Shown here: in pieces, positions 1 to 64,000 of the stretch
Numbering within the stretch: the stretch's first letter is position 1
How the letters are laid out: each line of letters opens with the position of its first letter
Assembly: GCA_018883245.1 (NCBI GenBank)
Contig: VEQL01000007.1
Span: 1 to 64,000, forward strand
Source: Chthoniobacterales bacterium
Lineage (GTDB): Bacteria > Verrucomicrobiota > Verrucomicrobiia > Chthoniobacterales > JACTMZ01
Length of the DNA: 64,000 bases
Direction: 5' to 3'
Position numbers and translations under genes: made by a program
The notes under the pieces: model-generated
What the model was told of the DNA's origin: nothing
What the model saw: the letters and a program-made list of their open reading frames with translations, nothing else
Database searches by the model: none

Positions 1-503
1 TCACGGGTTCGATCGTCGGCTACGCCTACGCGATGGAGTTCTTCATCGCTTGGTATGGCGGCAACCTTTACGAGCAATACGCCTTCATCAACCGTGCGAC
101 CGGACCGTATTGGTGGGCTTACTGGTCGATGATTTTCTGCAACGTGGTTGCGCCGCAGCTGTTCTGGTTCCGGTATTTCCGGCGCCACGTCATCTGGGTG
201 TTCATCGTGTGCAATTTCGTCAACGCCGGCATGTGGTTCGAGCGCTTCGTCATCATCGTGACTTCGCTGCACCGCGACTTCCTGCCTTCGAGCTGGGGCA
301 TGTTCCACCCGACGTGGGTCGATATCTGGACATTCGCCGGCACGTTCGGAATTTTCCTCACCCTGTTCCTCGTGTTCATCCGTTGGCTGCCGATGATCTG
401 TATTTTCGAGGTCAAGGCCGTGCTGCCCGAGGCCGATCCGCACCACGGACACCACGACGACCATCATGCGGCGCCGGCCACGCTCAAGGGGGGCGCGCAC
501 TGA
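1..503 (+). CDS. actC: Alternative complex III subunit ActC, C-terminal fragment (NrfD-like quinol-binding membrane subunit)
   Basis: The reading frame is open from the window edge (first full codon at base 3), so only the last ~166 residues are present. They contain several hydrophobic helices rich in Trp and Tyr and end in a His/Asp-rich cytoplasmic tail. ActC belongs to the NrfD/PsrC polytopic family and with ActF forms the quinol-oxidising membrane part of alternative complex III, which replaces cytochrome bc1. The assignment rests on this sequence type plus the gene order that follows (DUF3341 protein, mono-haem cytochrome, second NrfD protein), the actD-actE-actF order. The stop at 501-503 lies one base before the next start. 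actA and actB should lie upstream, outside the window. Confidence 0.88.
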
Positions 504-504
504 C

Positions 505-1065
505 ATGCAAATCGCCGGCAATCCCGAGTCTCCGCTCTTCGCCATGGCAGCCGAAGTGCCGTCCGCTTCCGCGCTTTACCACGCGGCTGAGAAGGTGCGC
601 GATGCCGGTTACAGCCGCTGGGACGTTTATTCGCCGTTCCCGATCCACGGCATGGACCACGCGATGGGGCTGAAAAAGTCGTGGCTCAGCGCGATGGTGT
701 TTTTCGGCGGACTTGCCGGGCTGGCCACGGCGGTGATCCTGCAATTTTACCCGTCCAGCATCGAATACCCGCTGATCGTGGCGGGCAAACCGACGAACTT
801 TTACACGGTGCCCGCATTTTTCCCGATCATGTTCGAGCTGACCGTGCTGCTTTCCGCTTTCACCGCGACCTTCGGCATGCTCGCGCTCAATGGACTGCCG
901 CGCTGGAACCATCCGATCTTCAACTGGGATCGCTTCAAGAAAGTCTCGAACGACGGTTTCTTCGTGGCAATCGAGGCGACGGATCCGAAGTTCGACCGCG
1001 AATCGACGTTGGCGATGCTCGAGAGCATCGGGGCGAAACACATAACTTTGGTGCACGAGGACTGA
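505..1065 (+). CDS. actD: Alternative complex III subunit ActD (DUF3341 membrane protein)
   Basis: This 186-residue protein has two transmembrane helices in the middle (about residues 60-85 and 105-130) between soluble ends, the layout of DUF3341/ActD subunits. The N-terminal part has the family-like segment with YSPFPIHGMD, followed by a C-terminal domain ending in a GAKHITLVHED tail. ActD packs against ActC and ActF in the membrane arm. I chose the ATG at 505 rather than the in-frame ATG at 466, because 466 lies inside actC and would add a basic, unconserved extension. It sits one base after actC and one base before actE, so it is almost certainly co-translated. Confidence 0.9.
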   Translation: MQIAGNPESPLFAMAAEVPSASALYHAAEKVRDAGYSRWDVYSPFPIHGMDHAMGLKKSWLSAMVFFGGLAGLATAVILQFYPSSIEYPLIVAGKPTNFYTVPAFFPIMFELTVLLSAFTATFGMLALNGLPRWNHPIFNWDRFKKVSNDGFFVAIEATDPKFDRESTLAMLESIGAKHITLVHED

Positions 1066-1066
1066 C

Positions 1067-1753
1067 ATGCTGCGCTCTTTCTTCATCGCCCTCGGTTTGT
1101 TCCTCGTGCTGCTTCTCGCGGTCGCGGGTTTCCGCGGCCAGAAAAGCGGCAAGCCGCCGATCGAAATTTTCCCCGACATGGATCACCAGCCCAAGGTGAA
1201 GTCGCAGGTGCCGAGCAAATTTTTCGCCGACGATCGCGGCAACCGCGTGCCTGTTCCAGGCACCGTGCCGCTCGGCTACGAGATGCCGCGTTCCAAGAAC
1301 AATCCTTTCCCCGACGAGGGCAAATACCGCGGGGTTCGCTTTTCCGCGGGGACGGATTACTTCAACACCGGCCGCTTCGGCAACCAGTGGGGAACTGGTA
1401 TTCCGGTGGCGGTGACGCCCGAGCTGATGCAGCGCGGCAAGGAACGCTACACGATTTATTGCGCCGTGTGCCACGGCGATTCGGGCGCGGGCAACGGCGT
1501 GGCCGGCCAATACGGGATGGTGGCCATCGCGAGCTACCATCAGGATCGTCTGCGCGTGATGGCCGACGGCGAAATTTTCAACACGATCACGCACGGCAAA
1601 AATACGATGCTCGGCTACGGGGCGAACATCCCGGTCGATGACCGCTGGGCGATCGTCGCCTATGTGCGAGCGTTGCAGCTGGCGCAGACCGCCACGATCA
1701 ACGACGTGCCGGCGGACGAGCGGGCGAAACTGGAGGCGCCGCCGCAACCATGA
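1067..1753 (+). CDS. actE: Alternative complex III mono-haem cytochrome c subunit ActE
   Basis: The protein has 228 residues with an N-terminal hydrophobic anchor (residues 4-24) and a periplasmic cytochrome c domain. The single haem c site is CAVCH at residues 132-136; a Met in the NTML segment near residue 183 is the likely sixth ligand. In alternative complex III, ActE accepts electrons from the ActB iron-sulfur/haem arm and passes them on to an oxidase. The stop overlaps the start of actF by 4 bases. An oxidase that could receive these electrons is encoded immediately downstream. Confidence 0.9.
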   Translation: MLRSFFIALGLFLVLLLAVAGFRGQKSGKPPIEIFPDMDHQPKVKSQVPSKFFADDRGNRVPVPGTVPLGYEMPRSKNNPFPDEGKYRGVRFSAGTDYFNTGRFGNQWGTGIPVAVTPELMQRGKERYTIYCAVCHGDSGAGNGVAGQYGMVAIASYHQDRLRVMADGEIFNTITHGKNTMLGYGANIPVDDRWAIVAYVRALQLAQTATINDVPADERAKLEAPPQP

Positions 1754-2946
1754 GCGCCGACGACACCAAAGTGACAACCAAGGAATATTTCGACTACCAG
1801 GGGTTCGGAGGGAAACTGCTTTTCACCGTTGCTCTCGCCGTTGTTTCCCTCGGGTTGGCTGCATGGGGCGGGCTCTTGTCGCCGAAGCAGTTCGCGTTCT
1901 CGTGGCTGTTCGCCTTCACGTTTTTCTTCACCATCACGTTGGGCGCGCTCTTCTGGATCCTCGTGCATCATGCGGTCGATGCCGACTGGAGCGTGGTCGT
2001 GCGTCGCCAGCTCGAAAACATCGCCTGGTTGTTCCCGGTCCTCGCGGTGCTCTTCATTCCGGTGATCCTGAACGCGCCGACGCTTTTCAAATGGATGAAG
2101 ATCCCGCCGGGCCAGGACGTCCTGCTCGACGGCAAGGCGGCCTATCTGAACCAGCCGTTTTTCTGGGCGCGCGCCGCGTTTTATTTCCTTTTCCTCAGCA
2201 CGGCGGCTTTCCTTCTGCGCCGCAACTCGGTGCGGCAGGACAAGGACGGCGACCCCCGCTACACGTGGTCCTCGCGCAAGATGGTCTTCCCCATGCTGCC
2301 GTTGTTCGCCCTGTCGCTGACTTTCGGGTCGGTGGACTGGCTGATGGGTCTCGACTTCCACTGGTTCTCGACCATGTGGGGCGTTTACATTTTCGCCGGC
2401 TCGGCGCTCAGTTCGATGTGCGTGCTGGTGCTGCTTGTCACGGCGTTGCGGAGCGCCGGCTATTTCGAGGGCGTGGTGTCGATCGAGCACTACCACATCA
2501 TGGGCAAGCTCATGTTGGCCTTCACCGTTTTCTGGGCCTACATCGGCTTCAGCCAATACATGCTCTACTGGTATGCCAACATCCCGGAAGAGACCACGTA
2601 TTTCCTGCGCCGCAACACGGGGAGTTGGAACACGCTCAACATCATCATGGTGATCGGCCACTTTTTCCTGCCGTTCGTCATCCTGCTTTTCCAGGCGACC
2701 AAAAAGAAGCCGCTGCTCCTCTGCGCGGTGGCAACATGGATCCTGCTGATGCACATGCTCGACATATATATCGTCGTGCTGCCGACGTTCCACAAAGCCG
2801 GCTTTGCCCCGCACTGGCTCGACTTGGTCAGCCTGCTGGCCATCGGTGCGACGCTGGCCGCGATCTTCATGAAACGTCTCGGTGACACGCCGCTCTGGCC
2901 GGTGCGCGATCCGAGGCTGCCAAACTCTTTGCGATTGAAAAACTGA
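1750..2946 (+). CDS. actF: Alternative complex III subunit ActF (second NrfD-like quinol-binding membrane subunit)
   Basis: A 398-residue polytopic protein with about ten hydrophobic helices, related to ActC/NrfD. Motifs seen include the DWLMGLDFHWFSTMWG stretch near residues 196-211 and the later segment with YW..NIPEET, both typical of ActF. It has no cofactor-binding cysteines, as expected for a quinone-site membrane subunit. Start and stop overlap neighbours (ATG at 1750 inside the actE stop; last base of the stop shared with the next ATG at 2946), so the act genes are translationally coupled to the rest of the cluster. Confidence 0.9.
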   Translation: MSADDTKVTTKEYFDYQGFGGKLLFTVALAVVSLGLAAWGGLLSPKQFAFSWLFAFTFFFTITLGALFWILVHHAVDADWSVVVRRQLENIAWLFPVLAVLFIPVILNAPTLFKWMKIPPGQDVLLDGKAAYLNQPFFWARAAFYFLFLSTAAFLLRRNSVRQDKDGDPRYTWSSRKMVFPMLPLFALSLTFGSVDWLMGLDFHWFSTMWGVYIFAGSALSSMCVLVLLVTALRSAGYFEGVVSIEHYHIMGKLMLAFTVFWAYIGFSQYMLYWYANIPEETTYFLRRNTGSWNTLNIIMVIGHFFLPFVILLFQATKKKPLLLCAVATWILLMHMLDIYIVVLPTFHKAGFAPHWLDLVSLLAIGATLAAIFMKRLGDTPLWPVRDPRLPNSLRLKN

Positions 2947-3437
2947 TGGATTCCCCATCTTCCAGCCAAGGCGCACCGCGCAAAAAGAGCATCTGGCCGA
3001 TGTTTGCCGGAGGGCTTGTGCTATTCCTCGTCTTTGCCGGATTGGTGCAGTGGATGCGGGGCGCGAGCGATCGCGCGGCATTCGACGAGGAGGCGATCCG
3101 CGCCAAGCAGCGGTATGAAATTCTTGCGAAGGTCAAAGACGACAACGCCAAGCTCACCGCAGGCTATGCATGGGCCGATCAAGCCAAAGGTCTGGTGAGG
3201 ATCCCGCTGGATCACGCGATGGAACTCGCGGTGAAAAAATTGTCCGCGCAAGGCGATCCGCGTCCCGCCTATCCCGTCGATCCCGCGCTGCCGCTCGGCT
3301 CGGCGGTCAAGCCGGGAGGACTTGCCGTTCCGGCCCCGACGCCACCGCCGTTCGAGACACCCGCTGCGCCTTCCGCTCAGCCGGTTCCGCAACCGGCGGA
3401 AAAACCTGCGGCCGCCACGGAGGAGGTCGCGCCATGA
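2946..3437 (+). CDS. Single-pass membrane protein linking the act and cbb3 gene sets (unknown function)
   Basis: This 163-residue protein has a short cytoplasmic N-terminus, one transmembrane helix (about residues 19-38), a periplasmic helical segment and a Pro/Ala-rich tail (from about residue 110). The segment GYAWADQAKGLVRIPLDHAM resembles a short motif I have seen in small proteins beside cytochrome oxidase genes in several phyla; that is recollection, not a search. It overlaps actF at the start and ccoS at the stop (AGGAGG just before the ccoS ATG). A role in assembling or docking the complexes is a context guess. I do not recognise a named family. Confidence 0.8.
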   Translation: MDSPSSSQGAPRKKSIWPMFAGGLVLFLVFAGLVQWMRGASDRAAFDEEAIRAKQRYEILAKVKDDNAKLTAGYAWADQAKGLVRIPLDHAMELAVKKLSAQGDPRPAYPVDPALPLGSAVKPGGLAVPAPTPPPFETPAAPSAQPVPQPAEKPAAATEEVAP

Positions 3438-3658
3438 GCCTTCCGGTTTACATCATGCTGTTCGCCGGGCTTGTTTTTTTCGCCATTGCAACGGTCGCCG
3501 CGTTCTCCTGGGCGGCCAAGGCCGGGCAATTCCGCCGGCCCCGTGAGGCCGCGCTTTCGATCTTCGACTCGGCCGAGCCGGTTGGGTTGGCGACCGATGC
3601 CTTTGCCGACAAGCGCGACACGCGCCGGCATCGCGCCGCGGGAAGGAGTCTTTCATGA
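3434..3658 (+). CDS. ccoS: cbb3 oxidase assembly protein CcoS-like
   Basis: A 74-residue protein with one N-terminal transmembrane helix followed by a cytoplasmic tail containing GQFRRPREAALSIFDS. The pattern of a hydrophobic helix, then a short charged tail with a small conserved segment, matches CcoS, which is needed for cofactor insertion into cbb3 oxidases. The ATG at 3434 has AGGAGG at 3420-3425 and overlaps the previous stop. The tail (RRHRAAGRSLS) is longer and more basic than usual. The stop overlaps the ccoN start (ATGA at 3655). A longer in-frame start at 3170 was rejected because it lies inside the upstream gene. Confidence 0.78.
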   Translation: MSLPVYIMLFAGLVFFAIATVAAFSWAAKAGQFRRPREAALSIFDSAEPVGLATDAFADKRDTRRHRAAGRSLS

Positions 3659-5133
3659 GTGCCACTGTGACCATGCAGCGAGCGGCGTCGGCCAATACAG
3701 CCGTGCAGGACCGCCTTGAGCGCGCGCGAATCGATGCCTCGATGAGGCTGCCTGTCGTCCTTTTCTACGGGTCGGCGGTATTGTGGCTTTTGGCCGGCAC
3801 GGTGTTCGCGCTTCTCGCGTCGTTTAAGATGAACAACCCGCACTTCCTCGATGCGTGGGGCTGGCTCACCTTCGGACGGGTGCGGCCGGCGCACCTGAAT
3901 GCGGTCGCCTACGGTTGGGCGTCCTCGGCAGGGATCGGGACGGCGCTGTGGCTCATGGCGCGTCTTTGCCGCGTTCCCCTGCAACATGCCAAGCTTCTCA
4001 TCGGCGCTGCGATTTTTTGGAACATCGGCGTGCTTCTCGGCGTCCTCGGCATCCTTGCGGGCGGGGGACGATCGATCGAATGGCTCGAGTTTCCGAATTA
4101 CGCGAGCCTCATGCTTTTCGTGGCTTTCGGGCTCATCGCGGTGTGGGCCGTGATCATGTTCCGGTTCCGCCAACCCGGACATGTCTATGTGAGCCAATGG
4201 TATTTGCTGGCCGCTTTTCTGTGGTTCCCGTGGCTTTATTCGACGGCGAATCTGCTGCTCGGCTTCGAGCCGGCGCAGGGCGGTGCCCAAGGCGCGGTGA
4301 ATTGGTGGTATGGCCATAACATTCTCGGGCTCTGGTTCACCCCGATCGGCTTGGCGACCGCCTACTATCTGATTCCGAAAGTGCTCGGACGTCCGATTCA
4401 CGGCTACTATCTGGCTCTTCTCGGATTCTGGACGCTCGCGCTTTTCTACAGTTGGAACGGCATGCATCACCTTATCGGCGGACCGCTTCCCGCATGGATG
4501 GTCAGCGTCAGCGTGGTGACGAGCGTGCTCATGCTTATCCCGGTTGTCACCACGGCGATCAATTTTCACATGACCGTGCGCGGTCACTTCGACGCTCTGA
4601 AATGGAGCCCGACGCTGCGGTTCACGGTCTTCGGAGCCGTCTGCTACACGGTGGTGAGCTTGCAGGGCATCCTGATGTCGATTCCCACGCTCAATGTGGT
4701 CACGCATTTCACGCACTACACCGTGGGCCACGCGCATCTCGGAATGTATGCGTTCTTCACGATGACGATGTTCGGCGCCATGTATTACATCCTGCCGCGC
4801 GTGGTCGGCTGGGAATGGCCTTCGGCGCGGCTTATCCGCTGGCATTTTTGGCTGGTGGCAATCGGCGTGTCCCTGATGGTTGTCGTGTTGACCATAGGTG
4901 GCATCCTGCAGGGCATCGCCTTGCTTGATCCGCAAGTCACCTTCATGGCCACTCTCGATTACACCAAGCCGTGGCTGCTGATGCGCAGCGGTTCGGGCAT
5001 TCTTCTCACCGCCGGGCACATCGTGTTTGCCGTCAGTTTCGCGCTGCTTTTGCTCAAAGCCGGGGCCAAGCGCACCGAGCCGACGAGGTTCGAGACCGGC
5101 ACCAACCACCAACCCGACATGCTCGCCTCATGA
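3655..5133 (+). CDS. ccoN: cbb3-type cytochrome c oxidase subunit I (CcoN)
   Basis: A 492-residue catalytic subunit with about 12 transmembrane helices. Ligand motifs are visible in order: the low-spin haem His in RPAHLNAVAYG, the CuB His in WWYGHN, the HH pair in NGMHHL, and H-x-H in TVGHAHLG. The Tyr in LALFYSW aligns with the helix VII Tyr that is cross-linked to a CuB His in cbb3 oxidases, supporting a true cbb3 rather than an aa3 enzyme. CcoN reduces O2 to water at haem b3/CuB and pumps protons. It overlaps ccoS and ccoO. The N-terminal ~25 residues are a polar extension. Confidence 0.92.
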   Translation: MSATVTMQRAASANTAVQDRLERARIDASMRLPVVLFYGSAVLWLLAGTVFALLASFKMNNPHFLDAWGWLTFGRVRPAHLNAVAYGWASSAGIGTALWLMARLCRVPLQHAKLLIGAAIFWNIGVLLGVLGILAGGGRSIEWLEFPNYASLMLFVAFGLIAVWAVIMFRFRQPGHVYVSQWYLLAAFLWFPWLYSTANLLLGFEPAQGGAQGAVNWWYGHNILGLWFTPIGLATAYYLIPKVLGRPIHGYYLALLGFWTLALFYSWNGMHHLIGGPLPAWMVSVSVVTSVLMLIPVVTTAINFHMTVRGHFDALKWSPTLRFTVFGAVCYTVVSLQGILMSIPTLNVVTHFTHYTVGHAHLGMYAFFTMTMFGAMYYILPRVVGWEWPSARLIRWHFWLVAIGVSLMVVVLTIGGILQGIALLDPQVTFMATLDYTKPWLLMRSGSGILLTAGHIVFAVSFALLLLKAGAKRTEPTRFETGTNHQPDMLAS

Positions 5134-5753
5134 ACAGGATGCCGGCCATCATCATCGGGATTTTTCTGACCTTCCTTGCGGCGTGGATCGGTCTGGTTGC
5201 CTATCCTTATTTCGCACTCGGGCGCTATCTTCCGGCGACCGACGAAGCGACGGGAGATATCAATCCTCCGCCGCTCTCGGGATTGGCGGTGCAAGGCCAG
5301 AAAGTTTACGCTTCCGCGGGATGCGTTTACTGTCATAGCCAGCAGGTGCGGCAGGTCGGCTACGGCTCGGACCTCGCGCGCGGATGGGGCAAGCGTCCGA
5401 CGGTGGCGCGCGATTACATGAGGGAAAACCCCGCGTTTCTCGGCACCATGCGCACCGGGCCCGACCTCACCAACATCGGCGAGCGTCAACCGACCGAGAC
5501 GTGGCACCACCAGCACCTTTACCAGCCGACGGTGGTCAGCCCCGGTTCCATCATGCCTTCGTTCCGCTACCTTTACCGGACGCAAAAAATCCAGGGTCAG
5601 CGCTCGGCCAATGCCATCGACCTGCTCCCGCCGGACAATCCGCCGGACGGGTATGAAGTTGTGCCCACCGCCGAGGCCGAGGCCCTTGTTTCCTATCTGC
5701 TTTCGCTCAACCGCAGTTATCCTTTGCCGGAGGCCCCGGAGCCGACGAAATGA
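5130..5753 (+). CDS. ccoO: cbb3-type oxidase mono-haem subunit CcoO
   Basis: A 207-residue protein with an N-terminal transmembrane helix (residues 5-27) and a periplasmic cytochrome c domain. The haem site is CVYCH at residues 65-69, followed by SQQVRQVGYGSD, diagnostic of CcoO; the axial Met is in SIMPSF (Met142). It feeds electrons to CcoN. The ATG at 5130 overlaps the ccoN stop (ATGA). An upstream in-frame start at 4971 lies inside ccoN and was rejected. The stop overlaps the next ATG at 5750. Confidence 0.94.
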   Translation: MNRMPAIIIGIFLTFLAAWIGLVAYPYFALGRYLPATDEATGDINPPPLSGLAVQGQKVYASAGCVYCHSQQVRQVGYGSDLARGWGKRPTVARDYMRENPAFLGTMRTGPDLTNIGERQPTETWHHQHLYQPTVVSPGSIMPSFRYLYRTQKIQGQRSANAIDLLPPDNPPDGYEVVPTAEAEALVSYLLSLNRSYPLPEAPEPTK

Positions 5754-6526
5754 ACGACGACCCGAACAAGAATTTTCCGCCTGATTCGTTCGAGGCGCGG
5801 CGGGAAAGCGACGACCTCAGCGTGCGCGAGGTGCACGGTGCGATCCTGCGCGAGAAAAACGAACCGAAGGCCGGCTACGAGCCGATCCCCCTGTGGATCA
5901 TCTCCATTTTCATGGCTCTCGTTTTCTGGGCCGGCGCCTATCTGGCGTTTTTCAGCGGCGGTTTCCAGTCCAACGTTTTTGATCCCACGCAGGTCGCTTG
6001 GGCGGGTGGCGGCGCCGGCGCCGCAACGAAAGCCGCGCCCGATCCGATGGTCGTCGGCAAACGTCTTTTCATTGCGAATTGCGTGGCCTGTCACCAGGCG
6101 ACGGGGCAGGGCATCGCCGGCCAGTTCCCGCCTTTGGTGGATAGCGAGTGGGTGCTGGGCAAAGATTGGCACGGCGACAACCATCTCGTCAGCATCCTCC
6201 TGCACGGACTGCAGGGCCCGATCCAAGTCAAAGGCGCGACTTACAACGGCGCCATGCCGCCGTGGAAGCAGTTGTCGGATGACCAGATCGCTTCGATCCT
6301 CACTTATATTCGCAACGAATGGGGCAACAGCGCGGCGCCGATCACCGCGGAGCAAGTGGCGAAAGTGCGCGCGGACACGGCAGCCCAAGCCGAGCCCTAC
6401 ACGCAGGCGGCACTCAAGCAGATTCCCGCCGTCAAATTCGAAGCCACTGCCGCGGAACCTCCCGCGGGAGATCAGGCCGCACCGCCGGCGTCAGGATCTT
6501 CCGCCACGCCCGCTCCCGGCGCTTGA
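5750..6526 (+). CDS. Membrane-anchored mono-haem cytochrome c, CcoP-like subunit
   Basis: 258 residues: a polar N-terminus, one transmembrane helix (about residues 47-70), then one cytochrome c domain with CVACH at residues 111-115 and an axial Met in GAMPPW (Met169), and a Pro/Ala-rich C-terminal tail. Position after ccoO and the helix-plus-cytochrome layout suggest the CcoP role of accepting electrons into the cbb3 oxidase. Canonical CcoP carries two haem c sites; only one is present here, so the subunit is atypical. It could instead be a shared cytochrome c donor for both oxidases. No ccoQ is visible. Confidence 0.85.
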   Translation: MNDDPNKNFPPDSFEARRESDDLSVREVHGAILREKNEPKAGYEPIPLWIISIFMALVFWAGAYLAFFSGGFQSNVFDPTQVAWAGGGAGAATKAAPDPMVVGKRLFIANCVACHQATGQGIAGQFPPLVDSEWVLGKDWHGDNHLVSILLHGLQGPIQVKGATYNGAMPPWKQLSDDQIASILTYIRNEWGNSAAPITAEQVAKVRADTAAQAEPYTQAALKQIPAVKFEATAAEPPAGDQAAPPASGSSATPAPGA

Positions 6527-6539
6527 AATGCCCCGCCCG

Positions 6540-7460
6540 ATGAAAAATATCTCCGTCAAAATCATCTTCTGCGTCGCGTTGGTCGTGCTTTGCGGGGCCG
6601 GTGACGCCTTGGCCGCCGTGCGCGAGACCAACCTTTACTGGGCGCCGGAATCCGTGACGGTCGGCGGCAAGAAAGTCGATGTCCTGCTCAACTTCATCTT
6701 CTACCTCACCGCCGCGGTCTTCGTGCTGACCCAAGCGGTTTATATTTATTACCTCGTCAAATACCGCAAGCGTCCCGGCGTCAAAGCCCACTACAGCCAC
6801 GGCAACAACAAGCTCGAGCTGATCTGGACGGCGATCCCCACGGCGATCTTCATCGGTCTCGTCATCTACAGCAACCGGCTTTGGAGCGAGTTGCACAGCA
6901 CTCCCCCCGAAGATTCGGTCAAGGTCGATATCGTCGGCTACCAATTCGGGTGGGACATCCGCTATCCGGGTGCCGACGGCAAACTCGGCAAGATGGACGT
7001 GAAAAATTACTCGGTGGAAAACAAGTTCGGCCTTGTGGCGGACGATCCGGCGGGAGCCGACGATTTTTCCAGCACCGAGCTGGTCATCCCGGTCGGGAAA
7101 CCGGTCCACCTTTACTTGCACTCCCGGGACGTCATTCACTCGTTCTATGTCCCCGAGTTCAGGCTCTATCAGGCCGCCGTGCCGGGACGCACGATCGCCT
7201 GGGTGTGGTTCCAGACCACGAAAACAGGCAACTTCCAACTCGCGTGCAGCCAGATTTGCGGGTCCGGGCATTACAACATGAAGGCGCCGATCCGCGTGGT
7301 CACGCAGGACGAATATGACAAGTGGCTCGCCGGCAAAAATGCCGCGCAGGCCGAAGCGGTGAAAGCAGCCGCGGCGGCGCGCGAGAGCAGCCGCACTACA
7401 GCTTCGAACGACAATCCGCCGGCGCAAACCGGCCTCGACAACACGGAGGAAAAACTATGA
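6540..7460 (+). CDS. coxB: aa3-type cytochrome c oxidase subunit II (CoxB)
   Basis: 306 residues: signal peptide (residues 1-~22), two transmembrane helices (about 45-70 and 90-112), then a cupredoxin domain. CuA ligands are visible as His200 (VIHSF), Cys236 and Cys240 (CSQIC), His244 and Met247. Gln stands between the cysteines where many homologues have Glu. There is no C-terminal haem c domain, so this is an aa3-type rather than caa3-type subunit; the tail is Ala-rich and disordered. The ATG at 6540 starts a good signal peptide; ATG 6528 (four residues longer) is also possible. The stop overlaps the coxA start. Confidence 0.92.
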   Translation: MKNISVKIIFCVALVVLCGAGDALAAVRETNLYWAPESVTVGGKKVDVLLNFIFYLTAAVFVLTQAVYIYYLVKYRKRPGVKAHYSHGNNKLELIWTAIPTAIFIGLVIYSNRLWSELHSTPPEDSVKVDIVGYQFGWDIRYPGADGKLGKMDVKNYSVENKFGLVADDPAGADDFSSTELVIPVGKPVHLYLHSRDVIHSFYVPEFRLYQAAVPGRTIAWVWFQTTKTGNFQLACSQICGSGHYNMKAPIRVVTQDEYDKWLAGKNAAQAEAVKAAAAARESSRTTASNDNPPAQTGLDNTEEKL

Positions 7461-9229
7461 GCACGACAGCCACGACCTTCGATTCCGGTGCCGCCCACAA
7501 AGACGCGCACCATGGGAACCACAAGCAGAGCTTCTTCTTCACCTACATATGGTCCTTGGACCACAAGATGATCGGTCTGCAATACATGTGGACAAGTTTC
7601 TTCTTTTTGCTCATCGGCGGACTTCTCGCCATGGGTATCCGCTACCAGCTCGCCTACCCGGGCGTGGAAGTGCCTCTCGTCGGTCGTCTCCTCCCGTCGT
7701 CGATCGCCACGGATGGAATCATCCTGCCCGGAGGCTACAACATGTTTTTCACCATGCACGCCACGGTCATGGTGTTTCTCGTGGTCATGCCGCTCCTGAT
7801 CGGCGGCTTCGGGAATTATCTCATTCCGCTCAAAATCGGGGCCGGGGACATGGCATTCCCCACGCTCAACGAGGTGAGCTACTGGCTTTACGTCACCTCG
7901 GGCATCATCATTCTCGTCAGCTTCTTCGTTGATGGCGGCGCCGCACAGTCCGGTTGGACGGCTTACGCGCCATTGAGTTCCACGCCGGCTTACATGAACC
8001 ACACGCAGCTGGGCCAGAGTCTCTGGGGCATCGGGCTGTTCGTGAACGGCCTCTCCTCGATCGCCGGCGCTACCAACTACATCACGACGATTGTCAACAT
8101 GCGCGCGCCTGGAATGACGATGTTCCGTCTGCCGCTCTCGGTTTGGTCGCTGTTCGTCACCGCGTTCCTTCTGCTTCTCGCCGTGCCCGTGCTTTCGGCT
8201 GCGGCCGCCATGCTTTTCTGCGACCTGAACTTCGGAACGACATTTTTCGCCGCGCAGGGCGGGCAGCCGCTGCTCTGGCAGCACCTGTTCTGGTTCTTCG
8301 GCCACCCGGAGGTTTACATCATGATCCTCCCGGCCATGGGTCTGGTCTCCGAGATCCTTCCCGTCTTCGCGCGCAAACCGATCTTCGGTTACAAGGCGAT
8401 GGTCTGGGCCATGGTGGCGATCGGTTTCCTCGGTTTCGTCGTCTGGGGCCACCACATGTTCGTCAGCGGCATGAACCTGACCCTTGGCGCGATGTTCTCG
8501 GTCTCGACGATGATCATCGCTGTCCCGTCGGCCATCAAGACGTTCAACTGGATGGGCACCGTGTGGCGCGGGTCGATCACCTTCACCACGCCGATGCTTT
8601 TCGCGCTGGCGTTCGTCTCGATGTTCGTCATCGGCGGTTTGAGCGGCATCTTCATGGCGTCCACGCCCGTGGACCTCTTCATCCACAATTCGTATTTCAT
8701 CGTCGCGCACATCCACTACGTGCTCTTCGGCGGCAGTCTCTTCGCCGCCTTCGCCGCGATCTATTTTTGGTATCCGAAAATGTTCGGCCGGATGATGGAC
8801 GAGACCCTCGGGAAGATTCACTTCTTCGCCACTTTCATCTTTTTCAACCTCACGTTTTTCCCGATGCACAACCTCGGGCTCGGCGGGATGATGCGCCGTA
8901 TCGCGGATCCGACGCTCTACGATCACCTGCGCGCGCTGCAACCGATCAACGTCTTCGTCAGCTGGGCCGCGTTCGGCATGGGTCTGGCCACTTTCATTTT
9001 CCTGTGGAACTTCATCTGGAGCCTGCGTCACGGCAAAAAAGCGGGCAACAACCCTTGGGATTCCACGACGCTGGAGTGGACGGTGCCTTCGCCTCCGGGG
9101 CACGGCAACTTCGACAAAACGCCAATCGTTTACAACGGGCCTTACGAATACAGCGTTCCGGGCATGGCCAAGGATTTCCTGCCGCAAAACGAGAAGGCTC
9201 CCGAGGGTGCGCGGTTGGAAGTGCACTGA
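7457..9229 (+). CDS. coxA: Cytochrome c oxidase subunit I (CoxA)
   Basis: A 590-residue catalytic subunit with 12 or more helices. Visible family motifs are FTMHATVMVF (low-spin haem a His), WFFGHPEVY (CuB His, cross-link Tyr and the proton-channel Glu), GHHMFVSG (two CuB His) and IVAHIHYVLFGG (haem ligands). It reduces O2 and pumps protons together with CoxB and CtaE. The ATG at 7457 has GGAGGA at 7445-7450 and forms an ATGA overlap with coxB; the earlier start at 7322 is inside coxB. An insertion of about 25 residues between helices I and II resembles the longer subunit I of ACIII-containing bacteria, from memory. Confidence 0.95.
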   Translation: MSTTATTFDSGAAHKDAHHGNHKQSFFFTYIWSLDHKMIGLQYMWTSFFFLLIGGLLAMGIRYQLAYPGVEVPLVGRLLPSSIATDGIILPGGYNMFFTMHATVMVFLVVMPLLIGGFGNYLIPLKIGAGDMAFPTLNEVSYWLYVTSGIIILVSFFVDGGAAQSGWTAYAPLSSTPAYMNHTQLGQSLWGIGLFVNGLSSIAGATNYITTIVNMRAPGMTMFRLPLSVWSLFVTAFLLLLAVPVLSAAAAMLFCDLNFGTTFFAAQGGQPLLWQHLFWFFGHPEVYIMILPAMGLVSEILPVFARKPIFGYKAMVWAMVAIGFLGFVVWGHHMFVSGMNLTLGAMFSVSTMIIAVPSAIKTFNWMGTVWRGSITFTTPMLFALAFVSMFVIGGLSGIFMASTPVDLFIHNSYFIVAHIHYVLFGGSLFAAFAAIYFWYPKMFGRMMDETLGKIHFFATFIFFNLTFFPMHNLGLGGMMRRIADPTLYDHLRALQPINVFVSWAAFGMGLATFIFLWNFIWSLRHGKKAGNNPWDSTTLEWTVPSPPGHGNFDKTPIVYNGPYEYSVPGMAKDFLPQNEKAPEGARLEVH

Positions 9230-9287
9230 AGTCGCCGTGCGCACGGTTCGCACAGAAAGCGGACGGCGGCGCGGCTGCAAAACGTAG

Positions 9288-9307
9288 CGCCGGCGTCCCC
9301 GCCGGCG
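9288..9307. repeat. Perfect GC-rich palindromic hairpin before ctaA (REP-like)
   Basis: Two 8-base arms CGCCGGCG at 9288-9295 and 9300-9307, each self-complementary, flank a TCCC loop. The element sits in the 85-base coxA-ctaA gap, 7 bases before the ctaA start, and is flanked by GTAG on the left and AGTC on the right. The sequence GTAGCGCCGGCGTCCCCGCC looks like a dispersed intergenic repeat that I recall from GC-rich PVC-group genomes. There is no T-run, so it is not a standard terminator, although it could still influence ctaA translation. Confidence 0.6.
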
Positions 9308-9314
9308 AGTCGTC

Positions 9315-10331
9315 ATGACCAAGCAACCCAATTACGGAACCGGGCGCGCTTTTGCCTTTGCCTTCGCCGTTTTCACCGCGACCTCCGCTTTCATTCTGTT
9401 GATCAGCGGCGGCCTTGTGACGTCGAAGGGCGTGGGAATGACCGTGCCCGACTGGCCGAACAGCTACGGATACAACATGTTCCTGTTCCCGGTCTCGCGT
9501 TGGGTCGGCGGGATTTTTTACGAGCACACGCACCGGCTCATTGCCTCCGGCGTCGGCCTGTTGACGATCGGTTTGGCGGTGCTGCTGCAGCTTTACGATC
9601 CGCGCCGGTGGGTGCGCACCCTCGGTTACATCGCCGTATTTTTGGTGATCGTGCAGGGCGTTCTCGGCGGGCTGCGCGTGGTCCTGGTGAAGGATGAGAT
9701 CGGTATTTTCCACGGGATGCTCGCGCAGGCATTCATCTCGCTGCTGGTCGTCATTGCGATTGCCACGAGCAGGGCCTTTGCCTGCGGCGGTGCCCGCTGG
9801 CGCTGGCATGCGCCCGGGCTGCTGCGCTGGGCGATCGTGCTTACGGCCCTCGTGTATGTGCAGTTGGCCATCGGTGCGACCATGCGCCATGAACACGCAG
9901 GCCTGGCGATCCATGACTTTCCCCTCGCTTACGGAAAAATCTGGCCGGTTCCGGACGCGGAGCAGCTTGCGCAGATCAACGCGCAGCGCATTGCGGCGGG
10001 GGAGGTTCCAACCACGGTCGGTATGATCCATCTGCAAATGGTCCATCGCGCGATGGCCTTGCTCATAGCCGCGGGCATGGTCGCTTACGCGTGGCAGGCC
10101 CATCGTGCGGCAATGGGTGCGCGTCTGGCTGCGCGCTGGTGGGCTGCCCTCGTCGTAGTCCAGATTGTCCTGGGCGGATGGACCGTGCTTTCGAACAAAG
10201 CGGCCGATGTGACCACGGCCCATGTCGCGGTCGGCGCGTTGATCTTGTTTTTGGGTGTAGCACAGTGTTTCTTGCTGGGAGCGTTCTCGCCCCGGGCGGC
10301 GGAGCTAAAACGCCAGCCGCTCCACGTATGA
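9315..10331 (+). CDS. ctaA: Haem A synthase (CtaA/COX15)
   Basis: 338 residues and eight predicted transmembrane helices. Family signatures visible are GGLVTSKGVGMTVPDWPNSYG near residues 33-53, EHTHRL (His pair near residue 75), and HLQMVHR in the second half for the second haem-binding His set. CtaA oxidises the methyl group of haem O to make haem A, the cofactor of the CoxA enzyme encoded just upstream. The stop overlaps the ctaB start (ATGA at 10328), so the two enzymes of the pathway are coupled. The start lies directly after a palindromic hairpin. Confidence 0.92.
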   Translation: MTKQPNYGTGRAFAFAFAVFTATSAFILLISGGLVTSKGVGMTVPDWPNSYGYNMFLFPVSRWVGGIFYEHTHRLIASGVGLLTIGLAVLLQLYDPRRWVRTLGYIAVFLVIVQGVLGGLRVVLVKDEIGIFHGMLAQAFISLLVVIAIATSRAFACGGARWRWHAPGLLRWAIVLTALVYVQLAIGATMRHEHAGLAIHDFPLAYGKIWPVPDAEQLAQINAQRIAAGEVPTTVGMIHLQMVHRAMALLIAAGMVAYAWQAHRAAMGARLAARWWAALVVVQIVLGGWTVLSNKAADVTTAHVAVGALILFLGVAQCFLLGAFSPRAAELKRQPLHV

Positions 10332-11218
10332 TGAAAACCACGGCGCAAACCATGCCGCGCACCGCTTCGGCGGCGGCCGACTTCGCCGAGCTGGTCAAAG
10401 CGAGGTTGAGTCTTCTCGCCTTATCCACCGCCATGGCCGGATTCGCCCTGGGGACCGACGGCCCTTGGAGTTACCTGCTTCTTGCCGCCACGCTTGCAGG
10501 GACGGCTTTGAGTGCGGGCGGCGCGGCGGCGCTCAACCAGTGGTGGGAAAGAGGACCCGATGCCCTCATGCGCCGCACGCGCGGGCGTCCGCTGCCCGCC
10601 GGGCGAATGACCGCGCCCGATGCGCTGCTTGTCGGTCTGGCGTTTTCGGTCTGCGGCGTCGCCGTGCTCGCCTTGTTCGCCAATGTGCTCTCGGCGTCAC
10701 TGGCCGCAGCGACGATCGTTTTCTATATTCTCGTTTATACGCCGCTGAAGCGTGTGACATCGCTGAACACGATCATCGGTGCCGTGCCCGGCGCGCTGCC
10801 GCCGCTCATCGGATGGGCCGCGGCGCGCGGATCGGTGAACGCGGAAGCTCTCACGCTCTTCGCCGTTCTTTTCCTCTGGCAGATGCCTCACTTCCTTGCC
10901 ATCGCGTGGCTCTACCGCGACGACTACGCCCGCGGGGGATTCAAGATGTTGCCGGAGGACGATGCGGACGGCACCGTGACGGGCAGGCAGTCCGTGGTTT
11001 ATTCGCTCGCCCTTCTGGCCGTCAGCTTGCTCCCCTCGGTGTTTTTCGGATACTCCGCGGTTTATTTCTACGGTGCGCTTTGCCTCGGCGCGGGCTTCTC
11101 TTTGCTGGCCGTGCGCTTTGCCTGCAGCGGCGGATCGGCGGGCGCAGCCAAGGCGCTTTTCCTCGGCTCCATAGCCTATCTCCCGCTCCTTTTGGGCCTC
11201 ATGGTTCTTGCGCGATGA
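10328..11218 (+). CDS. ctaB: Protoheme IX farnesyltransferase (CtaB, haem O synthase)
   Basis: 296 residues, UbiA-type prenyltransferase with about nine helices. The first prenyl-diphosphate motif appears as NQWWERGPDALMRRTRGRPL: it has Asn, Glu and Asp at the expected spacing, although Gly-Pro replaces the more usual Asp-Leu. The second site is in WLYRDDYARGGFKMLP. It attaches a farnesyl group to protohaem, giving the haem O used by CtaA. I chose ATG 10328 (overlapping the ctaA stop); ATG 10331 is an equal alternative. The longer frame from 10091 lies inside ctaA. Confidence 0.93.
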   Translation: MMKTTAQTMPRTASAAADFAELVKARLSLLALSTAMAGFALGTDGPWSYLLLAATLAGTALSAGGAAALNQWWERGPDALMRRTRGRPLPAGRMTAPDALLVGLAFSVCGVAVLALFANVLSASLAAATIVFYILVYTPLKRVTSLNTIIGAVPGALPPLIGWAAARGSVNAEALTLFAVLFLWQMPHFLAIAWLYRDDYARGGFKMLPEDDADGTVTGRQSVVYSLALLAVSLLPSVFFGYSAVYFYGALCLGAGFSLLAVRFACSGGSAGAAKALFLGSIAYLPLLLGLMVLAR

Positions 11219-11334
11219 TGGACCAACCCGACGCCACCACCCGCCGATCCAACCGCCGTCTTTTGGCGGCAATGGCAATTTTCGCCCTGCTGCTCTGCGC
11301 GGCGGTGATCCTTTGGAAGGCCTTTTGGACGTGA
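11215..11334 (+). CDS. Small single-helix membrane protein in the oxidase cluster (39 aa)
   Basis: The frame encodes 39 residues beginning MMDQPDATTRRSNRRLL, then one hydrophobic helix (about residues 17-36) ending in WKAFWT. The Arg-rich N-terminus suggests an N-in orientation. The ATG at 11215 forms an ATGA overlap with the ctaB stop, so it is probably translated. Small single-helix subunits or assembly factors are common in oxidase operons, but I cannot assign it to a family. Confidence that it is real comes from the overlap, the helix and its position before ctaE. Confidence 0.6.
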   Translation: MMDQPDATTRRSNRRLLAAMAIFALLLCAAVILWKAFWT

Positions 11335-11370
11335 TCACAACCCGAATCCCGCTATAACTCCAACCCGACC

Positions 11371-11961
11371 ATGAGCACTGCTGCATTGACCGCCCACGAG
11401 GAAACCCACGCTTCGCCGCGCACCGCCGTGTTCGGCATGACCATCTTTCTCGCCTCAGAAGCCATGTTGTTCGCCGGGCTGATCGCCGGCTACATCGTGC
11501 TGCGCCTCAGCTCGCCGGCTTGGCCGCCATCGCCGGATCTGCCGAAACTCCCGATCCTGCTCACCGGCATCAACACGGTGCTTCTGGTCTCAAGCAGCTT
11601 CACTTATCACGCGGCCGAGGTCGCTGTGAAAAAAGGCAAACGCGGGCTCCTGTGGCTTTTCGTCAGCATCGCCTTGGGAACGATCTTCCTTTGCGTCCAA
11701 GCCTACGAGTGGACCCACCTCCACCACGAAGGTCTGTGGTTCAACAAGGGCGGCGCCTACGGCTCGTCGTTCTTTGTGCTTACCGGTTTCCACGGTCTGC
11801 ACGTGGCGGTCGGAGTTTTGCTTATCCTTGTTGCTTTTCTGCGCCAGCTCGGCGGCGCTTACACGGCGCAAAACCATACTTATTTGACGCTGGCCGGCAT
11901 GTATTGGCACTTCGTGGACGTCGTCTGGGTTTTCCTATTCACGGTGCTCTACGTCATCTGA
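11371..11961 (+). CDS. ctaE: Cytochrome c oxidase subunit III (CtaE/CoxC)
   Basis: 196 residues with five helices, the short form of subunit III. Motifs include FLASEAMLFAGLIAGY (helix I), TGFHGLHVAVG and the C-terminal GMYWHFVDVVWVFLF, all characteristic. Subunit III stabilises the proton-pumping subunit I. The start follows the small membrane protein by 36 bases. That gap contains TATAAC at 11353-11358, a good -10-like hexamer, but without a convincing -35, so an internal promoter is only possible. Confidence 0.94.
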   Translation: MSTAALTAHEETHASPRTAVFGMTIFLASEAMLFAGLIAGYIVLRLSSPAWPPSPDLPKLPILLTGINTVLLVSSSFTYHAAEVAVKKGKRGLLWLFVSIALGTIFLCVQAYEWTHLHHEGLWFNKGGAYGSSFFVLTGFHGLHVAVGVLLILVAFLRQLGGAYTAQNHTYLTLAGMYWHFVDVVWVFLFTVLYVI

Positions 11962-12004
11962 GTCGGAAACTGCTCGCCGTTTTGGTCCGGCAGCCGATCG
12001 CAAA

Positions 12005-12664
12005 ATGACCGATCCGGAAAATAAAGAAATCGTCGCCGATCGCATGCGCAAATTGGGCTGGGCCGGTGCATTCCTCGCTTTTGTTCTGTCGGTGACGATG
12101 GGGTATTCGGTCTGGCGCGGCGCCGAGAGGAGGGATGTTGCACCGATGCCCGTCCTTCACGCGGTGCCGGACTTTTCGCTCACCGACCAGACAGGCGCTG
12201 TCATCAGCAAGGACAGTCTGCGCGGCAAAATCTGGATTGCGGACTTCATCTTCACGCGGTGCAAGGGTCCTTGCCCGCTCATGACCTTGCGCATGCTGGA
12301 AATGCAAAAGGCGCTGGCCAAAACACCCGAGGTGAAACTTGTGTCGGTGACCGTCGATCCGCAGCACGACACGCCCGAAGTGCTCAAGGCTTATGCCGAG
12401 GCCAACCATGCCGAGCCGGATCGCTGGAAATTTCTCACCGGCGACAAGGCCGTGATCGAAAAGCTGGTCACGGAAGGCTTCAAGCAGCATCTGGCCGAGG
12501 AAAACGGCGAACCGGTCCACGGGACGATGTTTTTGGTCGTCGATGGCAACGGTATGGTGCGCAGCGCCCGCATGCTCGAGGATCCCGAACTTATCCCGAA
12601 GATTCTGACGGACACCGGGAACCTGCTCCGGGAGCAGTCCGGCGGCTCGACGCCGCAAGGGTGA
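12005..12664 (+). CDS. SCO1/SenC-type copper chaperone
   Basis: 219 residues with an N-terminal transmembrane anchor (about residues 19-39) and a thioredoxin-fold periplasmic domain. The copper site is complete: Cys86 and Cys90 in CKGPC and His172 in VHGTMF. SCO proteins deliver copper to, or reduce, the CuA site of subunit II, in line with the position after ctaE. The family motif TVDPQHDTPEVL is present. The tail after about residue 205 is a short Gly/Ser extension. Confidence 0.93.
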   Translation: MTDPENKEIVADRMRKLGWAGAFLAFVLSVTMGYSVWRGAERRDVAPMPVLHAVPDFSLTDQTGAVISKDSLRGKIWIADFIFTRCKGPCPLMTLRMLEMQKALAKTPEVKLVSVTVDPQHDTPEVLKAYAEANHAEPDRWKFLTGDKAVIEKLVTEGFKQHLAEENGEPVHGTMFLVVDGNGMVRSARMLEDPELIPKILTDTGNLLREQSGGSTPQG

Positions 12665-12684
12665 AAGTGTAGGTTGTGGTTGCT

Positions 12685-12921
12685 ATGAAATTCCTTTCCG
12701 CGTGTCTCGCCAGCATCCTGCTCAGCGCGCCCGCTTGGGCTTGTGCCGGTTGCCGTGAACCGGGCGAAGACGTGGAAAAAACGACGGTTATGGCCGGTTT
12801 CGGTTTTTCATGGGGTGTCATCCTGATGTTGGCTTTTGTTTTTATCCTTTGCAGCGCTCTGGGTTGGTTTGTCGCCAAGACAATCAAGAGCGTGGACGCG
12901 CGCACCGGCGCGGGAGAATGA
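12685..12921 (+). CDS. Small secreted or membrane protein with N-terminal CAGC motif (78 aa)
   Basis: 78 residues: a signal peptide (residues 1-~19), then Cys-Ala-Gly-Cys immediately after the predicted cleavage site, a short acidic linker, and one transmembrane helix (about 40-65). A CxxC motif at the periplasmic face next to a SCO gene hints at copper or thiol chemistry, but this is inference. I chose the ATG at 12685 because it begins the signal peptide; GTG 12676 adds three residues. It overlaps the next gene (ATGA at 12918). I do not recognise a named family. Confidence 0.75.
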   Translation: MKFLSACLASILLSAPAWACAGCREPGEDVEKTTVMAGFGFSWGVILMLAFVFILCSALGWFVAKTIKSVDARTGAGE

Positions 12922-13355
12922 GCGTCGCGGATCTTCCGGCTGTCAACGCCACGCTCAATTCGCTCTGCACTCTCCTGCTTCTTGCGGGCTGGTGGTTCAT
13001 CAAGCGCGAACGCAAAACGCAGCACATCGTCTGCATGGCTTCGGCGTTGGCTGTCTCGGCGGCGTTTCTGGCCTGCTATCTCGTTTATCATTACCACGTC
13101 GGATCGGTGAAATTCACCGCCCAAGGTTTTGTCCGCCCGGTTTATTTTTTCATCCTTGTCACCCATATCATCCTCGCCGCAGCCATCGTGCCCTTGGTGC
13201 TGATGACGATTATCCCGGCTTTCCGCGCGCGGTTCGACCGCCATCGCAAATGGGCGCGCATCACGTTGCCGCTGTGGCTCTACGTGTCCGTCACGGGCGT
13301 GATTGTTTACCTGATGCTCTATGTCTGGTTCCCGTCGGCGCAGTTGCCGGGGTAG
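12918..13355 (+). CDS. DUF420 family membrane protein (CtaM-like)
   Basis: 145 residues with four helices. Conserved-looking His residues lie in YHYHVGSVKF and in the segment with THIILAA, and the protein ends with HRKWARITLPLWLYVSVTG, all typical of DUF420 proteins. DUF420/CtaM proteins are encoded in many haem-copper oxidase operons and are required for oxidase maturation in some Gram-positive bacteria. It is the last gene of the respiratory cluster; the next gene is convergent, 18 bases away. Confidence 0.88.
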   Translation: MSVADLPAVNATLNSLCTLLLLAGWWFIKRERKTQHIVCMASALAVSAAFLACYLVYHYHVGSVKFTAQGFVRPVYFFILVTHIILAAAIVPLVLMTIIPAFRARFDRHRKWARITLPLWLYVSVTGVIVYLMLYVWFPSAQLPG

Positions 13356-13373
13356 AGGCTGGGCGTTTTCCGC

Positions 13374-14294
13374 TTACGGAAGATCCGCGTCGAAGTGGGC
13401 GAGGTCTTGGAACTCGGCGAAACGTTCGAGAATTTGCTTCTGCTCGACGGAGCGCATGCGCTCGAGGCTGAACGCTTCAACATTGTAACTGGCAAGGACG
13501 CTGCCGACCACCACGGCGGTTTTGAGCGTTTTGAAGCTGACGTTGTGATTGCCGCGGCTGGCAAGGTAGCCGGTCAATCCGCCGGCGAATGTGTCGCCCG
13601 CGCCGGTGGGATCATGGATGTCCTCAAGCGGGTAGGCGGGACAACTGAAGAACTCGTCCTCGCCGAAAAGGAGGCATCCGTGTTCGCCTTTTTTCACCGC
13701 GACGATGCGCGGTCCGAGGGATTGGATTTTTCGGCCGGCCTTGATGAGGCTGGTCTCCTTGGTCAGTTCGCGCGCCTCGCTGTCGTTGAGGATCAGCATG
13801 TCCACGCGCTTGAGGAGTTCGAGGAGGGCGGGTTGGGCGATGTTGATCCACAGATCCATCGTGTCCGCGATGACGAACTGCGGCTTATCCATCTGGTCGA
13901 GCACTTGCAGCTGGAGATCCGGGGCGATGTTGGCCAACAGCACGTAGTCCGAAGACCTGTAATGCTCCGGCAATTTCGGGGAAAATGTCTCGAAAACGTT
14001 GAGCGCGACCGAGCGGGTCTCGCGTGTGTTCATGTCCCACATGTATTCGCCGGACCAGCGGAATGTTTTGCCCGGGGCACGTTGCACGCCCTCAAGATTT
14101 ATCCCGCGCTTTTGCAGGAAGTTCCAGTGGTCGGCCGGGAAATCCTCGCCCACAATAGCGACAAGGTTGACCGGCGAGAAATATCCGGCGGCGACGGCCG
14201 CGTAGGAAGCGGAGCCTCCGAGCAGATCGAAACGTTCTTCGACGGGAGTTTTGACGTCGTCGAGCGCGATGGAACCAACGATGAGAACGGACAT
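13374..14294 (-). CDS. PfkB-family sugar/nucleoside kinase
   Basis: 306 residues of the ribokinase/PfkB fold. The N-terminal GGSASYAAVAAGYF substrate-site segment and the C-terminal DPTGAGDTFAGGL signature (catalytic Asp near residue 245) are intact. The substrate cannot be told from the sequence; adenosine, inosine, ribose and other sugars are all possible. The gene stands alone between the respiratory cluster and an orphan lipoprotein. A promoter-like sequence ends 6 bases before the ATG. Confidence 0.9.
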   Translation of the reverse strand: MSVLIVGSIALDDVKTPVEERFDLLGGSASYAAVAAGYFSPVNLVAIVGEDFPADHWNFLQKRGINLEGVQRAPGKTFRWSGEYMWDMNTRETRSVALNVFETFSPKLPEHYRSSDYVLLANIAPDLQLQVLDQMDKPQFVIADTMDLWINIAQPALLELLKRVDMLILNDSEARELTKETSLIKAGRKIQSLGPRIVAVKKGEHGCLLFGEDEFFSCPAYPLEDIHDPTGAGDTFAGGLTGYLASRGNHNVSFKTLKTAVVVGSVLASYNVEAFSLERMRSVEQKQILERFAEFQDLAHFDADLP

Positions 14295-14300
14295 GCGGCA

Positions 14301-14329
14301 ACGCTAAAAGGCGTGCGCCGCCTGCTCAA
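14301..14329 (-). promoter_or_regulatory. Candidate leaderless promoter for the PfkB kinase gene
   Basis: On the minus strand TTGAGC (14329-14324), 17 bases, then TAGCGT (14306-14301), then 6 bases and the ATG at 14294. Transcription starting about 7 bases after the -10 would begin at the A of the start codon. This is a sequence match only; the -10 agrees with TATAAT at three of six positions. Confidence 0.4.
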
Positions 14330-14336
14330 GGCGTAA

Positions 14337-16457
14337 TCAGGGTGCGGGGGCCAACTCGAAGACGCGGCGCAGCGTCTCGTTCTCCCAGCGGGCCTCGTAT
14401 TTGAACTGGCGAGGTTTTTCCAGGATTTCCGCCGCGGCTGAGAGCGTGGCGGGTTCCGGCGGCAGGATGTTTTTGACGAGGGGCGCCAATGTCGGATCGG
14501 CCTGCAGTGCCTTGGCCCAACCAGCCGCAAAAGCCGAGATCGGTGCGGTCCGGATGGTCACGCTTTGAACGGACGGATCAGCGCCCGACGTGCCGGGTAA
14601 TTTGGCCACAAGCTGAGTGAAGCGTCCGGACGATCCAAGAATCCAGCGGTCTTCGCGCATGGTGACAGCGGGCGCGAGGTCCGGTCCGCCCAAGGGTATG
14701 GAATATTCGTGGCAACTGCCGCCATCCGCGATTGCGGTGACGGTCGGTGCCGGCCAGCGCGAGACGGATGGCGCGGAGACGAGCGAGTTCCATGCCGCAG
14801 CCAGCCGTCCAGCGTCTTGCACCTCGGCCGCCAAGGCGATGCGGGGCAGCGACGCGGATTCGGCCGACGCCGGCGCCAAAGGAGGGCCCGGCATTTCTCC
14901 GTCGAGGCTCAAAGCGAGCGCCGTGTCTTGTCCGAGCCCCCCGGCGACCAACCCCGCTGCTTCCTCGAGCTTGTTTGGTTCCGCGGGTTGAAGCCAAGCG
15001 AGGATTGCGCGGGTGCGCGCCAGCTGTTTCTCGTCCATGAAAACCGGCCCGAGCGCGTCGAACCAATCTTTGGCGAAGGTGGTCATACCCACGCTGAATT
15101 GCAGGAGCTTCGCGGCGTAGCCCTTTTCCCAGTGTTCCGTCCAGAGCAGCGCCAAGGCACGGTCGGGCGGGAGAAGCGGCGACGCATTGTCCATCGCCAG
15201 CCGTGGAGCAAAGGAACCCCCGAGCATCTCGGCGCGCCAACCCTTGTCCGACACGGTGACGATGCCGCCGGCGGCGGAAATGCGCGGCCGGAACAGTTCC
15301 TCCGACTGCAAACGCAGCGGCGCGGCGGCATCCCGCAAAGCGCGGATTCGATCGGCCGGCGCGAATTCGAGCGCGGCGTCCAGCGCGGCATCGAGGTATT
15401 CGCCGACGGGCGGGGGTGTGGCCGCAAGACTGACCAGCATGGGATCCGCGTAAAACAAGGCGGCGAGCGCGGCGTCCGGATCCGCGGCGAGGCCGGATAT
15501 CGCGGGGTTCGCAGCCAGCGAGTGCGCGGGATCTTTGGCCAGCGGTGGAAGCCCGTCATGGGTTCCCACCGTCATGAGAAAATATCCTTCCACGCGTCCG
15601 AAGCTGACGGTGGTCATTTTGGCGAGCAAATCGCGGACGATGTAGGTCGCGGTGTAGGGATCGCCGATGTTGGCCGATAACATATCGCGGGCGCGAATGG
15701 CGGTGTCGCGCGGAATCACGGCAGCGAGAGGCAGGCGCACGCGGGTGAATTCGCCGCGCGAGGCGACCGCGACCTTGTCGCGCCGGATTTTCTCCGGCAA
15801 CGCAGCGACCCATTTGTCGAGCAGGGCCGGCAGCGCGGACGAGGGAGGAATTTTCGCGCCGAGGACCACCGGTGGAATGGCGAATTCGCGCACGAAGCGC
15901 TGCAATGCCTCTTCCATTGCCGGCGGGAGCGGGACAATCACCTCCGTGAATGCGGCGGTGGGAAGGTCTTCCTCGCCCGCCTGCCCGGGAGATGTCTCAG
16001 GGACTTCCATTTCCATGCCTGCGCCGGGGGTGAACAGGTTGCGAAGTCGCGCCGCCTCGAAGAGACGCTTGATTTGCTGCAAGGCCGCAAGTTGAGCCGC
16101 GGTCCCGGGTCCCAGCATCACGAACATTTCTTCCCCGGCGGCGTCGCGGAATGCGGACGCCCATTCCGCCGCAGCGGGCGTGGTCGCGAAAGGTTCGAAG
16201 AGACGTCCCGCCGGACTGCGGGACCAAGCGGTGCGTGCCGCAGGATCATTCAACAGCGGACCCAACCCCGAGGCGATTTCCTCCCAATGCTTCGCGGGTT
16301 CATGGAGAGCCAGGAATCCCTCGGCGTCCCGGGGGACATGCACGAGGAATCCTTTCCGGTCAGACGTGCCGGGCGCCGTGCCCCTCGGGCTGCATCCGTG
16401 GAGGAAAATCGCAACCACGAGAAAAAGGGCTGGCAGGTAACGCTTTGCGCTGGGCAT
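14337..16457 (-). CDS. Large orphan lipoprotein (706 aa), function unknown
   Basis: 706 residues with a lipoprotein signal peptide ending in LHGC (lipid Cys22), so it should be anchored on the periplasmic side of a membrane. The mature protein is rich in Ala, Pro and Leu, alternates short helices and strands, and has no catalytic motif I recognise. Stretches such as GFLVHVPRDAEGFLALHEP and LVAKLPGTSG suggest a repeated structural fold, possibly two or three related domains, but I could not prove internal repeats by eye. The start has a G-rich Shine-Dalgarno (AAGGGGGG). It is divergent from cysH. Confidence 0.85.
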   Translation of the reverse strand: MPSAKRYLPALFLVVAIFLHGCSPRGTAPGTSDRKGFLVHVPRDAEGFLALHEPAKHWEEIASGLGPLLNDPAARTAWSRSPAGRLFEPFATTPAAAEWASAFRDAAGEEMFVMLGPGTAAQLAALQQIKRLFEAARLRNLFTPGAGMEMEVPETSPGQAGEEDLPTAAFTEVIVPLPPAMEEALQRFVREFAIPPVVLGAKIPPSSALPALLDKWVAALPEKIRRDKVAVASRGEFTRVRLPLAAVIPRDTAIRARDMLSANIGDPYTATYIVRDLLAKMTTVSFGRVEGYFLMTVGTHDGLPPLAKDPAHSLAANPAISGLAADPDAALAALFYADPMLVSLAATPPPVGEYLDAALDAALEFAPADRIRALRDAAAPLRLQSEELFRPRISAAGGIVTVSDKGWRAEMLGGSFAPRLAMDNASPLLPPDRALALLWTEHWEKGYAAKLLQFSVGMTTFAKDWFDALGPVFMDEKQLARTRAILAWLQPAEPNKLEEAAGLVAGGLGQDTALALSLDGEMPGPPLAPASAESASLPRIALAAEVQDAGRLAAAWNSLVSAPSVSRWPAPTVTAIADGGSCHEYSIPLGGPDLAPAVTMREDRWILGSSGRFTQLVAKLPGTSGADPSVQSVTIRTAPISAFAAGWAKALQADPTLAPLVKNILPPEPATLSAAAEILEKPRQFKYEARWENETLRRVFELAPAP

Positions 16458-16514
16458 CCCCCCTTATCGCTTTGTCCGCGGCCCCGGGTCGATGAAAAGC
16501 GGATGATTTGCTTC

Positions 16515-16543
16515 TTGCCGCGGGGGCGCCGGGGACTTATTCG
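16515..16543 (+). promoter_or_regulatory. Candidate promoter for cysH
   Basis: TTGCCG (16515-16520), a 17-base spacer, then TATTCG (16538-16543), 14 bases before the cysH ATG. The -10 is weak. The predicted leader is only about 8 bases. Confidence 0.3.
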
Positions 16544-16557
16544 GCAGGGCTCTTTTT

Positions 16558-17295
16558 ATGGCCAGTCCTTTTTTGCAGGAGATCGACGATACGAAAGTCG
16601 CGTCTTGGAATCGCGAGCTGGAGCAACGCACCGCATCCGAGCGCGTGCGCTGGACGCTGGAGGAATTCCGCGGCCATGCGGTGCTCAGCACAAGTTTCGG
16701 CGCGCAGGCGGCCGTGATGTTGCATCTCGTCACGCGCATCGATCCGCAGATCCCCGTCGCGTTCATCGACACCGGCTATTTGTTTCCCGAAACCTACCGT
16801 TTTGCCGAAGAATTGACGGAGAAACTCGCGCTCAATCTCAAGATTTACAATCCGGCCATGACGCCGGCGCGCCAGGAGGCGATCTACGGGAAGTTGTGGG
16901 AGCAGGGGATGGAAGGTCTGGAGAAATACGGGAAGATCAACAAGGTCGAGCCGATGAACCGCGCGTTGCGCGAACTGGGGGCCCGCGCATGGATCACCGG
17001 TGTGCGGCGCGAGCACGCCGCGTCGCGCGGGGATTTGCCGGTGCTCAAGCGGCAGAATCGCATCCTCAAAGTCCATCCCATCATCGACTGGACCGACCGC
17101 CAAGTCGGTGAATACCTGCACCAGCATGGCCTGCCTTACCACCCGCTATGGGAGGAAGGCTACGTAAGCATCGGCGATACACACAGCACGACAAGGTTTG
17201 CCGACGGAATGAAGCCGGAGGACACGAGATTCGGGGGGCTCAAGCGCGAATGCGGACTGCACGAACAGTCCGGCGAGCCCGAATACATGATCTGA
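16558..17295 (+). CDS. cysH: Phosphoadenylyl-sulfate (PAPS) reductase CysH
   Basis: 245 residues of the PAPS/APS reductase family. The P-loop-like [13 protein letters not shown] near residue 50, the [14 protein letters not shown] motif and the C-terminal catalytic KRECGLHEQ (Cys232) are present. The paired cysteines that bind a 4Fe-4S cluster in APS reductases are absent, so the thioredoxin-dependent PAPS-type enzyme is more likely. It makes sulfite for cysteine synthesis. No other sulfate-assimilation gene is next to it in this window. Confidence 0.92.
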
Positions 17296-17326
17296 GGAAA
17301 TTCGAGGGGCAGCAGCTGGCGGCGCG

Positions 17327-18184
17327 CTACAGCAACTCCGCGGCAAGCTTGATCGCGGCCATCATGCTTGTGTGACTGGCCTTGCCTGTGCCCGCGATTT
17401 CAAAAGCCGTGCCGTGGTCGGGACTGGTGCGGACAAAGGGCAAGCCGAGTGTCACGTTCACCCCGGTGTCGAAGGCCAGCAGCTTGAGAGGTATGAGGCC
17501 CTGGTCGTGATACATGCAGAGCACCGCGTCGAATTCGCCGCGCACGGCGCGGTGGAAGATCGTGTCGGGTGCCCAAGGGCCGCTGAAGTTCCCGTGGGCC
17601 GCGAGTTTACCGACGGCCGGAGCGATGATTTTTTCATCCTCTTCGCCGAAGTCGCCACCTTCGCCGGCATGGGGATTGAGGCCCGCGACGGCGATGCGCG
17701 GTTCGCGCCCGAGGCGCTTGCGCGCAAAATCTTGGAGAAGCTGCCCCACGCGCACGACTTCCTCGGTTCGCAGAAGCCGCGCCACATCGCGCAGCGGAAC
17801 ATGGATCGTGACAAGGGCGACGGTGAGCGATCCGCCGGTCAGACACATCGCGTAATTGTCGGCTCCGGCGCGCGCCGCGAAAAATTCGGTCTGCCCCGGG
17901 AACGGGAAGCCGATTTTATGGAGCGACTGCTTGCAGACAGGCCCTGTCACGATGCCTTGGATCTCGCCGGATTGAAGGAGACCCGCCGCTTCTTTCATCG
18001 AGTCCCATGCGGCGCGCGCCGAAGCTGCGCTCGGGTGTCCGGAGTTGTCCGAGGAATCGCACCCGACGACGCGGAATTCGCATGTTTGCGGCAGCGCCGG
18101 GTCGGAGAGGCAGGCGCGGACAATTTCGGGGCCGATGCCGGCCGGGTCGCCGCAGGTGAGGCCGAGGACGGGTCGCGCGGACAC
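17327..18184 (-). CDS. pdxA: 4-hydroxythreonine-4-phosphate dehydrogenase PdxA (short form)
   Basis: 285 residues. The three metal-binding His motifs are present: THVPLRD (typically ..HlPLrD), NPHAGEGG and DHGTAFE; the N-terminal GDPAGIGPE and the TGPVCKQ segment are also typical. PdxA acts in pyridoxal phosphate synthesis. Compared with about 330 residues in E. coli, roughly 45 residues are missing between the first strand and the helix around residue 40. The GTG at 18184 starts 2 bases after the surA-like stop and directly precedes the conserved N-terminus; the ATG at 18445 would lie inside that gene. surA-pdxA adjacency also occurs in E. coli. Confidence 0.88.
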   Translation of the reverse strand: MSARPVLGLTCGDPAGIGPEIVRACLSDPALPQTCEFRVVGCDSSDNSGHPSAASARAAWDSMKEAAGLLQSGEIQGIVTGPVCKQSLHKIGFPFPGQTEFFAARAGADNYAMCLTGGSLTVALVTIHVPLRDVARLLRTEEVVRVGQLLQDFARKRLGREPRIAVAGLNPHAGEGGDFGEEDEKIIAPAVGKLAAHGNFSGPWAPDTIFHRAVRGEFDAVLCMYHDQGLIPLKLLAFDTGVNVTLGLPFVRTSPDHGTAFEIAGTGKASHTSMMAAIKLAAELL

Positions 18185-18186
18185 GC

Positions 18187-19176
18187 TCAGTAAATTTTCA
18201 CGTAGGCTTTTTCGCGGAGCGTGTCGATCCACTGGTCCTGCAAGCGGAGGCGCTCCTCCTCGAAAAGTTTCTTGGTGATCTCCTCGCGGACTTCCGAGAG
18301 CGGCCGCGTCACCGCCGGTTTCCGCGCATCGACGCGCAGGATGTAGAACGTGTCGCCGATCTGGATCACTTTGCTCAGTTCGCCGGTGTTGAGCGCGAAA
18401 GCGACTTTGTTGAGATCCTCCGAAAGCGTCTTTTTGTCCACCCATCCCCAGTCGCCGCCGAAATCCGCGGTGCTGTCGTCGGAATACATTTGCGCCATGC
18501 CGGCGAAATCGCCCCCGGCGAGAATTTTGGAACGGATTTCCTCGGCCATGGCCTGCTTGGCATCGACGGGGTTTTCCGTTCCCTCGGCGTCGGGCCGGAG
18601 GACGATCATGCTGAGCTTGATTTCCTCGGGAGTGGAATACTGCTCGATGTTTTTGCGGTAGTAGGCCTCGACCTTGTCGGGCGATATGACAAAGTCCGAG
18701 CGCACGGCGCGCTGGCGCATGGCTTGGACTATGATCTTGTCGCGTTCGACCGTGCGGAACCGGGCGAGGCTGAAGCCCTGCGCCTTGAGTGTGCGCACGA
18801 AGGCCGTGCGGTCGCCGCCGAACTCCTCGCGGATGATGGTGTTGATGCGGTCCTCGATGACGTGGTCGGGGATTTTGAAACCTTCCTTGTTGAAGTAATC
18901 GATGATGAGCTGGCGGTCGATGAGGTCCTTGAGCGCGGCCTTCTGCGACTCCTTCATTTTTTCCTGCAACTCCTCGCCTTGATACATTTCCGCGAGGGAG
19001 CGCTGGCGGAACATCATCATTTCGCGGACCTGGCCGAAGGTGATGACGTTGGAATTCACCACGGCGGCGATGCCGTCGACCATGCGTTCGCGCGGCGACT
19101 GGGCATCCGCGGCGCGGGGCAAAAACACGGCAAGCAGGGCGAGTGCGAGGGGCAGGAGGCGGGAATGCGGGATCAC
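18187..19176 (-). CDS. SurA-like periplasmic peptidyl-prolyl isomerase/chaperone
   Basis: 329 residues: signal peptide (1-~25), a SurA N-terminal chaperone region beginning DGIAAVVNSNVITFGQV, then one parvulin domain (about residues 180-285) with the GGDFAGMAQMYSDDSTADFGGDWGW-type signature region, and a C-terminal helix. E. coli SurA has two parvulin domains; this protein has one, so it resembles the shorter SurA/PpiC forms of other phyla. It would help fold outer-membrane proteins. The ATG overlaps the mfd stop by 4 bases. Confidence 0.9.
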   Translation of the reverse strand: MIPHSRLLPLALALLAVFLPRAADAQSPRERMVDGIAAVVNSNVITFGQVREMMMFRQRSLAEMYQGEELQEKMKESQKAALKDLIDRQLIIDYFNKEGFKIPDHVIEDRINTIIREEFGGDRTAFVRTLKAQGFSLARFRTVERDKIIVQAMRQRAVRSDFVISPDKVEAYYRKNIEQYSTPEEIKLSMIVLRPDAEGTENPVDAKQAMAEEIRSKILAGGDFAGMAQMYSDDSTADFGGDWGWVDKKTLSEDLNKVAFALNTGELSKVIQIGDTFYILRVDARKPAVTRPLSEVREEITKKLFEEERLRLQDQWIDTLREKAYVKIY

Positions 19177-22100
19177 AGTTGCTGCAAGAGTGTAAGAATC
19201 TGGCGCAATTTCAAGGCGGGATCGCTGGATTCGAGGCGCGGGTGACGGTGGCCGATCATGATGAAGTCCCCGCCGCGGCGGAGACGGAGGATATCTCCCT
19301 CTGTTTCCACGAGATCGAGGCCCGCGGCCGCGGCCCGGAGATGGACGGCCGCCACCTTCAGAAGATTGCGGGCCGGCGAGGGCAGGCGTCCGTAGCGGTC
19401 CCGCCAGAGATTTTTCAAATTATCCAACGCCGGAAGGCTCTCGGCCTCGGCCAATTCGCGGTGTGCGGCGACCCGTTCACGGGCCTCGGCAATGTAATCC
19501 GCGGGAATCCAGGCCGGCAGTTGGCCCGATGTGGCGGTCGCGGGATCGGTCGAGACAAAGTCCAAATGAACTTTGATGTCCGGCCTCGCCAGGGGTTTTT
19601 CGCCTTTCAGTCTGGCGACGGCCTTTTTGAGCAGACGGCAGTAAAATTCGAAGCCGATGGCAAGAATGTGGCCGCTTTGCTCCGTGCCCAGGATATTGCC
19701 GGCTCCGCGTATCTCGAGGTCGCGCATGGCCAGACGGAATCCCGCCCCGAGGTTCGAGTATTGCCGGATGGCGGCGATGCGTTTGCGCGCTTCGCCAGTT
19801 CCCAGTAGATCGCGCGGCAGCACGAGGTAAGCGTAGGCTTTGTGGTTCGAGCGGCCGACGCGACCGCGAAGCTGGTATAGATCGGCGAGTCCGAAACGGT
19901 CCGCACGGTCGATGATGATGGTGTTCGCGTTGGGGATATCGAGCCCGCTTTCGATGATTGTCGTGCAGAGCAGGATGTCGGCACGTCCGGCGACAAATGT
20001 GTTCATCACCTCCTCGAGTTCGTCCTCATCCATTTGTCCGTGTCCCGTGACGATGCGCGCCGCGGGCACGAGTTCCCTGAGGCGTTTTTCGAGGGCGCCG
20101 AGCGATTTGACGCGGTTGTGGAGGAAATACACCTGCCCGCCGCGCGCGAGTTCCCGCCGGATGGCGTCGCGGATGATGCGTTCGTCGTAGGCGCAGATGA
20201 CGGTTTCCACGGGAATGCGGTTGGGTGGCGGGGTCTCGATCGTGCTCATGTCCCGTGCGCCGAGCAGCGAGAGGTAGAGCGTGCGCGGGATGGGCGTGGC
20301 GGAAAGCGTGAGCACATCCACGCGGCGGAAGTTTTCCTTCAATCTCTCCTTGTGCAAAACACCGAAACGCTGCTCCTCGTCCACGATCACGAGGCCGAGA
20401 TTTTTGAACGCGATGTCTTTCCCGAGCAGGCGGTGCGTGCCGACGACGATGTCGATGCCGCCGTCGCGCAGTCCGTGGAGCGTCTGTTTCTGCTGCTTCG
20501 CGGTGCGGAAGCGGCTCAGGAGGTCGATGCTCACCGGGTAATCCGACATGCGTTCGCGCAGTGTCTGCCAATGCTGCTGCGCGAGCACGGTCGTGGGCGC
20601 CAGGAAGGCCACCTGGGTTCCGCCCATCACCGCCTTGAAGGCCGCGCGGATCGCGACCTCGGTTTTGCCGAAGCCCACATCGCCGCAGATGAGCCGATCC
20701 ATCGGTCTGCCCGATTCCATGTCCTGCTTGGTTTCGATGATGGCGCGCGCCTGGTCGGGGGTTTCTTGGAAAGGAAAAGCTTCCTCGAATTCGCACTGCC
20801 ACGCGTTGTCCGGGGGAAACGCCGTCCCGGTGTGCGATTCGCGCTCGGCTTGCACGCGCAGGAGCTTTTCGGCGTAGGCGAGGACGGATTTTTCCGCGCG
20901 AGCCCTCGCGCGGTTCCATCGTTCGTCGCCGAGGTCGCTGAGCGCCGGATTTTTCCGGCCGATCCCGACATACCTTGAAACTTTCCATCCCTGGTCGAGC
21001 GGGACGTAAAGCTTCGATCCGCGCGCGAACTCGAGCGTCAGAACCTCGCCGGCCTCTTCCTGGCCGGGTATCACGCCGAGCCCGCGGTAGCGTGCGATCC
21101 CGTAGTCGAGATGGACAACAAGATCGCCGGGTTCGAAATCGTCGAACCGAAGAGCCTGGCGTTTCAGCGCGGCGCGTGCGCGCTGCCATCCGCCGCGCCG
21201 GGCCTCCATGCTCGCCGCGCGTCCGAACATTTCTGCATCGGTCAGGATCGCGAGGCGCGCGTCCGGCAGGACAAATCCGCGGGCAAGAGCACCGAGAACG
21301 ACGGGAAGTTCGTGCGGTGCATCTTGCTCGGACGCCGCCAATTCGCGCAAACGCGTCGCTTCCCCCTCGTTGGTGCATACGATGCGCAGGTTCCATCCCT
21401 CGTCGAGCCACTGCGCAATCTGGCGAAACATGTCCCTGCGCCGTTTTTCGACAAGGACGATGTCGCCGGCGGCAAAGTCGCCGAGGGGATGATCGGACGC
21501 GAGAATCTCGAACTCCCCGCTGCCCGACAAAACCGGACCCTCGTGCATCCGGACCCCGGCCCGGGGCCAGGCGTCCTCCACGGAGACGAAAAGCGTCTCC
21601 GGCCGGAAGTGATCGAGTGCGACGGACTGATGCTGCGCGCTGTTTTCACCGAGGATGAGTTCGCAGCGATCCAAGGTTTCCACGGAGCGCTGGGAGTCCG
21701 GGTCGAAGGACCTGATCGATTCGATTTCGTCGCCGAAAAACTCGAAACGGACAGGCAGAGATGTCTGCCACGGAAAGACGTCGATGATGCCGCCGCGCAC
21801 CGCATATTGACCGCGCTGAGCCGCCGAAGGCACCCGGCTGAAGCCGGCATTTTCGAATCGTGCGACAAGATCCTCTGGCGCGAGCGAATCTCCGCGGCCG
21901 AGTTCCAACACGGCTTCCTCAAGGTCCGCACGCGCGGGTGCCGGGTGCGTCAAGCCGTCGGCGGTGGCGACGACGACAGGAGGAGGGGCGGTATCCAGCT
22001 CGCGCAGGGCGGCCAAACGTGCCGCACCAAGATCCGGGTCGGACGCGCCCGTATTCCCGGAAAGCTCGAGATCGGGAAGCAGGAGGGATTCCGGCGCCCA

Positions 22101-22316
22101 GAATCGGAGAGCGTGGAAAAATTCCTCCTGCCTCCTCACGTCCGGGCAAACCACGCAGATCTTTCTTCCGGTCTTCGCGGCCAGCCACGCCGCGAGGAAC
22201 GGCTGTGCCGGCGCAGCCACCGCGCCGGCCGACGCCGGCTCGTCTCTGCCGATCGCGTCAAGCCATGCGCGCGCAGCGGCGCTCGAGTCGGCAGCCGACA
22301 GAAGGTCTTTTGTCAC
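19173..22316 (-). CDS. mfd: Transcription-repair coupling factor Mfd
   Basis: 1047 residues. The N-terminal UvrB-like damage-recognition part, the RNA-polymerase-interacting Tudor-like region (FEPGDLVVHLDYGIARYRGL), and the helicase motor are all present, with Walker A in GDVGFGKTEVA, the DEEQ box in VIVDEEQRFG, and the RGRVGRS motif. Mfd removes stalled RNA polymerase and recruits UvrA. The GTG at 22316 forms a GTGA overlap with the upstream aminotransferase; the longer frame (to 22667) reads through that gene. The protein is about 100 residues shorter than E. coli Mfd. Confidence 0.95.
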   Translation of the reverse strand: MTKDLLSAADSSAAARAWLDAIGRDEPASAGAVAAPAQPFLAAWLAAKTGRKICVVCPDVRRQEEFFHALRFWAPESLLLPDLELSGNTGASDPDLGAARLAALRELDTAPPPVVVATADGLTHPAPARADLEEAVLELGRGDSLAPEDLVARFENAGFSRVPSAAQRGQYAVRGGIIDVFPWQTSLPVRFEFFGDEIESIRSFDPDSQRSVETLDRCELILGENSAQHQSVALDHFRPETLFVSVEDAWPRAGVRMHEGPVLSGSGEFEILASDHPLGDFAAGDIVLVEKRRRDMFRQIAQWLDEGWNLRIVCTNEGEATRLRELAASEQDAPHELPVVLGALARGFVLPDARLAILTDAEMFGRAASMEARRGGWQRARAALKRQALRFDDFEPGDLVVHLDYGIARYRGLGVIPGQEEAGEVLTLEFARGSKLYVPLDQGWKVSRYVGIGRKNPALSDLGDERWNRARARAEKSVLAYAEKLLRVQAERESHTGTAFPPDNAWQCEFEEAFPFQETPDQARAIIETKQDMESGRPMDRLICGDVGFGKTEVAIRAAFKAVMGGTQVAFLAPTTVLAQQHWQTLRERMSDYPVSIDLLSRFRTAKQQKQTLHGLRDGGIDIVVGTHRLLGKDIAFKNLGLVIVDEEQRFGVLHKERLKENFRRVDVLTLSATPIPRTLYLSLLGARDMSTIETPPPNRIPVETVICAYDERIIRDAIRRELARGGQVYFLHNRVKSLGALEKRLRELVPAARIVTGHGQMDEDELEEVMNTFVAGRADILLCTTIIESGLDIPNANTIIIDRADRFGLADLYQLRGRVGRSNHKAYAYLVLPRDLLGTGEARKRIAAIRQYSNLGAGFRLAMRDLEIRGAGNILGTEQSGHILAIGFEFYCRLLKKAVARLKGEKPLARPDIKVHLDFVSTDPATATSGQLPAWIPADYIAEARERVAAHRELAEAESLPALDNLKNLWRDRYGRLPSPARNLLKVAAVHLRAAAAGLDLVETEGDILRLRRGGDFIMIGHRHPRLESSDPALKLRQILTLLQQL

Positions 22317-23107
22317 GGAACCAATTTTTCGCGGAGAATCTCCTCGCGCAAGGCGCGTCCGACCGCGCCCGGGCCGATCCCCTCGAAATGCAGCGGCATC
22401 ACGCCCAGGCGGCTGTTGCAGAGGAAAATCTCCGAGGCCTCCACGAGGTGATCGGCGGGAAAGGCGACCTCCTCCGCTCCCGCCCGGCGCATGACCCAGC
22501 CCCGAATGACACCGGGGCGCACGGCGAGCGAAAGCGACGGCGTGCAGAGTTTGCCGTCGAGCACAAAGAACACATTGCCGAATGCGGCGGAAACGAGCCG
22601 GCCTTCGTGGTCGGCCAGCAAGGCATGATCGAACCCGGCGTTCGCAGCTCCGCCTTGCGCGGCACATTGCATCCAGTAGTTGGAGGTCTTGCGCCCGTGG
22701 GCGAACGGCGCGACGCGTTCGGGATGGAGTCGTGCGGTTTGCGCATCGGGCATGGTCACGGTGCCGAGCGATTCAAAAAGGGCGAAGACGCGTGATGCGA
22801 TGACCGGATCTGCGGGACTTCCGTCGCCTGCGGTGACGTAGAGCCTGAGGATGCCGTTGTCGTCGGGTTCGAGCGCCGGCAAATCGAGCGCGCCCTGCAG
22901 CTTTGCGTCGAGGGCCCCGGACAGAAGTGTCCGGGCGCTCTCATGCAACAGTGCGAGATGCTCCGCGAGAAAAAGCGTTTTGCCTTCGCGCACACCAATC
23001 GTCTCGAAAACGGCCATGCCGTATCGGATGGCGCGGTCAGTCACGGGAAGCTGCGCGCCTTCGATCCACGCACCGCCTTCGCGCACCCACGTGCAGGAGG
23101 TTTTCAC
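22313..23107 (-). CDS. Class IV aminotransferase fold protein (PabC/D-amino-acid or branched-chain type)
   Basis: 264 residues, PLP fold type IV. Visible landmarks are DRAIRYGMAVFETIGV near residues 24-39, the candidate PLP-lysine Lys140 (HGRKTSNYW) and the late N-x-F motif (Asn178, Phe180). The Glu that normally lies five residues before that Asn and contacts the PLP ring nitrogen is Ser173, so catalysis may be altered. 4-amino-4-deoxychorismate lyase is one possibility; substrate is unresolved. The GTG start at 23107 forms a GTGA overlap with the NtrC-like regulator, and the stop overlaps the mfd start. Confidence 0.8.
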   Translation of the reverse strand: MKTSCTWVREGGAWIEGAQLPVTDRAIRYGMAVFETIGVREGKTLFLAEHLALLHESARTLLSGALDAKLQGALDLPALEPDDNGILRLYVTAGDGSPADPVIASRVFALFESLGTVTMPDAQTARLHPERVAPFAHGRKTSNYWMQCAAQGGAANAGFDHALLADHEGRLVSAAFGNVFFVLDGKLCTPSLSLAVRPGVIRGWVMRRAGAEEVAFPADHLVEASEIFLCNSRLGVMPLHFEGIGPGAVGRALREEILREKLVP

Positions 23108-24531
23108 GCTGCTCCGGCGCGCAGGTGCTCGAGCCGTTTGCGCAAGGTGGCGCGCGTGATGCCCAGCAATTTTGCCGCGCGCACTTGGTTCTGCCCGGTT
23201 GCTTCCATGGCTCGCTTGGTGAATTCCCTTTCCAGCCACGGCAACAATTCCAATCCTGGCCGGGCGGTCGCGGCTTCGAAGAGCGCGGTCACCGCCTCGT
23301 CGATGGTTGCGGGCGAACGCGGTGCTGCGGAGTCGCTGACCGCCGACTCCGCCGGCTGACCGAGCGGAAGATCCTTCGGCAACAGGACATCGCCCGTCGC
23401 GAGAACGGCCGCGCGCTGCACCGTATTCTCCAGTTCGCGAACGTTGCCGGGCCACCCGTAGGCTTCGAGCACCTCCACCGCTTCCCTGCTGAGCTGCAGC
23501 TGCGGCTTGAGCGTCCGCGACGCGATGCGCTTGAGAAAATACTCCGCGAGAAGGCGGATGTCCTCCTTGCGGTTGCGCAGCGGCGGAAGATGCAGCCGCA
23601 CCACATTGAGCCGGTAAAAAAGGTCCTCGCGGAATTTTTTGTCCGCCACCTCGGCTTCGAGGTTCTTGTTCGTGGCGGCCACGATCCGCACGTCGGTCTT
23701 GAGCGTCTGGTTGCCTCCCACGCGCGAGAAGGTCCCGTCCTGCAGCACGCGCAGCAGCTTGCTCTGGATGGCGAGCGGCATGTCCCCGATCTCGTCGAGA
23801 AAAAGGGTCCCGCCGTCGCATTGCTCGAAGCGCCCTATGCGTTGCGCGCTCGCGCCGGTGAAAGATCCCTTTTCGTGGCCGAAGAGTTCGCTCTCGAGCA
23901 GGTTTTCCGGGATGGCGGCGCAGTTGATGGCGAGGAACGGACGCTCGTGGCGCGCGCTGTATTGGTGGATCGCGCGGGCGACGAGTTCTTTGCCCGAACC
24001 GCTCTCGCCGGTGATCATGACGGCCGCGTCGCTGTTCGAGATGCGGCCGACCATCTTGAAAACTTCCTGCATCGCGGCCGACTGCCCGACAATGCTGTCT
24101 TGGTGCTGTTCGACGGTGAGGCTCGGCTCGGAAGGCCTTGCCTGCCGCGCTTCGGCCGCGGCCTTCAGCGCGGCATCGACGACGATCTTCAGGTTGAATG
24201 GCAATTGTTCCTTGCGCACGAAGTCGAACGCGCCCAGCCGCATGGACTCGATCACGCTCTGCGTCGTGCCGAGCGCGCCCGTGACAATGACGAGCACGTT
24301 GGGATTGCGCTTGCGCAGGCGCGCGAGCAGTTCCAACCCGCTGTGCGTCCCGAGCCGCATCTCGGTGATGACGACAAGCGGGTCTTCGGCGCAGAAAATC
24401 TTGAAAGCCTGCTCATGCGCATCCGCGGTGACCACGCGCACGTCGTCGGTCGCGAGCTGGGTGCACGCCCACTCGAGGAAGTCGGGGTCGGGATCGACAA
24501 CCAGGACGGTCTGCTTGGCGGACATCGGCAT
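23104..24531 (-). CDS. NtrC-family sigma-54 activator with Glu at the phosphorylation site
   Basis: 475 residues: receiver domain (1-~125), AAA+ sigma-54 activator domain (~147-385), and a Fis-type helix-turn-helix at the C-terminus (QVRAAKLLGITRATLRKRL). Walker A is GESGSGK (175-181) and the sigma-54 loop reads GSFTGA (222-227) rather than GAFTGA. In the receiver the acidic pair (Asp13, Asp15), Thr84 and Lys107 are present, but the phospho-accepting Asp aligns with Glu57 (ITEMRLG). Such a Glu often mimics phosphorylation. No histidine kinase is encoded nearby. It lies 5 bases after uppS. Confidence 0.92.
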   Translation of the reverse strand: MPMSAKQTVLVVDPDPDFLEWACTQLATDDVRVVTADAHEQAFKIFCAEDPLVVITEMRLGTHSGLELLARLRKRNPNVLVIVTGALGTTQSVIESMRLGAFDFVRKEQLPFNLKIVVDAALKAAAEARQARPSEPSLTVEQHQDSIVGQSAAMQEVFKMVGRISNSDAAVMITGESGSGKELVARAIHQYSARHERPFLAINCAAIPENLLESELFGHEKGSFTGASAQRIGRFEQCDGGTLFLDEIGDMPLAIQSKLLRVLQDGTFSRVGGNQTLKTDVRIVAATNKNLEAEVADKKFREDLFYRLNVVRLHLPPLRNRKEDIRLLAEYFLKRIASRTLKPQLQLSREAVEVLEAYGWPGNVRELENTVQRAAVLATGDVLLPKDLPLGQPAESAVSDSAAPRSPATIDEAVTALFEAATARPGLELLPWLEREFTKRAMEATGQNQVRAAKLLGITRATLRKRLEHLRAGAA

Positions 24532-24536
24532 GCGGG

Positions 24537-26632
<2,096 letters not shown>

Positions 26633-27622
26633 CTAGCCCCGAGGGCGCCGGGCAGCAGGACCTTCGATGAAGAGCCTGCCCGCACGGCGGCGCAAGTGGC
26701 GTCCGCCGGGCAGGTTGATCTTCGCCGGTGCGGCGCCGGACGCGGCCAATGCGCGGGCGCGCTCGATCGTGGCGAAATCGGTGTCCCGACCGGTGTGAAT
26801 CCTGAGCCATGCGCGCAGAAGACGCCTTTGGTGGGCGATGTGCAGAGCGCGGAGGCCGCGAAGTTCGAGCCGGCTGTGCGCCGCGGTTTCTGCCACCTGC
26901 ATTTCCGACCAGTCATCCTCGTCGGCAAGGATCGCCGCGGCCCTTGCCATGCAGGGGACGGGATCGAAACCGACCGCCCCGGCCAGCGCCGGGAGGACAT
27001 CGTGGCGGATGCGGTTGCGGGTATGACAGCGGGAAAAATTCGACTCGTCGTGCCGGAATTCGAGGCGGTGCGAATTGGCATAGCTCTCGATCTCCCGGCG
27101 GGTGAAGCCGAGCAGGGGTCGCGCAATTTCCGCGCTGCTCCCCTCCAGCGGTGAGGATTCGCGCAGGCTGCCCATGCCGCGCAGTCCGCTGCCTCGGGCG
27201 AGATGGAAAAGCACGGTTTCCGCCGCGTCGTTCGCGTGATGCGCGAGGAAAATCAGCGCCGCACCGTGCTTGCGCGCGGCACGGCGAAAGAATGCGCGGC
27301 GCAATTTCCGCGCGGCCTCCTCGATCGACTCGTGTTTGCCCGCGGCGCGGGCGCGTGTTTTTCCGCGTCCGGCGACAAATGCCATCGCGTTTTTTTGTGC
27401 GAGCGACTCGACGAAACGGGCATCCTCGTCCGCGGCCCTGCCGCGCAGGCCGTGATGGAAGTGCGCGACGACGAGCCGGGAGAATCCGGCGCGGCGCAAA
27501 AGGTCGAGCAGCACCACGGAATCCATCCCGCCGGAAACACCGACCACGGCGGGCGCGTCAAGCGGCAGGCCGGCCGTGCGTTCCAGGAAACGCGGCAGAA
27601 GATCGGCCGCCTTTTTTTTCAT
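26633..27622 (-). CDS. tilS: tRNA(Ile)-lysidine synthetase TilS
   Basis: 329 residues. The ATP-pyrophosphatase loop SGGMDS is at residues 30-35, followed by VVAHFHHGLRGRAAD and LAHHANDAAETVL, the TilS signatures. It modifies the anticodon C34 of an isoleucine tRNA to lysidine, changing codon reading from AUG to AUA. The protein is shorter than E. coli TilS, with a reduced C-terminal part. The ATG at 27622 lies 4 bases after the serS stop. Confidence 0.92.
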   Translation of the reverse strand: MKKKAADLLPRFLERTAGLPLDAPAVVGVSGGMDSVVLLDLLRRAGFSRLVVAHFHHGLRGRAADEDARFVESLAQKNAMAFVAGRGKTRARAAGKHESIEEAARKLRRAFFRRAARKHGAALIFLAHHANDAAETVLFHLARGSGLRGMGSLRESSPLEGSSAEIARPLLGFTRREIESYANSHRLEFRHDESNFSRCHTRNRIRHDVLPALAGAVGFDPVPCMARAAAILADEDDWSEMQVAETAAHSRLELRGLRALHIAHQRRLLRAWLRIHTGRDTDFATIERARALAASGAAPAKINLPGGRHLRRRAGRLFIEGPAARRPRG

Positions 27623-27626
27623 GCCA

Positions 27627-28901
27627 TCAGCGCGCGGAGATTTTCGCGGCTCCGAAATAGGGCTGGAGAATTTCAGGCAGATGCACCGAGCCGTCGGGTT
27701 GCAGTCCGTTTTCCAGCAGCGCCACGTAAAGGCGCGCGAGGGCCGTGCCGGATCCGTTGAGGGTGTGGCAGAAGTGGTTTTTCCCGTCCGCACCCTTGAA
27801 ACGCAGCGCCATGCGTCGCGCCTGATAGTCGCCGAAGTTCGAGCAACTCGAGACCTCGAGCCATCCGTCGTGGCCGGGCGCCCAGACTTCGATGTCGTAG
27901 GTGCGGCGTGCGCTGAAACCCAGGTCGCCGCCGCAGAGTTCGATGACGCGGTAGGGCAACCCGAGAAGCTGCAGCACGCGCTCGGCGTCGGCAGTGAGCG
28001 ACTCCAGTTCCGCGGCGGAATCCTCCGGCTTGCAGATCTTCACGAGTTCCACCTTGTCGAACTGGTGCATGCGGATAAGCCCGCGAGTATCGCGCCCCGT
28101 GGAGCCCGCCTCGCGCCGGAAGCACGGCGTGTAGGCCGCGTATTTGAGCGGAAGTTTTTCGGCGGGAAGGATTTCTTCGCGGTGGAAATTCGTCACCGGC
28201 ACTTCGGCCGTCGGAATGAGGAAAAGCTCGCTGTCGGTCACGCCGAAAAGGTCGGCCTCGAATTTCGGCAGCTGTCCGGTGCCGGTCATTGACGCGCGGT
28301 TGACGAGGAAAGGCGGGCTCATCTCGGTGTAGCCGTGGTCGCGCGTGTGCAAGTCGAGCAGGAAGTTGATCAAAGCGCGTTCCAATCCGGCCCCTTGGCC
28401 CGTGTAGCAGATAAAAGCGCTACCGCTTATTTTGGCCGCGCGTTCCGCGTCGAAAAGTCCGAGCCGTGTGCCGATGGCCACGTGGTCCTGCGCGCCTGCC
28501 GGAGCTTTCGGCTCGCCCCACGTGCGCAACACCGGATTGCATGCCGCGTCGCCGCCTCGGGGAATGTTGTCGTGGGGCAGATTCGGAATCGACAGCAACA
28601 ACTCCCGTTGCTTTTCCTCGGCCGCGGCGGATGCCGCCTGCAGCGATTCCATTTCGGAGCCGAGCTTCTTCGATTCCTCCTCGAGCGCCGAGCTGTCCTC
28701 TTTTTTTGCCCGCAGGGCGCCGATCTCCTTGCTCAGCCTTTTGCGGTCGGCTTGCAATTGCTGCCAGCGCGTCTCGTTGGCGCGGCGCTCGACGTCCGCC
28801 GCGATAACGCCATCCACCATCGCCCCGAATTGCGGGCCGCGTAAGGCGAGGAGAGCTTTGACCGTTTCCGGCGTTTCACGGATCTGGCGGATGTCGATCA
28901 T
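27627..28901 (-). CDS. serS: Seryl-tRNA synthetase SerS
   Basis: 424 residues, standard class II enzyme: an N-terminal coiled-coil tRNA-binding arm (about residues 35-105), motif 2 as CFRREAGSTGRDTRGLIRMH, and motif 3 in GWLEVSSCSNFGDYQARRM. It charges tRNA-Ser. It is the first gene of the long minus-strand string towards pdxA. A promoter-like sequence ends 9 bases before the ATG. Confidence 0.97.
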   Translation of the reverse strand: MIDIRQIRETPETVKALLALRGPQFGAMVDGVIAADVERRANETRWQQLQADRKRLSKEIGALRAKKEDSSALEEESKKLGSEMESLQAASAAAEEKQRELLLSIPNLPHDNIPRGGDAACNPVLRTWGEPKAPAGAQDHVAIGTRLGLFDAERAAKISGSAFICYTGQGAGLERALINFLLDLHTRDHGYTEMSPPFLVNRASMTGTGQLPKFEADLFGVTDSELFLIPTAEVPVTNFHREEILPAEKLPLKYAAYTPCFRREAGSTGRDTRGLIRMHQFDKVELVKICKPEDSAAELESLTADAERVLQLLGLPYRVIELCGGDLGFSARRTYDIEVWAPGHDGWLEVSSCSNFGDYQARRMALRFKGADGKNHFCHTLNGSGTALARLYVALLENGLQPDGSVHLPEILQPYFGAAKISAR

Positions 28902-28910
28902 GGTGCGCGC

Positions 28911-28939
28911 AGGCTAGCGCGGTTCCCATGCTGCGCCAA
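28911..28939 (-). promoter_or_regulatory. Candidate near-leaderless promoter for serS
   Basis: On the minus strand TTGGCG (28939-28934), 17 bases, then TAGCCT (28916-28911). Only 9 bases separate it from the serS ATG at 28901. It is back-to-back with the better cbpA promoter. The -10 agrees with TATAAT at three of six positions. Confidence 0.35.
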
Positions 28940-28952
28940 GCGGCGGAATCTG

Positions 28953-28981
28953 TTGGTGTCGCGCCGCGGCGGTTTTATAGT
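28953..28981 (+). promoter_or_regulatory. Candidate sigma-70-type promoter for the CbpA/DnaJ gene
   Basis: TTGGTG (28953-28958), a 17-base spacer, then TATAGT (28976-28981), which matches TATAAT at five of six positions. The GTG start at 29002 is 20 bases further on, giving a predicted leader of about 13 bases. Confidence 0.5.
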
Positions 28982-29001
28982 GTCCGGTCGAATTTAATCC
29001 C

Positions 29002-29946
29002 GTGGAATTTCGCGACTACTACAAGACGCTCGGCGTGGCCAAGACGGCATCGGCCGACGAGATCAAAAAGGCGTTCCGCAAGCTCGCCCGCCAGCACCAT
29101 CCGGACTTGGCGAAGGACAAAAAGGCCGCCGAGGAGAAGTTCAAGGAAATCAACGAGGCTTACGAGGTTCTCAGCGATCCGGAGAAGCGTAAAAAATACG
29201 ACGAACTCGGGCCCAACTGGCAGCAGGCCGGCGCGGGGTTCCGTCCGCCCCCGGGCGGCGGTTTTCCGGGCGGCTTCCCCGGAGGAATGGGCGGCTACGG
29301 CGGCGGCGAGGAGGAATTCCAGTTCGGCGGCACGGGCTTCAGCGATTTCTTCGAGGCGTTTTTCGGGCGCGCCGCCCGCGGCGGTCGTCGCGGCAGCGCG
29401 TTTTACGGCGAGGATATGCCGCTGCGCGGACAGGACGCCGAGGCGGACATCATGGTCACCCTCGAGGAGGCTCTCCACGGATCGACAAGGCAGATTTCCT
29501 TCACGCGCGGCCGCTCCGGAAAAGTCGAGACCTACACGGTGAAAATCCCCAAGGGCGTGCGCGAGGGACAGCGTATCCGTCTGGCGGGCATCGGCGGCGA
29601 GGGGAGCGGCGGCGGCGAAGCGGGCGATCTTTATTTGCGCGTTCGCTTCGAGAGGCATCCGGAATTCACCGTCGAGGGTGCCGACGTCATCCACGAAATC
29701 GAGTTGCCCGTGACCCAAGCCGTGCTCGGCGGCGAGATCACGATTCCCACGCTCGACGGTCGCGCGAAACTGAAGATCCCGGCGCTCACCCAAAACGGCC
29801 GCAAATTCCGCCTGCCCGGACGGGGCATGCCTCAGCGAGGCGGAACGCGCGGCGATTTTTACGCTGTGATCGATGTGCAGTTGCCGACAACTCTCAGTGA
29901 CGCCCAGCGCCAAGCTTGGGAAGCGGTGGCGAAGGCGGCGTCTTGA
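29002..29946 (+). CDS. CbpA-type DnaJ co-chaperone
   Basis: 314 residues: a J domain (1-~70) with HPD at residues 33-35, a Gly/Phe-rich linker (~75-125), and two C-terminal substrate-binding beta domains (~140-300). There is no zinc-finger cysteine cluster, so it is the CbpA (type II) class rather than DnaJ. It would stimulate a DnaK ATPase. The frame begins with GTG at 29002, right at the J domain (first residues [11 protein letters not shown]), which supports this start. It is a single gene, divergent from serS. Confidence 0.92.
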
Positions 29947-30003
29947 TATTTCGGCAAGCCATTCATCGACAACGGTTTAAGCCATTTGGAGCTGCGTTTT
30001 GTC

Positions 30004-30031
30004 TTGCCTCAAGACCGTTCCTCAATAGCTT
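30004..30031 (+). promoter_or_regulatory. Candidate promoter for the secreted subtilase
   Basis: TTGCCT (30004-30009), 16-base spacer, TAGCTT (30026-30031), 10 bases before the ATG at 30042. The surrounding 95 bases are visibly richer in A and T than the coding sequence. The predicted leader is only a few bases. Confidence 0.35.
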
Positions 30032-30041
30032 TATTTGTCCC

Positions 30042-31478
30042 ATGAGAACTGGAACCTTTGCCCTCATAATCTCACTCCTTTTTGCTGGATCCTCTTTCTC
30101 CGCCGACTTCGTTCCGGGCCGAGTTCTCGTCAAGCCCCTGGCGGGTGCCTCGGACGCCGCGGTGCAGGCCTCGATAAAAGCTGCCGGCGCGAGTGAAATC
30201 GGCCGCGTGCCGCAGATCGGTGTGCGCATTTTGCGGGTGCCGGCGCAATCCGAGTCGCGTGTCATTGAAGCGCTGTCCAAGAACCCGAATTTCGAGTTCG
30301 CCGAGCCCGACTACATCGCGAACATCATTCTCACTCCGAACGATCCTTATTACGCTGCTTATCAGTGGCATCTTCCCAAAGTGGTTGCGCCCGCCGCATG
30401 GGACTTCACCACCGGATCGGCCGGCGTGACTGTTGCGGTCGTCGATTCGGGCGTGCAGGCGACGCATCCCGATCTGGCCGGACGCGTTCTTCCCGGCTAC
30501 GACTTCGTCAATAGCGACGCGGATCCCGCAGACGACAACGGTCACGGCACGGCAGTCGCGGGAGTCGCCGCGGCTAAAGGCAACGATGGCATCGGCGTCG
30601 CCGGGGCCGCATGGGACGTTGCTATCCTCCCCGTCAAAGTGATGAACTCCTCCGGCAGCGGATCCTATTCCGCGATCGCCAACGGCATCGCCTACTCGGC
30701 CGACATGGGCGCCAAGATCATCAACCTCAGCCTCGGGGGCACGTCGTCCTCTTCCACGTTGCAAAACGCGGTTTCTTACGCATGGAACAAGGGCTCCCTC
30801 CTCGTCGCCGCCGCCGGCAACAACGCGAGCAGCACCACGGTCTATCCGGCAGCCTACACCAATGTCGTTGCCGTCTCGGCGACAACCGCGTCCGACACGC
30901 TCGCTTCCTTTTCCAGCTACGGAAGCTTCGTCGATCTTTGTGCGCCGGGCGAAAATATCACCACCTCTTGGGTCAACGGCGGATACGTGACTATTTCCGG
31001 CACGTCTTTCTCCAGCCCGCTCACGGCCGGCGTGGCCGCGCTGGCTCTTTCCCGTAATCCCGCCCTCTCCAACGCGCAGCTCTCCGCGCTCCTGACGTCC
31101 AACACCGATGATCTGGGTGCGCTGGGCAAGGACATCTACTATGGAACGGGTCGGCTCAATGCCAGCAAGGTTGTCGCTGCCGCGGTCCCCGTGCTCGACA
31201 CAGCGGCCCCCGTCACCGCGGTGACCAGTCCCGCCAACGGCAGCTCCATCGCGGGCCTGCGCTCGGTCAACGTGACTGTTTCCTCGAGCGACAACATCGG
31301 GGTGACCAAGGCCGAACTCTATATCAACGGCCGTCTTGTCGCGTCATCCACGACCGGCAGCTTCACCTACAAGTGGAGCACGTCGAAGTTGGTCAGGGGC
31401 ACTTATCAACTCCAGTCCAAGGCTTACGACGCTGCCGGAAATTCGGCCAGTTCGTCCGTCGTCAGCGTTTACCGCTGA
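30042..31478 (+). CDS. Secreted subtilisin-like serine protease (S8 family) with C-terminal Ig-like domain
   Basis: 478 residues: signal peptide (1-~20), an inhibitor I9-like propeptide (~22-95), a subtilase domain with the complete triad Asp135 (AVVDSGV), His168 (NGHGTAVAG) and Ser322 (GTSFSSP), and a C-terminal Ig-like domain (~390-478) with PANGSSIAG and SSSDNIGVTKAELYINGR motifs. The oxyanion Asn is in AAAGNNA. It is probably exported and processed by removal of the propeptide. The longer frame from 29916 has no signal peptide at its start. It stands alone between cbpA and the YhaM-like gene. Confidence 0.93.
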   Translation: MRTGTFALIISLLFAGSSFSADFVPGRVLVKPLAGASDAAVQASIKAAGASEIGRVPQIGVRILRVPAQSESRVIEALSKNPNFEFAEPDYIANIILTPNDPYYAAYQWHLPKVVAPAAWDFTTGSAGVTVAVVDSGVQATHPDLAGRVLPGYDFVNSDADPADDNGHGTAVAGVAAAKGNDGIGVAGAAWDVAILPVKVMNSSGSGSYSAIANGIAYSADMGAKIINLSLGGTSSSSTLQNAVSYAWNKGSLLVAAAGNNASSTTVYPAAYTNVVAVSATTASDTLASFSSYGSFVDLCAPGENITTSWVNGGYVTISGTSFSSPLTAGVAALALSRNPALSNAQLSALLTSNTDDLGALGKDIYYGTGRLNASKVVAAAVPVLDTAAPVTAVTSPANGSSIAGLRSVNVTVSSSDNIGVTKAELYINGRLVASSTTGSFTYKWSTSKLVRGTYQLQSKAYDAAGNSASSSVVSVYR

Positions 31479-31535
31479 CGGCACCCTGATTCCTGCGCTT
31501 GCCCCGCATGCCCGGGCGCGGCAATTTCTTTGTCC

Positions 31536-32558
31536 GTGCCCGATCTGACCGACATCGCTTCGCTGCGCGCCGCCGCCCGCGCCGGCCGCACGCGTGCGGT
31601 TCTCCCGGTGCTGGTCGAAACGGTGACCGAGAAGGCGTCGAAGGACGGCAAGCCTTTCCTTGATATCCAACTGGTGGACGCCCGCGACCGCTTCGCGTTG
31701 CGTGTTTGGTCGGACAACGGGCAATACGCTCCGGCACAGGAACTGGCCGCCGGCGCGTGCCTCAAACTCGAGGGTGAATTCACCGTCCACCCGCAGTTCG
31801 GCCTCGAGGCCAAGCGTTGGAGTTTCGCACCGTTAACCGGGGACGCCAAAGAGGAATTCCTCGCCGGCCCGGCAGACCTGCGCTCGAGACAGGAAGAGGA
31901 TTACAAATTCATCGAGTCGTCGGTTTCCTCGATCCGCGACCCGCGGCTCAAGGCTCTCGGCCTGCTGTTTCTGGAAAAATTCGGTCCGCGTTTCCGCCGG
32001 ACGGCCGCTGCGCGCTTCTTTCATCATGCCCGGCGCGGGGGACTCGTCGAACATGTCGCGCAGATGATGCGCTACGCGGATGCGGTGTGCGCGGTGAACC
32101 CGGCGCTCCACCGCGACCTCCTCGTTTCCGGGGTGCTTTTCCACGACTGCGGCAAGCTCTGGGAAAATTGCGTGGAGGAGGGAAGTTTCACCATGCCCTT
32201 CGACGAGCGGGGCGAGTTGCTCGGCCACATCAACATCGGCATCGAGCTGGTCAACACCCTTTGGAAGGCGTTGCCCCTCGAGGATTGGAAAGATCTCGCG
32301 CCTGACAACGAAGACGCGAGGTTGCACCTGCTCCATCTCGTTGCGGCTCACCACGGGGAATTGGAGTTCGGCTCGCCGGTGCAGCCCAAAACGCCGGAGG
32401 CGATCGCGTTGCATTACATCGACAATCTCGACGCCAAGCTCGAGATGCTGGCGCGCGGCTACGAGGGAGGCGGAACGGTGGCCGAGCGGATTTATGACAA
32501 GGTCAAGCCGCTCAATGTGCGGCTGGTGGCCCCGCTCGCCCCGGCGCCCGCGGAATGA
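31536..32558 (+). CDS. YhaM-like OB-fold/HD-domain 3'-5' exonuclease
   Basis: About 340 residues: an N-terminal OB-fold (~1-100) and a C-terminal HD domain (~150-320). HD motifs are His in ARRGGLVEHVAQMM, His-Asp in GVLFHDCGKLWE, the AAHHGE pair and the late Asp in YIDNLDAKLEM. This matches YhaM/CBF1-type exoribonucleases, which process RNA and sometimes DNA 3' ends. Start choice is uncertain: GTG 31536 or TTG 31530 (two residues longer); there is no clear Shine-Dalgarno for either. The stop overlaps the next gene by 4 bases. Confidence 0.85.
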   Translation: MPDLTDIASLRAAARAGRTRAVLPVLVETVTEKASKDGKPFLDIQLVDARDRFALRVWSDNGQYAPAQELAAGACLKLEGEFTVHPQFGLEAKRWSFAPLTGDAKEEFLAGPADLRSRQEEDYKFIESSVSSIRDPRLKALGLLFLEKFGPRFRRTAAARFFHHARRGGLVEHVAQMMRYADAVCAVNPALHRDLLVSGVLFHDCGKLWENCVEEGSFTMPFDERGELLGHINIGIELVNTLWKALPLEDWKDLAPDNEDARLHLLHLVAAHHGELEFGSPVQPKTPEAIALHYIDNLDAKLEMLARGYEGGGTVAERIYDKVKPLNVRLVAPLAPAPAE

Positions 32559-33820
32559 AATTCCTCCGCGCCGCCGCGGCCGTGCTCTGCGGCTTGGCCG
32601 CATGTTCGACGCGGGCCTCGGGATCCGCCGGTGCGGAACAAATGAACGCAGCGCTCGGTCTGCCGATTTTCCCGTCAAACGGCACGATCTGGGAAGAGGA
32701 TGCGAGTGTCGTGGCGCAGAGGCTGGGACTGCGCCCGGAGTCGGAAACGCCCGACGATGCAAACTACCGTCTTTATCCACGGGAAGAAATGCGGGTGCTC
32801 GGACGCCGCCCCTACGCGATCAGCCTTTCGGCGCAAGGTGGAAAAGTCGCGGCCGTGGGCATTGTTTTCGCCAACAAAGGCGACTCCGTCGGGCAGTTTG
32901 CTCCTTCGGCACCCGGCCGCCGCGCGCCGCGCCCCGAACAGATTTTGCGCGACTACCGCAAGGCGATCGCGGAAGACGACCGGGCGCTCGACGAAGCGCT
33001 CGAGGCGCTGGCCGGTCCTGCCGCGCGCGAGAGGACGGGAAGCCCCGGCCAGATGCAGGAGCGTTCGCGCCGTCGCGACTGGAACGGCCATGCACTCCTG
33101 CTGGTCTCCGTGCGCGACGAATATGTCGCACTGCGTATTGTGCCGCCCCGCGATCTCGATGATGCGAATCCCGCCGGACGCACCTCTTCCCGCGATTTGC
33201 GCGAAAAAATGTCCTCGCGCGTGCAGCGGCGGGAAAACGGCGACGTGGTCATCGTCGGCATTCCCATGGTGGATCAAGGGCCGAAGGGATTTTGCGTCCC
33301 CGCGACGATGGAACGCATGCTGCGCCATCTTGGAATCCCGGCCGACATGTATTTGCTAGCCATGGCGGCCAACACGCGACCCGGTGGCGGAACTCTCCTT
33401 GAGGATGTCCTGTTTGCCGTTGGTGACACCATCCGTCGCCATGCGCGGCGTATCATCAACATCTCCGGTGGCCCCGAGCCCTCCGTCGTGGCCAAATGGA
33501 TCGATGCCGGCGTCCCGGTGATGTGGGCTTTGCGCACATCGGAGACGGTCAACGAACGAATCAACGCGCGCATGCGCGCGCGGAGCCAGACGGTCGATTG
33601 GAAAAATTGGTCCGATTCGTTGAAGCAACCCCGCCGTGATGCACGCGCGCTCGCCAAGGAGGCGGCCGAGGGCCACGTATGCCTCATTACCGGCTACAAC
33701 CGCGGGACCGGCGAGATCGCGCTTTCCGATTCCTATGGTCCGGGCTACGAGGAGCGTTGGATCACCGCCGAGGAAGCCGGGGTTCTCTCGCAGGGTGCGA
33801 TGGCTGTGGTTGCATGGTGA
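32555..33820 (+). CDS. Lipoprotein with C39-like cysteine peptidase domain
   Basis: 421 residues: a lipoprotein-like signal (AAC at residues 15-17), an N-terminal domain of unknown type (~25-215), and a C39-like papain-fold domain (~230-421). A candidate triad is visible: Cys247 (KGFCVPATMERML), His374 (GHVCLITGYN) and Asp392 (DSYGP). C39-like domains cleave peptides or bind peptide ligands. It overlaps both neighbours (YhaM-like gene upstream, DUF362 gene downstream), so the four genes from 31.5 to 35.75 kb behave as one unit. The substrate is unknown. Confidence 0.8.
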   Translation: MKFLRAAAAVLCGLAACSTRASGSAGAEQMNAALGLPIFPSNGTIWEEDASVVAQRLGLRPESETPDDANYRLYPREEMRVLGRRPYAISLSAQGGKVAAVGIVFANKGDSVGQFAPSAPGRRAPRPEQILRDYRKAIAEDDRALDEALEALAGPAARERTGSPGQMQERSRRRDWNGHALLLVSVRDEYVALRIVPPRDLDDANPAGRTSSRDLREKMSSRVQRRENGDVVIVGIPMVDQGPKGFCVPATMERMLRHLGIPADMYLLAMAANTRPGGGTLLEDVLFAVGDTIRRHARRIINISGGPEPSVVAKWIDAGVPVMWALRTSETVNERINARMRARSQTVDWKNWSDSLKQPRRDARALAKEAAEGHVCLITGYNRGTGEIALSDSYGPGYEERWITAEEAGVLSQGAMAVVAW

Positions 33821-34830
33821 AAGCATTTCCAGTTTTGGCGTTGCTGTTGGTCGCTGCCACCGGCCGCGCGGCGGACGTTTATGTCGCGCGCAGCGCGGCC
33901 GTTATCGAAAGCGGAAAGGTGCGGTCGGGTGCGGTGGCGCGGATGGTCGACAGCGCGGTGATGGCCGCCACGGGGAAACAGGACATCTCCTCCGCGTGGC
34001 GCTCGCTCGTGCGCCCGACCGATCGTGTCGGCATAAAAATCTCGGCCTCCGGTGCGCCGGTGTCCTCCACGCACGCTGCCGTGGTGTCGGCGGTGGCCGA
34101 GGGTCTGGTGTCCGCGGGCGTGGCGCCGCAACGTATCGTCATTTGGGACCGCAAATGGAGCGACATGAGCCGCACCGGTTACGGTGCGTTATCCCGTCGT
34201 TTTCTCGTCACCTCGACCGATCGCGCCGGCGGCTATTCGGATGACGACGTGGTCACCGCCGCGGTGATGGGACGTCTTATCGACGGTGATCGGGACTTCA
34301 GTCCGGCCCAAGCCGCCGAGGAGCAGACGTCCGGCAAGAGCCACCTTTCGGTCGTCCTGACGCGCGGGGTGGACAAAGTGGTGCATGTTCCCGCGCTGAC
34401 CGACCATCTTTCCTCCGGTCTCAACGGCGCTTTTTCCGGCATGGTGCTCGACAACCTCGACAATTGGCGGCGCTTGGCGCGTCCTCCGCACTACGGCGAT
34501 CCTTATCTTGCCGAGCTTTATTCCGACCCGCGCATCGGCGGCAAAGTTGTGCTCACCATCCTCGACGCTTTGCGTCCGCAATATGCGGGCGGTCCTTTCC
34601 CCGAACCGCAATACGTCGAAAACTACGGCGCGATTTATGTGTCGCGCGACCCCGTGGCCCTGGACACGGTCGCGCTCGATCTGATCGACGGATTCCGCAA
34701 AGGCGCGGGCTTGCCCCTCCTGGCACCGAAGCTGACGTGGCTCGAGTCGGCCGCCACCATCGGTCTCGGCGTGACCGACCGCGCGCGCATCCGCGTGGTG
34801 CCGGTGCAGGGTCCGCCGCCGCAGCCATGA
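33814..34830 (+). CDS. DUF362 family protein with signal peptide
   Basis: 338 residues with a signal peptide (1-~20, cleaved near GRAADV). The body matches DUF362: the DRVGIKIS strand, STHAAVVSAVAEGLVSAGV helix and IVIWDR strand near residues 65-115, and a later GAIYVSRDPVALDTVALDLID segment. DUF362 proteins often occur with iron-sulfur or redox genes, but their function is not established. No cysteine cluster is present here. The ATG at 33814 overlaps the previous stop; GTG 33817 is also possible. The stop overlaps the next start (ATGA at 34827). Confidence 0.82.
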   Translation: MVKAFPVLALLLVAATGRAADVYVARSAAVIESGKVRSGAVARMVDSAVMAATGKQDISSAWRSLVRPTDRVGIKISASGAPVSSTHAAVVSAVAEGLVSAGVAPQRIVIWDRKWSDMSRTGYGALSRRFLVTSTDRAGGYSDDDVVTAAVMGRLIDGDRDFSPAQAAEEQTSGKSHLSVVLTRGVDKVVHVPALTDHLSSGLNGAFSGMVLDNLDNWRRLARPPHYGDPYLAELYSDPRIGGKVVLTILDALRPQYAGGPFPEPQYVENYGAIYVSRDPVALDTVALDLIDGFRKGAGLPLLAPKLTWLESAATIGLGVTDRARIRVVPVQGPPPQP

Positions 34831-35750
34831 ACGAGAAAGAACTCCTCCGCCGCACCGCCCGTTCGTTCGCGCTGACCCTCGGTCTGCTGCCGCAGAGCGC
34901 GCGATCGGAGGCCTCGCTCGCTTATTTGCTGGCGCGAGGAACCGACACCATCGCCGATCAGGCGGATGCGGACTCGGCACAGCGCGCCGGTGCACTGAGG
35001 TCGTTCCTTGCTTCGCTTGGTAGGACTGGGATCGAGGGCTACGACGCAGAGGAGTGGTCCCGTTCCGTTCGTGACGATGCGGCAAGCCGCCTGCTCGCGC
35101 GTATGCCGGAGCTTTGGCGACGCATGCAATCGCTGGAGAATGGCGCGCTTCACCGCGTTCGGACGGTGATCGGCTGCATCCTCGAAGGCCAGATTTTCGA
35201 TGTCGAACGTTTCTTCCCGGATTCACCGCCCCTCGCCGGCGAAGAATTGTCGCGCTACACCTACCTGGTGGCGGGTAGCGCCGGCGAATTCCTCACTGAT
35301 CTCTGCGCGGCGCACCAGCGCGATTTTTCCGCCGATCCGCTCCCTTCGATGCGTGATCGCGCGCGGTCCTACGGCGAGGCGCTGCAACTGGTCAATATCT
35401 TGCGCGACCGTCGCATGGATGCCGCCCTCGGCCGTGTTTATTTGGAAAACCGTGATGTGCCGCGTGCGATGGAGACAGCGCGCACCGGATTGGCGGCGGG
35501 GGGTGACTACTGCGCTGCCCTGCGTTCCGGCCGTTTGCGCTACGCTCTCTTGTTGCCTGCCTTGCTGGGGCTCCGGACGCTTGCCTTGCTGGGGGACCGC
35601 GGCGATGACACGCTGGCGCCGCGCAAAGTTCCGCGCCGCGAAGTGAGGCAATGGCTCTTGCGCGCTTTGCCCGTGTGGTTTTCCCCGGGACGGGTGCGCG
35701 GTCTGGTTGCGCGTGCGGCCGGCGCGGATGTCACAGCACAACAAGAATGA
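34827..35750 (+). CDS. Squalene/phytoene synthase-like prenyltransferase
   Basis: 307 residues of the squalene/phytoene synthase fold. The first Asp motif is DTIAD (Asp40 and Asp44) and the second is in QLVNILRDRRMDA (Asp194 and Asp198), so metal-binding acids are present at both sites although the second motif departs from the usual DxxED. It could join two prenyl diphosphates head-to-head. No desaturase or hopene cyclase gene lies nearby, so the product cannot be predicted. It is the last of four overlapping genes, and its 3' end overlaps the convergent transporter gene by 20 bases. Confidence 0.82.
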   Translation: MNEKELLRRTARSFALTLGLLPQSARSEASLAYLLARGTDTIADQADADSAQRAGALRSFLASLGRTGIEGYDAEEWSRSVRDDAASRLLARMPELWRRMQSLENGALHRVRTVIGCILEGQIFDVERFFPDSPPLAGEELSRYTYLVAGSAGEFLTDLCAAHQRDFSADPLPSMRDRARSYGEALQLVNILRDRRMDAALGRVYLENRDVPRAMETARTGLAAGGDYCAALRSGRLRYALLLPALLGLRTLALLGDRGDDTLAPRKVPRREVRQWLLRALPVWFSPGRVRGLVARAAGADVTAQQE

Positions 35751-36636
35751 CCGCGGCAAGAATGAGCACGCTTCCCGCCACGCGCGAGCAAAGCGTCATT
35801 TTGTCGAGAGCGCTTTCTGTCACACCCAGTCTGCGCGCAAGCAAGGCGACAAGGATCAGGCTCCACAGTCCGCGGGAGCTGTAAACCACGTTCACTCCCG
35901 TGGCATTGCCGAAGATGCCGATAGTCAGCGCGACACCCGCAAGTTGCACGGCCAGAAGAACGATACCCGCTGTTCCCCAAAACCAAGCGTTTTTGCCCGC
36001 CTGCGCTCCGCCGCGGGACACATGGGGCAAAAGCAAAGGAAACGAAAGTGCGGCCACCGTGCCGAACATCACGGGCATGAAAAGCGTGAAACCGGTCCGC
36101 GGTGCGGCGACTTGGATAATCACGTCCGTTGCCGCAAAGCAAAACGCGGCCAGCAGCGCCCAGGCGAGGGTCGCCAGCGGATGCGAGCGGGTGTGCCGCG
36201 GTCCGCGGTGCAGAAGGATGACGCCGCCCATGGTCAGGACGACTGCCAGCCAGAGATCCGGATCGGGCCTGTTTTCCGGCACTGCGAGTAAGATGAGGGC
36301 CACGAAAACGACTTTGCTGGCCAGAGCCGGCGTGGCGATGGACACGTCACCCGCCGCAAGCGAGCGGAAAGTGGCGATCTGGCCCGTGAAGAATAAGACA
36401 CTCGCGGCCAAGGCCCATGCTACCGGGGCAAAGTTCCAGCTCTCCCTTCCGAAAAATACGAGCGGCAGAAAGAGCAGGCCCATCGACAAATTGCTGAAAA
36501 ATGTGACGGCCCAAGCGTTGGCACCTCGAGAAATGCCGAGTTTGATCAGGATAGCCCCCGCCGCGTAAAGCACGGCACTGGCCAAAGGCAGAAGAAGCGG
36601 AAGATTGATGCTCAACGACTTCCGCGATCGTAGCAT
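35731..36636 (-). CDS. EamA/DMT-superfamily transporter
   Basis: 301 residues with about ten transmembrane helices arranged as two five-helix repeats, as in EamA (drug/metabolite) transporters. Helix-rich segments start with LPLLLPLASAVLYAAGAI and a second repeat begins near residue 160 with ATLAWALLAAFCFAATDV. The substrate is unknown. The ATG at 36636 gives the natural short basic N-terminus; the frame runs on to 36840 without a sensible start. It is divergent from pstS, and a Pho-box-like palindrome lies in the shared upstream region. Confidence 0.85.
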   Translation of the reverse strand: MLRSRKSLSINLPLLLPLASAVLYAAGAILIKLGISRGANAWAVTFFSNLSMGLLFLPLVFFGRESWNFAPVAWALAASVLFFTGQIATFRSLAAGDVSIATPALASKVVFVALILLAVPENRPDPDLWLAVVLTMGGVILLHRGPRHTRSHPLATLAWALLAAFCFAATDVIIQVAAPRTGFTLFMPVMFGTVAALSFPLLLPHVSRGGAQAGKNAWFWGTAGIVLLAVQLAGVALTIGIFGNATGVNVVYSSRGLWSLILVALLARRLGVTESALDKMTLCSRVAGSVLILAAVILVVL

Positions 36637-36666
36637 CTCCGCGCCGCCCCGCCAGTCCGCAGCCCG

Positions 36667-36684
36667 TGTGACATTTTTGTCACA
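36667..36684 (+). promoter_or_regulatory. Pho-box-like element before pstS1
   Basis: TGTGACA (36667-36673), TTTT, TGTCACA (36678-36684): 7-4-7 bases, so the half-sites recur with an 11-base period as in the E. coli PhoB box, and here they also form a perfect inverted repeat. It lies 70 bases before the pstS ATG. An almost identical arrangement precedes the second pstS. Confidence 0.6.
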
Positions 36685-36754
36685 ATCGCCCTCGTGTCGG
36701 GGCTTTCCCTGGGCAGGCTGTCCGGACAAAATCCTACTCTTGCTCCACGCCCTT

Positions 36755-37753
36755 ATGAAAAAACTTATCCTCCCCGCTGTGGTCTTCGCTGTCGGCGTCT
36801 CCATGGTCAACGGCCAGCAACTCTCCGGTGCCGGAGCCACCTTCCCCGCGCCCCTCTACCAGCGCTGGGCCGTCGAATACAACAAACAGGTCCCGTCCAT
36901 CCAAGTGAACTACCAGTCCGTCGGCAGCGGCGCGGGCGTGAAAAATTTCCTCCAGGGTGTTGTGGATTTCGGAGCCAGCGATGCGGCCATGACCGACGAG
37001 GAAATCGCCGATGCGCCCCGTGGTGCCGTGCTTGTGCCCGCGACGGCAGGCAGCATCGTCCTGGCTTACAATTTGCCCGGCATTACGAATCTCAAGCTCA
37101 GCCGTGCGGCGCTGGCCGGCATTTTCCTCGGCAAGATCACGAAATGGAATGATCCCGCCATCGTCGGCGCAAACCCCGGGATGGCGCTGCCCGACAGGCC
37201 TGTGAATGTGGCCTACCGCTCGGACGGCAGCGGGACCACATATGTTTTCACCCAGCACCTGTCGGCCATCAGCCCCGAGTTCGACGAGCAGATCGGATTC
37301 GACAAATCCGTGGCCTTTCCCGCGGGCATCGGCGGCAAGGGCAACGAAGGTGTCACCGCGCTGGTCAAACAGGCGCCGGGAACGATCGGCTACGTCGAAT
37401 ACGGCTACGCGGAGCAGAACGGATTGACGGTCGCCTCGATCGAAAACAAAGCGGGCAATTTCATCGTTCCCACGCCGGAGAGCGGGGCTGCCGCCCTCGC
37501 GTCGGTCGAACTGCCCGAGAATCTCCGCATCTGGCCGGTCGATCCCACCACGCCCGACGCCTACCCGATCACCACATTCACCTGGATCCTGCTGGCGAAA
37601 AAATACGATGACCCTGCCAAGGCCAAGGCTTTGAAAGATTTCGTCAGCTACGGTCTCACCGAGGGCCAATCGCTTTCCGTGCAACTCGGCTACATCCCGT
37701 TGCCCGAGGCCGTGGTGTCGCGCGCCAACAAGGCTCTTTCCTCGGTCGAGTAG
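36755..37753 (+). CDS. pstS: Phosphate ABC transporter substrate-binding protein PstS (copy 1)
   Basis: 332 residues with a signal peptide (1-~20) and a periplasmic binding domain. Phosphate-site segments are visible: GAGATFPAPLYQRW, SVGSGAGVKNF, DFGASDAAM and RSDGSGTTYVF. It binds phosphate and delivers it to the PstCA channel encoded directly downstream, with only a 16-base gap to pstC. A second, closely similar copy lies at 50735. A Pho-box-like element lies upstream. Confidence 0.95.
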   Translation: MKKLILPAVVFAVGVSMVNGQQLSGAGATFPAPLYQRWAVEYNKQVPSIQVNYQSVGSGAGVKNFLQGVVDFGASDAAMTDEEIADAPRGAVLVPATAGSIVLAYNLPGITNLKLSRAALAGIFLGKITKWNDPAIVGANPGMALPDRPVNVAYRSDGSGTTYVFTQHLSAISPEFDEQIGFDKSVAFPAGIGGKGNEGVTALVKQAPGTIGYVEYGYAEQNGLTVASIENKAGNFIVPTPESGAAALASVELPENLRIWPVDPTTPDAYPITTFTWILLAKKYDDPAKAKALKDFVSYGLTEGQSLSVQLGYIPLPEAVVSRANKALSSVE

Positions 37754-37769
37754 TGAGGCCGTATCCAGC

Positions 37770-38720
37770 ATGAGCATGGCGGGCATCGAGGGAATGCACG
37801 ACGCGGTGGCGCGCCGCTGGCCGGATTTTTTCCAATGGCTCTGCCGCGCTGCGTCGCTCGCGGTTGTCGGCGTGCTTTTGTGGATTTTCTGGGAAATTTT
37901 CCAGCAGGCCGCGCCGGCGTTGGACAAACTCGGTCTCGGTTTCCTTTCCGGCGCGAGTTGGCAGCCCAACCGCGACCGCTACGGCGTCCTGCCGTTCCTT
38001 GTCGGCACCGGGGCGACCGCGCTCATCGCGCTGCTGCTGGCTTTCCCGCCGGGTCTGGCCATCGCGATTTTCCTGAGCGAGGACTTTCTCCCGCGCCCCG
38101 TGCGGCAGTGCATCCGCTTTGTCGTCGAACTTCTCGCGGCGATCCCGAGCGTCGTTTACGGCCTCTGGGGAATTTTTGTCGTCATTCCCATCGTGCAAAG
38201 CCTCGGCACATGGGTGTCGGAGCGATCCGGCGGATTCCCGCTTTTTGCCGGCCCCGCCTACGGCAATTCCCTGCTGACGGCCGGCATCGTCCTTGCGCTC
38301 ATGGTGCTGCCTACCATCACCGCCATCTCCCGCGCGGCGCTCGTCGCCGTTCCGCGCGTCCTGCGCGAGGGAGCCTATGCCCTCGGAGCGACGCGTTGGG
38401 AAACCATCCTCGGTGTCATACTCCCGACCGCCGCACCCGGCGTGGTGGCGGCGACGATTCTCGCGCTCGGGCGCGCGATGGGCGAGACCATGGCCGTCGC
38501 CATGCTGATCGGCAACAGTCCGCGGCTTTCGGCTTCGCTCTTCGCGCCTTCCGGAACATTGGCCAGCCTTCTGGCCAACCAATTCGGCGAGGCCGAGGGT
38601 ATGCAGGTGTCCGCGCTCATGTATGCCGCGCTCCTGCTCGTCGCGCTCACTTTGCTGGTCAACTTCGGCGGCGAGCTCGTGCTGCGTTACACGGAAAGGA
38701 GAACGGCGGGAATCCGCTGA
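37770..38720 (+). CDS. pstC: Phosphate ABC transporter permease PstC
   Basis: 316 residues with six main helices. The permease contact loop EGAYALGATRWETILGVILP (about residues 202-221) couples it to PstB, and IPSVVYGLWGI is typical of PstC. It forms the membrane channel with PstA, and lies 6 bases before pstA. Confidence 0.93.
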   Translation: MSMAGIEGMHDAVARRWPDFFQWLCRAASLAVVGVLLWIFWEIFQQAAPALDKLGLGFLSGASWQPNRDRYGVLPFLVGTGATALIALLLAFPPGLAIAIFLSEDFLPRPVRQCIRFVVELLAAIPSVVYGLWGIFVVIPIVQSLGTWVSERSGGFPLFAGPAYGNSLLTAGIVLALMVLPTITAISRAALVAVPRVLREGAYALGATRWETILGVILPTAAPGVVAATILALGRAMGETMAVAMLIGNSPRLSASLFAPSGTLASLLANQFGEAEGMQVSALMYAALLLVALTLLVNFGGELVLRYTERRTAGIR

Positions 38721-38726
38721 GGACGC

Positions 38727-39617
38727 ATGGATAAGCCGCTGACGCACACCACGGACTTCTTCGAGGACGGTTCGCTCGAGTCTGGTAAGATGATGGGCCG
38801 TTCGCTCGTCAACCGGCTGCTCACCGCCCTCTGCATCGTCTTGTCTTTCGCCGCGATGATCCCGCTGGGTTCCATCCTCTATCTGGTCGTCAAAAACGGT
38901 CTGCCGCTTCTCTCGCCTTCGGTCTTCACGTCGCTGCCTCCGGCGGCCGGAATGACGGGCGGCGGCTTCGGCAACGCCGTGGTCGGCACCTGCATCATGG
39001 TAGGCCTCGGACTCGCAATGTCCGTCCTGCCCGCGGTCCTCGCGGCCATTTTCATTTGCGAATACAGCCCGAACGGGCGGTTGGCCGGAGCGGTGCGTTT
39101 CGTGGCGAAGTTGCTCACCGGAATTCCCTCGATCATTTGCGGCGTCTTCGCTTTCGCGGCCGTGGTCACGGTCACCGGGGAATTCTCCGCCCTCGCCGGA
39201 GGCGTGGCCTTGGCCGTGCTCATGTTGCCGACGATTCTGCTCACATCGGAGCAGGCGTTGCTCGGCGTGCAGAAAGCCTACCGCGAGGCCTCCTACGGCC
39301 TCGGCGCGACGCGCTTCCAGACCATCTTCCGCGTTGTCCTGCCCGACGCGCTGCCGGCCATCCTCACCGGCGTCATGCTTGCCGTGGCGCGCGCTGCGGG
39401 CGAGACAGCCCCGCTCATTTTCACCGCGCTCTTCAGCCAATTTTGGATGTCCTCGCTCATGGAACCCACGGCATCCTTGTCGGTGCTTATTTACAATTTT
39501 TCCACCATGCCTTTCGAATATCAGGTGAAAATGGCTTGGACTGCCTCGCTCGTGCTGGTTTGTCTTGTCACCGCGGTCAACGTCACCGCCCAGCTCGTCT
39601 TTGCCAAAAAGCACTGA
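38727..39617 (+). CDS. pstA: Phosphate ABC transporter permease PstA
   Basis: 296 residues with six helices after a polar N-terminal extension. PstA features are [13 protein letters not shown] and the cytoplasmic coupling loop [20 protein letters not shown]. It lies between pstC and pstB, in the order usual for pst operons. The start ATG at 38727 is the only reasonable one. Confidence 0.93.
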
Positions 39618-39637
39618 GGACCCGTGCCCCGCCGATC

Positions 39638-40429
39638 ATGAATTCCGAAGTCCGATCCGATCACGCCAACGCGCCGCGCACTGTCATCTCCGTGCGGGAC
39701 TTCAACTTCTACTACGGCCGTAAGCAGGCTCTGGAGAACGTCAACATCGATATTCCCGAGCGCCAGGTGACCGCCTTTATCGGGCCGTCCGGATGCGGCA
39801 AGACCACGCTGCTGCGCAACTTCAACCGGATGAACGAGCTGATCGACGGCGTGCGTCACGAGGGTGATATCACGCTTGCCGGCCGCAGCATCTTCGACCC
39901 GTCCGTCGAAGTGATCGCGCTCCGCCGCCTTGTCGGCATGGTTTTCCAGAAATCCAATCCCTTTGCCAAGTCCATCTACGAGAACATCGTCTACGGTCTG
40001 CGCATCGCCGGGGTGCGCCGGCGGCAGGATTTGGACGAGGCGGTCGAGCGCAGCCTTCGCGGTGCGGCGCTTTGGGACGAGGTCAAAGACCGCCTGCATG
40101 AAAGCGCGCTCGGTTTGTCCGGAGGCCAGATGCAGCGGCTTTGTATCGCGCGCGCCATCGCCAACCGCCCGAAAGTGCTCCTCATGGACGAGCCGTGCTC
40201 GGCCCTGGACCCCATCGCCACTTCGCGCATCGAAGAGCTGATCAACGAGTTGAAATCCGAATACACCATCGTGATCGTGACCCACAATATGCAGCAGGCC
40301 ACGCGATGCTCGGACTACACCGCGTTTTTCTACCTCGGCAAGCTGATCGAGTTCGACGCCACTTCGAAAATTTTCACCAATCCGCGGGAAAAGCGGACGG
40401 AAGACTACATCACCGGCCGGTTCGGCTGA
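39638..40429 (+). CDS. pstB: Phosphate ABC transporter ATPase PstB
   Basis: 263 residues. Walker A is GPSGCGKTT (about residues 49-57), the PstB-specific FQKSNPF Q-loop is present, the signature is [10 protein letters not shown], and Walker B is [13 protein letters not shown]. It powers phosphate import. The in-frame ATG at 39056 lies inside pstA and was rejected. Many pst operons end with phoU; none follows here, and the next gene is convergent 16 bases on. Confidence 0.96.
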
Positions 40430-40444
40430 CGGGCGGGACAGCCG
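40423..40444. terminator. Short stem-loop between convergent pstB and purD-purM ends
   Basis: CGGCTG (40423-40428) and CAGCCG (40439-40444) form a 6-base stem around a 10-base loop spanning the 16-base gap between two converging operons. There is no T-run, so it could only be a weak or bidirectional terminator. Confidence 0.3.
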
Positions 40445-40445
40445 C

Positions 40446-42713
40446 TCAAATCAATCTCACGCCGCCGTTCCCCGCGGTCACGCGTCCGATGGCGAACACG
40501 GGTTCCCCGATGGCCGCGCGCACGGCTGATTCGTCGGCCGGGTCGCAAACCATGACCATGCCGATGCCCATGTTGAACGTGCGGAAAAGTTCCGTGTCGG
40601 ACAAGCCGCTCGCCTCGCGGATGAGGGCGAAGAGCGGCGGAACCGGCCAACTTTTGCTTTCGATGTCGGCGCCGGTTCCTTTGGGGAGGACGCGGGGAAG
40701 ATTGTCGAAGATGCCTCCGCCCGTGATATGCGCGAGTCCCTTGATCAGCTTTTTGTCCAGTGCCGCGCGCAGCACGTTGAGATACGAGCGGTGAGGGGCG
40801 AGCAGCGCCTCGCCGATGGTCCTTTCCAATCCCGCCGGCGTGGCGTCAAGGGGAAGGCCGCGGAAGATTTTCCGCGCGAGCGAATATCCGTTGGTGTGCG
40901 GACCCGAGGAGGCCAGCCCGAGCAGGACGTCTCCGGGCGCGATGCCGGGACGGGGAAGAAGATCGGATTTCTCGACCGCCCCCACCATGGTTCCGGCCAC
41001 GTCGAATTCGCCCAGGCAATAAACCCCGGGCATCTCGGCCGTTTCTCCCCCGAGCAAAATGCACCCCGATGCGGCACAGGCATCGGCCATGCCGCCGACG
41101 ATCTCCGCAATGCGCGGCGCGGAAATGGCGGACGACGCGATGTAATCGAGGAAGAACAACGGTCTCGCACCCTGCACGAGGAGATCGTTGATGCAGTGGT
41201 TGACGATGTCGTGCCCGATCGAATCGTAGCGTCCGGCGGCCGACGCGAGCATCACCTTGGTCCCCACTCCGTCGGTCGTGGCGACCAGAACGGGATGATC
41301 GAATTTTTTCAACGCCGATGCATCGAGGGCCCCGCCGAAAGAACCGATGCCGCCGAGGACTCCGGACGAATGCGTGGCCTCCACCTTTTTCTTGAGCAGT
41401 TCCACCGCGCGGTTGCCTTCGTCGATATCGACCCCGCTGGCCGCGTAGCCGCCGGTCGCCCGGGCCAATTCGCGCCATCCGATATCGCGGCGCATTTGGC
41501 GTCCCTCGAATTCTATCATCCGCGCTGCCCGGTAAGACCGCTCCCTCGCTTCCTCGAGATTTTTTCCGGTCGCCGTGACGTTGAGCACGCGTCCACCCGA
41601 GGTGACGATGGCGCCGTTTTTGTCGGCAGTCCCGGCGTGGAAAATCCGCACGTCCCCGACCTCTGCGGCACGGTCGAGTCCGGCAATCGTGTCACCGACG
41701 ACCGGTTTTTCCGGATAGCCCCGCGCAGCCAGCACCACGGTGCACGCGGTCTGGTCTCGCCAACGGACCGGGGTCTCGGCCAGTTTGCCCCCGACGCATG
41801 CCAGCGCGATTTCGCGCAGGTCGGTATCCAGCAAAGACAAAAGAGTCTGCGCCTCGGGGTCGCCGAACCGGCAGTTGTATTCCAGAAGTTTCGGGCCGTC
41901 TTTCGTCATCATCAGACCGGCATAGAGAACGCCGACATACGGCGTGCCTTCGCGGGCCAGGCCGTCGATTGTCGGACGGACAATCGTCTCGAGGATTTGC
42001 TTCACCATCGCGGGCGGGCAGATCCTCGTCGGTGCATACACTCCCATGCCTCCGGTATTGGGACCGCTGTCTCCCTCCCCGATGCGTTTGTGATCCTGCG
42101 CCGGAGGCATCGCCACTACCGAGCGCCCGTCGGTGAAAACGAGGAGCGAAACCTCGGGGCCGGAAAGCTTTTCTTCCAGCACGATTGGCCCGGATTTGGC
42201 CAGCCGCTCGATGGCACTGTCGCGCTCGGCGGCATTTTCCGGGACGACCACGCCTTTGCCCGAGGCCAGACCGTCGGCTTTCACCACAACCTCGAAGTCC
42301 TGCGCGGCCGCCCATGTTTTTGCTTCCTCTGCCGCACCGGGGCCGGAAAAATTCGCGCTGCGCGGCGAGGGGAGTCCGAGCTTTTTGGCGAACTCGCGGC
42401 AAAAACCTTTGCTTGTCTCGAGGCGTGCTGCGGCGCGCGAAGGCCCGAAAACTTTCAGTCCGGCACCGCGCAGCGCGTCGGAGACACCCGCTTCCAGCGC
42501 GCTTTCGGGTCCGACGAGGACGAGGTCGATTTTCTCGGCGGCGCACAAAGCCGTCACTTGTGCCGGGTCGCAGACATCGACTTGGCGGCGTGCGCGTGTT
42601 CCGCCGTTGCCGGGCGCAACGAGCACGGTGTCGCCGTAACGGGCGGCGCTTTGTTCCAGCGCCCAGGCCATCGCGTGTTCCCTTCCGCCGGAACCGAGGA
42701 CCAGGATCTTCAC
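40446..42713 (-). CDS. purDM: PurD-PurM fusion: GAR synthetase/AIR synthetase
   Basis: 755 residues. Residues 1-~415 are a complete PurD (GSGGREHAMAWAL, ATP-grasp segments VVVKADGLASGKGVV and EYNCRFGDPEAQ). Residues ~420-755 are a complete PurM (YAASGVDIDEGN, TTDGVGTKVML, GGETAEMPGVY, HITGGGIFDNLPR). The frame is continuous, with no stop between the domains. The fused enzyme would carry out the second and fifth steps of purine synthesis. The same PurD-PurM order occurs in yeast ADE5,7 and animal GART. The GTG start at 42713 forms a GTGA overlap with purF. Confidence 0.95.
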   Translation of the reverse strand: MKILVLGSGGREHAMAWALEQSAARYGDTVLVAPGNGGTRARRQVDVCDPAQVTALCAAEKIDLVLVGPESALEAGVSDALRGAGLKVFGPSRAAARLETSKGFCREFAKKLGLPSPRSANFSGPGAAEEAKTWAAAQDFEVVVKADGLASGKGVVVPENAAERDSAIERLAKSGPIVLEEKLSGPEVSLLVFTDGRSVVAMPPAQDHKRIGEGDSGPNTGGMGVYAPTRICPPAMVKQILETIVRPTIDGLAREGTPYVGVLYAGLMMTKDGPKLLEYNCRFGDPEAQTLLSLLDTDLREIALACVGGKLAETPVRWRDQTACTVVLAARGYPEKPVVGDTIAGLDRAAEVGDVRIFHAGTADKNGAIVTSGGRVLNVTATGKNLEEARERSYRAARMIEFEGRQMRRDIGWRELARATGGYAASGVDIDEGNRAVELLKKKVEATHSSGVLGGIGSFGGALDASALKKFDHPVLVATTDGVGTKVMLASAAGRYDSIGHDIVNHCINDLLVQGARPLFFLDYIASSAISAPRIAEIVGGMADACAASGCILLGGETAEMPGVYCLGEFDVAGTMVGAVEKSDLLPRPGIAPGDVLLGLASSGPHTNGYSLARKIFRGLPLDATPAGLERTIGEALLAPHRSYLNVLRAALDKKLIKGLAHITGGGIFDNLPRVLPKGTGADIESKSWPVPPLFALIREASGLSDTELFRTFNMGIGMVMVCDPADESAVRAAIGEPVFAIGRVTAGNGGVRLI

Positions 42714-44173
42714 GCGAGCACTCCTTCGAAGGATGTTTTTTCGGTCACGCGCGAGACATCCACCGGGTAGCGGCCGGTGAAGCATGCTGTGCAGTAACCC
42801 GACTTTTTGCCGATGGCCGCCATCATCCCCTCGACGGAAAGGAATGCGAGCGAGTCGCAGCCGACATGGCGCCGCAGTTCCTCGGGATCGAACCGCGCGG
42901 CGATGAGTTCCTCGTAGGTTCCCATGTCCACACCCATGTGGCACGGGTGCATGACGCGCGGCGAAGTGATGCGCATATGGACCTCTTTGGCCCCCGCCTC
43001 GCGCATCAGTTTGACCAGCTGCGCGGAGGTCGTGCCGCGCACGAGGGAGTCGTCGATCACGATCACGCGTTTGCCCGCGATGTTGGCCTTCAAAACATTG
43101 AATTTCATCCCGACCCTGCGCTCCCGCAGCGATTGCGTCGGCTCGATGAATGTCCGGCCGACGTAGCGGTTCTTGATGAATCCGTCGTTGAATGGAACAC
43201 CCGATTTGCGCGAGTAGCCTATGGCGGCGGGGATGGAAGAGTCGGGGACGGGGACGACCACATCGGCCTCGACGGGCGACTCCACGGCGAGTTGCTCGCC
43301 CAGACGCTGGCGAACCTCGTGCACACTGCGCCCGTCCCATTCGCTGTCGGGACGGGAAAAATAGACGAATTCAAACGAGCAACGCGCCCCGCCGCCCGGC
43401 GCGACAGCCGTCCGGCGCCTGGAGATCTTTTTGCCGCGGATGGTGATGATTTCTCCCGGTTTCACTTCGGCGATCTGGTCGCAGCCGAGGATGTTGAGCG
43501 CGCAGGTCTCGGATGCGAGGGCCCATCCGCCTTCGGGCGTGCGTCCGACAGAAAGCGGGCGGAATCCCCACGGGTCGCGCGCAGCGACGACGGAATCGAC
43601 GCCCAGCACGACGAGCGAGTAGGCGCCTTTCCACGAGGGCATGGTGCGCTCGAGGCGGTCCTCCCATGTGTTGCCGCTGGCGGAGGCGAGCATGAGCGCC
43701 ATGACCTCCGTGTCACTCGCCGCGGTGAGGGCGAATCCCCTGCTCAGAAGTTGCGACCGCAGTTCTCCCGCGTTGACCAGCGAACCGTTGTGCGCGACAG
43801 CCAGGGGGCCGTGCATGGTCTCGACGAGAAACGGTTGGGCGTTGCGAGCGGTGGACGAGCCGAGCGTCGAATAGCGTGTGTGCCCGATGGCATGGTAGCC
43901 CCGAAGGGGCGCGAGGGTTTCGGGTGTGAACACGTTGGAAAGCAAACCGAGGTCCTTGTGCAGGCGTGCGCGCTGCCCGTCGGACACCGCGATGCCTGCC
44001 GCCTCCTGCCCGCGGTGCTGCAGGGCGAAAAGCCCGAAAAAAGCGAGTTGGGCCGCCTGTTCCCCGCTGGGTGAGGAGACCGCCACCACGCCGCATTCCT
44101 CGCGGGGATGGTCGCAGTCGCGTGTGAGGGACACGGGGTCCGCGGTTCCTTCGGTTCGTGTTGGAGTGTTCAC
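42710..44173 (-). CDS. purF: Amidophosphoribosyltransferase PurF
   Basis: 487 residues. The nucleophilic Cys27 (EECGVVAV) follows a 26-residue leader that should be cleaved off. Glutaminase motifs include FALQHRGQEAAGI and AHNGSLVNA; the phosphoribosyltransferase motif is VIVIDDSLVRGTTSAQL. Cysteines near the C-terminus (HPCHMGVDM, CTACF) fit a 4Fe-4S type enzyme. It catalyses the first committed step of purine synthesis. The GTG at 44173 overlaps the purC stop as GTGA. Confidence 0.96.
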   Translation of the reverse strand: MNTPTRTEGTADPVSLTRDCDHPREECGVVAVSSPSGEQAAQLAFFGLFALQHRGQEAAGIAVSDGQRARLHKDLGLLSNVFTPETLAPLRGYHAIGHTRYSTLGSSTARNAQPFLVETMHGPLAVAHNGSLVNAGELRSQLLSRGFALTAASDTEVMALMLASASGNTWEDRLERTMPSWKGAYSLVVLGVDSVVAARDPWGFRPLSVGRTPEGGWALASETCALNILGCDQIAEVKPGEIITIRGKKISRRRTAVAPGGGARCSFEFVYFSRPDSEWDGRSVHEVRQRLGEQLAVESPVEADVVVPVPDSSIPAAIGYSRKSGVPFNDGFIKNRYVGRTFIEPTQSLRERRVGMKFNVLKANIAGKRVIVIDDSLVRGTTSAQLVKLMREAGAKEVHMRITSPRVMHPCHMGVDMGTYEELIAARFDPEELRRHVGCDSLAFLSVEGMMAAIGKKSGYCTACFTGRYPVDVSRVTEKTSFEGVLA

Positions 44174-45123
44174 AGGATTCCGGCGGCTTCGAGGTTGGCT
44201 TTGATTCGGTCGGCGATGGGCGTGGAGCCCGCGACAAATTTTTGTCCGGTCAATGCTTCGTAAGTTTGCACATAACGGCGCGAGGTCTCTTCCCAGACTT
44301 CCGCCGGCAGTTGCGGAAGGGCTCCGTCGCCGCCGTATCCCGCATCGGCCAGCGCGCGCCGGATGATCTCCTTGTCCGTGCTCTCGGGCTCGGCTCCGGC
44401 GGCAAAACGCCCGTCGTAGGTGTCTGCAATCCAGAAACGCGAGGAGTCGGGCGTATGCGCTTCGTCGATGAGCATCAGTTGCCCGTCGCGGTCCAAACCG
44501 AACTCGTATTTGGTGTCGGCAAGGATCAGTCCGGCGCGGCGCGCGGTCTCCTGTCCGCGGGCGAAGAGTTGCAACGCGGTCCTTTGCACGCGTTCCCAAA
44601 GTGTCGGCTCCACCAGCCCGCGTTCCGCGACCTCCGCGCAAGTGATGGGCTCGTCATGCTGCCCTGCCTCGGCCTTGGTCGTCGGCGTGATGATCGCCTC
44701 CGGCAGAGGCGAATTTTTCTTCAGTCCTTCGGGCATGCGGTAACCGTAGATTGTCCGCTCGCCCTCCGCATAGCGCTTCCACAGCGAGGTGGATGTGACA
44801 CCGGTGATGTGGCCGCGCACGACGACTTCCACCGGCAGCGGTCTTGCCTCGCGCGCCACGAGCGCGTTCGGGTCGGGAGTGGACAGGGCATGGTTCGGAA
44901 CGATGTCACGCGTGTGTTCGAACCACCACATCGCGAGCTGGTTGAGAACCTGACCCTTGAACGGAACGGCGGCGACCAAGCGGTCGAACGCGGAAAGGCG
45001 GTCGGTCGTGATGAAAAGGCGCTTTCCGTCGGGCAGATCGTAGCTGATGCGCACCTTGCCGACCCTGCGGCCGGGCAACGGCAAATCGATGTCGGTGAGC
45101 GTTTCCCGGGTCACGGCGCTCAA
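44170..45123 (-). CDS. purC: SAICAR synthetase PurC
   Basis: 317 residues, the longer form of the enzyme. Motifs include [20 protein letters not shown], the SAFDRLV segment, [12 protein letters not shown], and [12 protein letters not shown]. It adds aspartate to CAIR. The frame begins with TTG at 45123, which overlaps the purQ stop as TTGA, the same arrangement as its neighbours; GTG 45114 is an alternative that loses three residues. Confidence 0.94.
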
Positions 45124-45881
45124 TTCTTGCGGGCGAATTCCACGCCGTTGCGGAACAGGGGCAAAGCGAGCCCCGGAGCGGCAGCCCCGGTGAAGGAGCG
45201 GCCTTGTCGGGCAGTCACGTGATTTTCCGGATGGGGCATCATTCCGAGCACCAGACCGGAATCATCGCAGATGCCGGCGATGTCGTCCACCGAGCCGTTG
45301 GGATTTTCCGGGTATTTTCCGTCGGCGGCGGAACCGTCCTCGCGGGCGTAGCGGAAAGCGATGCGGTCGTTGGCGCGCAAAACCGCCAGGGTTTCCGGCG
45401 GACAGGAGAACTTGCCTTCGCCGTGCGCCACAGGGCAGCGCAGCGGCGCATCGAGCCCGCGCGTCCAGATGCAGTGCCGCGACGAAGGTGCCAGCGTCAC
45501 CCATCGGCACTCGAAATGTCCGCAGTCGTTGTGCTGCAGGGCAGCCGGTGCGCCTCCCGGGAGTAATCCCGAACGAACGAGCATCTGGAAACCGTTGCAG
45601 ATACCGATCACCGGTGTCCCCTCTGTAACCTTGCGCCGCAGCAAATCGCCCAGACGGTGATCGATCTCCATGGCGAAGACGCGGCCCGAGCCCAGGGCAT
45701 CCGCATAAGAAAAGCCTCCGGCCACCACGATCAATGCGGCCGCTTCCAGCGCACCCGAACGCTCAGGCAAATCCAACAGATTCACGTAGGAAGCATCCGC
45801 GCCGGCCGTGTTCAAGGCGAACACCGCATCCTCATGGCGGTTTGTGCCTGGCGCACCGAGAACAACAGCTGACGGTCTCAC
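45120..45881 (-). CDS. purQ: FGAM synthase glutaminase subunit PurQ
   Basis: 253 residues. The class I glutamine amidotransferase motif [10 protein letters not shown] carries the catalytic Cys, and the late GMMPHPENH holds the catalytic His. The N-terminus [12 protein letters not shown] is typical of the longer PurQ type. It supplies ammonia to PurL. I prefer GTG 45881, which overlaps the purL stop as GTGA; ATG 45899 would add six residues. It lies between purL and purC. Confidence 0.94.
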
Positions 45882-48763
45882 GAATTTTCCCCTTTCCATG
45901 CGTTGCCCAGTTCCTGCGCGGACCAAGTGTGTTTGCCCCCGCGCGTGGTAATCTGCAGGTTGCGAGTCGCGACAACGTGCCCGATGGCGCGAGCCTCCGG
46001 TCCGACGAGCGCGAGCACTTCGGCCAATTTTTTCTCCGGGACTTCGAGGATGATGCGCCCGAGCGATTCGGAAAACATGGCGGCCACGGCGTCTTCATCA
46101 TCCAGCCCGGCCTCGATGCCGAACCGGCTGGCGATGACCATCTCCGCAAGCGCAACTGCCAGACCTCCCTCGCTTGGATCGTGCGCCGACAAAACGAGGC
46201 CCCGTTGTATCGCTTCATGGATGCGGCGGTAGCGTGACGGGGCGCTGGGATCCGGCGCCGGAACCACGCCGTCTTGGCGACCGGTGACAAGATTCAAATG
46301 GCTCCCGCCGAATTCCCGGCGCGTCGTGCCGGTTAGCACCAGGACGCTGCCTGCGCTTTGCAACGATGTTCCGATCGCGCGTTCGGCGTCGGGCACATGT
46401 GCCATGGCGGTGATGACGAGCGTCGGCGGGATAGCCCGCTTTTTCCCGTCCGGTGCGACAAACTCGTTGTTGAGCGAATCTTTTCCGGAGACGAAAGGCG
46501 CGCCGTAAAGTTTCGCCGCGTCGCAGCAACCCCGAACGGTTGCCACCAGTTGACCGAGGGTTTCCGGACGCCGCGGGTCGCCCCACGAAAAGTTGTCCAG
46601 TAGCGCGACCTGCGAAGGGTCGGCGCCGGCGGCGACGACATTGCGGACCGCCTCGTCGATCACCGCGTAAGCCATGCGTTCCGGGTCGGTCACACCGTAG
46701 CAGGCGTTGACCCCGATTCCCAACGCGAACCCCGACTGGCGCTCGGGCGGAGCGATGACGGTTCCGTCCGACGGCCCCTCTTGTCCGGGGCCGGACATCG
46801 GCCGGACCACCGTGGCCCCGAGCACCTCGTGATCGTAGCGGTGGATGATCTTTTCCTTCGAGGCGATGGTCGGGTGGGAAAGAAGCGCGAGAAGCGCGGA
46901 CTGCGCATCGACATCGCGCTGTGATTTGTCATCGCCGCGCACGGGCTCGGGAAGGGTCGCGTCTAGCTGACGGCGAGGGCGCCCTTTGTGCAAAAATTCC
47001 ATGGGCAGGTCGACGACCGCGTTGTCGCCGTGGCGGACGAGCAGGCGCGCATCACCGGTGAACTCTCCGATGTCGTTCGCGCAAAGCCCGAGATGCCGCG
47101 CACGCGCGAGGACCTCCGGCGCAAGCTCCGGCGGAACCGCCAGCACCATGCGTTCCTGCGCTTCCGAGAGCCAGACCTCCCACGGAAGTAGGCCGGGGTA
47201 TTTCCGGTCCACCGCGGTGAGATCGACCGACACCCCGGTTTTTTCACCCATTTCGCCGACGGCCGACGACAAGCCGCCTGCGCCGCAGTCGGTGATCGCG
47301 CGGCACAGAGGGTCGGGTCGGTCGAGCAGTTCGACGAGCAGGTCGGAGGTCAGCCTCTCGACGATCGGATCGCCGATCTGCACCGAGGCACCGGCCACCT
47401 CGCCCGTCGTGGCGTCCATGGTCATGGACGAAAATGTCGCCCCGCGGATCCCGTCGCGTCCGGTCGCACCGCCGATCACGACGACGCGGTCGCCCGGTTG
47501 CGGTCCGGTGAGTTTGTCATAGCCCTGCAGGACTTCGCCGACGCACCCGCAGAACACGAGGGGATTGGCGATGTAGCCCGGATCGTAAACCACGGCGCCG
47601 GCCGTGGTGGGAATGCCCATCTTGTTGCCGTAATCGGCGACGCCCTCGACCACGCCTTCCTCGATGACCGCCGGATGCAGCACGCCCTCGGGTAGTTCGT
47701 GGTGGTCGAGATCGCGGGGACCGAAACAGAGGATGTCGGTGAGCGCCACTGCGCGTGCCGGGGCCGCCAGAACATCGCGGATCACGCCGCCGACACCGGT
47801 GTTGGCTCCGCCGAAAGGCTCGATGGCGCTCGGATGGTTGTGCGTCTCCGCCTTGATCGCGAGTCGCACACCGTCGGCGAATGAAACGATCCCGGCGTTG
47901 CCGTCGAAAGCCGAAACGACGAAGGGCGCCTTCATGTCGCGCGTCGAATTGCGCAGTTCGCGAAGCAGGGAGTCCACTTCGCCCCGCGCCGAGCCGTCAG
48001 GCCCGCGCAGGCTGATCTTCGCCGAAAATGTTTTGTGGGAGCAGTGGTCGCTCCACGTCTGGGCGATCGTCTCCAGTTCGGCGTCGGTCGGATCGCGCCC
48101 CGCCGCACGATACCATTCTGCCACGGCGGCGATTTCCTCCGGGTCGAGCGCGAGGCCGCGTTCGGCGTTGACGCGGGCAAGCGCTGCGGTGTCGAGATTT
48201 CGAAGGGGAATCGTTTCGACCGTCGCGGTGTCCGATTGGGCGGAGTCGGCAAATCCCGGAGCAACGGCGCCGAAGGACCATGTCTCGATCACCGGATTGC
48301 AGAGCAAGTTGTGGACAAGAAAGCGAAGCTCGTCCTCTGGAAAATCCGCGGCCCCTTCGATGACAAACGAGGCTCCGGTTGCCACTTCGATGCCGATACC
48401 CATGCGCGCGGCACTGGCGGCCAGCTGCATCCCCACGCGATCGGTGACCCCCGCGCGCCGTGCCACCTCGATGGTCGCGTTTTTGCCGGCTTCCGGTTTT
48501 GGGGTCGCCGGCGTGCCGCTCTGCTTCTCGATGCGGGCGGGCGAGGACAAAGGCTCGTCGATGAGCGCATCGACCAGACGTTTGATGGCGGCTTCATCGG
48601 CCTGTCCGCGCAAATAAAAGACCTCGTGCGCTTTGATGGCGACGCCTGGAAAACCCAGGTGCTTCGCCTGGCGCGTGAGCGATCCGTCGCGGTGTTTTCC
48701 CGCGGCCCTGACAATGCGCCAGACGATGTTTCCGTTTTTCATGTCGGGTGATTTGTCGGCCAT
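45878..48763 (-). CDS. purL: FGAM synthase PurL with PurS-like N-terminal region
   Basis: 961 residues. The catalytic part (from ~residue 200) has WSDHCSHKTF, KAETHNHPSAIEPFGGANTG, DCGAGGLSSAVGEMGE and a late GKDSLNNEF motif. The first ~165 residues form two short PurS-like alpha/beta units; no separate purS is seen in the operon, so the structural PurS role is probably fused here. The glutaminase part is not fused but supplied by PurQ. The ATG at 48763 shares a base with the purN stop; the frame can be extended to 48901 only through purN. Confidence 0.94.
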   Translation of the reverse strand: MADKSPDMKNGNIVWRIVRAAGKHRDGSLTRQAKHLGFPGVAIKAHEVFYLRGQADEAAIKRLVDALIDEPLSSPARIEKQSGTPATPKPEAGKNATIEVARRAGVTDRVGMQLAASAARMGIGIEVATGASFVIEGAADFPEDELRFLVHNLLCNPVIETWSFGAVAPGFADSAQSDTATVETIPLRNLDTAALARVNAERGLALDPEEIAAVAEWYRAAGRDPTDAELETIAQTWSDHCSHKTFSAKISLRGPDGSARGEVDSLLRELRNSTRDMKAPFVVSAFDGNAGIVSFADGVRLAIKAETHNHPSAIEPFGGANTGVGGVIRDVLAAPARAVALTDILCFGPRDLDHHELPEGVLHPAVIEEGVVEGVADYGNKMGIPTTAGAVVYDPGYIANPLVFCGCVGEVLQGYDKLTGPQPGDRVVVIGGATGRDGIRGATFSSMTMDATTGEVAGASVQIGDPIVERLTSDLLVELLDRPDPLCRAITDCGAGGLSSAVGEMGEKTGVSVDLTAVDRKYPGLLPWEVWLSEAQERMVLAVPPELAPEVLARARHLGLCANDIGEFTGDARLLVRHGDNAVVDLPMEFLHKGRPRRQLDATLPEPVRGDDKSQRDVDAQSALLALLSHPTIASKEKIIHRYDHEVLGATVVRPMSGPGQEGPSDGTVIAPPERQSGFALGIGVNACYGVTDPERMAYAVIDEAVRNVVAAGADPSQVALLDNFSWGDPRRPETLGQLVATVRGCCDAAKLYGAPFVSGKDSLNNEFVAPDGKKRAIPPTLVITAMAHVPDAERAIGTSLQSAGSVLVLTGTTRREFGGSHLNLVTGRQDGVVPAPDPSAPSRYRRIHEAIQRGLVLSAHDPSEGGLAVALAEMVIASRFGIEAGLDDEDAVAAMFSESLGRIILEVPEKKLAEVLALVGPEARAIGHVVATRNLQITTRGGKHTWSAQELGNAWKGENS

Positions 48764-49377
48764 CACGAACCGGATGGTGCCACGGTTTGCACTCTGCGCG
48801 CCAGCGATCCGATGACCGCGGGGTAGAGTTCGTGTTCCGCCTTCTGGATGCGCGCATGCAGGGTGTCCGCCGTGTCGCCTGCGAGGACCGGCACTTCGCA
48901 CTGTTCGATGATTTCGCCGGTGTCCACGCCGTCATCGACATAGTGCACCGTGCAACCCGTGGTTTTGTCGCCGGCGGCGAGAGCTTTCTCCCACGCGCGC
49001 GATCCGCGGTGTGCCGGCAGGAGCGAGGGGTGGATGTTGATGATACGGCGGGGATAGGCCGAGAGCAGAACGGATCCAACGATGCGCATGAACCCGGCGA
49101 GCGCCACGAGATCGACATCCCGGGCCCGGAGCGCATCCACGATTTTCCTTTCGGTTTCCCCGTCGAGTTTGCCCCGCGGGCTCGGCGGAACAATGCACTC
49201 GGTGTCCACGCCGTGGCTGCGGGCGATTTCCAGGATGCCGGAGTCGGGCACATCCGAAATGACCACGCTTACTCGCGCTGGGATGGAGCGTTCTCCGATG
49301 GCGCGCAAAATCGCGCCGAGGTTCGAACCGCGCCCTGAGCCCAGCACGCCCAAACGCAGCATCACGGGCCCGCTCAC
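48763..49377 (-). CDS. purN: GAR formyltransferase PurN
   Basis: 204 residues, folate-dependent. The VLGSGRGSNLGAI phosphate loop, the NIHPSLLPAHRG motif with catalytic Asn and His, and the GCTVHYVDDGVDTGEII segment with the active-site Asp are all intact. It performs the third step of the pathway. The GTG at 49377 overlaps the guaB3 stop as GTGA; the internal ATG at 49362 is a weaker alternative. Confidence 0.95.
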   Translation of the reverse strand: MSGPVMLRLGVLGSGRGSNLGAILRAIGERSIPARVSVVISDVPDSGILEIARSHGVDTECIVPPSPRGKLDGETERKIVDALRARDVDLVALAGFMRIVGSVLLSAYPRRIINIHPSLLPAHRGSRAWEKALAAGDKTTGCTVHYVDDGVDTGEIIEQCEVPVLAGDTADTLHARIQKAEHELYPAVIGSLARRVQTVAPSGS

Positions 49378-50549
49378 CGCGCCATGCCGACGTTCTGCAC
49401 CATCTGGAAAAGTTTGCCCTCGGATTTGATCGAAGGCGCGATGATGACTTCGGTCTCCTGGAATTCGCGCAGATTGGCCGCGCCGACATTTCCCATGCAG
49501 GTGGTGATGGCGCCGACGAGATTCTGGCTGCCGTCGTCCACCTCGGCCGGGCCGAAAAGGATCTGCCGCAGCGATCCGGAAACGCCGACCTTGATCCGGG
49601 TGCCGCGCGGGAGGTTGGCGTGCGGGGTTGCCATGCCCCAGTGGAATCCGCGACCCGGCGCCTCCTCCGCTTTGGCGAAGGCGCTTCCCACCATGACGGC
49701 ATCAGCCCCGCAGGCCAGCGCCTTGCAGACGTCGCCGCCTTTGTTCATGCCGCCGTCGGTGATGATCGGAACATAGCGTCCGCTCTTCTTGTAATACGCA
49801 TCGCGTGCCGCGGCGCAATCGACCGTGGCGGTGACCTGCGGCACACCGAGGCCGAGAACGCCGCGCGAAGTGCAAGCCGCCCCGGGGCCCACGCCGACGA
49901 GAACGCCGGAGACGCCGCATTCCATGATTTCGAGCGTGACGCCGTAGGTCACCGTGTTGCCGATGATGACCGGGCATTTCATCGTCCGGCAGAAATCCGA
50001 GAGGTCGAGCATCTTGTATTCGCTCGAGATGTGGCGCGCGGTGGACACCGTGCTCTGGACGACAAAAACATCGACGCCCGCTTCTTGGGCGATGGCGCCG
50101 CAGCGTTCGGCCTTCTGCGGGATCGCGCTGACCGCGGCGATCACGCCGGCGTCTTTGATTTCCTTGATCCGCTTGGCGATGAGATCCTCTTTGACCGGCT
50201 CCAGATAAACTTTCTGAAGGAGGGCGGTGACTTTGTCTTTGTCCGCCGCAAGCACCTCGGCCAGGACCGCATCGGCATCCTCGTAGCGCACCTGCACGCC
50301 CTCGAGGTTGAGCACGGCGAGTCCGCCGAGTTTGCCCATGGCGATGGCGAAGCGCGCATCCACCACGCCGTCCATCGCGCTGGCGAGGATGGGCAACGCC
50401 ATTTTCAGCGCGCTGCCGTCGGGACGCGGGATTTCCCACGTCGTGTCCACCTCGTTAGGGTTGATCGTTACTGCGCCTGGCACCAGGGCGATTTCATCGA
50501 AGCCGTAGGTCACCCGCGCTTTGCGGTTGCGTCCAATCCACATTCCCAT
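49374..50549 (-). CDS. GuaB3-type IMP dehydrogenase family protein
   Basis: 391 residues of the IMPDH/GMP reductase barrel without CBS domains, matching the GuaB3 group (start GRNRKARVTYGFDEIALVPG, then ASAMDGVVDARFA). The catalytic-loop Cys is in GPGAACTSRGVLG, and the phosphate-site GSAF and flap segments are present. IMPDH makes XMP from IMP; GuaB3 members were long of uncertain activity. As the first gene of this operon it probably acts on the IMP made by the pathway. A good promoter-like sequence ends 11 bases before the ATG; the start could also be Met3. Confidence 0.9.
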   Translation of the reverse strand: MGMWIGRNRKARVTYGFDEIALVPGAVTINPNEVDTTWEIPRPDGSALKMALPILASAMDGVVDARFAIAMGKLGGLAVLNLEGVQVRYEDADAVLAEVLAADKDKVTALLQKVYLEPVKEDLIAKRIKEIKDAGVIAAVSAIPQKAERCGAIAQEAGVDVFVVQSTVSTARHISSEYKMLDLSDFCRTMKCPVIIGNTVTYGVTLEIMECGVSGVLVGVGPGAACTSRGVLGLGVPQVTATVDCAAARDAYYKKSGRYVPIITDGGMNKGGDVCKALACGADAVMVGSAFAKAEEAPGRGFHWGMATPHANLPRGTRIKVGVSGSLRQILFGPAEVDDGSQNLVGAITTCMGNVGAANLREFQETEVIIAPSIKSEGKLFQMVQNVGMAR

Positions 50550-50560
50550 GAGGCCCGCAG

Positions 50561-50589
50561 ATCGTAGCGGGTCGGACGCGGCTTGGCAA
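50561..50589 (-). promoter_or_regulatory. Candidate promoter of the purine operon
   Basis: On the minus strand TTGCCA (50589-50584, five of six matches to TTGACA), a 17-base spacer, then TACGAT (50566-50561, four of six matches to TATAAT). The guaB3 ATG at 50549 is 11 bases on, so the mRNA leader would be about 5 bases. No riboswitch or Shine-Dalgarno could fit in that leader. Confidence 0.5.
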
Positions 50590-50667
50590 TCCCGCTGCGG
50601 AAAACGGCGGCATATTTTTTTACGGCGCGAGCCGGCGGATCCCGGGCCGGCGTTTTTCGCCCCCCCA

Positions 50668-50685
50668 TGTGACGAAAATGTGACA
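50668..50685 (+). promoter_or_regulatory. Pho-box-like element before pstS2
   Basis: TGTGACG (50668-50674), AAAA, TGTGACA (50679-50685): a 7-4-7 direct repeat with an 11-base period, 49 bases before the pstS2 ATG. It matches the element before pstS1 in length and core sequence. Confidence 0.6.
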
Positions 50686-50734
50686 CTAAAAGACTTTCGC
50701 CGGCGTCGTCCGACGGGTTTTCTGCGCCCCGCCT

Positions 50735-51748
50735 ATGAAAACCCGCACATTTCAACCCACCATACTCCTCGCCCTGACGGCCACGGCCTGCATCGCCACG
50801 GCCCGGGCCCAGCAACTCTCCGGCGCCGGCGCGACCTTCCCGGCCCCGCTTTACCAGCGCTGGGGCAACGAGTATCACGCGAAAAACCCCGGGGTGGAAG
50901 TCAACTACCAGTCGGTCGGCAGCGGAGCAGGGGTCAAAAATTTCCTCCAAGGCGTCGTGGATTTCGGCGCGAGCGATGCGGCCATGAGTGACGAGGAGAT
51001 CGCCAAGGCGCCCCGCGGCGCGGTGATGATTCCGCTTACCGCGGGCAGCGTGGTGCTGGCCTACAATCTCCCCGGCGTCGAGGGCCTCAAACTCAGCCGC
51101 GAGGCGCTGGCGGGAATTTTCCTCGGGACGGTCACCAAGTGGAATGACCCGCTCCTTGCCAAGGACAACCCCGCGGCGAAGCTGCCCGACGCGCCGATCA
51201 CTGTGGCCTACCGCTCCGACGGCAGCGGCACGACGTTTGTCTTCACGCAGCACATGTCGGCCATCAGCAAAGAGTTCGATGAAACGGTTGGCTGCGACAA
51301 ATCGGTGACCTTCCCCGTCGGCATCGGCGGGAAAGGCAACGAGGGCGTGACTGCTTTGGTCAAACAAACGCCCGGCACCATCGGCTACGTCGAATACGGA
51401 TACGCGAAAAACAACGGCCTTTCCGTCGCTGCGCTCGAGAACAAATCGGGCAACTTCGTCACGCCCAGTCCCGAGAGCGGCGCCTCCTCGCTCGCTTCGG
51501 TCGAGATGCCGGCCAACCTGCGCATCTGGCCGGTCGATCCCGCCGGCGCCGGGGACTATCCGATCACATCTTTCACCTGGCTCCTTCTGGCCAAAAAATA
51601 CGATGACGCGGCCAAATTGGCGGCCCTCAAGGGCTTTGTCACTTACGCACTCACCGAAGGCCAGGCGTTGGCCGATCCTCTCGGCTACATCCCGCTGCCG
51701 GCATCCGTGATCGAAAAAGCCAAAGCCGCTCTTAACTCCGTCGAATAA
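50735..51748 (+). CDS. Phosphate-binding protein PstS (copy 2)
   Basis: 337 residues with a signal peptide (1-~25). It is strikingly similar to copy 1: both share SGAGATFPAPLYQRW, YQSVGSGAGVKNFLQGVVDF and the RSDGSGTT site. No permease follows; instead an OprB-type porin gene begins 33 bases later with no terminator between. It may serve the PstCAB complex encoded 11-13 kb away, perhaps under different phosphate conditions. Confidence 0.94.
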   Translation: MKTRTFQPTILLALTATACIATARAQQLSGAGATFPAPLYQRWGNEYHAKNPGVEVNYQSVGSGAGVKNFLQGVVDFGASDAAMSDEEIAKAPRGAVMIPLTAGSVVLAYNLPGVEGLKLSREALAGIFLGTVTKWNDPLLAKDNPAAKLPDAPITVAYRSDGSGTTFVFTQHMSAISKEFDETVGCDKSVTFPVGIGGKGNEGVTALVKQTPGTIGYVEYGYAKNNGLSVAALENKSGNFVTPSPESGASSLASVEMPANLRIWPVDPAGAGDYPITSFTWLLLAKKYDDAAKLAALKGFVTYALTEGQALADPLGYIPLPASVIEKAKAALNSVE

Positions 51749-51781
51749 CCTGCAAGAGAATATTCCAACAGACAGCCCATC

Positions 51782-53152
51782 ATGAAAAACAAGAACACAC
51801 CCACCATGCGGCGCGTGACCACGCGCATATTCTTCGCGCTGATCTTCGCGATCTGTGCAGGCGTTGTGCCCCAAGCGCAAGCCGCGGACACCAAAAAATA
51901 CGAACCGCTCACGCTCGAAGAGTGGTGGAACGGCAAGAAATTCACCGGCAACTGGTTCGGTGCGCGCGATGCGATTGCCGACCACGGACTGTCCTTCGAA
52001 GGTAAGTGGCGTGGCGCCTACTACGGCGTGGTGGCTAGCCAGAACGGGCAACGGGGCTTCTTCGACGAGGAGCTGCTCTTCGGTGCCAAGGCCGACTTCA
52101 AAAAGATGCTCGGCGTTGATGCCCTCGAAGGTCTCACCGGCTTCGGCGAGGTGCGCTGGCGCGAACCCGGCTACGACTCCAACCCGAATAACTACGTGCA
52201 GGCTAGTAGCATGTTCAACCCTTCGCACTTCCAGTCCGGCACCGGTTGGCGCTTGCTCACCTTCGGGCTCAAATACGTCACGCCCGAGCTTTTCGGTGCG
52301 AAGGAGTTTCTCACCATCACCGGCGGTTGGGTGCGTCCGCAGAAAGAATTCATCGACCAGCCCATCTCGAAAATTTTCGTCAACAACGCGATCGAGAGTG
52401 CCAAAGGCATCGGTGGCAATATTCCGTTCTCCTCGAGCTTCTCGTCCTGGGGCGGAACCGTGCAAATCAAGCCCGTCGAGTGGCAATACACCAAGCTCGG
52501 GCTCTTCATGGCTTACCCGGAGTCCACATTCAGCAGCAACAACGGCCTGATGTTCGAGGGCTACGCGCCCGACCCATCGCAAAACAGCCTCTTTTTCATG
52601 GGTGAAACCGGGATCACGCCGAAAATCGGCGCATCGAAATTGCCCGGCCGCTATGCATTTGGTTCTTACTACTACGGCGAGGACAACCGCGTTTACGGCC
52701 AGCCGAAATACGGCTTCTACTGGCAGGCCGACCAGATGCTCTATCGCGAGTCTTCTGCGCCGGCAGCCGAGGGCAAAAAAGCGGAACTCTCGAAAGAAGG
52801 CCTGAGCATGTTCAGCCTGGTCACCTGCGCGCCGAAATACAACGGACAATACCCGTTCTATTTCCAGACTGGTCTGGCCTACGAGGGTCTCATTCCCACG
52901 CGCAACAAGGACACCACCTACATCGGCATGGCGCTAGGTGATTATGACGATTACACGCGCGTGACGAGGCGCACTCCGGCGAGAAATCGCCAACAAAAGA
53001 CCTACACCGCGGTCATCGAAGGCGGCTACAAAGCGCAGCTCAATGGATGGGCTTTCATCCAGCCCTACTTCCAATACATCTCGCAGCCGAACGGCAACAC
53101 CTATATCGCTAACGCCGCCATCCTCGGATTCATGGCCGGCGTGGATTTCTGA
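51782..53152 (+). CDS. OprB-family outer-membrane porin, likely linked to phosphate uptake
   Basis: 456 residues: a signal peptide (1-~34, ending AQAAD), then an OprB-type beta barrel with the family-typical start TGNWFGARDAIADHGLSFEG, aromatic-rich strands, and a terminal Phe (MAGVDF) as expected for BAM-dependent insertion. OprB porins are usually sugar-selective. Here the gene follows pstS2 and shares its Pho-box-like region, so phosphate or phosphorylated-compound uptake is plausible by context. ATG 51782 gives a long signal; Met9 is also possible. Confidence 0.88.
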   Translation: MKNKNTPTMRRVTTRIFFALIFAICAGVVPQAQAADTKKYEPLTLEEWWNGKKFTGNWFGARDAIADHGLSFEGKWRGAYYGVVASQNGQRGFFDEELLFGAKADFKKMLGVDALEGLTGFGEVRWREPGYDSNPNNYVQASSMFNPSHFQSGTGWRLLTFGLKYVTPELFGAKEFLTITGGWVRPQKEFIDQPISKIFVNNAIESAKGIGGNIPFSSSFSSWGGTVQIKPVEWQYTKLGLFMAYPESTFSSNNGLMFEGYAPDPSQNSLFFMGETGITPKIGASKLPGRYAFGSYYYGEDNRVYGQPKYGFYWQADQMLYRESSAPAAEGKKAELSKEGLSMFSLVTCAPKYNGQYPFYFQTGLAYEGLIPTRNKDTTYIGMALGDYDDYTRVTRRTPARNRQQKTYTAVIEGGYKAQLNGWAFIQPYFQYISQPNGNTYIANAAILGFMAGVDF

Positions 53153-53218
53153 GGCGCATTGCGGCCCCGCGCGGGGATTCGCCTTGCTCCGCGGACGGCC
53201 CATTTTACGCTCGCACCG

Positions 53219-54025
53219 GTGAAAATCGGATTCATCGGTTGCGGGCGGATGGGATCGGCCTTGGCGCGGGGCGTCGTCGCGGGCGATGTTTGCCTTCCCG
53301 GGGACATTGGGCTCTATGACACGGAATCCCGCGTGGCACGGGAGTTGGCCGAGGCGCTGGGCGCCTCGGTCGCGGCGGCTGCGCCCGCTCTCGCCGCGCA
53401 ATCGGATGTCATCGTTCTCTGCGTCAAGCCCAAGGACGCAGCGGGAGTTTTGTCCCCTCTGCGGCGCGAACTTGACGGCAAGCTGCTTGTTTCCATCGCC
53501 GCGGGCATTTCCATCGCCTCCATGCAATCGGCAGTCGGGGCGGGATGCCGAATCGTGCGTGTCATGCCGAACACTCCGGTGATGGTCGGCAAGGGGGCTT
53601 CGGCTTACGCGTGCGGCGGGGGCGTGACGGCAACGGACACCGATAACGTGCAGAAAATTTTCGGCTCGGCAGGCCGCGCATTCCGCGTCGAGGAGGGGAT
53701 GCTCGATGCCGTGACGGGTTTGAGCGGCAGCGGTCCGGCTTACGTTTATCTTTTCATCGAAGCGCTGGCCGAGGGCGGCGTCGCCGCGGGATTGCCGCGC
53801 GAATTGGCGCTCGCGCTCGCGGTGCAAACCGTGTCGGGTGCCGCGGAAATGGTGGAAGCCACGAAAATGAGCCCCGCGCAATTGCGGGACATGGTCACCA
53901 GTCCCGGCGGAACGACAGTCGAGGGTCTTGCCGCGTTGGATCGCGCGGGTTTCGCGGCCGCGGTCAAGGATGCCGTGGTTGCAGCCGCCAAGCGCTCGGA
54001 GGAACTTGGCCGGAGCAATGCGTAA
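53219..54025 (+). CDS. proC: Pyrroline-5-carboxylate reductase ProC
   Basis: 268 residues. The N-terminal Rossmann motif GFIGCGRMGSALARG, VMPNTPVMVGKG, the GLSGSGPAYVYLFIEAL dimer/substrate helix and the late TSPGGTTVEGL motif identify ProC, which completes proline synthesis. The GTG at 53219 starts directly at the Rossmann strand; the ATG-led extension to 53159 has no similarity to the family. It overlaps the TPR gene that follows. Confidence 0.95.
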   Translation: MKIGFIGCGRMGSALARGVVAGDVCLPGDIGLYDTESRVARELAEALGASVAAAAPALAAQSDVIVLCVKPKDAAGVLSPLRRELDGKLLVSIAAGISIASMQSAVGAGCRIVRVMPNTPVMVGKGASAYACGGGVTATDTDNVQKIFGSAGRAFRVEEGMLDAVTGLSGSGPAYVYLFIEALAEGGVAAGLPRELALALAVQTVSGAAEMVEATKMSPAQLRDMVTSPGGTTVEGLAALDRAGFAAAVKDAVVAAAKRSEELGRSNA

Positions 54026-54791
54026 AGAATCCTTGGTTTTTCTCATGGTGCCGCTTCTCGCGGCAGTAGGTGTCCTGCGCGCTGCGGACGAAACTCCCGC
54101 ACCTGAACCGTCGGCTTCCGAAGAGCCGGCGCGTCTGCCTTTTCGTGGCTCGCCCGGGGGCATTCGCGAGTCGGCGCCACAGACGGAAAAGGTGCCCGTG
54201 GAAATCCCTCCCGAGGCCGAGCCCGCGGTGGAATCCCTCGCCGTCGAGGCCATCGGCAACGACGGAATCAAGGCTTTCGAAGCGGGTAACTTCGGTGCCG
54301 CGCGCGAGGCCTACCTGCGCGTGCTCAAAGTGGAACCGAACAATTTGCCGGCCTTGGTCAATCTCGGCTCGGCCGAATACCGCCTCGGCAACATGGATGA
54401 AGCCGAGCGTCTTTTGCGGCGTTCGCTTCAAATCAAGCCCGACAACCCGACCGCCTGGCTCAACCTCGGCATCATCTATCTCGAGCGCAAGGAACCGATG
54501 CGCTCGCTGGCGGCCATCGCGCAGGCCGTCGTGCATTCGCCAAACGATCCCGTGGCGCGCAACTACCTCGGTGTCGCCGCCGGACGCAACCGGTGGTTCG
54601 ATGCAGCCGAGTCCGAATTGCGGCGTGCCATCGAACTCAAGCCGGACTATGCTGACGCGCATTTCAATCTCGCGGTCTTCTGCCTCGAGCGCGATCCGCC
54701 CGCGGTCGAACTCGCCCGCCGGCATTACCAGAAAGCGATCGAGCTGGGGTCGGCGCCCGATCCATTGATCGAGAAAGCGCTGAAAAATTAG
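54018..54791 (+). CDS. Secreted TPR-repeat protein
   Basis: 257 residues: a signal peptide (1-~22), a Pro/Glu-rich linker (~25-75), then about four tetratricopeptide repeats (from ~residue 80), for example GIKAFEAGNFGAAREAYLRV, PALVNLGSAEYRLGNMDEAE and PTAWLNLGIIYLERKE. It probably scaffolds protein contacts in the periplasm. The ATG at 54018 overlaps the end of proC. Function is unknown. Confidence 0.88.
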   Translation: MRKESLVFLMVPLLAAVGVLRAADETPAPEPSASEEPARLPFRGSPGGIRESAPQTEKVPVEIPPEAEPAVESLAVEAIGNDGIKAFEAGNFGAAREAYLRVLKVEPNNLPALVNLGSAEYRLGNMDEAERLLRRSLQIKPDNPTAWLNLGIIYLERKEPMRSLAAIAQAVVHSPNDPVARNYLGVAAGRNRWFDAAESELRRAIELKPDYADAHFNLAVFCLERDPPAVELARRHYQKAIELGSAPDPLIEKALKN

Positions 54792-54850
54792 AACCGCTGG
54801 AAGGTCCGCCGGTTGATTCGTCCGCCAAAAGCGGGCATTATTTCCAATTC

Positions 54851-55645
54851 ATGCGTGCGCTCACGGCCACATTGCTGATCTGCCTGTTCGCGGCGTTTTC
54901 GCCCGCGCAGGCCGCACCTCCGGATGTCCACGGTGCCGCGGCTATTCTTGTCGATGTCCGCTCGGGTCGCGTCCTTTTCAACAAGAACTCGCGCGAGCCG
55001 CGAGCCGTGGCCAGCACGCAGAAACTTCTCACCGCCCTGATCGTCGCCGAGGCCGGCAACCTCTGGGAAACGGTCACCATTATGCCCCAAGACACCACCG
55101 TCTCGCCGACCAAGCTCTACCTCAAGCCGGGGCAGAAATACTCGCGGCAGGAACTGCTCACCGCGCTTCTCGTCAAAAGCGCCAACGATGTGGCCTGCGC
55201 TTTGGCCCGTGACAACGCCGGCAGCGTCGCCGAGTTCGCCGGGAAAATGAACCGTCGTGCGCGCGAGATGGGCGCCGGAAATTCGAATTTCGTCAACCCC
55301 AACGGTCTGCCCGCCGAAGGCCAGCATTCCACGGCGCGTGACATGGCGATCATCGCGCGCAACGCCTACTCCAACCCGGTGATCCGGCGCATCGTCGCGA
55401 CCAAGAGTTTCGAGTTCCACTTTGCCGATGGGCGCGTGCGCGAGCTGGTCAACACCAACCGCGTTCTTCGAACCGCGCCCTTTTGCAACGGAATGAAAAC
55501 CGGATACACCGACGCCGCGGGTCACTGCCTTGTGTCCAGCGGTCAAAGCAACGGGCGCGACGTGATCGCCGTGGTCCTCGGCAGCTCCAAGGCGAACGTC
55601 TGGGCCGATTCGCAGAAACTCCTCGAATGGGGGTTGCGGCTTTGA
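54851..55645 (+). CDS. D-alanyl-D-alanine carboxypeptidase (DacA/S11 family)
   Basis: 264 residues with a signal peptide (1-~21). The penicillin-binding triad of motifs is complete: S55TQK58, S110AND and K216TG. The protein ends shortly after the catalytic domain and lacks the C-terminal amphipathic anchor of E. coli PBP5. It trims the terminal D-Ala from peptidoglycan stems. The stop overlaps the helicase start as TTGA. Confidence 0.93.
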   Translation: MRALTATLLICLFAAFSPAQAAPPDVHGAAAILVDVRSGRVLFNKNSREPRAVASTQKLLTALIVAEAGNLWETVTIMPQDTTVSPTKLYLKPGQKYSRQELLTALLVKSANDVACALARDNAGSVAEFAGKMNRRAREMGAGNSNFVNPNGLPAEGQHSTARDMAIIARNAYSNPVIRRIVATKSFEFHFADGRVRELVNTNRVLRTAPFCNGMKTGYTDAAGHCLVSSGQSNGRDVIAVVLGSSKANVWADSQKLLEWGLRL

Positions 55646-57648
55646 ACAACACAACACGGATCGACTACGCGGCCGAGCTGAACGAGCAGCAATTGGCGGC
55701 GGTGACTTCTCCCGGCGGCGCGTCGCTCGTCATCGCCGGCGCGGGCAGCGGCAAGACGCGCACGCTCACCTACCGCGTGGCTTGGCTGCTCGAGAACGGT
55801 GTCAAACCCTGGAACATCCTGCTTCTCACGTTCACCAACAAGGCCGCACGCGAGATGACAGGCCGCGTGGCCGAGTTGCTCGGGCCCGACGCCGACGGCA
55901 TCTGGGGCGGCACCTTCCACTCGATCGGCAACCGCATCCTCCGCCGCCATGCCGAGCTGATCGGATTCCGCCAGGGTTTCAGCATCCTCGACCGCGAGGA
56001 TCAGACCGATCTTCTCAAAAGTGTCGCGGCCGACGTCGGGACGCCTCGCGACAAACGCTTTCCCAAGCCCGACGTGCTGGCCGAGCTGTTCTCGCTTTCG
56101 TCCAACACCGGCGAGCAACTCGAGCAGATCGTGCACGACCGGTTCGGCTACTTCGAGGGCATGGCCGACACGATCGTCTCGGTTCGCGGCGCTTACGAGC
56201 GGCGCAAAGTCGCGGCCAATGCGATGGATTTCGACGATCTGCTCGTGCGGACGAACGAATTGCTCCGAAACCATCCGGACGTTGCCGATCATTACCGCGA
56301 ACAGTTCCGCCACGTGCTTGTCGATGAATACCAGGACACCAATCTCGTCCAGGCGGACCTTGTCGATCTGCTGTCTTCCAAGCACGGCAACGTGATGGTT
56401 GTGGGCGACGATGCCCAGTCGATCTATTCGTGGCGCGGGGCGAACTTCGAAAACATCCTCAACTTCCCCAAGCACCGCGAAGGAGCGCAGACCTACCGCA
56501 TCGAAACCAACTACCGCAGCGTGCCCGGCATCCTCGACGTGGCCAATGCCGCCATCCGCGGCAACATCCGCCAGTTCGAGAAAAGTCTCCGCGCCTGGCG
56601 CAAGGAGGGCGGACGCCCGGTGCTCGCCGAATTGCCGACCAACAACGACCAGGCGGCCTACGTTGCGCAGCAGATTCTCGAACTCAACCGGCAGGGCATG
56701 GAGTTCCGCGACATGGCCGTGCTTTACCGTGCGCACTTCCACTCGATGGAAATCCAACTCGAGCTTACGCGACGCGGCATCCCGTTCGAGGTCACCAGCG
56801 GGTTGCGCTTCTTCGAGCAGGCGCACGTCAAGGACGTCGCGGCATTCTTGAAATTTGCGGTCAACCCGAGCGACGAAACCGCATTCCGTCGCATGGTCCG
56901 GCTGTTGCCCGGCGTGGGCGAGAAGACGGCGGACAGCCTCTGGTCCGTGGCCAAAGCCGGTGCGGAGTCGGCCGCGCCCTTCGGCGAAGTATTGCGCACG
57001 GCCAAGCCGCCGGCGCGCGCCGCGAAAATCTGGGAACAGCTGGCTGCGACGCTCGACGAGATCGCGCCCGAGCGCAAACCGATCGCTCCCGACCTTGCCA
57101 TCGAGACCGTGATGGAAGCGGTTTACGAGGACTACATGAAGGCCGAGTTCGCCAATTACGAGAACCGCCGCGAGGACTTGCGCACGCTTACCGGATACGC
57201 ACGGCAGTTTTCCTCGATGGAAGAATTCCTCGCGCAGGTCGCGCTCCTGACCAATGTCGATGGGGCCGGCGCGCGCGATGACACGGATACCGACCGGGTC
57301 GTGCTATCCTCCGTCCATCAGGCCAAAGGTCTCGAGTGGCGCACGGTGTTTGTCGTGTGGCTCACCGAGGGCATGTTCCCGGGTTCGCGTTCGCTGGAAA
57401 ACTCCAACTCGCTCGAGGAAGAGCGGCGGCTGTTTTATGTCGCGGTCACGCGCGGACGCGACCACCTGCATCTTTGCTACCCGCAAATCCGCCTGAACAG
57501 CGGATACGGCGAGCCGTTCCAGCGCCGCTCGCGCTTCATCGCCGAGATTCCCGCCCACCTGCTTGAAAAACCCGGGGCCGACGAAGCTCCGCGTTCCCCG
57601 GCCTCCGCAGCGGCGAAAAAATCCGGCCAGCGCGACTGGTGGTATTGA
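55642..57648 (+). CDS. UvrD/PcrA/Rep-type DNA helicase
   Basis: 668 residues of superfamily 1. Motif I is AGAGSGKTRTL, motif II is VDEYQDTNLVQ, motif III includes GDDAQSIYSWRGA, and motif VI is LFYVAVTRGRD. It is a 3'-5' DNA helicase for repair or replication. Length fits PcrA/Rep more than RecB. The TTG at 55642 begins 15 codons before the conserved NEQQLAAV and overlaps the dacA stop; earlier in-frame codons lie inside dacA. Confidence 0.94.
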   Translation: MNNTTRIDYAAELNEQQLAAVTSPGGASLVIAGAGSGKTRTLTYRVAWLLENGVKPWNILLLTFTNKAAREMTGRVAELLGPDADGIWGGTFHSIGNRILRRHAELIGFRQGFSILDREDQTDLLKSVAADVGTPRDKRFPKPDVLAELFSLSSNTGEQLEQIVHDRFGYFEGMADTIVSVRGAYERRKVAANAMDFDDLLVRTNELLRNHPDVADHYREQFRHVLVDEYQDTNLVQADLVDLLSSKHGNVMVVGDDAQSIYSWRGANFENILNFPKHREGAQTYRIETNYRSVPGILDVANAAIRGNIRQFEKSLRAWRKEGGRPVLAELPTNNDQAAYVAQQILELNRQGMEFRDMAVLYRAHFHSMEIQLELTRRGIPFEVTSGLRFFEQAHVKDVAAFLKFAVNPSDETAFRRMVRLLPGVGEKTADSLWSVAKAGAESAAPFGEVLRTAKPPARAAKIWEQLAATLDEIAPERKPIAPDLAIETVMEAVYEDYMKAEFANYENRREDLRTLTGYARQFSSMEEFLAQVALLTNVDGAGARDDTDTDRVVLSSVHQAKGLEWRTVFVVWLTEGMFPGSRSLENSNSLEEERRLFYVAVTRGRDHLHLCYPQIRLNSGYGEPFQRRSRFIAEIPAHLLEKPGADEAPRSPASAAAKKSGQRDWWY

Positions 57649-57652
57649 CTGT

Positions 57653-58543
57653 TCAATAAGCGAAGTTCAGCCCGACATTCGCCCACGCCACGTTTTCCTG
57701 GCCGGTCTGCTGCAAAGCTTCGAGGGCGACCGAATAGTTCACACCCGCAAAAACGGAGAGCCATTTGCAAATGCGGCAAGTGACTTGTCCGCCGAACTGG
57801 AAATTGTTCCAGCCGTAGTAATCGGACGTGTTGTAGCCGAAATTCAGGCCGAGCAGCGCGTAAGGCTGCAGATTCACCACATCCTTGTAAGCCGGAATAT
57901 CGCCATCGAGGCGCAGCTCGAGAAAACCGCCGGGATTGTTGTTCAAATCCCAGATGAAATTCGCGCTCGGTATGACGTAAGGAACCGCCGTCGTGCCGAA
58001 GCTGACGAAAAGCTCGTTACCATGCGTGTTGTGAGCGTGGCCACTGTGCGGTTCGGCCTCCTCCTCGTGCTGTTCCTCCTCTTCCCCGTGCTCCTCGTGG
58101 GCCTGCGATTCTCCGCCCGTTTCGCTGCGCGCAGGAAAGTAGCGAAAATTGTAGCCGGGGATGACAAACACCGGGCCGACGGCGATCTCGTAGGCCGCGG
58201 TGAAATCCCACTCGAGGAAGTCGTTGCCCAATCCGAGCCCGTTCCACACCGAAAAGTCAAAACCGCCGACTTGCACAGCGGCCTCGTTGACATACGCGCC
58301 GCCCGGGCCGGTTTCATCCACGCCATAGTGGACATGCCGGCTCTCCCATCCGGTCGTGAACTGCGCCGCCCATTTGCGCGCCATCTCCTCCGTATTTGCA
58401 GGCTGCGCGTCGGGCTGAAGCCCCAAGGTCTCGTCCACCACCGAACGCTCCACGCTGCGGGAAGCGTGCGTTGGACCGTGGGCAAGCAACGCCGAACTCG
58501 TTGAGGCCAATACACCTAAAACTAATAATATAGTGATTCTCAT
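57653..58543 (-). CDS. Outer-membrane beta-barrel protein with His/Glu-rich loop
   Basis: 296 residues: a signal peptide (1-~22, ALLAHG), then a beta-strand pattern with many aromatic girdle residues and a C-terminal Tyr (NVGLNFAY), consistent with an outer-membrane barrel. Residues 149-176 form a loop with seven His and many Glu, a likely metal-binding or charge-rich surface loop. A CRIC motif near residue 251 is unusual for a barrel. The ATG at 58543 gives the best signal peptide; the frame extends to 58588. The uvrD-like gene ends 4 bases away, convergent. Confidence 0.78.
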   Translation of the reverse strand: MRITILLVLGVLASTSSALLAHGPTHASRSVERSVVDETLGLQPDAQPANTEEMARKWAAQFTTGWESRHVHYGVDETGPGGAYVNEAAVQVGGFDFSVWNGLGLGNDFLEWDFTAAYEIAVGPVFVIPGYNFRYFPARSETGGESQAHEEHGEEEEQHEEEAEPHSGHAHNTHGNELFVSFGTTAVPYVIPSANFIWDLNNNPGGFLELRLDGDIPAYKDVVNLQPYALLGLNFGYNTSDYYGWNNFQFGGQVTCRICKWLSVFAGVNYSVALEALQQTGQENVAWANVGLNFAY

Positions 58544-58603
58544 AACTAAGATGCATATTTGAATTGCTGATTTTTGCCTGCGGGTCAACGCAAAATCCCC
58601 CCG

Positions 58604-60892
58604 CTATTCGCGGTTCAGGATCCAGTCCCTGCCATCGAGGAATCCGCGCACTATCGCCCGATCGCCCGAGAAATTCACCGTCACCGCCCCGCACTCGCTT
58701 TGGTCGAAGACATCCGCCCCGGTGGCTTCGAGGCGCTCCCGCAGAGCCTTCTCGTCGCTGCCGTCGCGGAAGGGATCCGTTTGGGCGAGAACAATGAGCC
58801 GCGGACGGACCGCTTCGAGAAATTCCTGCGTGGCAAAGATGTCCTCGCCGTGCCGGCCGAGCACCAGGATATCGGACTCCAGCTCGGCGCCGTGATTTCG
58901 CAACAAGTCAGCCTCGGTCTTTGCCCCCGCATCCGACATCAGCAGTGTTTTGAATCCGCGCGTCCGGATCGATAAGACAAGCGCTTGGTCATCGGAGGTC
59001 CGGGCCGTGTCCGCCGGGGCGAGCACGCGAACCAAAGTGTCCTCTCCCGCGGCAAAACAATCACCAGGCAGTGCCACCGACTTCGGTCGTGATTGCCTGG
59101 CGAGCAGATCGTGCAAACGCCTGCGCGCGGGCGAGCGGTCGCGCAGCGCGGAATCGATGATGCGCTGCGGTGCCGCAGCCTGGACGCATGCGATGGCGCC
59201 GCCGATGTGCTCCGTGTCGCCGTGGGTGGCGACCAGCGCATCCAAGCGCCCCACGCCCGCGGCGCGAAGATTGGGCTCTATAACACGCAGAAAATCGCGC
59301 TCGGTCCCCGTGTCGAACAGCCACGCCGCTGTGCGCGTCCGAAGAAGCTGCGCGCCGCCGGTGCCAAGGTCGAATACGGTGAGCCTGGCGGGCGGCTGCA
59401 GCCATGCCGGCGGGAGGTAAACGTAGGCGCCCGGTATGTTCGCAGCGCCCTGCACGACAGCCAGCAGCACATGGGCGAGCCCCCAGTTCGTGTTGTTGAA
59501 CACCGCGGCCATCCACGGACTTGCCAGTCCGGCGGCAAGCGAGAGCATCGACACCGCGAGGATGGCGAAGGCCAGCGGCACGGCGCAGAGGTTGGCAGGC
59601 ACGGAGATCAACGGGACAAGGTGGAAGATCGCGATGGTCAAAGGCAGGCTTCCCAGCCACGCCGCAGTCGATACGCCCAAGGTCGTGCCGAGGGCATGAC
59701 CTGCGTTGGAAGCCGTTTTCTGCCGCCGGTTGTAAAGTCTGCGCGGCAGGAACGGATCGGGACGCAGGCGCGAGGTGAAAAATTCCTGCAAGGCCGGAGC
59801 GAGAAGAAAGATCGCCGCGACGATGAGAAACGAAAGCTGGAATCCCGCGGTGAAGAGCTGGTTGGTATCCCAGGCAAGCAACAACAAGGCCGCGGCCGCG
59901 AGGCTGTTGGCCGGACTTCCCTCCCGGTCGAGCAACATTCCGCCGAACGCGACCGAGATCATCAAGGCCGCGCGCAGGCTCGGCGGCGAGGCCCCGGTGA
60001 CCAGGGCGTAGAAAAACAACAGCGGCACAATGACCAGCACGGAACTCCGGCGCGTCATGCCGAGCGGGCGCAAGGCGAGCCAAGCGATGAGCCCGAACAT
60101 TCCGACATGCAATCCGCTGACGGAAAAAAGATGGAAGGTTCCTGTTTGGCGGAAAGTATCGGCGAACTGATCCGCGTCCTCCGCACGTGCGCCGAGTGTG
60201 ATTCCAGCCACGAGCGCGCCGATGGCCGGAGCATCCGATATCCCCAGCGCGAGCGTCCCGAGCATCCAGGCGCGCGCAGCAAGGGCGGCGTGTTTGATCG
60301 GCGATCCTTGTCCGCGCTCGAGAAGTTGGGCTTTCGCATCCCGCGCACCGCGGACTTCCAAGAAAATTCCCTGCCTTGCCCAGTGCGCCGCGGCATCGAA
60401 CTCACCCGGATTGCGCGGCGGCTCCGGCTTTATAGCGACGCCTTCGATCCGCCACTTGTCGCCGTAAGCGGGGATCGCATCGCCTGTTTTCCAGCGCGCC
60501 AGCACTTTGCCGTGCGCGGCGATCTCGCGTCCGTCGATGATCCACTGGGTGGTGCGCAAGGGCGTGCGCCAAATGCCGGGGACGATTTCTTGGGGCGCGT
60601 CGTCGATGATGCCCGTGACTTCCAGCACGCGCGGCTCTGCGGCCACGGTGTCGGCCCATGCGCGCCAAGGATTTTGCCGCGACTGCCAGACGTGCGCAGC
60701 GCCGAAGGCCAGGGCCGTCGCCACATAGAGCGCGGCCGATCCCCGCCGCAGCAAGGCGAAGGGCAGGGTGCCGAGCGCCGCCGCGGCAAGCCAAACCGCG
60801 TCCGCGTTCGAATAGCTTGCCGCGATGATTCCGGCTGTCGCCGCCAGGGCCGCCCCGGCGAGAGGAATGCGGGGCCGTGATTGGGCCGTCAT
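58604..60892 (-). CDS. ComEC/Rec2-type DNA-uptake channel
   Basis: 762 residues: N-terminal helices and OB-like region (to ~190), the central competence domain with about ten helices (FHLFSVSGLHVGMFG is its signature), and a C-terminal metallo-beta-lactamase-like domain with THGDTEHIGGA. ComEC carries single-stranded DNA across the inner membrane in natural transformation. The gene is intact, so competence is possible, but no other competence gene is in the window. A hairpin and promoter-like sequence lie just upstream. Confidence 0.92.
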   Translation of the reverse strand: MTAQSRPRIPLAGAALAATAGIIAASYSNADAVWLAAAALGTLPFALLRRGSAALYVATALAFGAAHVWQSRQNPWRAWADTVAAEPRVLEVTGIIDDAPQEIVPGIWRTPLRTTQWIIDGREIAAHGKVLARWKTGDAIPAYGDKWRIEGVAIKPEPPRNPGEFDAAAHWARQGIFLEVRGARDAKAQLLERGQGSPIKHAALAARAWMLGTLALGISDAPAIGALVAGITLGARAEDADQFADTFRQTGTFHLFSVSGLHVGMFGLIAWLALRPLGMTRRSSVLVIVPLLFFYALVTGASPPSLRAALMISVAFGGMLLDREGSPANSLAAAALLLLAWDTNQLFTAGFQLSFLIVAAIFLLAPALQEFFTSRLRPDPFLPRRLYNRRQKTASNAGHALGTTLGVSTAAWLGSLPLTIAIFHLVPLISVPANLCAVPLAFAILAVSMLSLAAGLASPWMAAVFNNTNWGLAHVLLAVVQGAANIPGAYVYLPPAWLQPPARLTVFDLGTGGAQLLRTRTAAWLFDTGTERDFLRVIEPNLRAAGVGRLDALVATHGDTEHIGGAIACVQAAAPQRIIDSALRDRSPARRRLHDLLARQSRPKSVALPGDCFAAGEDTLVRVLAPADTARTSDDQALVLSIRTRGFKTLLMSDAGAKTEADLLRNHGAELESDILVLGRHGEDIFATQEFLEAVRPRLIVLAQTDPFRDGSDEKALRERLEATGADVFDQSECGAVTVNFSGDRAIVRGFLDGRDWILNRE

Positions 60893-60898
60893 GCAAAA

Positions 60899-60927
60899 GG
60901 TTTATTTGCGCGGCACGCGTCGCGCAA
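60899..60927 (-). promoter_or_regulatory. Candidate leaderless promoter and overlapping hairpin before comEC
   Basis: On the minus strand TTGCGC (60927-60922), a 17-base spacer, TAAACC (60904-60899), then 6 bases to the ATG. The spacer and -35 lie in a perfect inverted repeat, TTGCGCG (60906-60912, plus strand) with CGCGCAA (60921-60927). The -10 is weak, so the hairpin could instead be an upstream terminator. Confidence 0.3.
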
Positions 60928-60943
60928 TGTCCCGCAAACGCCC

Positions 60944-61462
60944 TTACTGCCCGCAGAATTTGAGCAGGGCGAGTTCGCTGCGCTGGTCCTCGTCGAAATA
61001 AAACCGCACCGCCCCGTCGCGCCCGCGCATATCCTCGTGCACGGCGCAGCTCGCGCGCCGCGAGTGGATCTGGTGCAGCCCGGGTTGGGTGCGGTGGTAG
61101 GCAACGCCCCACGCCTCGACGAGCCGGCAGTTCGCGCAATGCAGCGCGAAATATTCCTCCATTTCCACGCGGCCGAGCAGGCGGTATTCGACGTTCTCGA
61201 GCAACTCGACCGTCTCGTAGTCGAAGTGTTCCAACGGATACAGCCCGCGCGGCGGCAGGTGAGTCCAGCGCCAGCGAAGAGAAGCCAGACGGATGCGCGG
61301 ATCGTGCCCGGCCACGCGGTTGCGGAACGACAGCGTGTTGAGGGAAAGGACAACCGGGAGCGAGAGCCCTGCCTCGACAGTGACAAAAAAGTGATCGACG
61401 TTTTCGGCGCGCTGCGAGTTTTCGACCTGGAATCCCGCCACCGTTCCCACCACGCGCGCCAT
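60944..61462 (-). CDS. Hypothetical protein with CxxC motif (172 aa)
   Basis: 172 residues and no signal peptide. It has a beta-rich N-terminal half, a HCANCRLVEAWG segment (CxxC) and another Cys and His further on. The shape hints at a small metal-binding or redox domain, but I recognise no family. The only good start is the ATG at 61462; longer frames run into the lipoprotein gene upstream. It may be co-transcribed with that lipoprotein (52-base gap). Confidence 0.6.
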   Translation of the reverse strand: MARVVGTVAGFQVENSQRAENVDHFFVTVEAGLSLPVVLSLNTLSFRNRVAGHDPRIRLASLRWRWTHLPPRGLYPLEHFDYETVELLENVEYRLLGRVEMEEYFALHCANCRLVEAWGVAYHRTQPGLHQIHSRRASCAVHEDMRGRDGAVRFYFDEDQRSELALLKFCGQ

Positions 61463-61514
61463 GGGCGTGGACGGGAAGGCGACGCCGTGCGGTTGGGCCG
61501 GCTTTGGATGCTGC

Positions 61515-62009
61515 TTACTCGTAGGAGAACGGGCTGTAGAGCTCGTCTTCGTAGGCCGAATCGAAAAACGTGTCCGCTTGCGGCGGCGCGTAGGCGAACG
61601 GCGCGCGTAGGCCTCCGTAACGGCTGTAGTTCTGCGTCGCGAAATACGGATGGCCCTGATCGACGGCTTTCGGTCCCTTGGTGTAATAATCGTAGGAGCG
61701 GCGCATGTAGTTGATAAGCGGTGCCGGTGCACCGGCCGAGCGCAGGTTGGCGATGTCCGCGTTGCTGAGATTGTAGGCCTTGCGCGTGCTCTGCATGTAG
61801 CTCACGAGACCCGGGCCCGGGACTCCCTTGCGCACGCATTCGGCGACCTGGCCGGTGCTGAGCGGGAGGCCTTCGCGCACCTGGAAAACGATAGCGTCGG
61901 ACACTCCGCGGGAGGTGAATTCATTCAGGATTTTGGGATCGACTTGCGGTTGCTGCAGGGTGGCGCACCCGGCAAGGCCGAGCAGGACGATCGTGAGGAC
62001 ATGCTTCAT
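61515..62009 (-). CDS. Small lipoprotein of unknown function (164 aa)
   Basis: 164 residues with a lipobox LAGC (lipid Cys15), so it is membrane-anchored. The mature part is helical in the middle (KILNEFTSRGVSDAIVFQV and VPGPGLVSYMQSTRKAYNL), which looks like repeated helical hairpins, and ends in a Tyr/Phe/Pro-rich tail. No catalytic motif is visible. It is divergent from rplU. Confidence 0.75.
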   Translation of the reverse strand: MKHVLTIVLLGLAGCATLQQPQVDPKILNEFTSRGVSDAIVFQVREGLPLSTGQVAECVRKGVPGPGLVSYMQSTRKAYNLSNADIANLRSAGAPAPLINYMRRSYDYYTKGPKAVDQGHPYFATQNYSRYGGLRAPFAYAPPQADTFFDSAYEDELYSPFSYE

Positions 62010-62082
62010 ACAGGTGGCATGGTGTCTGCCCCGCCCCTCGCTGGCAAACCGGAAAATCGCCGGCCGCTCCGCAACAAAGTTC

Positions 62083-62111
62083 TTGCGGCCTGCGCGGTCC
62101 GCCGGTAGGAT
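62083..62111 (+). promoter_or_regulatory. Candidate promoter for rplU-rpmA
   Basis: TTGCGG (62083-62088), a 17-base spacer, TAGGAT (62106-62111, four of six matches to TATAAT). The rplU ATG is at 62138, leaving a leader of about 20 bases. Confidence 0.35.
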
Positions 62112-62137
62112 TCCCGACCCTTTCGTTGGATTTATTT

Positions 62138-62452
62138 ATGGCTTACGCAATCATCCAAAGCGGCGGTCGCCAGTTCCGCGTGCAACCCGGCGACGTTTTC
62201 GATGTCGAACTTCTCGACCTCGAGCCCGGCAACAAAACCGTTTTCGAGGAAGTGCTCCTCGCCGCCGACGACTCGGGCGTGAAAATCGGCGAGCCGCTGG
62301 TCAAAGGTGCCAAGGTGACCGCCGAGGTCGTCGAACAGCGCAAGGGACCAAAGCTCGTCTCCTACAAATTCAAACGCCGCAAGGGCTACCACCGCACGGT
62401 GGGCCACCGGCAAAAGCTGACCCGCGTGAAGGTCGGCGAAATCAAACTCTGA
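62138..62452 (+). CDS. rplU: 50S ribosomal protein L21 (RplU)
   Basis: 104 residues, standard length: [18 protein letters not shown] at the N-terminus and [21 protein letters not shown] at the C-terminus identify bL21. The ATG at 62138 starts directly at the conserved N-terminus; the TTG at 62126 adds four residues and is unlikely. rpmA follows 13 bases later, the usual order. Confidence 0.97.
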
Positions 62453-62465
62453 CCCATCGTTTCGT

Positions 62466-62717
62466 ATGGCCCATAAAAAAGGACAAGGCAGCGTCAAGAA
62501 CGGACGCGACAGCGTCAGCAAACGCCTCGGCGTGAAAAAATTCGGCGGTCAGGAAGTGCTCGCCGGAAACATCCTCGTCCGCCAGCGCGGGCGCAAATTC
62601 GTCCCGGGCAACAACGTGGGCCTCGGACGCGATTTCACACTTTTTGCTTTGGAGAGCGGTGTCGTCCAATTCGATCGCGGCGGTCGCCGGGTCAATGTGG
62701 TCGCAACCGCCAACTGA
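62466..62717 (+). CDS. rpmA: 50S ribosomal protein L27 (RpmA)
   Basis: 83 residues: [20 protein letters not shown] at the N-terminus and [20 protein letters not shown] in the body identify bL27. The N-terminus begins right after the Met, with no cleavable extension of the Firmicutes type. A rho-independent terminator follows 15 bases after the stop. Confidence 0.97.
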
Positions 62718-62731
62718 CGCTTTCCTCCTCG

Positions 62732-62770
62732 AAAAAGACCGGGGCCCGCGCGGGTCTCGGTCTTTTTTTT
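62732..62770 (+). terminator. Rho-independent terminator after rpmA
   Basis: AAAAAGACCG (62732-62741) pairs with CGGTCTTTTT (62758-62767), with an inner CCCGCGCGGG palindrome, and is followed by a run of T to 62770. This is the clearest intrinsic terminator in the window. Confidence 0.9.
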
Positions 62771-62804
62771 ATCCGCGCGCCCGCGGTTGCCGCACAAAAC
62801 GGGA

Positions 62805-62833
62805 TTGCCGCGGACGGCCCGCCTTTGAATGAT
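62805..62833 (+). promoter_or_regulatory. Candidate promoter overlapping the exbB start
   Basis: TTGCCG (62805-62810), a 17-base spacer, AATGAT (62828-62833). Transcription would begin near 62840, just before the in-frame ATG at 62841. If real, translation should start at 62841 on a leaderless mRNA rather than at 62829. Confidence 0.35.
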
Positions 62834-63500
62834 GCCCGTGATGCTGGATCTCATGCAAAAAGGCGGACCCGTGATGTGGGTCATTCTCGGGTTGAGCGTG
62901 ATCGGGTTGGCTGTTTTCCTCGAGCGGCTCATCTATCTGCACCGCGCGGAAGTCCGCGTGGGTGAGTTTCTCCGCGGCCTGGCCAACCTTGTGCGCGACG
63001 AACGCCATGACGAGGTGCGGCAGCAGTGCATCGCCACGCCGGGCCCGGTGGCGCGCGTGGCCTTGAGTGCGGTGCTGGCGCGCGATTGTCCTCGCAGCGA
63101 GTTGCGCGATATCGTGCAGGAGGCCGGTCAGCTCGAGATTCCGCGACTGGAGCGCCATCTGCCCTTGCTCGCGGCGCTCGCTTATGTGGCCCCGCTGCTG
63201 GGTTTGCTCGGCACGGTGCTCGGGTTGCTCGAAGCCTTTTACCTCGTGTCCACGCAGGGCGGCTATGCCACGGTGGCGGATCTTTCCGGCGCCGTTTACC
63301 AGAGCCTGATCTCCGCGGCCGCAGGATTGGCCGTTGCCATCCCGATGCTCGTCGGCGCGAGCTACCTTTCCTCGCGTGTGCAGGATATCGTGCATGACAT
63401 GGAGCGTGCCGGCATCGAGATGGTGAATCTGCTCAAGAACCGCACCCTTCCGGCGGCGGAGATTCTCGCGGTGGACAGCGAGCCTTCCGCGACGGCATGA
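62829..63500 (+). CDS. exbB: MotA/TolQ/ExbB-family proton-channel protein
   Basis: 223 residues with three helices: one at the N-terminus (~16-33), and two after the cytoplasmic loop. The family signature [17 protein letters not shown] is near residue 120, and the last helix region [14 protein letters not shown] follows. With the next gene it forms a proton-driven complex for TonB or Tol. ATG 62829 is given; ATG 62841 is a promoter-supported alternative. It overlaps the ExbD gene (ATGA at 63497). Confidence 0.9.
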
Positions 63501-63910
63501 GGCTTGTCCGCGCATTCCGGTTGCGCGGCGCGGTGCCCGTATTTGCCGGGACCATCACCGTCGTCCTGCTCCTGGTTTTCTTTATTCTGCTTTCCACTTC
63601 GTTCCTCATGCAGCCGGGCATCGCCGTGACGTTGCCCACATCGCGTTTTCTTCTGCCGGCCATGCAGGATCCGCTGGTGGTTTCCGTCACCGGCGGACCG
63701 GGGGCGACGGTTTATTTCGAGGACCGCGCGGTCGAACCTGCCCAACTCGGCGCGAGGCTCGAGGCGCGCCGTGCATCTTCGCGCCACGTGGTGATCAAGG
63801 CCGACACCGATGCGCCGCTCTCGCTCGTGGCCCAAGTGACGGACATGGCCTTGGAGGGAGGGTTTTCCGTCGCTCTGGCCGCGACGCGTCCCGCCGCTCC
63901 GCCGCCATGA
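63497..63910 (+). CDS. exbD: ExbD/TolR-family protein
   Basis: 137 residues with one N-terminal helix (~14-35) and a periplasmic domain. The helix lacks an obvious Asp, the residue that usually carries protons in ExbD; the segment reads ITVVLLLVFFILLST, so coupling may differ or the family member may be degenerate. The periplasmic part (VYFEDRAVEPAQLGARLEA and VIKADTDAPLSLV) fits ExbD/TolR. It overlaps the next start (ATGA at 63907). Confidence 0.82.
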   Translation: MRLVRAFRLRGAVPVFAGTITVVLLLVFFILLSTSFLMQPGIAVTLPTSRFLLPAMQDPLVVSVTGGPGATVYFEDRAVEPAQLGARLEARRASSRHVVIKADTDAPLSLVAQVTDMALEGGFSVALAATRPAAPPP

Positions 63911-64000
63911 TCAAGCCCGCACAACTCCTGCAGGTTTTTCATTGGCCTTCGGTCCACCAGATCCGTCTGGTGCTTCCGGCCATGATCGTGATCTCACTCG
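63907..64000 (+). CDS. N-terminal fragment of a gene after exbD (truncated by window end)
   Basis: 31 residues are visible: a short N-terminus (IKPAQLLQVFHWPSVHQIRL) then the start of a hydrophobic helix. Position directly after exbB-exbD, with an ATGA overlap, suggests a TonB-like or second ExbD-like membrane protein, but too little is present to decide. Confidence 0.6.
   Translation, partial: MIKPAQLLQVFHWPSVHQIRLVLPAMIVISL

Follow-up and report, generated by a model that had tools for sequence, protein, structure and literature searches.

The question raised by this locus is whether four genes that overlap one another, and that an earlier note had put forward as a candidate functional unit, belong together. 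All four lie on the forward (+) strand of the window, the whole 64,000-nucleotide stretch of DNA that was analysed. The first (31536..32558) encodes a YhaM-like OB/HD-domain nuclease; its open reading frame (ORF) starts with GTG at 31536, TTG at 31530 being an alternative. It is followed by a gene for a C39-like protein predicted to be exported (32555..33820), a DUF362 gene whose product is predicted to be exported and to have a LarA fold (33814..34830), and a gene of the squalene-synthase type, SQS_PSY (34827..35750). The YhaM-like/C39-like and DUF362/synthase junctions are both 4-base overlaps, ATGA, and the C39-like/DUF362 junction overlaps by 7 bases counted from the ATG at 33814, or by 4 bases if the GTG at 33817 is used. 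The place, strand and overlaps of the four ORFs were thereby confirmed, and because homologous proteins were found in other genomes for all four, the ORFs were taken to be genes. Above their cut-offs, the family scans gave 32.5 bits for the HD domain (PF01966; cut-off 22), 40.0 bits for DUF362 (PF04015; gathering cut-off 24) and 103.2 bits for SQS_PSY (PF00494; gathering cut-off 26). Gene overlap is frequent in bacterial operons and is little proof by itself. A pattern scan for transcription signals was uninformative: it returned one promoter-like site (1.6 expected) and 13 terminator-like sites (9.1 expected, sd 3.0).

Protein searches were carried out in 57 genomes of the order, comprising 11 of the genus (own genome included) and 46 from the rest of the order (12 other families). 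The synthase was found in 55 of these genomes, the YhaM-like gene in 53 and DUF362 in 46; matches to the C39-like protein were obtained in 30, many of them short and weak. DUF362 and the synthase were both present in 45 genomes, the synthase was present with DUF362 undetected in nine, DUF362 was found alone in one, and neither was found in G009 (65% complete) and G052. A comparison of coordinates placed DUF362 immediately upstream of and co-directional with the synthase, at a spacing of 350 nt or less, in 37 of the 57 genomes. The spacing is 391-698 nt in three further genomes (family f4) and 1089 nt in G055, and the two genes are separated in four genomes (G016, G026, G033 and G034). Identities of DUF362 and the synthase outside the genus are about 33-48%, so the linkage is old. 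Within the genus, the YhaM-like gene precedes DUF362 in all 10 genomes with the pair. In seven of these the C39-like gene is interposed; it is on another contig in G006 and G007 and was not found in G004. Among the order genomes compared, YhaM directly before DUF362 occurs in the genus only.

As a control for linkage, homologs of 15 window genes were sought at 35 DUF362 loci from 10 families outside the own family (36 DUF362-bearing genomes, from which G050, with a 3.8-kb contig, was omitted). DUF362 itself was recovered at 35 loci, the synthase at 31, UppS at six, PurD/M at two, and YhaM and PstB at one each; in the window, a single long ORF at 40446-43340 presumably represents a PurD-PurM fusion, by its resemblance. 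TilS, SerS, DnaJ, the S8 protease, the C39-like protein, EamA, PstS, PstC and PstA were found at none of the 35. The 13 other window genes thus scored 0-6 of 35 each, against 31 for the synthase, and outside the own family the local gene order is nearly wholly replaced except for the DUF362-synthase pair. DUF362 and the synthase form a real, old and order-wide gene pair. Of the expectation that something in this cluster is kept together, the part that stood concerns the last two genes, in 10 families, and not the four. For the C39-DUF362-synthase trio, whose neighbourhood the earlier note had proposed for analysis, the linkage of DUF362 to the synthase was upheld and that of C39 was not: the trio is not conserved, with C39 in seven of 10 genus loci and absent outside the family.

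For the synthase, alignment A1 was built from 23 of 30 synthase loci and the window protein; L003, which is the window itself, and L009, L016, L017, L023, L029 and L030, which have an internal stop or are broken, were omitted. Both DxxxD motifs (D40/D44 and D194/D198) are invariant in all 24 sequences, set in a well-conserved QLvNILRD...D...GR block. Following comparison of the A1 profile with the PDB, eukaryotic squalene synthases were the best match (93.8 bits over 3-274 of 279), ahead of phytoene synthase (72.4 bits), the dehydrosqualene synthase CrtM (59.5 bits) and HpnC (23 bits). Single-sequence NCBIfam scores lie far below every equivalog cut-off, with HpnD the best (48.3 bits, cut-off 278.6) and 41.2 bits for squalene synthase (TIGR01559; cut-off 286.75). 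Since this last cut-off was missed, the protein is named squalene-synthase-type and not squalene synthase. It has both DxxxD motifs in common with squalene synthase (SQS/FDFT1; PF00494, TIGR01559), and the profile match covers nearly the whole length, but it falls below the NCBIfam cut-off and its C-terminal part has diverged, the Pfam match ending at position 172 of 263. By these comparisons it is a synthase of the squalene-synthase type with intact motifs, and its product would most likely be squalene. The reading as a lipid-type synthase made in the earlier note therefore holds, narrowed to the squalene-synthase type by the PDB profile comparison.

The HpnC/HpnD route (TIGR03464, TIGR03465) belongs to the same superfamily, and the own genome carries a second, HpnD-like gene; the PDB comparison, however, places the window family nearer to squalene synthase than to HpnC, and no HpnE above cut-off was found in the 57 genomes. 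This second SQS_PSY gene (G000:C19:18694-19437; 225.7 bits for HpnD, cut-off 278.6) lies near apparent arginine-synthesis and ABC-transporter genes, which were named by eye. Weak HpnE matches were discarded as a test, because the same search also matches 14 of 14 control genomes and such matches carry no weight.

Thirty of the 57 genomes have squalene-hopene cyclase, none of them among the 11 of the genus, so the end product in the genus is probably squalene or something unknown. In family f9, six genomes (G018, G028, G036, G044, G051 and G056) have the cyclase and exactly two SQS_PSY proteins each; given the lack of HpnE above cut-off, squalene should be made single-handedly by one of these two. 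A squalene synthase gene is reported from neutrophilic Verrucomicrobia, in most of which the pathway ends with squalene (PMC9543262). For Akkermansia muciniphila, KEGG names AMUC_RS02040 as a squalene synthase, and the bile tolerance of this species is reduced by zaragozic acid A, which inhibits squalene synthase (PMC7671984). AMUC_RS02040 would be the same gene as the synthase type studied here. An enzyme of the squalene-synthase kind in Verrucomicrobia is not new, being already in print, and the surprise is limited accordingly. The finding raises the question of squalene's role in bacteria without a hopanoid cyclase.

The DUF362 protein was aligned (A2) from 28 of 30 DUF362 loci and the window protein, omitting L040, which is the window, and L041, which has an internal stop; all 29 members match PF04015 at E<=0.01. 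A hydrophobic, signal-like segment at the N-terminus (approximately residues 1-20, 33814..33873, +) was found by simple hydropathy in 32 of 33 DUF362 orthologs, against 0 of 22 synthases, and the protein is accordingly predicted to be exported. For this count, 33 of the 35 DUF362 loci were used, as L117 and L144 begin inside the gene; on the synthase side, two of the 22 had no start codon found and no value was computed for them. The structure of the DUF362 protein was predicted from seven sequences with modest confidence (pLDDT 60.3, pTM 0.71). In a structure search with this model, matches 1-7 were of the LarA-superfamily type (Z 9.1-11.6, the next being 5.8); in the first structure comparison, the malate racemase Mar2 had ranked fourth (E 0.013). 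A profile search of the PDB with DUF362 gave nothing. The LarA-like fold of the model agrees with the Pfam clan CL0471, which DUF362 and LarA/DUF2088 share according to a published account (PMC11770544).

The window protein scores above the DUF362 cut-off and has a predicted LarA-like fold, but it is probably no LarA-type racemase. It differs from such racemases in its predicted export, and no histidine is present among the invariant or nearly invariant columns of the 29 sequences. In a search for LarC (PF01969), 32 of the 57 genomes were positive, but the 11 of the genus and the six of f9 all came out negative. As a conserved histidine is absent from the family and LarC from the genus, the modelled LarA-like fold probably carries no nickel-pincer racemase chemistry. 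A literature search on the term DUF362 returned no function for it in the text covered.

Many of the 35 loci outside the own family carry, next to the pair, a gene that the genus lacks at this position. A divergent hemW directly adjoins DUF362 at 23 of the 35 loci (L114-L148) in six families, for example at L137:2944-4020, and the menaquinone genes mqnE-mqnA lie beyond hemW at seven of the 35; the names hemW and mqnE-mqnA come from scanning one representative against NCBIfam and Pfam. In the own genome, hemW is on a separate contig, C50, and not at the DUF362 locus. In G119 and G017, hemW adjoins a synthase without DUF362, the order in G017 being mqnE, mqnA, hemW, synthase, with no DUF362 between the last two.

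We favour, with a probability of about 0.55, an old two-gene operon of DUF362 and the squalene-synthase-type gene, to which YhaM and C39 were added upstream, with squalene as product and a shared envelope process. The main rival is that a promoter is all that DUF362 and the synthase have in common: DUF362 would be an older, class-wide envelope protein with an unrelated job, behind which the synthase was placed on a single occasion, in the order's ancestor. DUF362 does exist apart from the synthase, as it stands beside other genes outside the order: homologs from other orders of the class (L163-L187, n=25), which share about 25-34% identity with the window protein, are accompanied by dnaG in 16, nuoA in 13 and mazG in seven cases, and none of five f16/f19 loci taken with wide flanks had a synthase near DUF362. 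The converse also occurs. When 288 genomes of the phylum were scanned, strong full-length relatives of the synthase were found outside the order in families f15 and f18, with weak DUF362 matches or none, and the single-contig 0.9-Mb genomes G017 and G027 keep the synthase with no DUF362 match. These distributions make the shared-promoter explanation a possible one, though we doubt it, since the pair survives in 10 families outside its own while nearly all other neighbours have been replaced; under inertia alone, its rate of loss should have been similar to theirs.

The other alternatives concern the product of the synthase and the extent of the unit. A carotenoid precursor, phytoene or dehydrosqualene, might be made instead of squalene by a member of this superfamily, and weak matches to the NCBIfam CrtB model occur in 24 of 24 members; in some members of the genus, moreover, the extra SQS_PSY gene lies near a frame with a short desaturase-like HpnE match. 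This is unlikely, as in the PDB profile comparison squalene synthases lead phytoene synthase by 21 bits and CrtM by 34 bits, and clustering of the neighbours, some of which are unnamed, revealed no widely shared desaturase beside the pair. Mitochondrial NDUFAF6 is SQS-like but non-catalytic and helps to assemble respiratory complexes; a similar role for the synthase would suit the respiration genes nearby (hemW and mqnE-mqnA at the loci above, and nuoA beside DUF362 homologs). The catalytic aspartates are invariant, however, which would be needless in a non-enzymatic protein, and we consider this role very improbable. That all four genes are one new functional unit is the least credible of the readings and is largely contradicted: the overlaps are tight in the window locus and in near relatives also, but outside the family YhaM was found at one and C39 at none of the 35 DUF362 loci, and C39 is missing at three of 10 loci in the genus itself. 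The four-gene set was rejected on these counts. The earlier note had named a lack of joint conservation beyond near relatives as what would refute it, and this was the outcome for the four and for the trio, but not for the last two genes; a role of the set in modifying an envelope lipid or peptide, raised in that note, would be speculative.

In the favoured two-gene operon, YhaM would have been added upstream of DUF362 and the synthase, joined there by the C39-like gene in most species of the genus. The four genes of the window are probably co-transcribed, the kept unit being the last two only. The synthase would act in the cytoplasm as a head-to-head prenyl synthase joining two farnesyl diphosphates, most likely through to squalene, and without a squalene-hopene cyclase in the genus this squalene may remain in the membrane or feed an unknown product. 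Functional coupling of DUF362 and the synthase is likely, judging from their linkage, and that linkage hints that the DUF362 protein might act in the envelope, serving a lipid or membrane process common to both. Because DUF362 is kept across the class beside the squalene synthase, hemW, mqnE-mqnA or nuoA, it could further be imagined as an envelope factor that works for membrane isoprenoids or respiration without the nickel-pincer cofactor and forms, with the synthase, one undescribed membrane-maintenance system of the Verrucomicrobiota; this extension is speculative and we hold it to be improbable. In place of the four-gene guess there is now a unit of two genes that is open to test, with a clue to each protein, and DUF362 gains a well-supported partner in the genome as well as a predicted LarA-like fold.

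The two upstream genes were characterized separately. The YhaM-like protein resembles the YhaM 3'-5' exoribonuclease (NF010007) in a match over residues 25-320 and in its HD domain, but with 127.1 bits it misses the equivalog cut-off of 460. Its gene is an ordinary neighbour outside the conserved pair. The C39-like protein scored 21.2 bits with Peptidase_C39_2 (PF13529), below the cut-off of 24, and 17 of 18 orthologs match this family at E<=0.01. The corresponding alignment (A5) omits L070, which is the window, L073, which is close to L072 and L074, and the partial matches L089-L099. The catalytic set of C39-like peptidases is Gln/Cys/His; among the 18 orthologs, Q241 and H374 are invariant and C247 is present in 17, with Ser in one. 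The predicted model was poor (pLDDT 46.6, pTM 0.40) and was set aside, and a PDB profile search gave unrelated matches only (E >=0.4). The lipoprotein label given to this protein in the earlier note is weak, as the lipobox-like Cys is not kept among the 18 orthologs.

The ortholog with Ser in place of the conserved Cys is L076, from G008, and in that species the C39-like protein is therefore probably no active cysteine peptidase. In the genus, where C39 stands next to DUF362, no larC match was found; the C39-like gene is divergent from and adjoins larC (PF01969) in six genomes, all outside the genus (G019:C55, G026:C23, G029:C88, G033:C38, G037:C38 and G045:C29).
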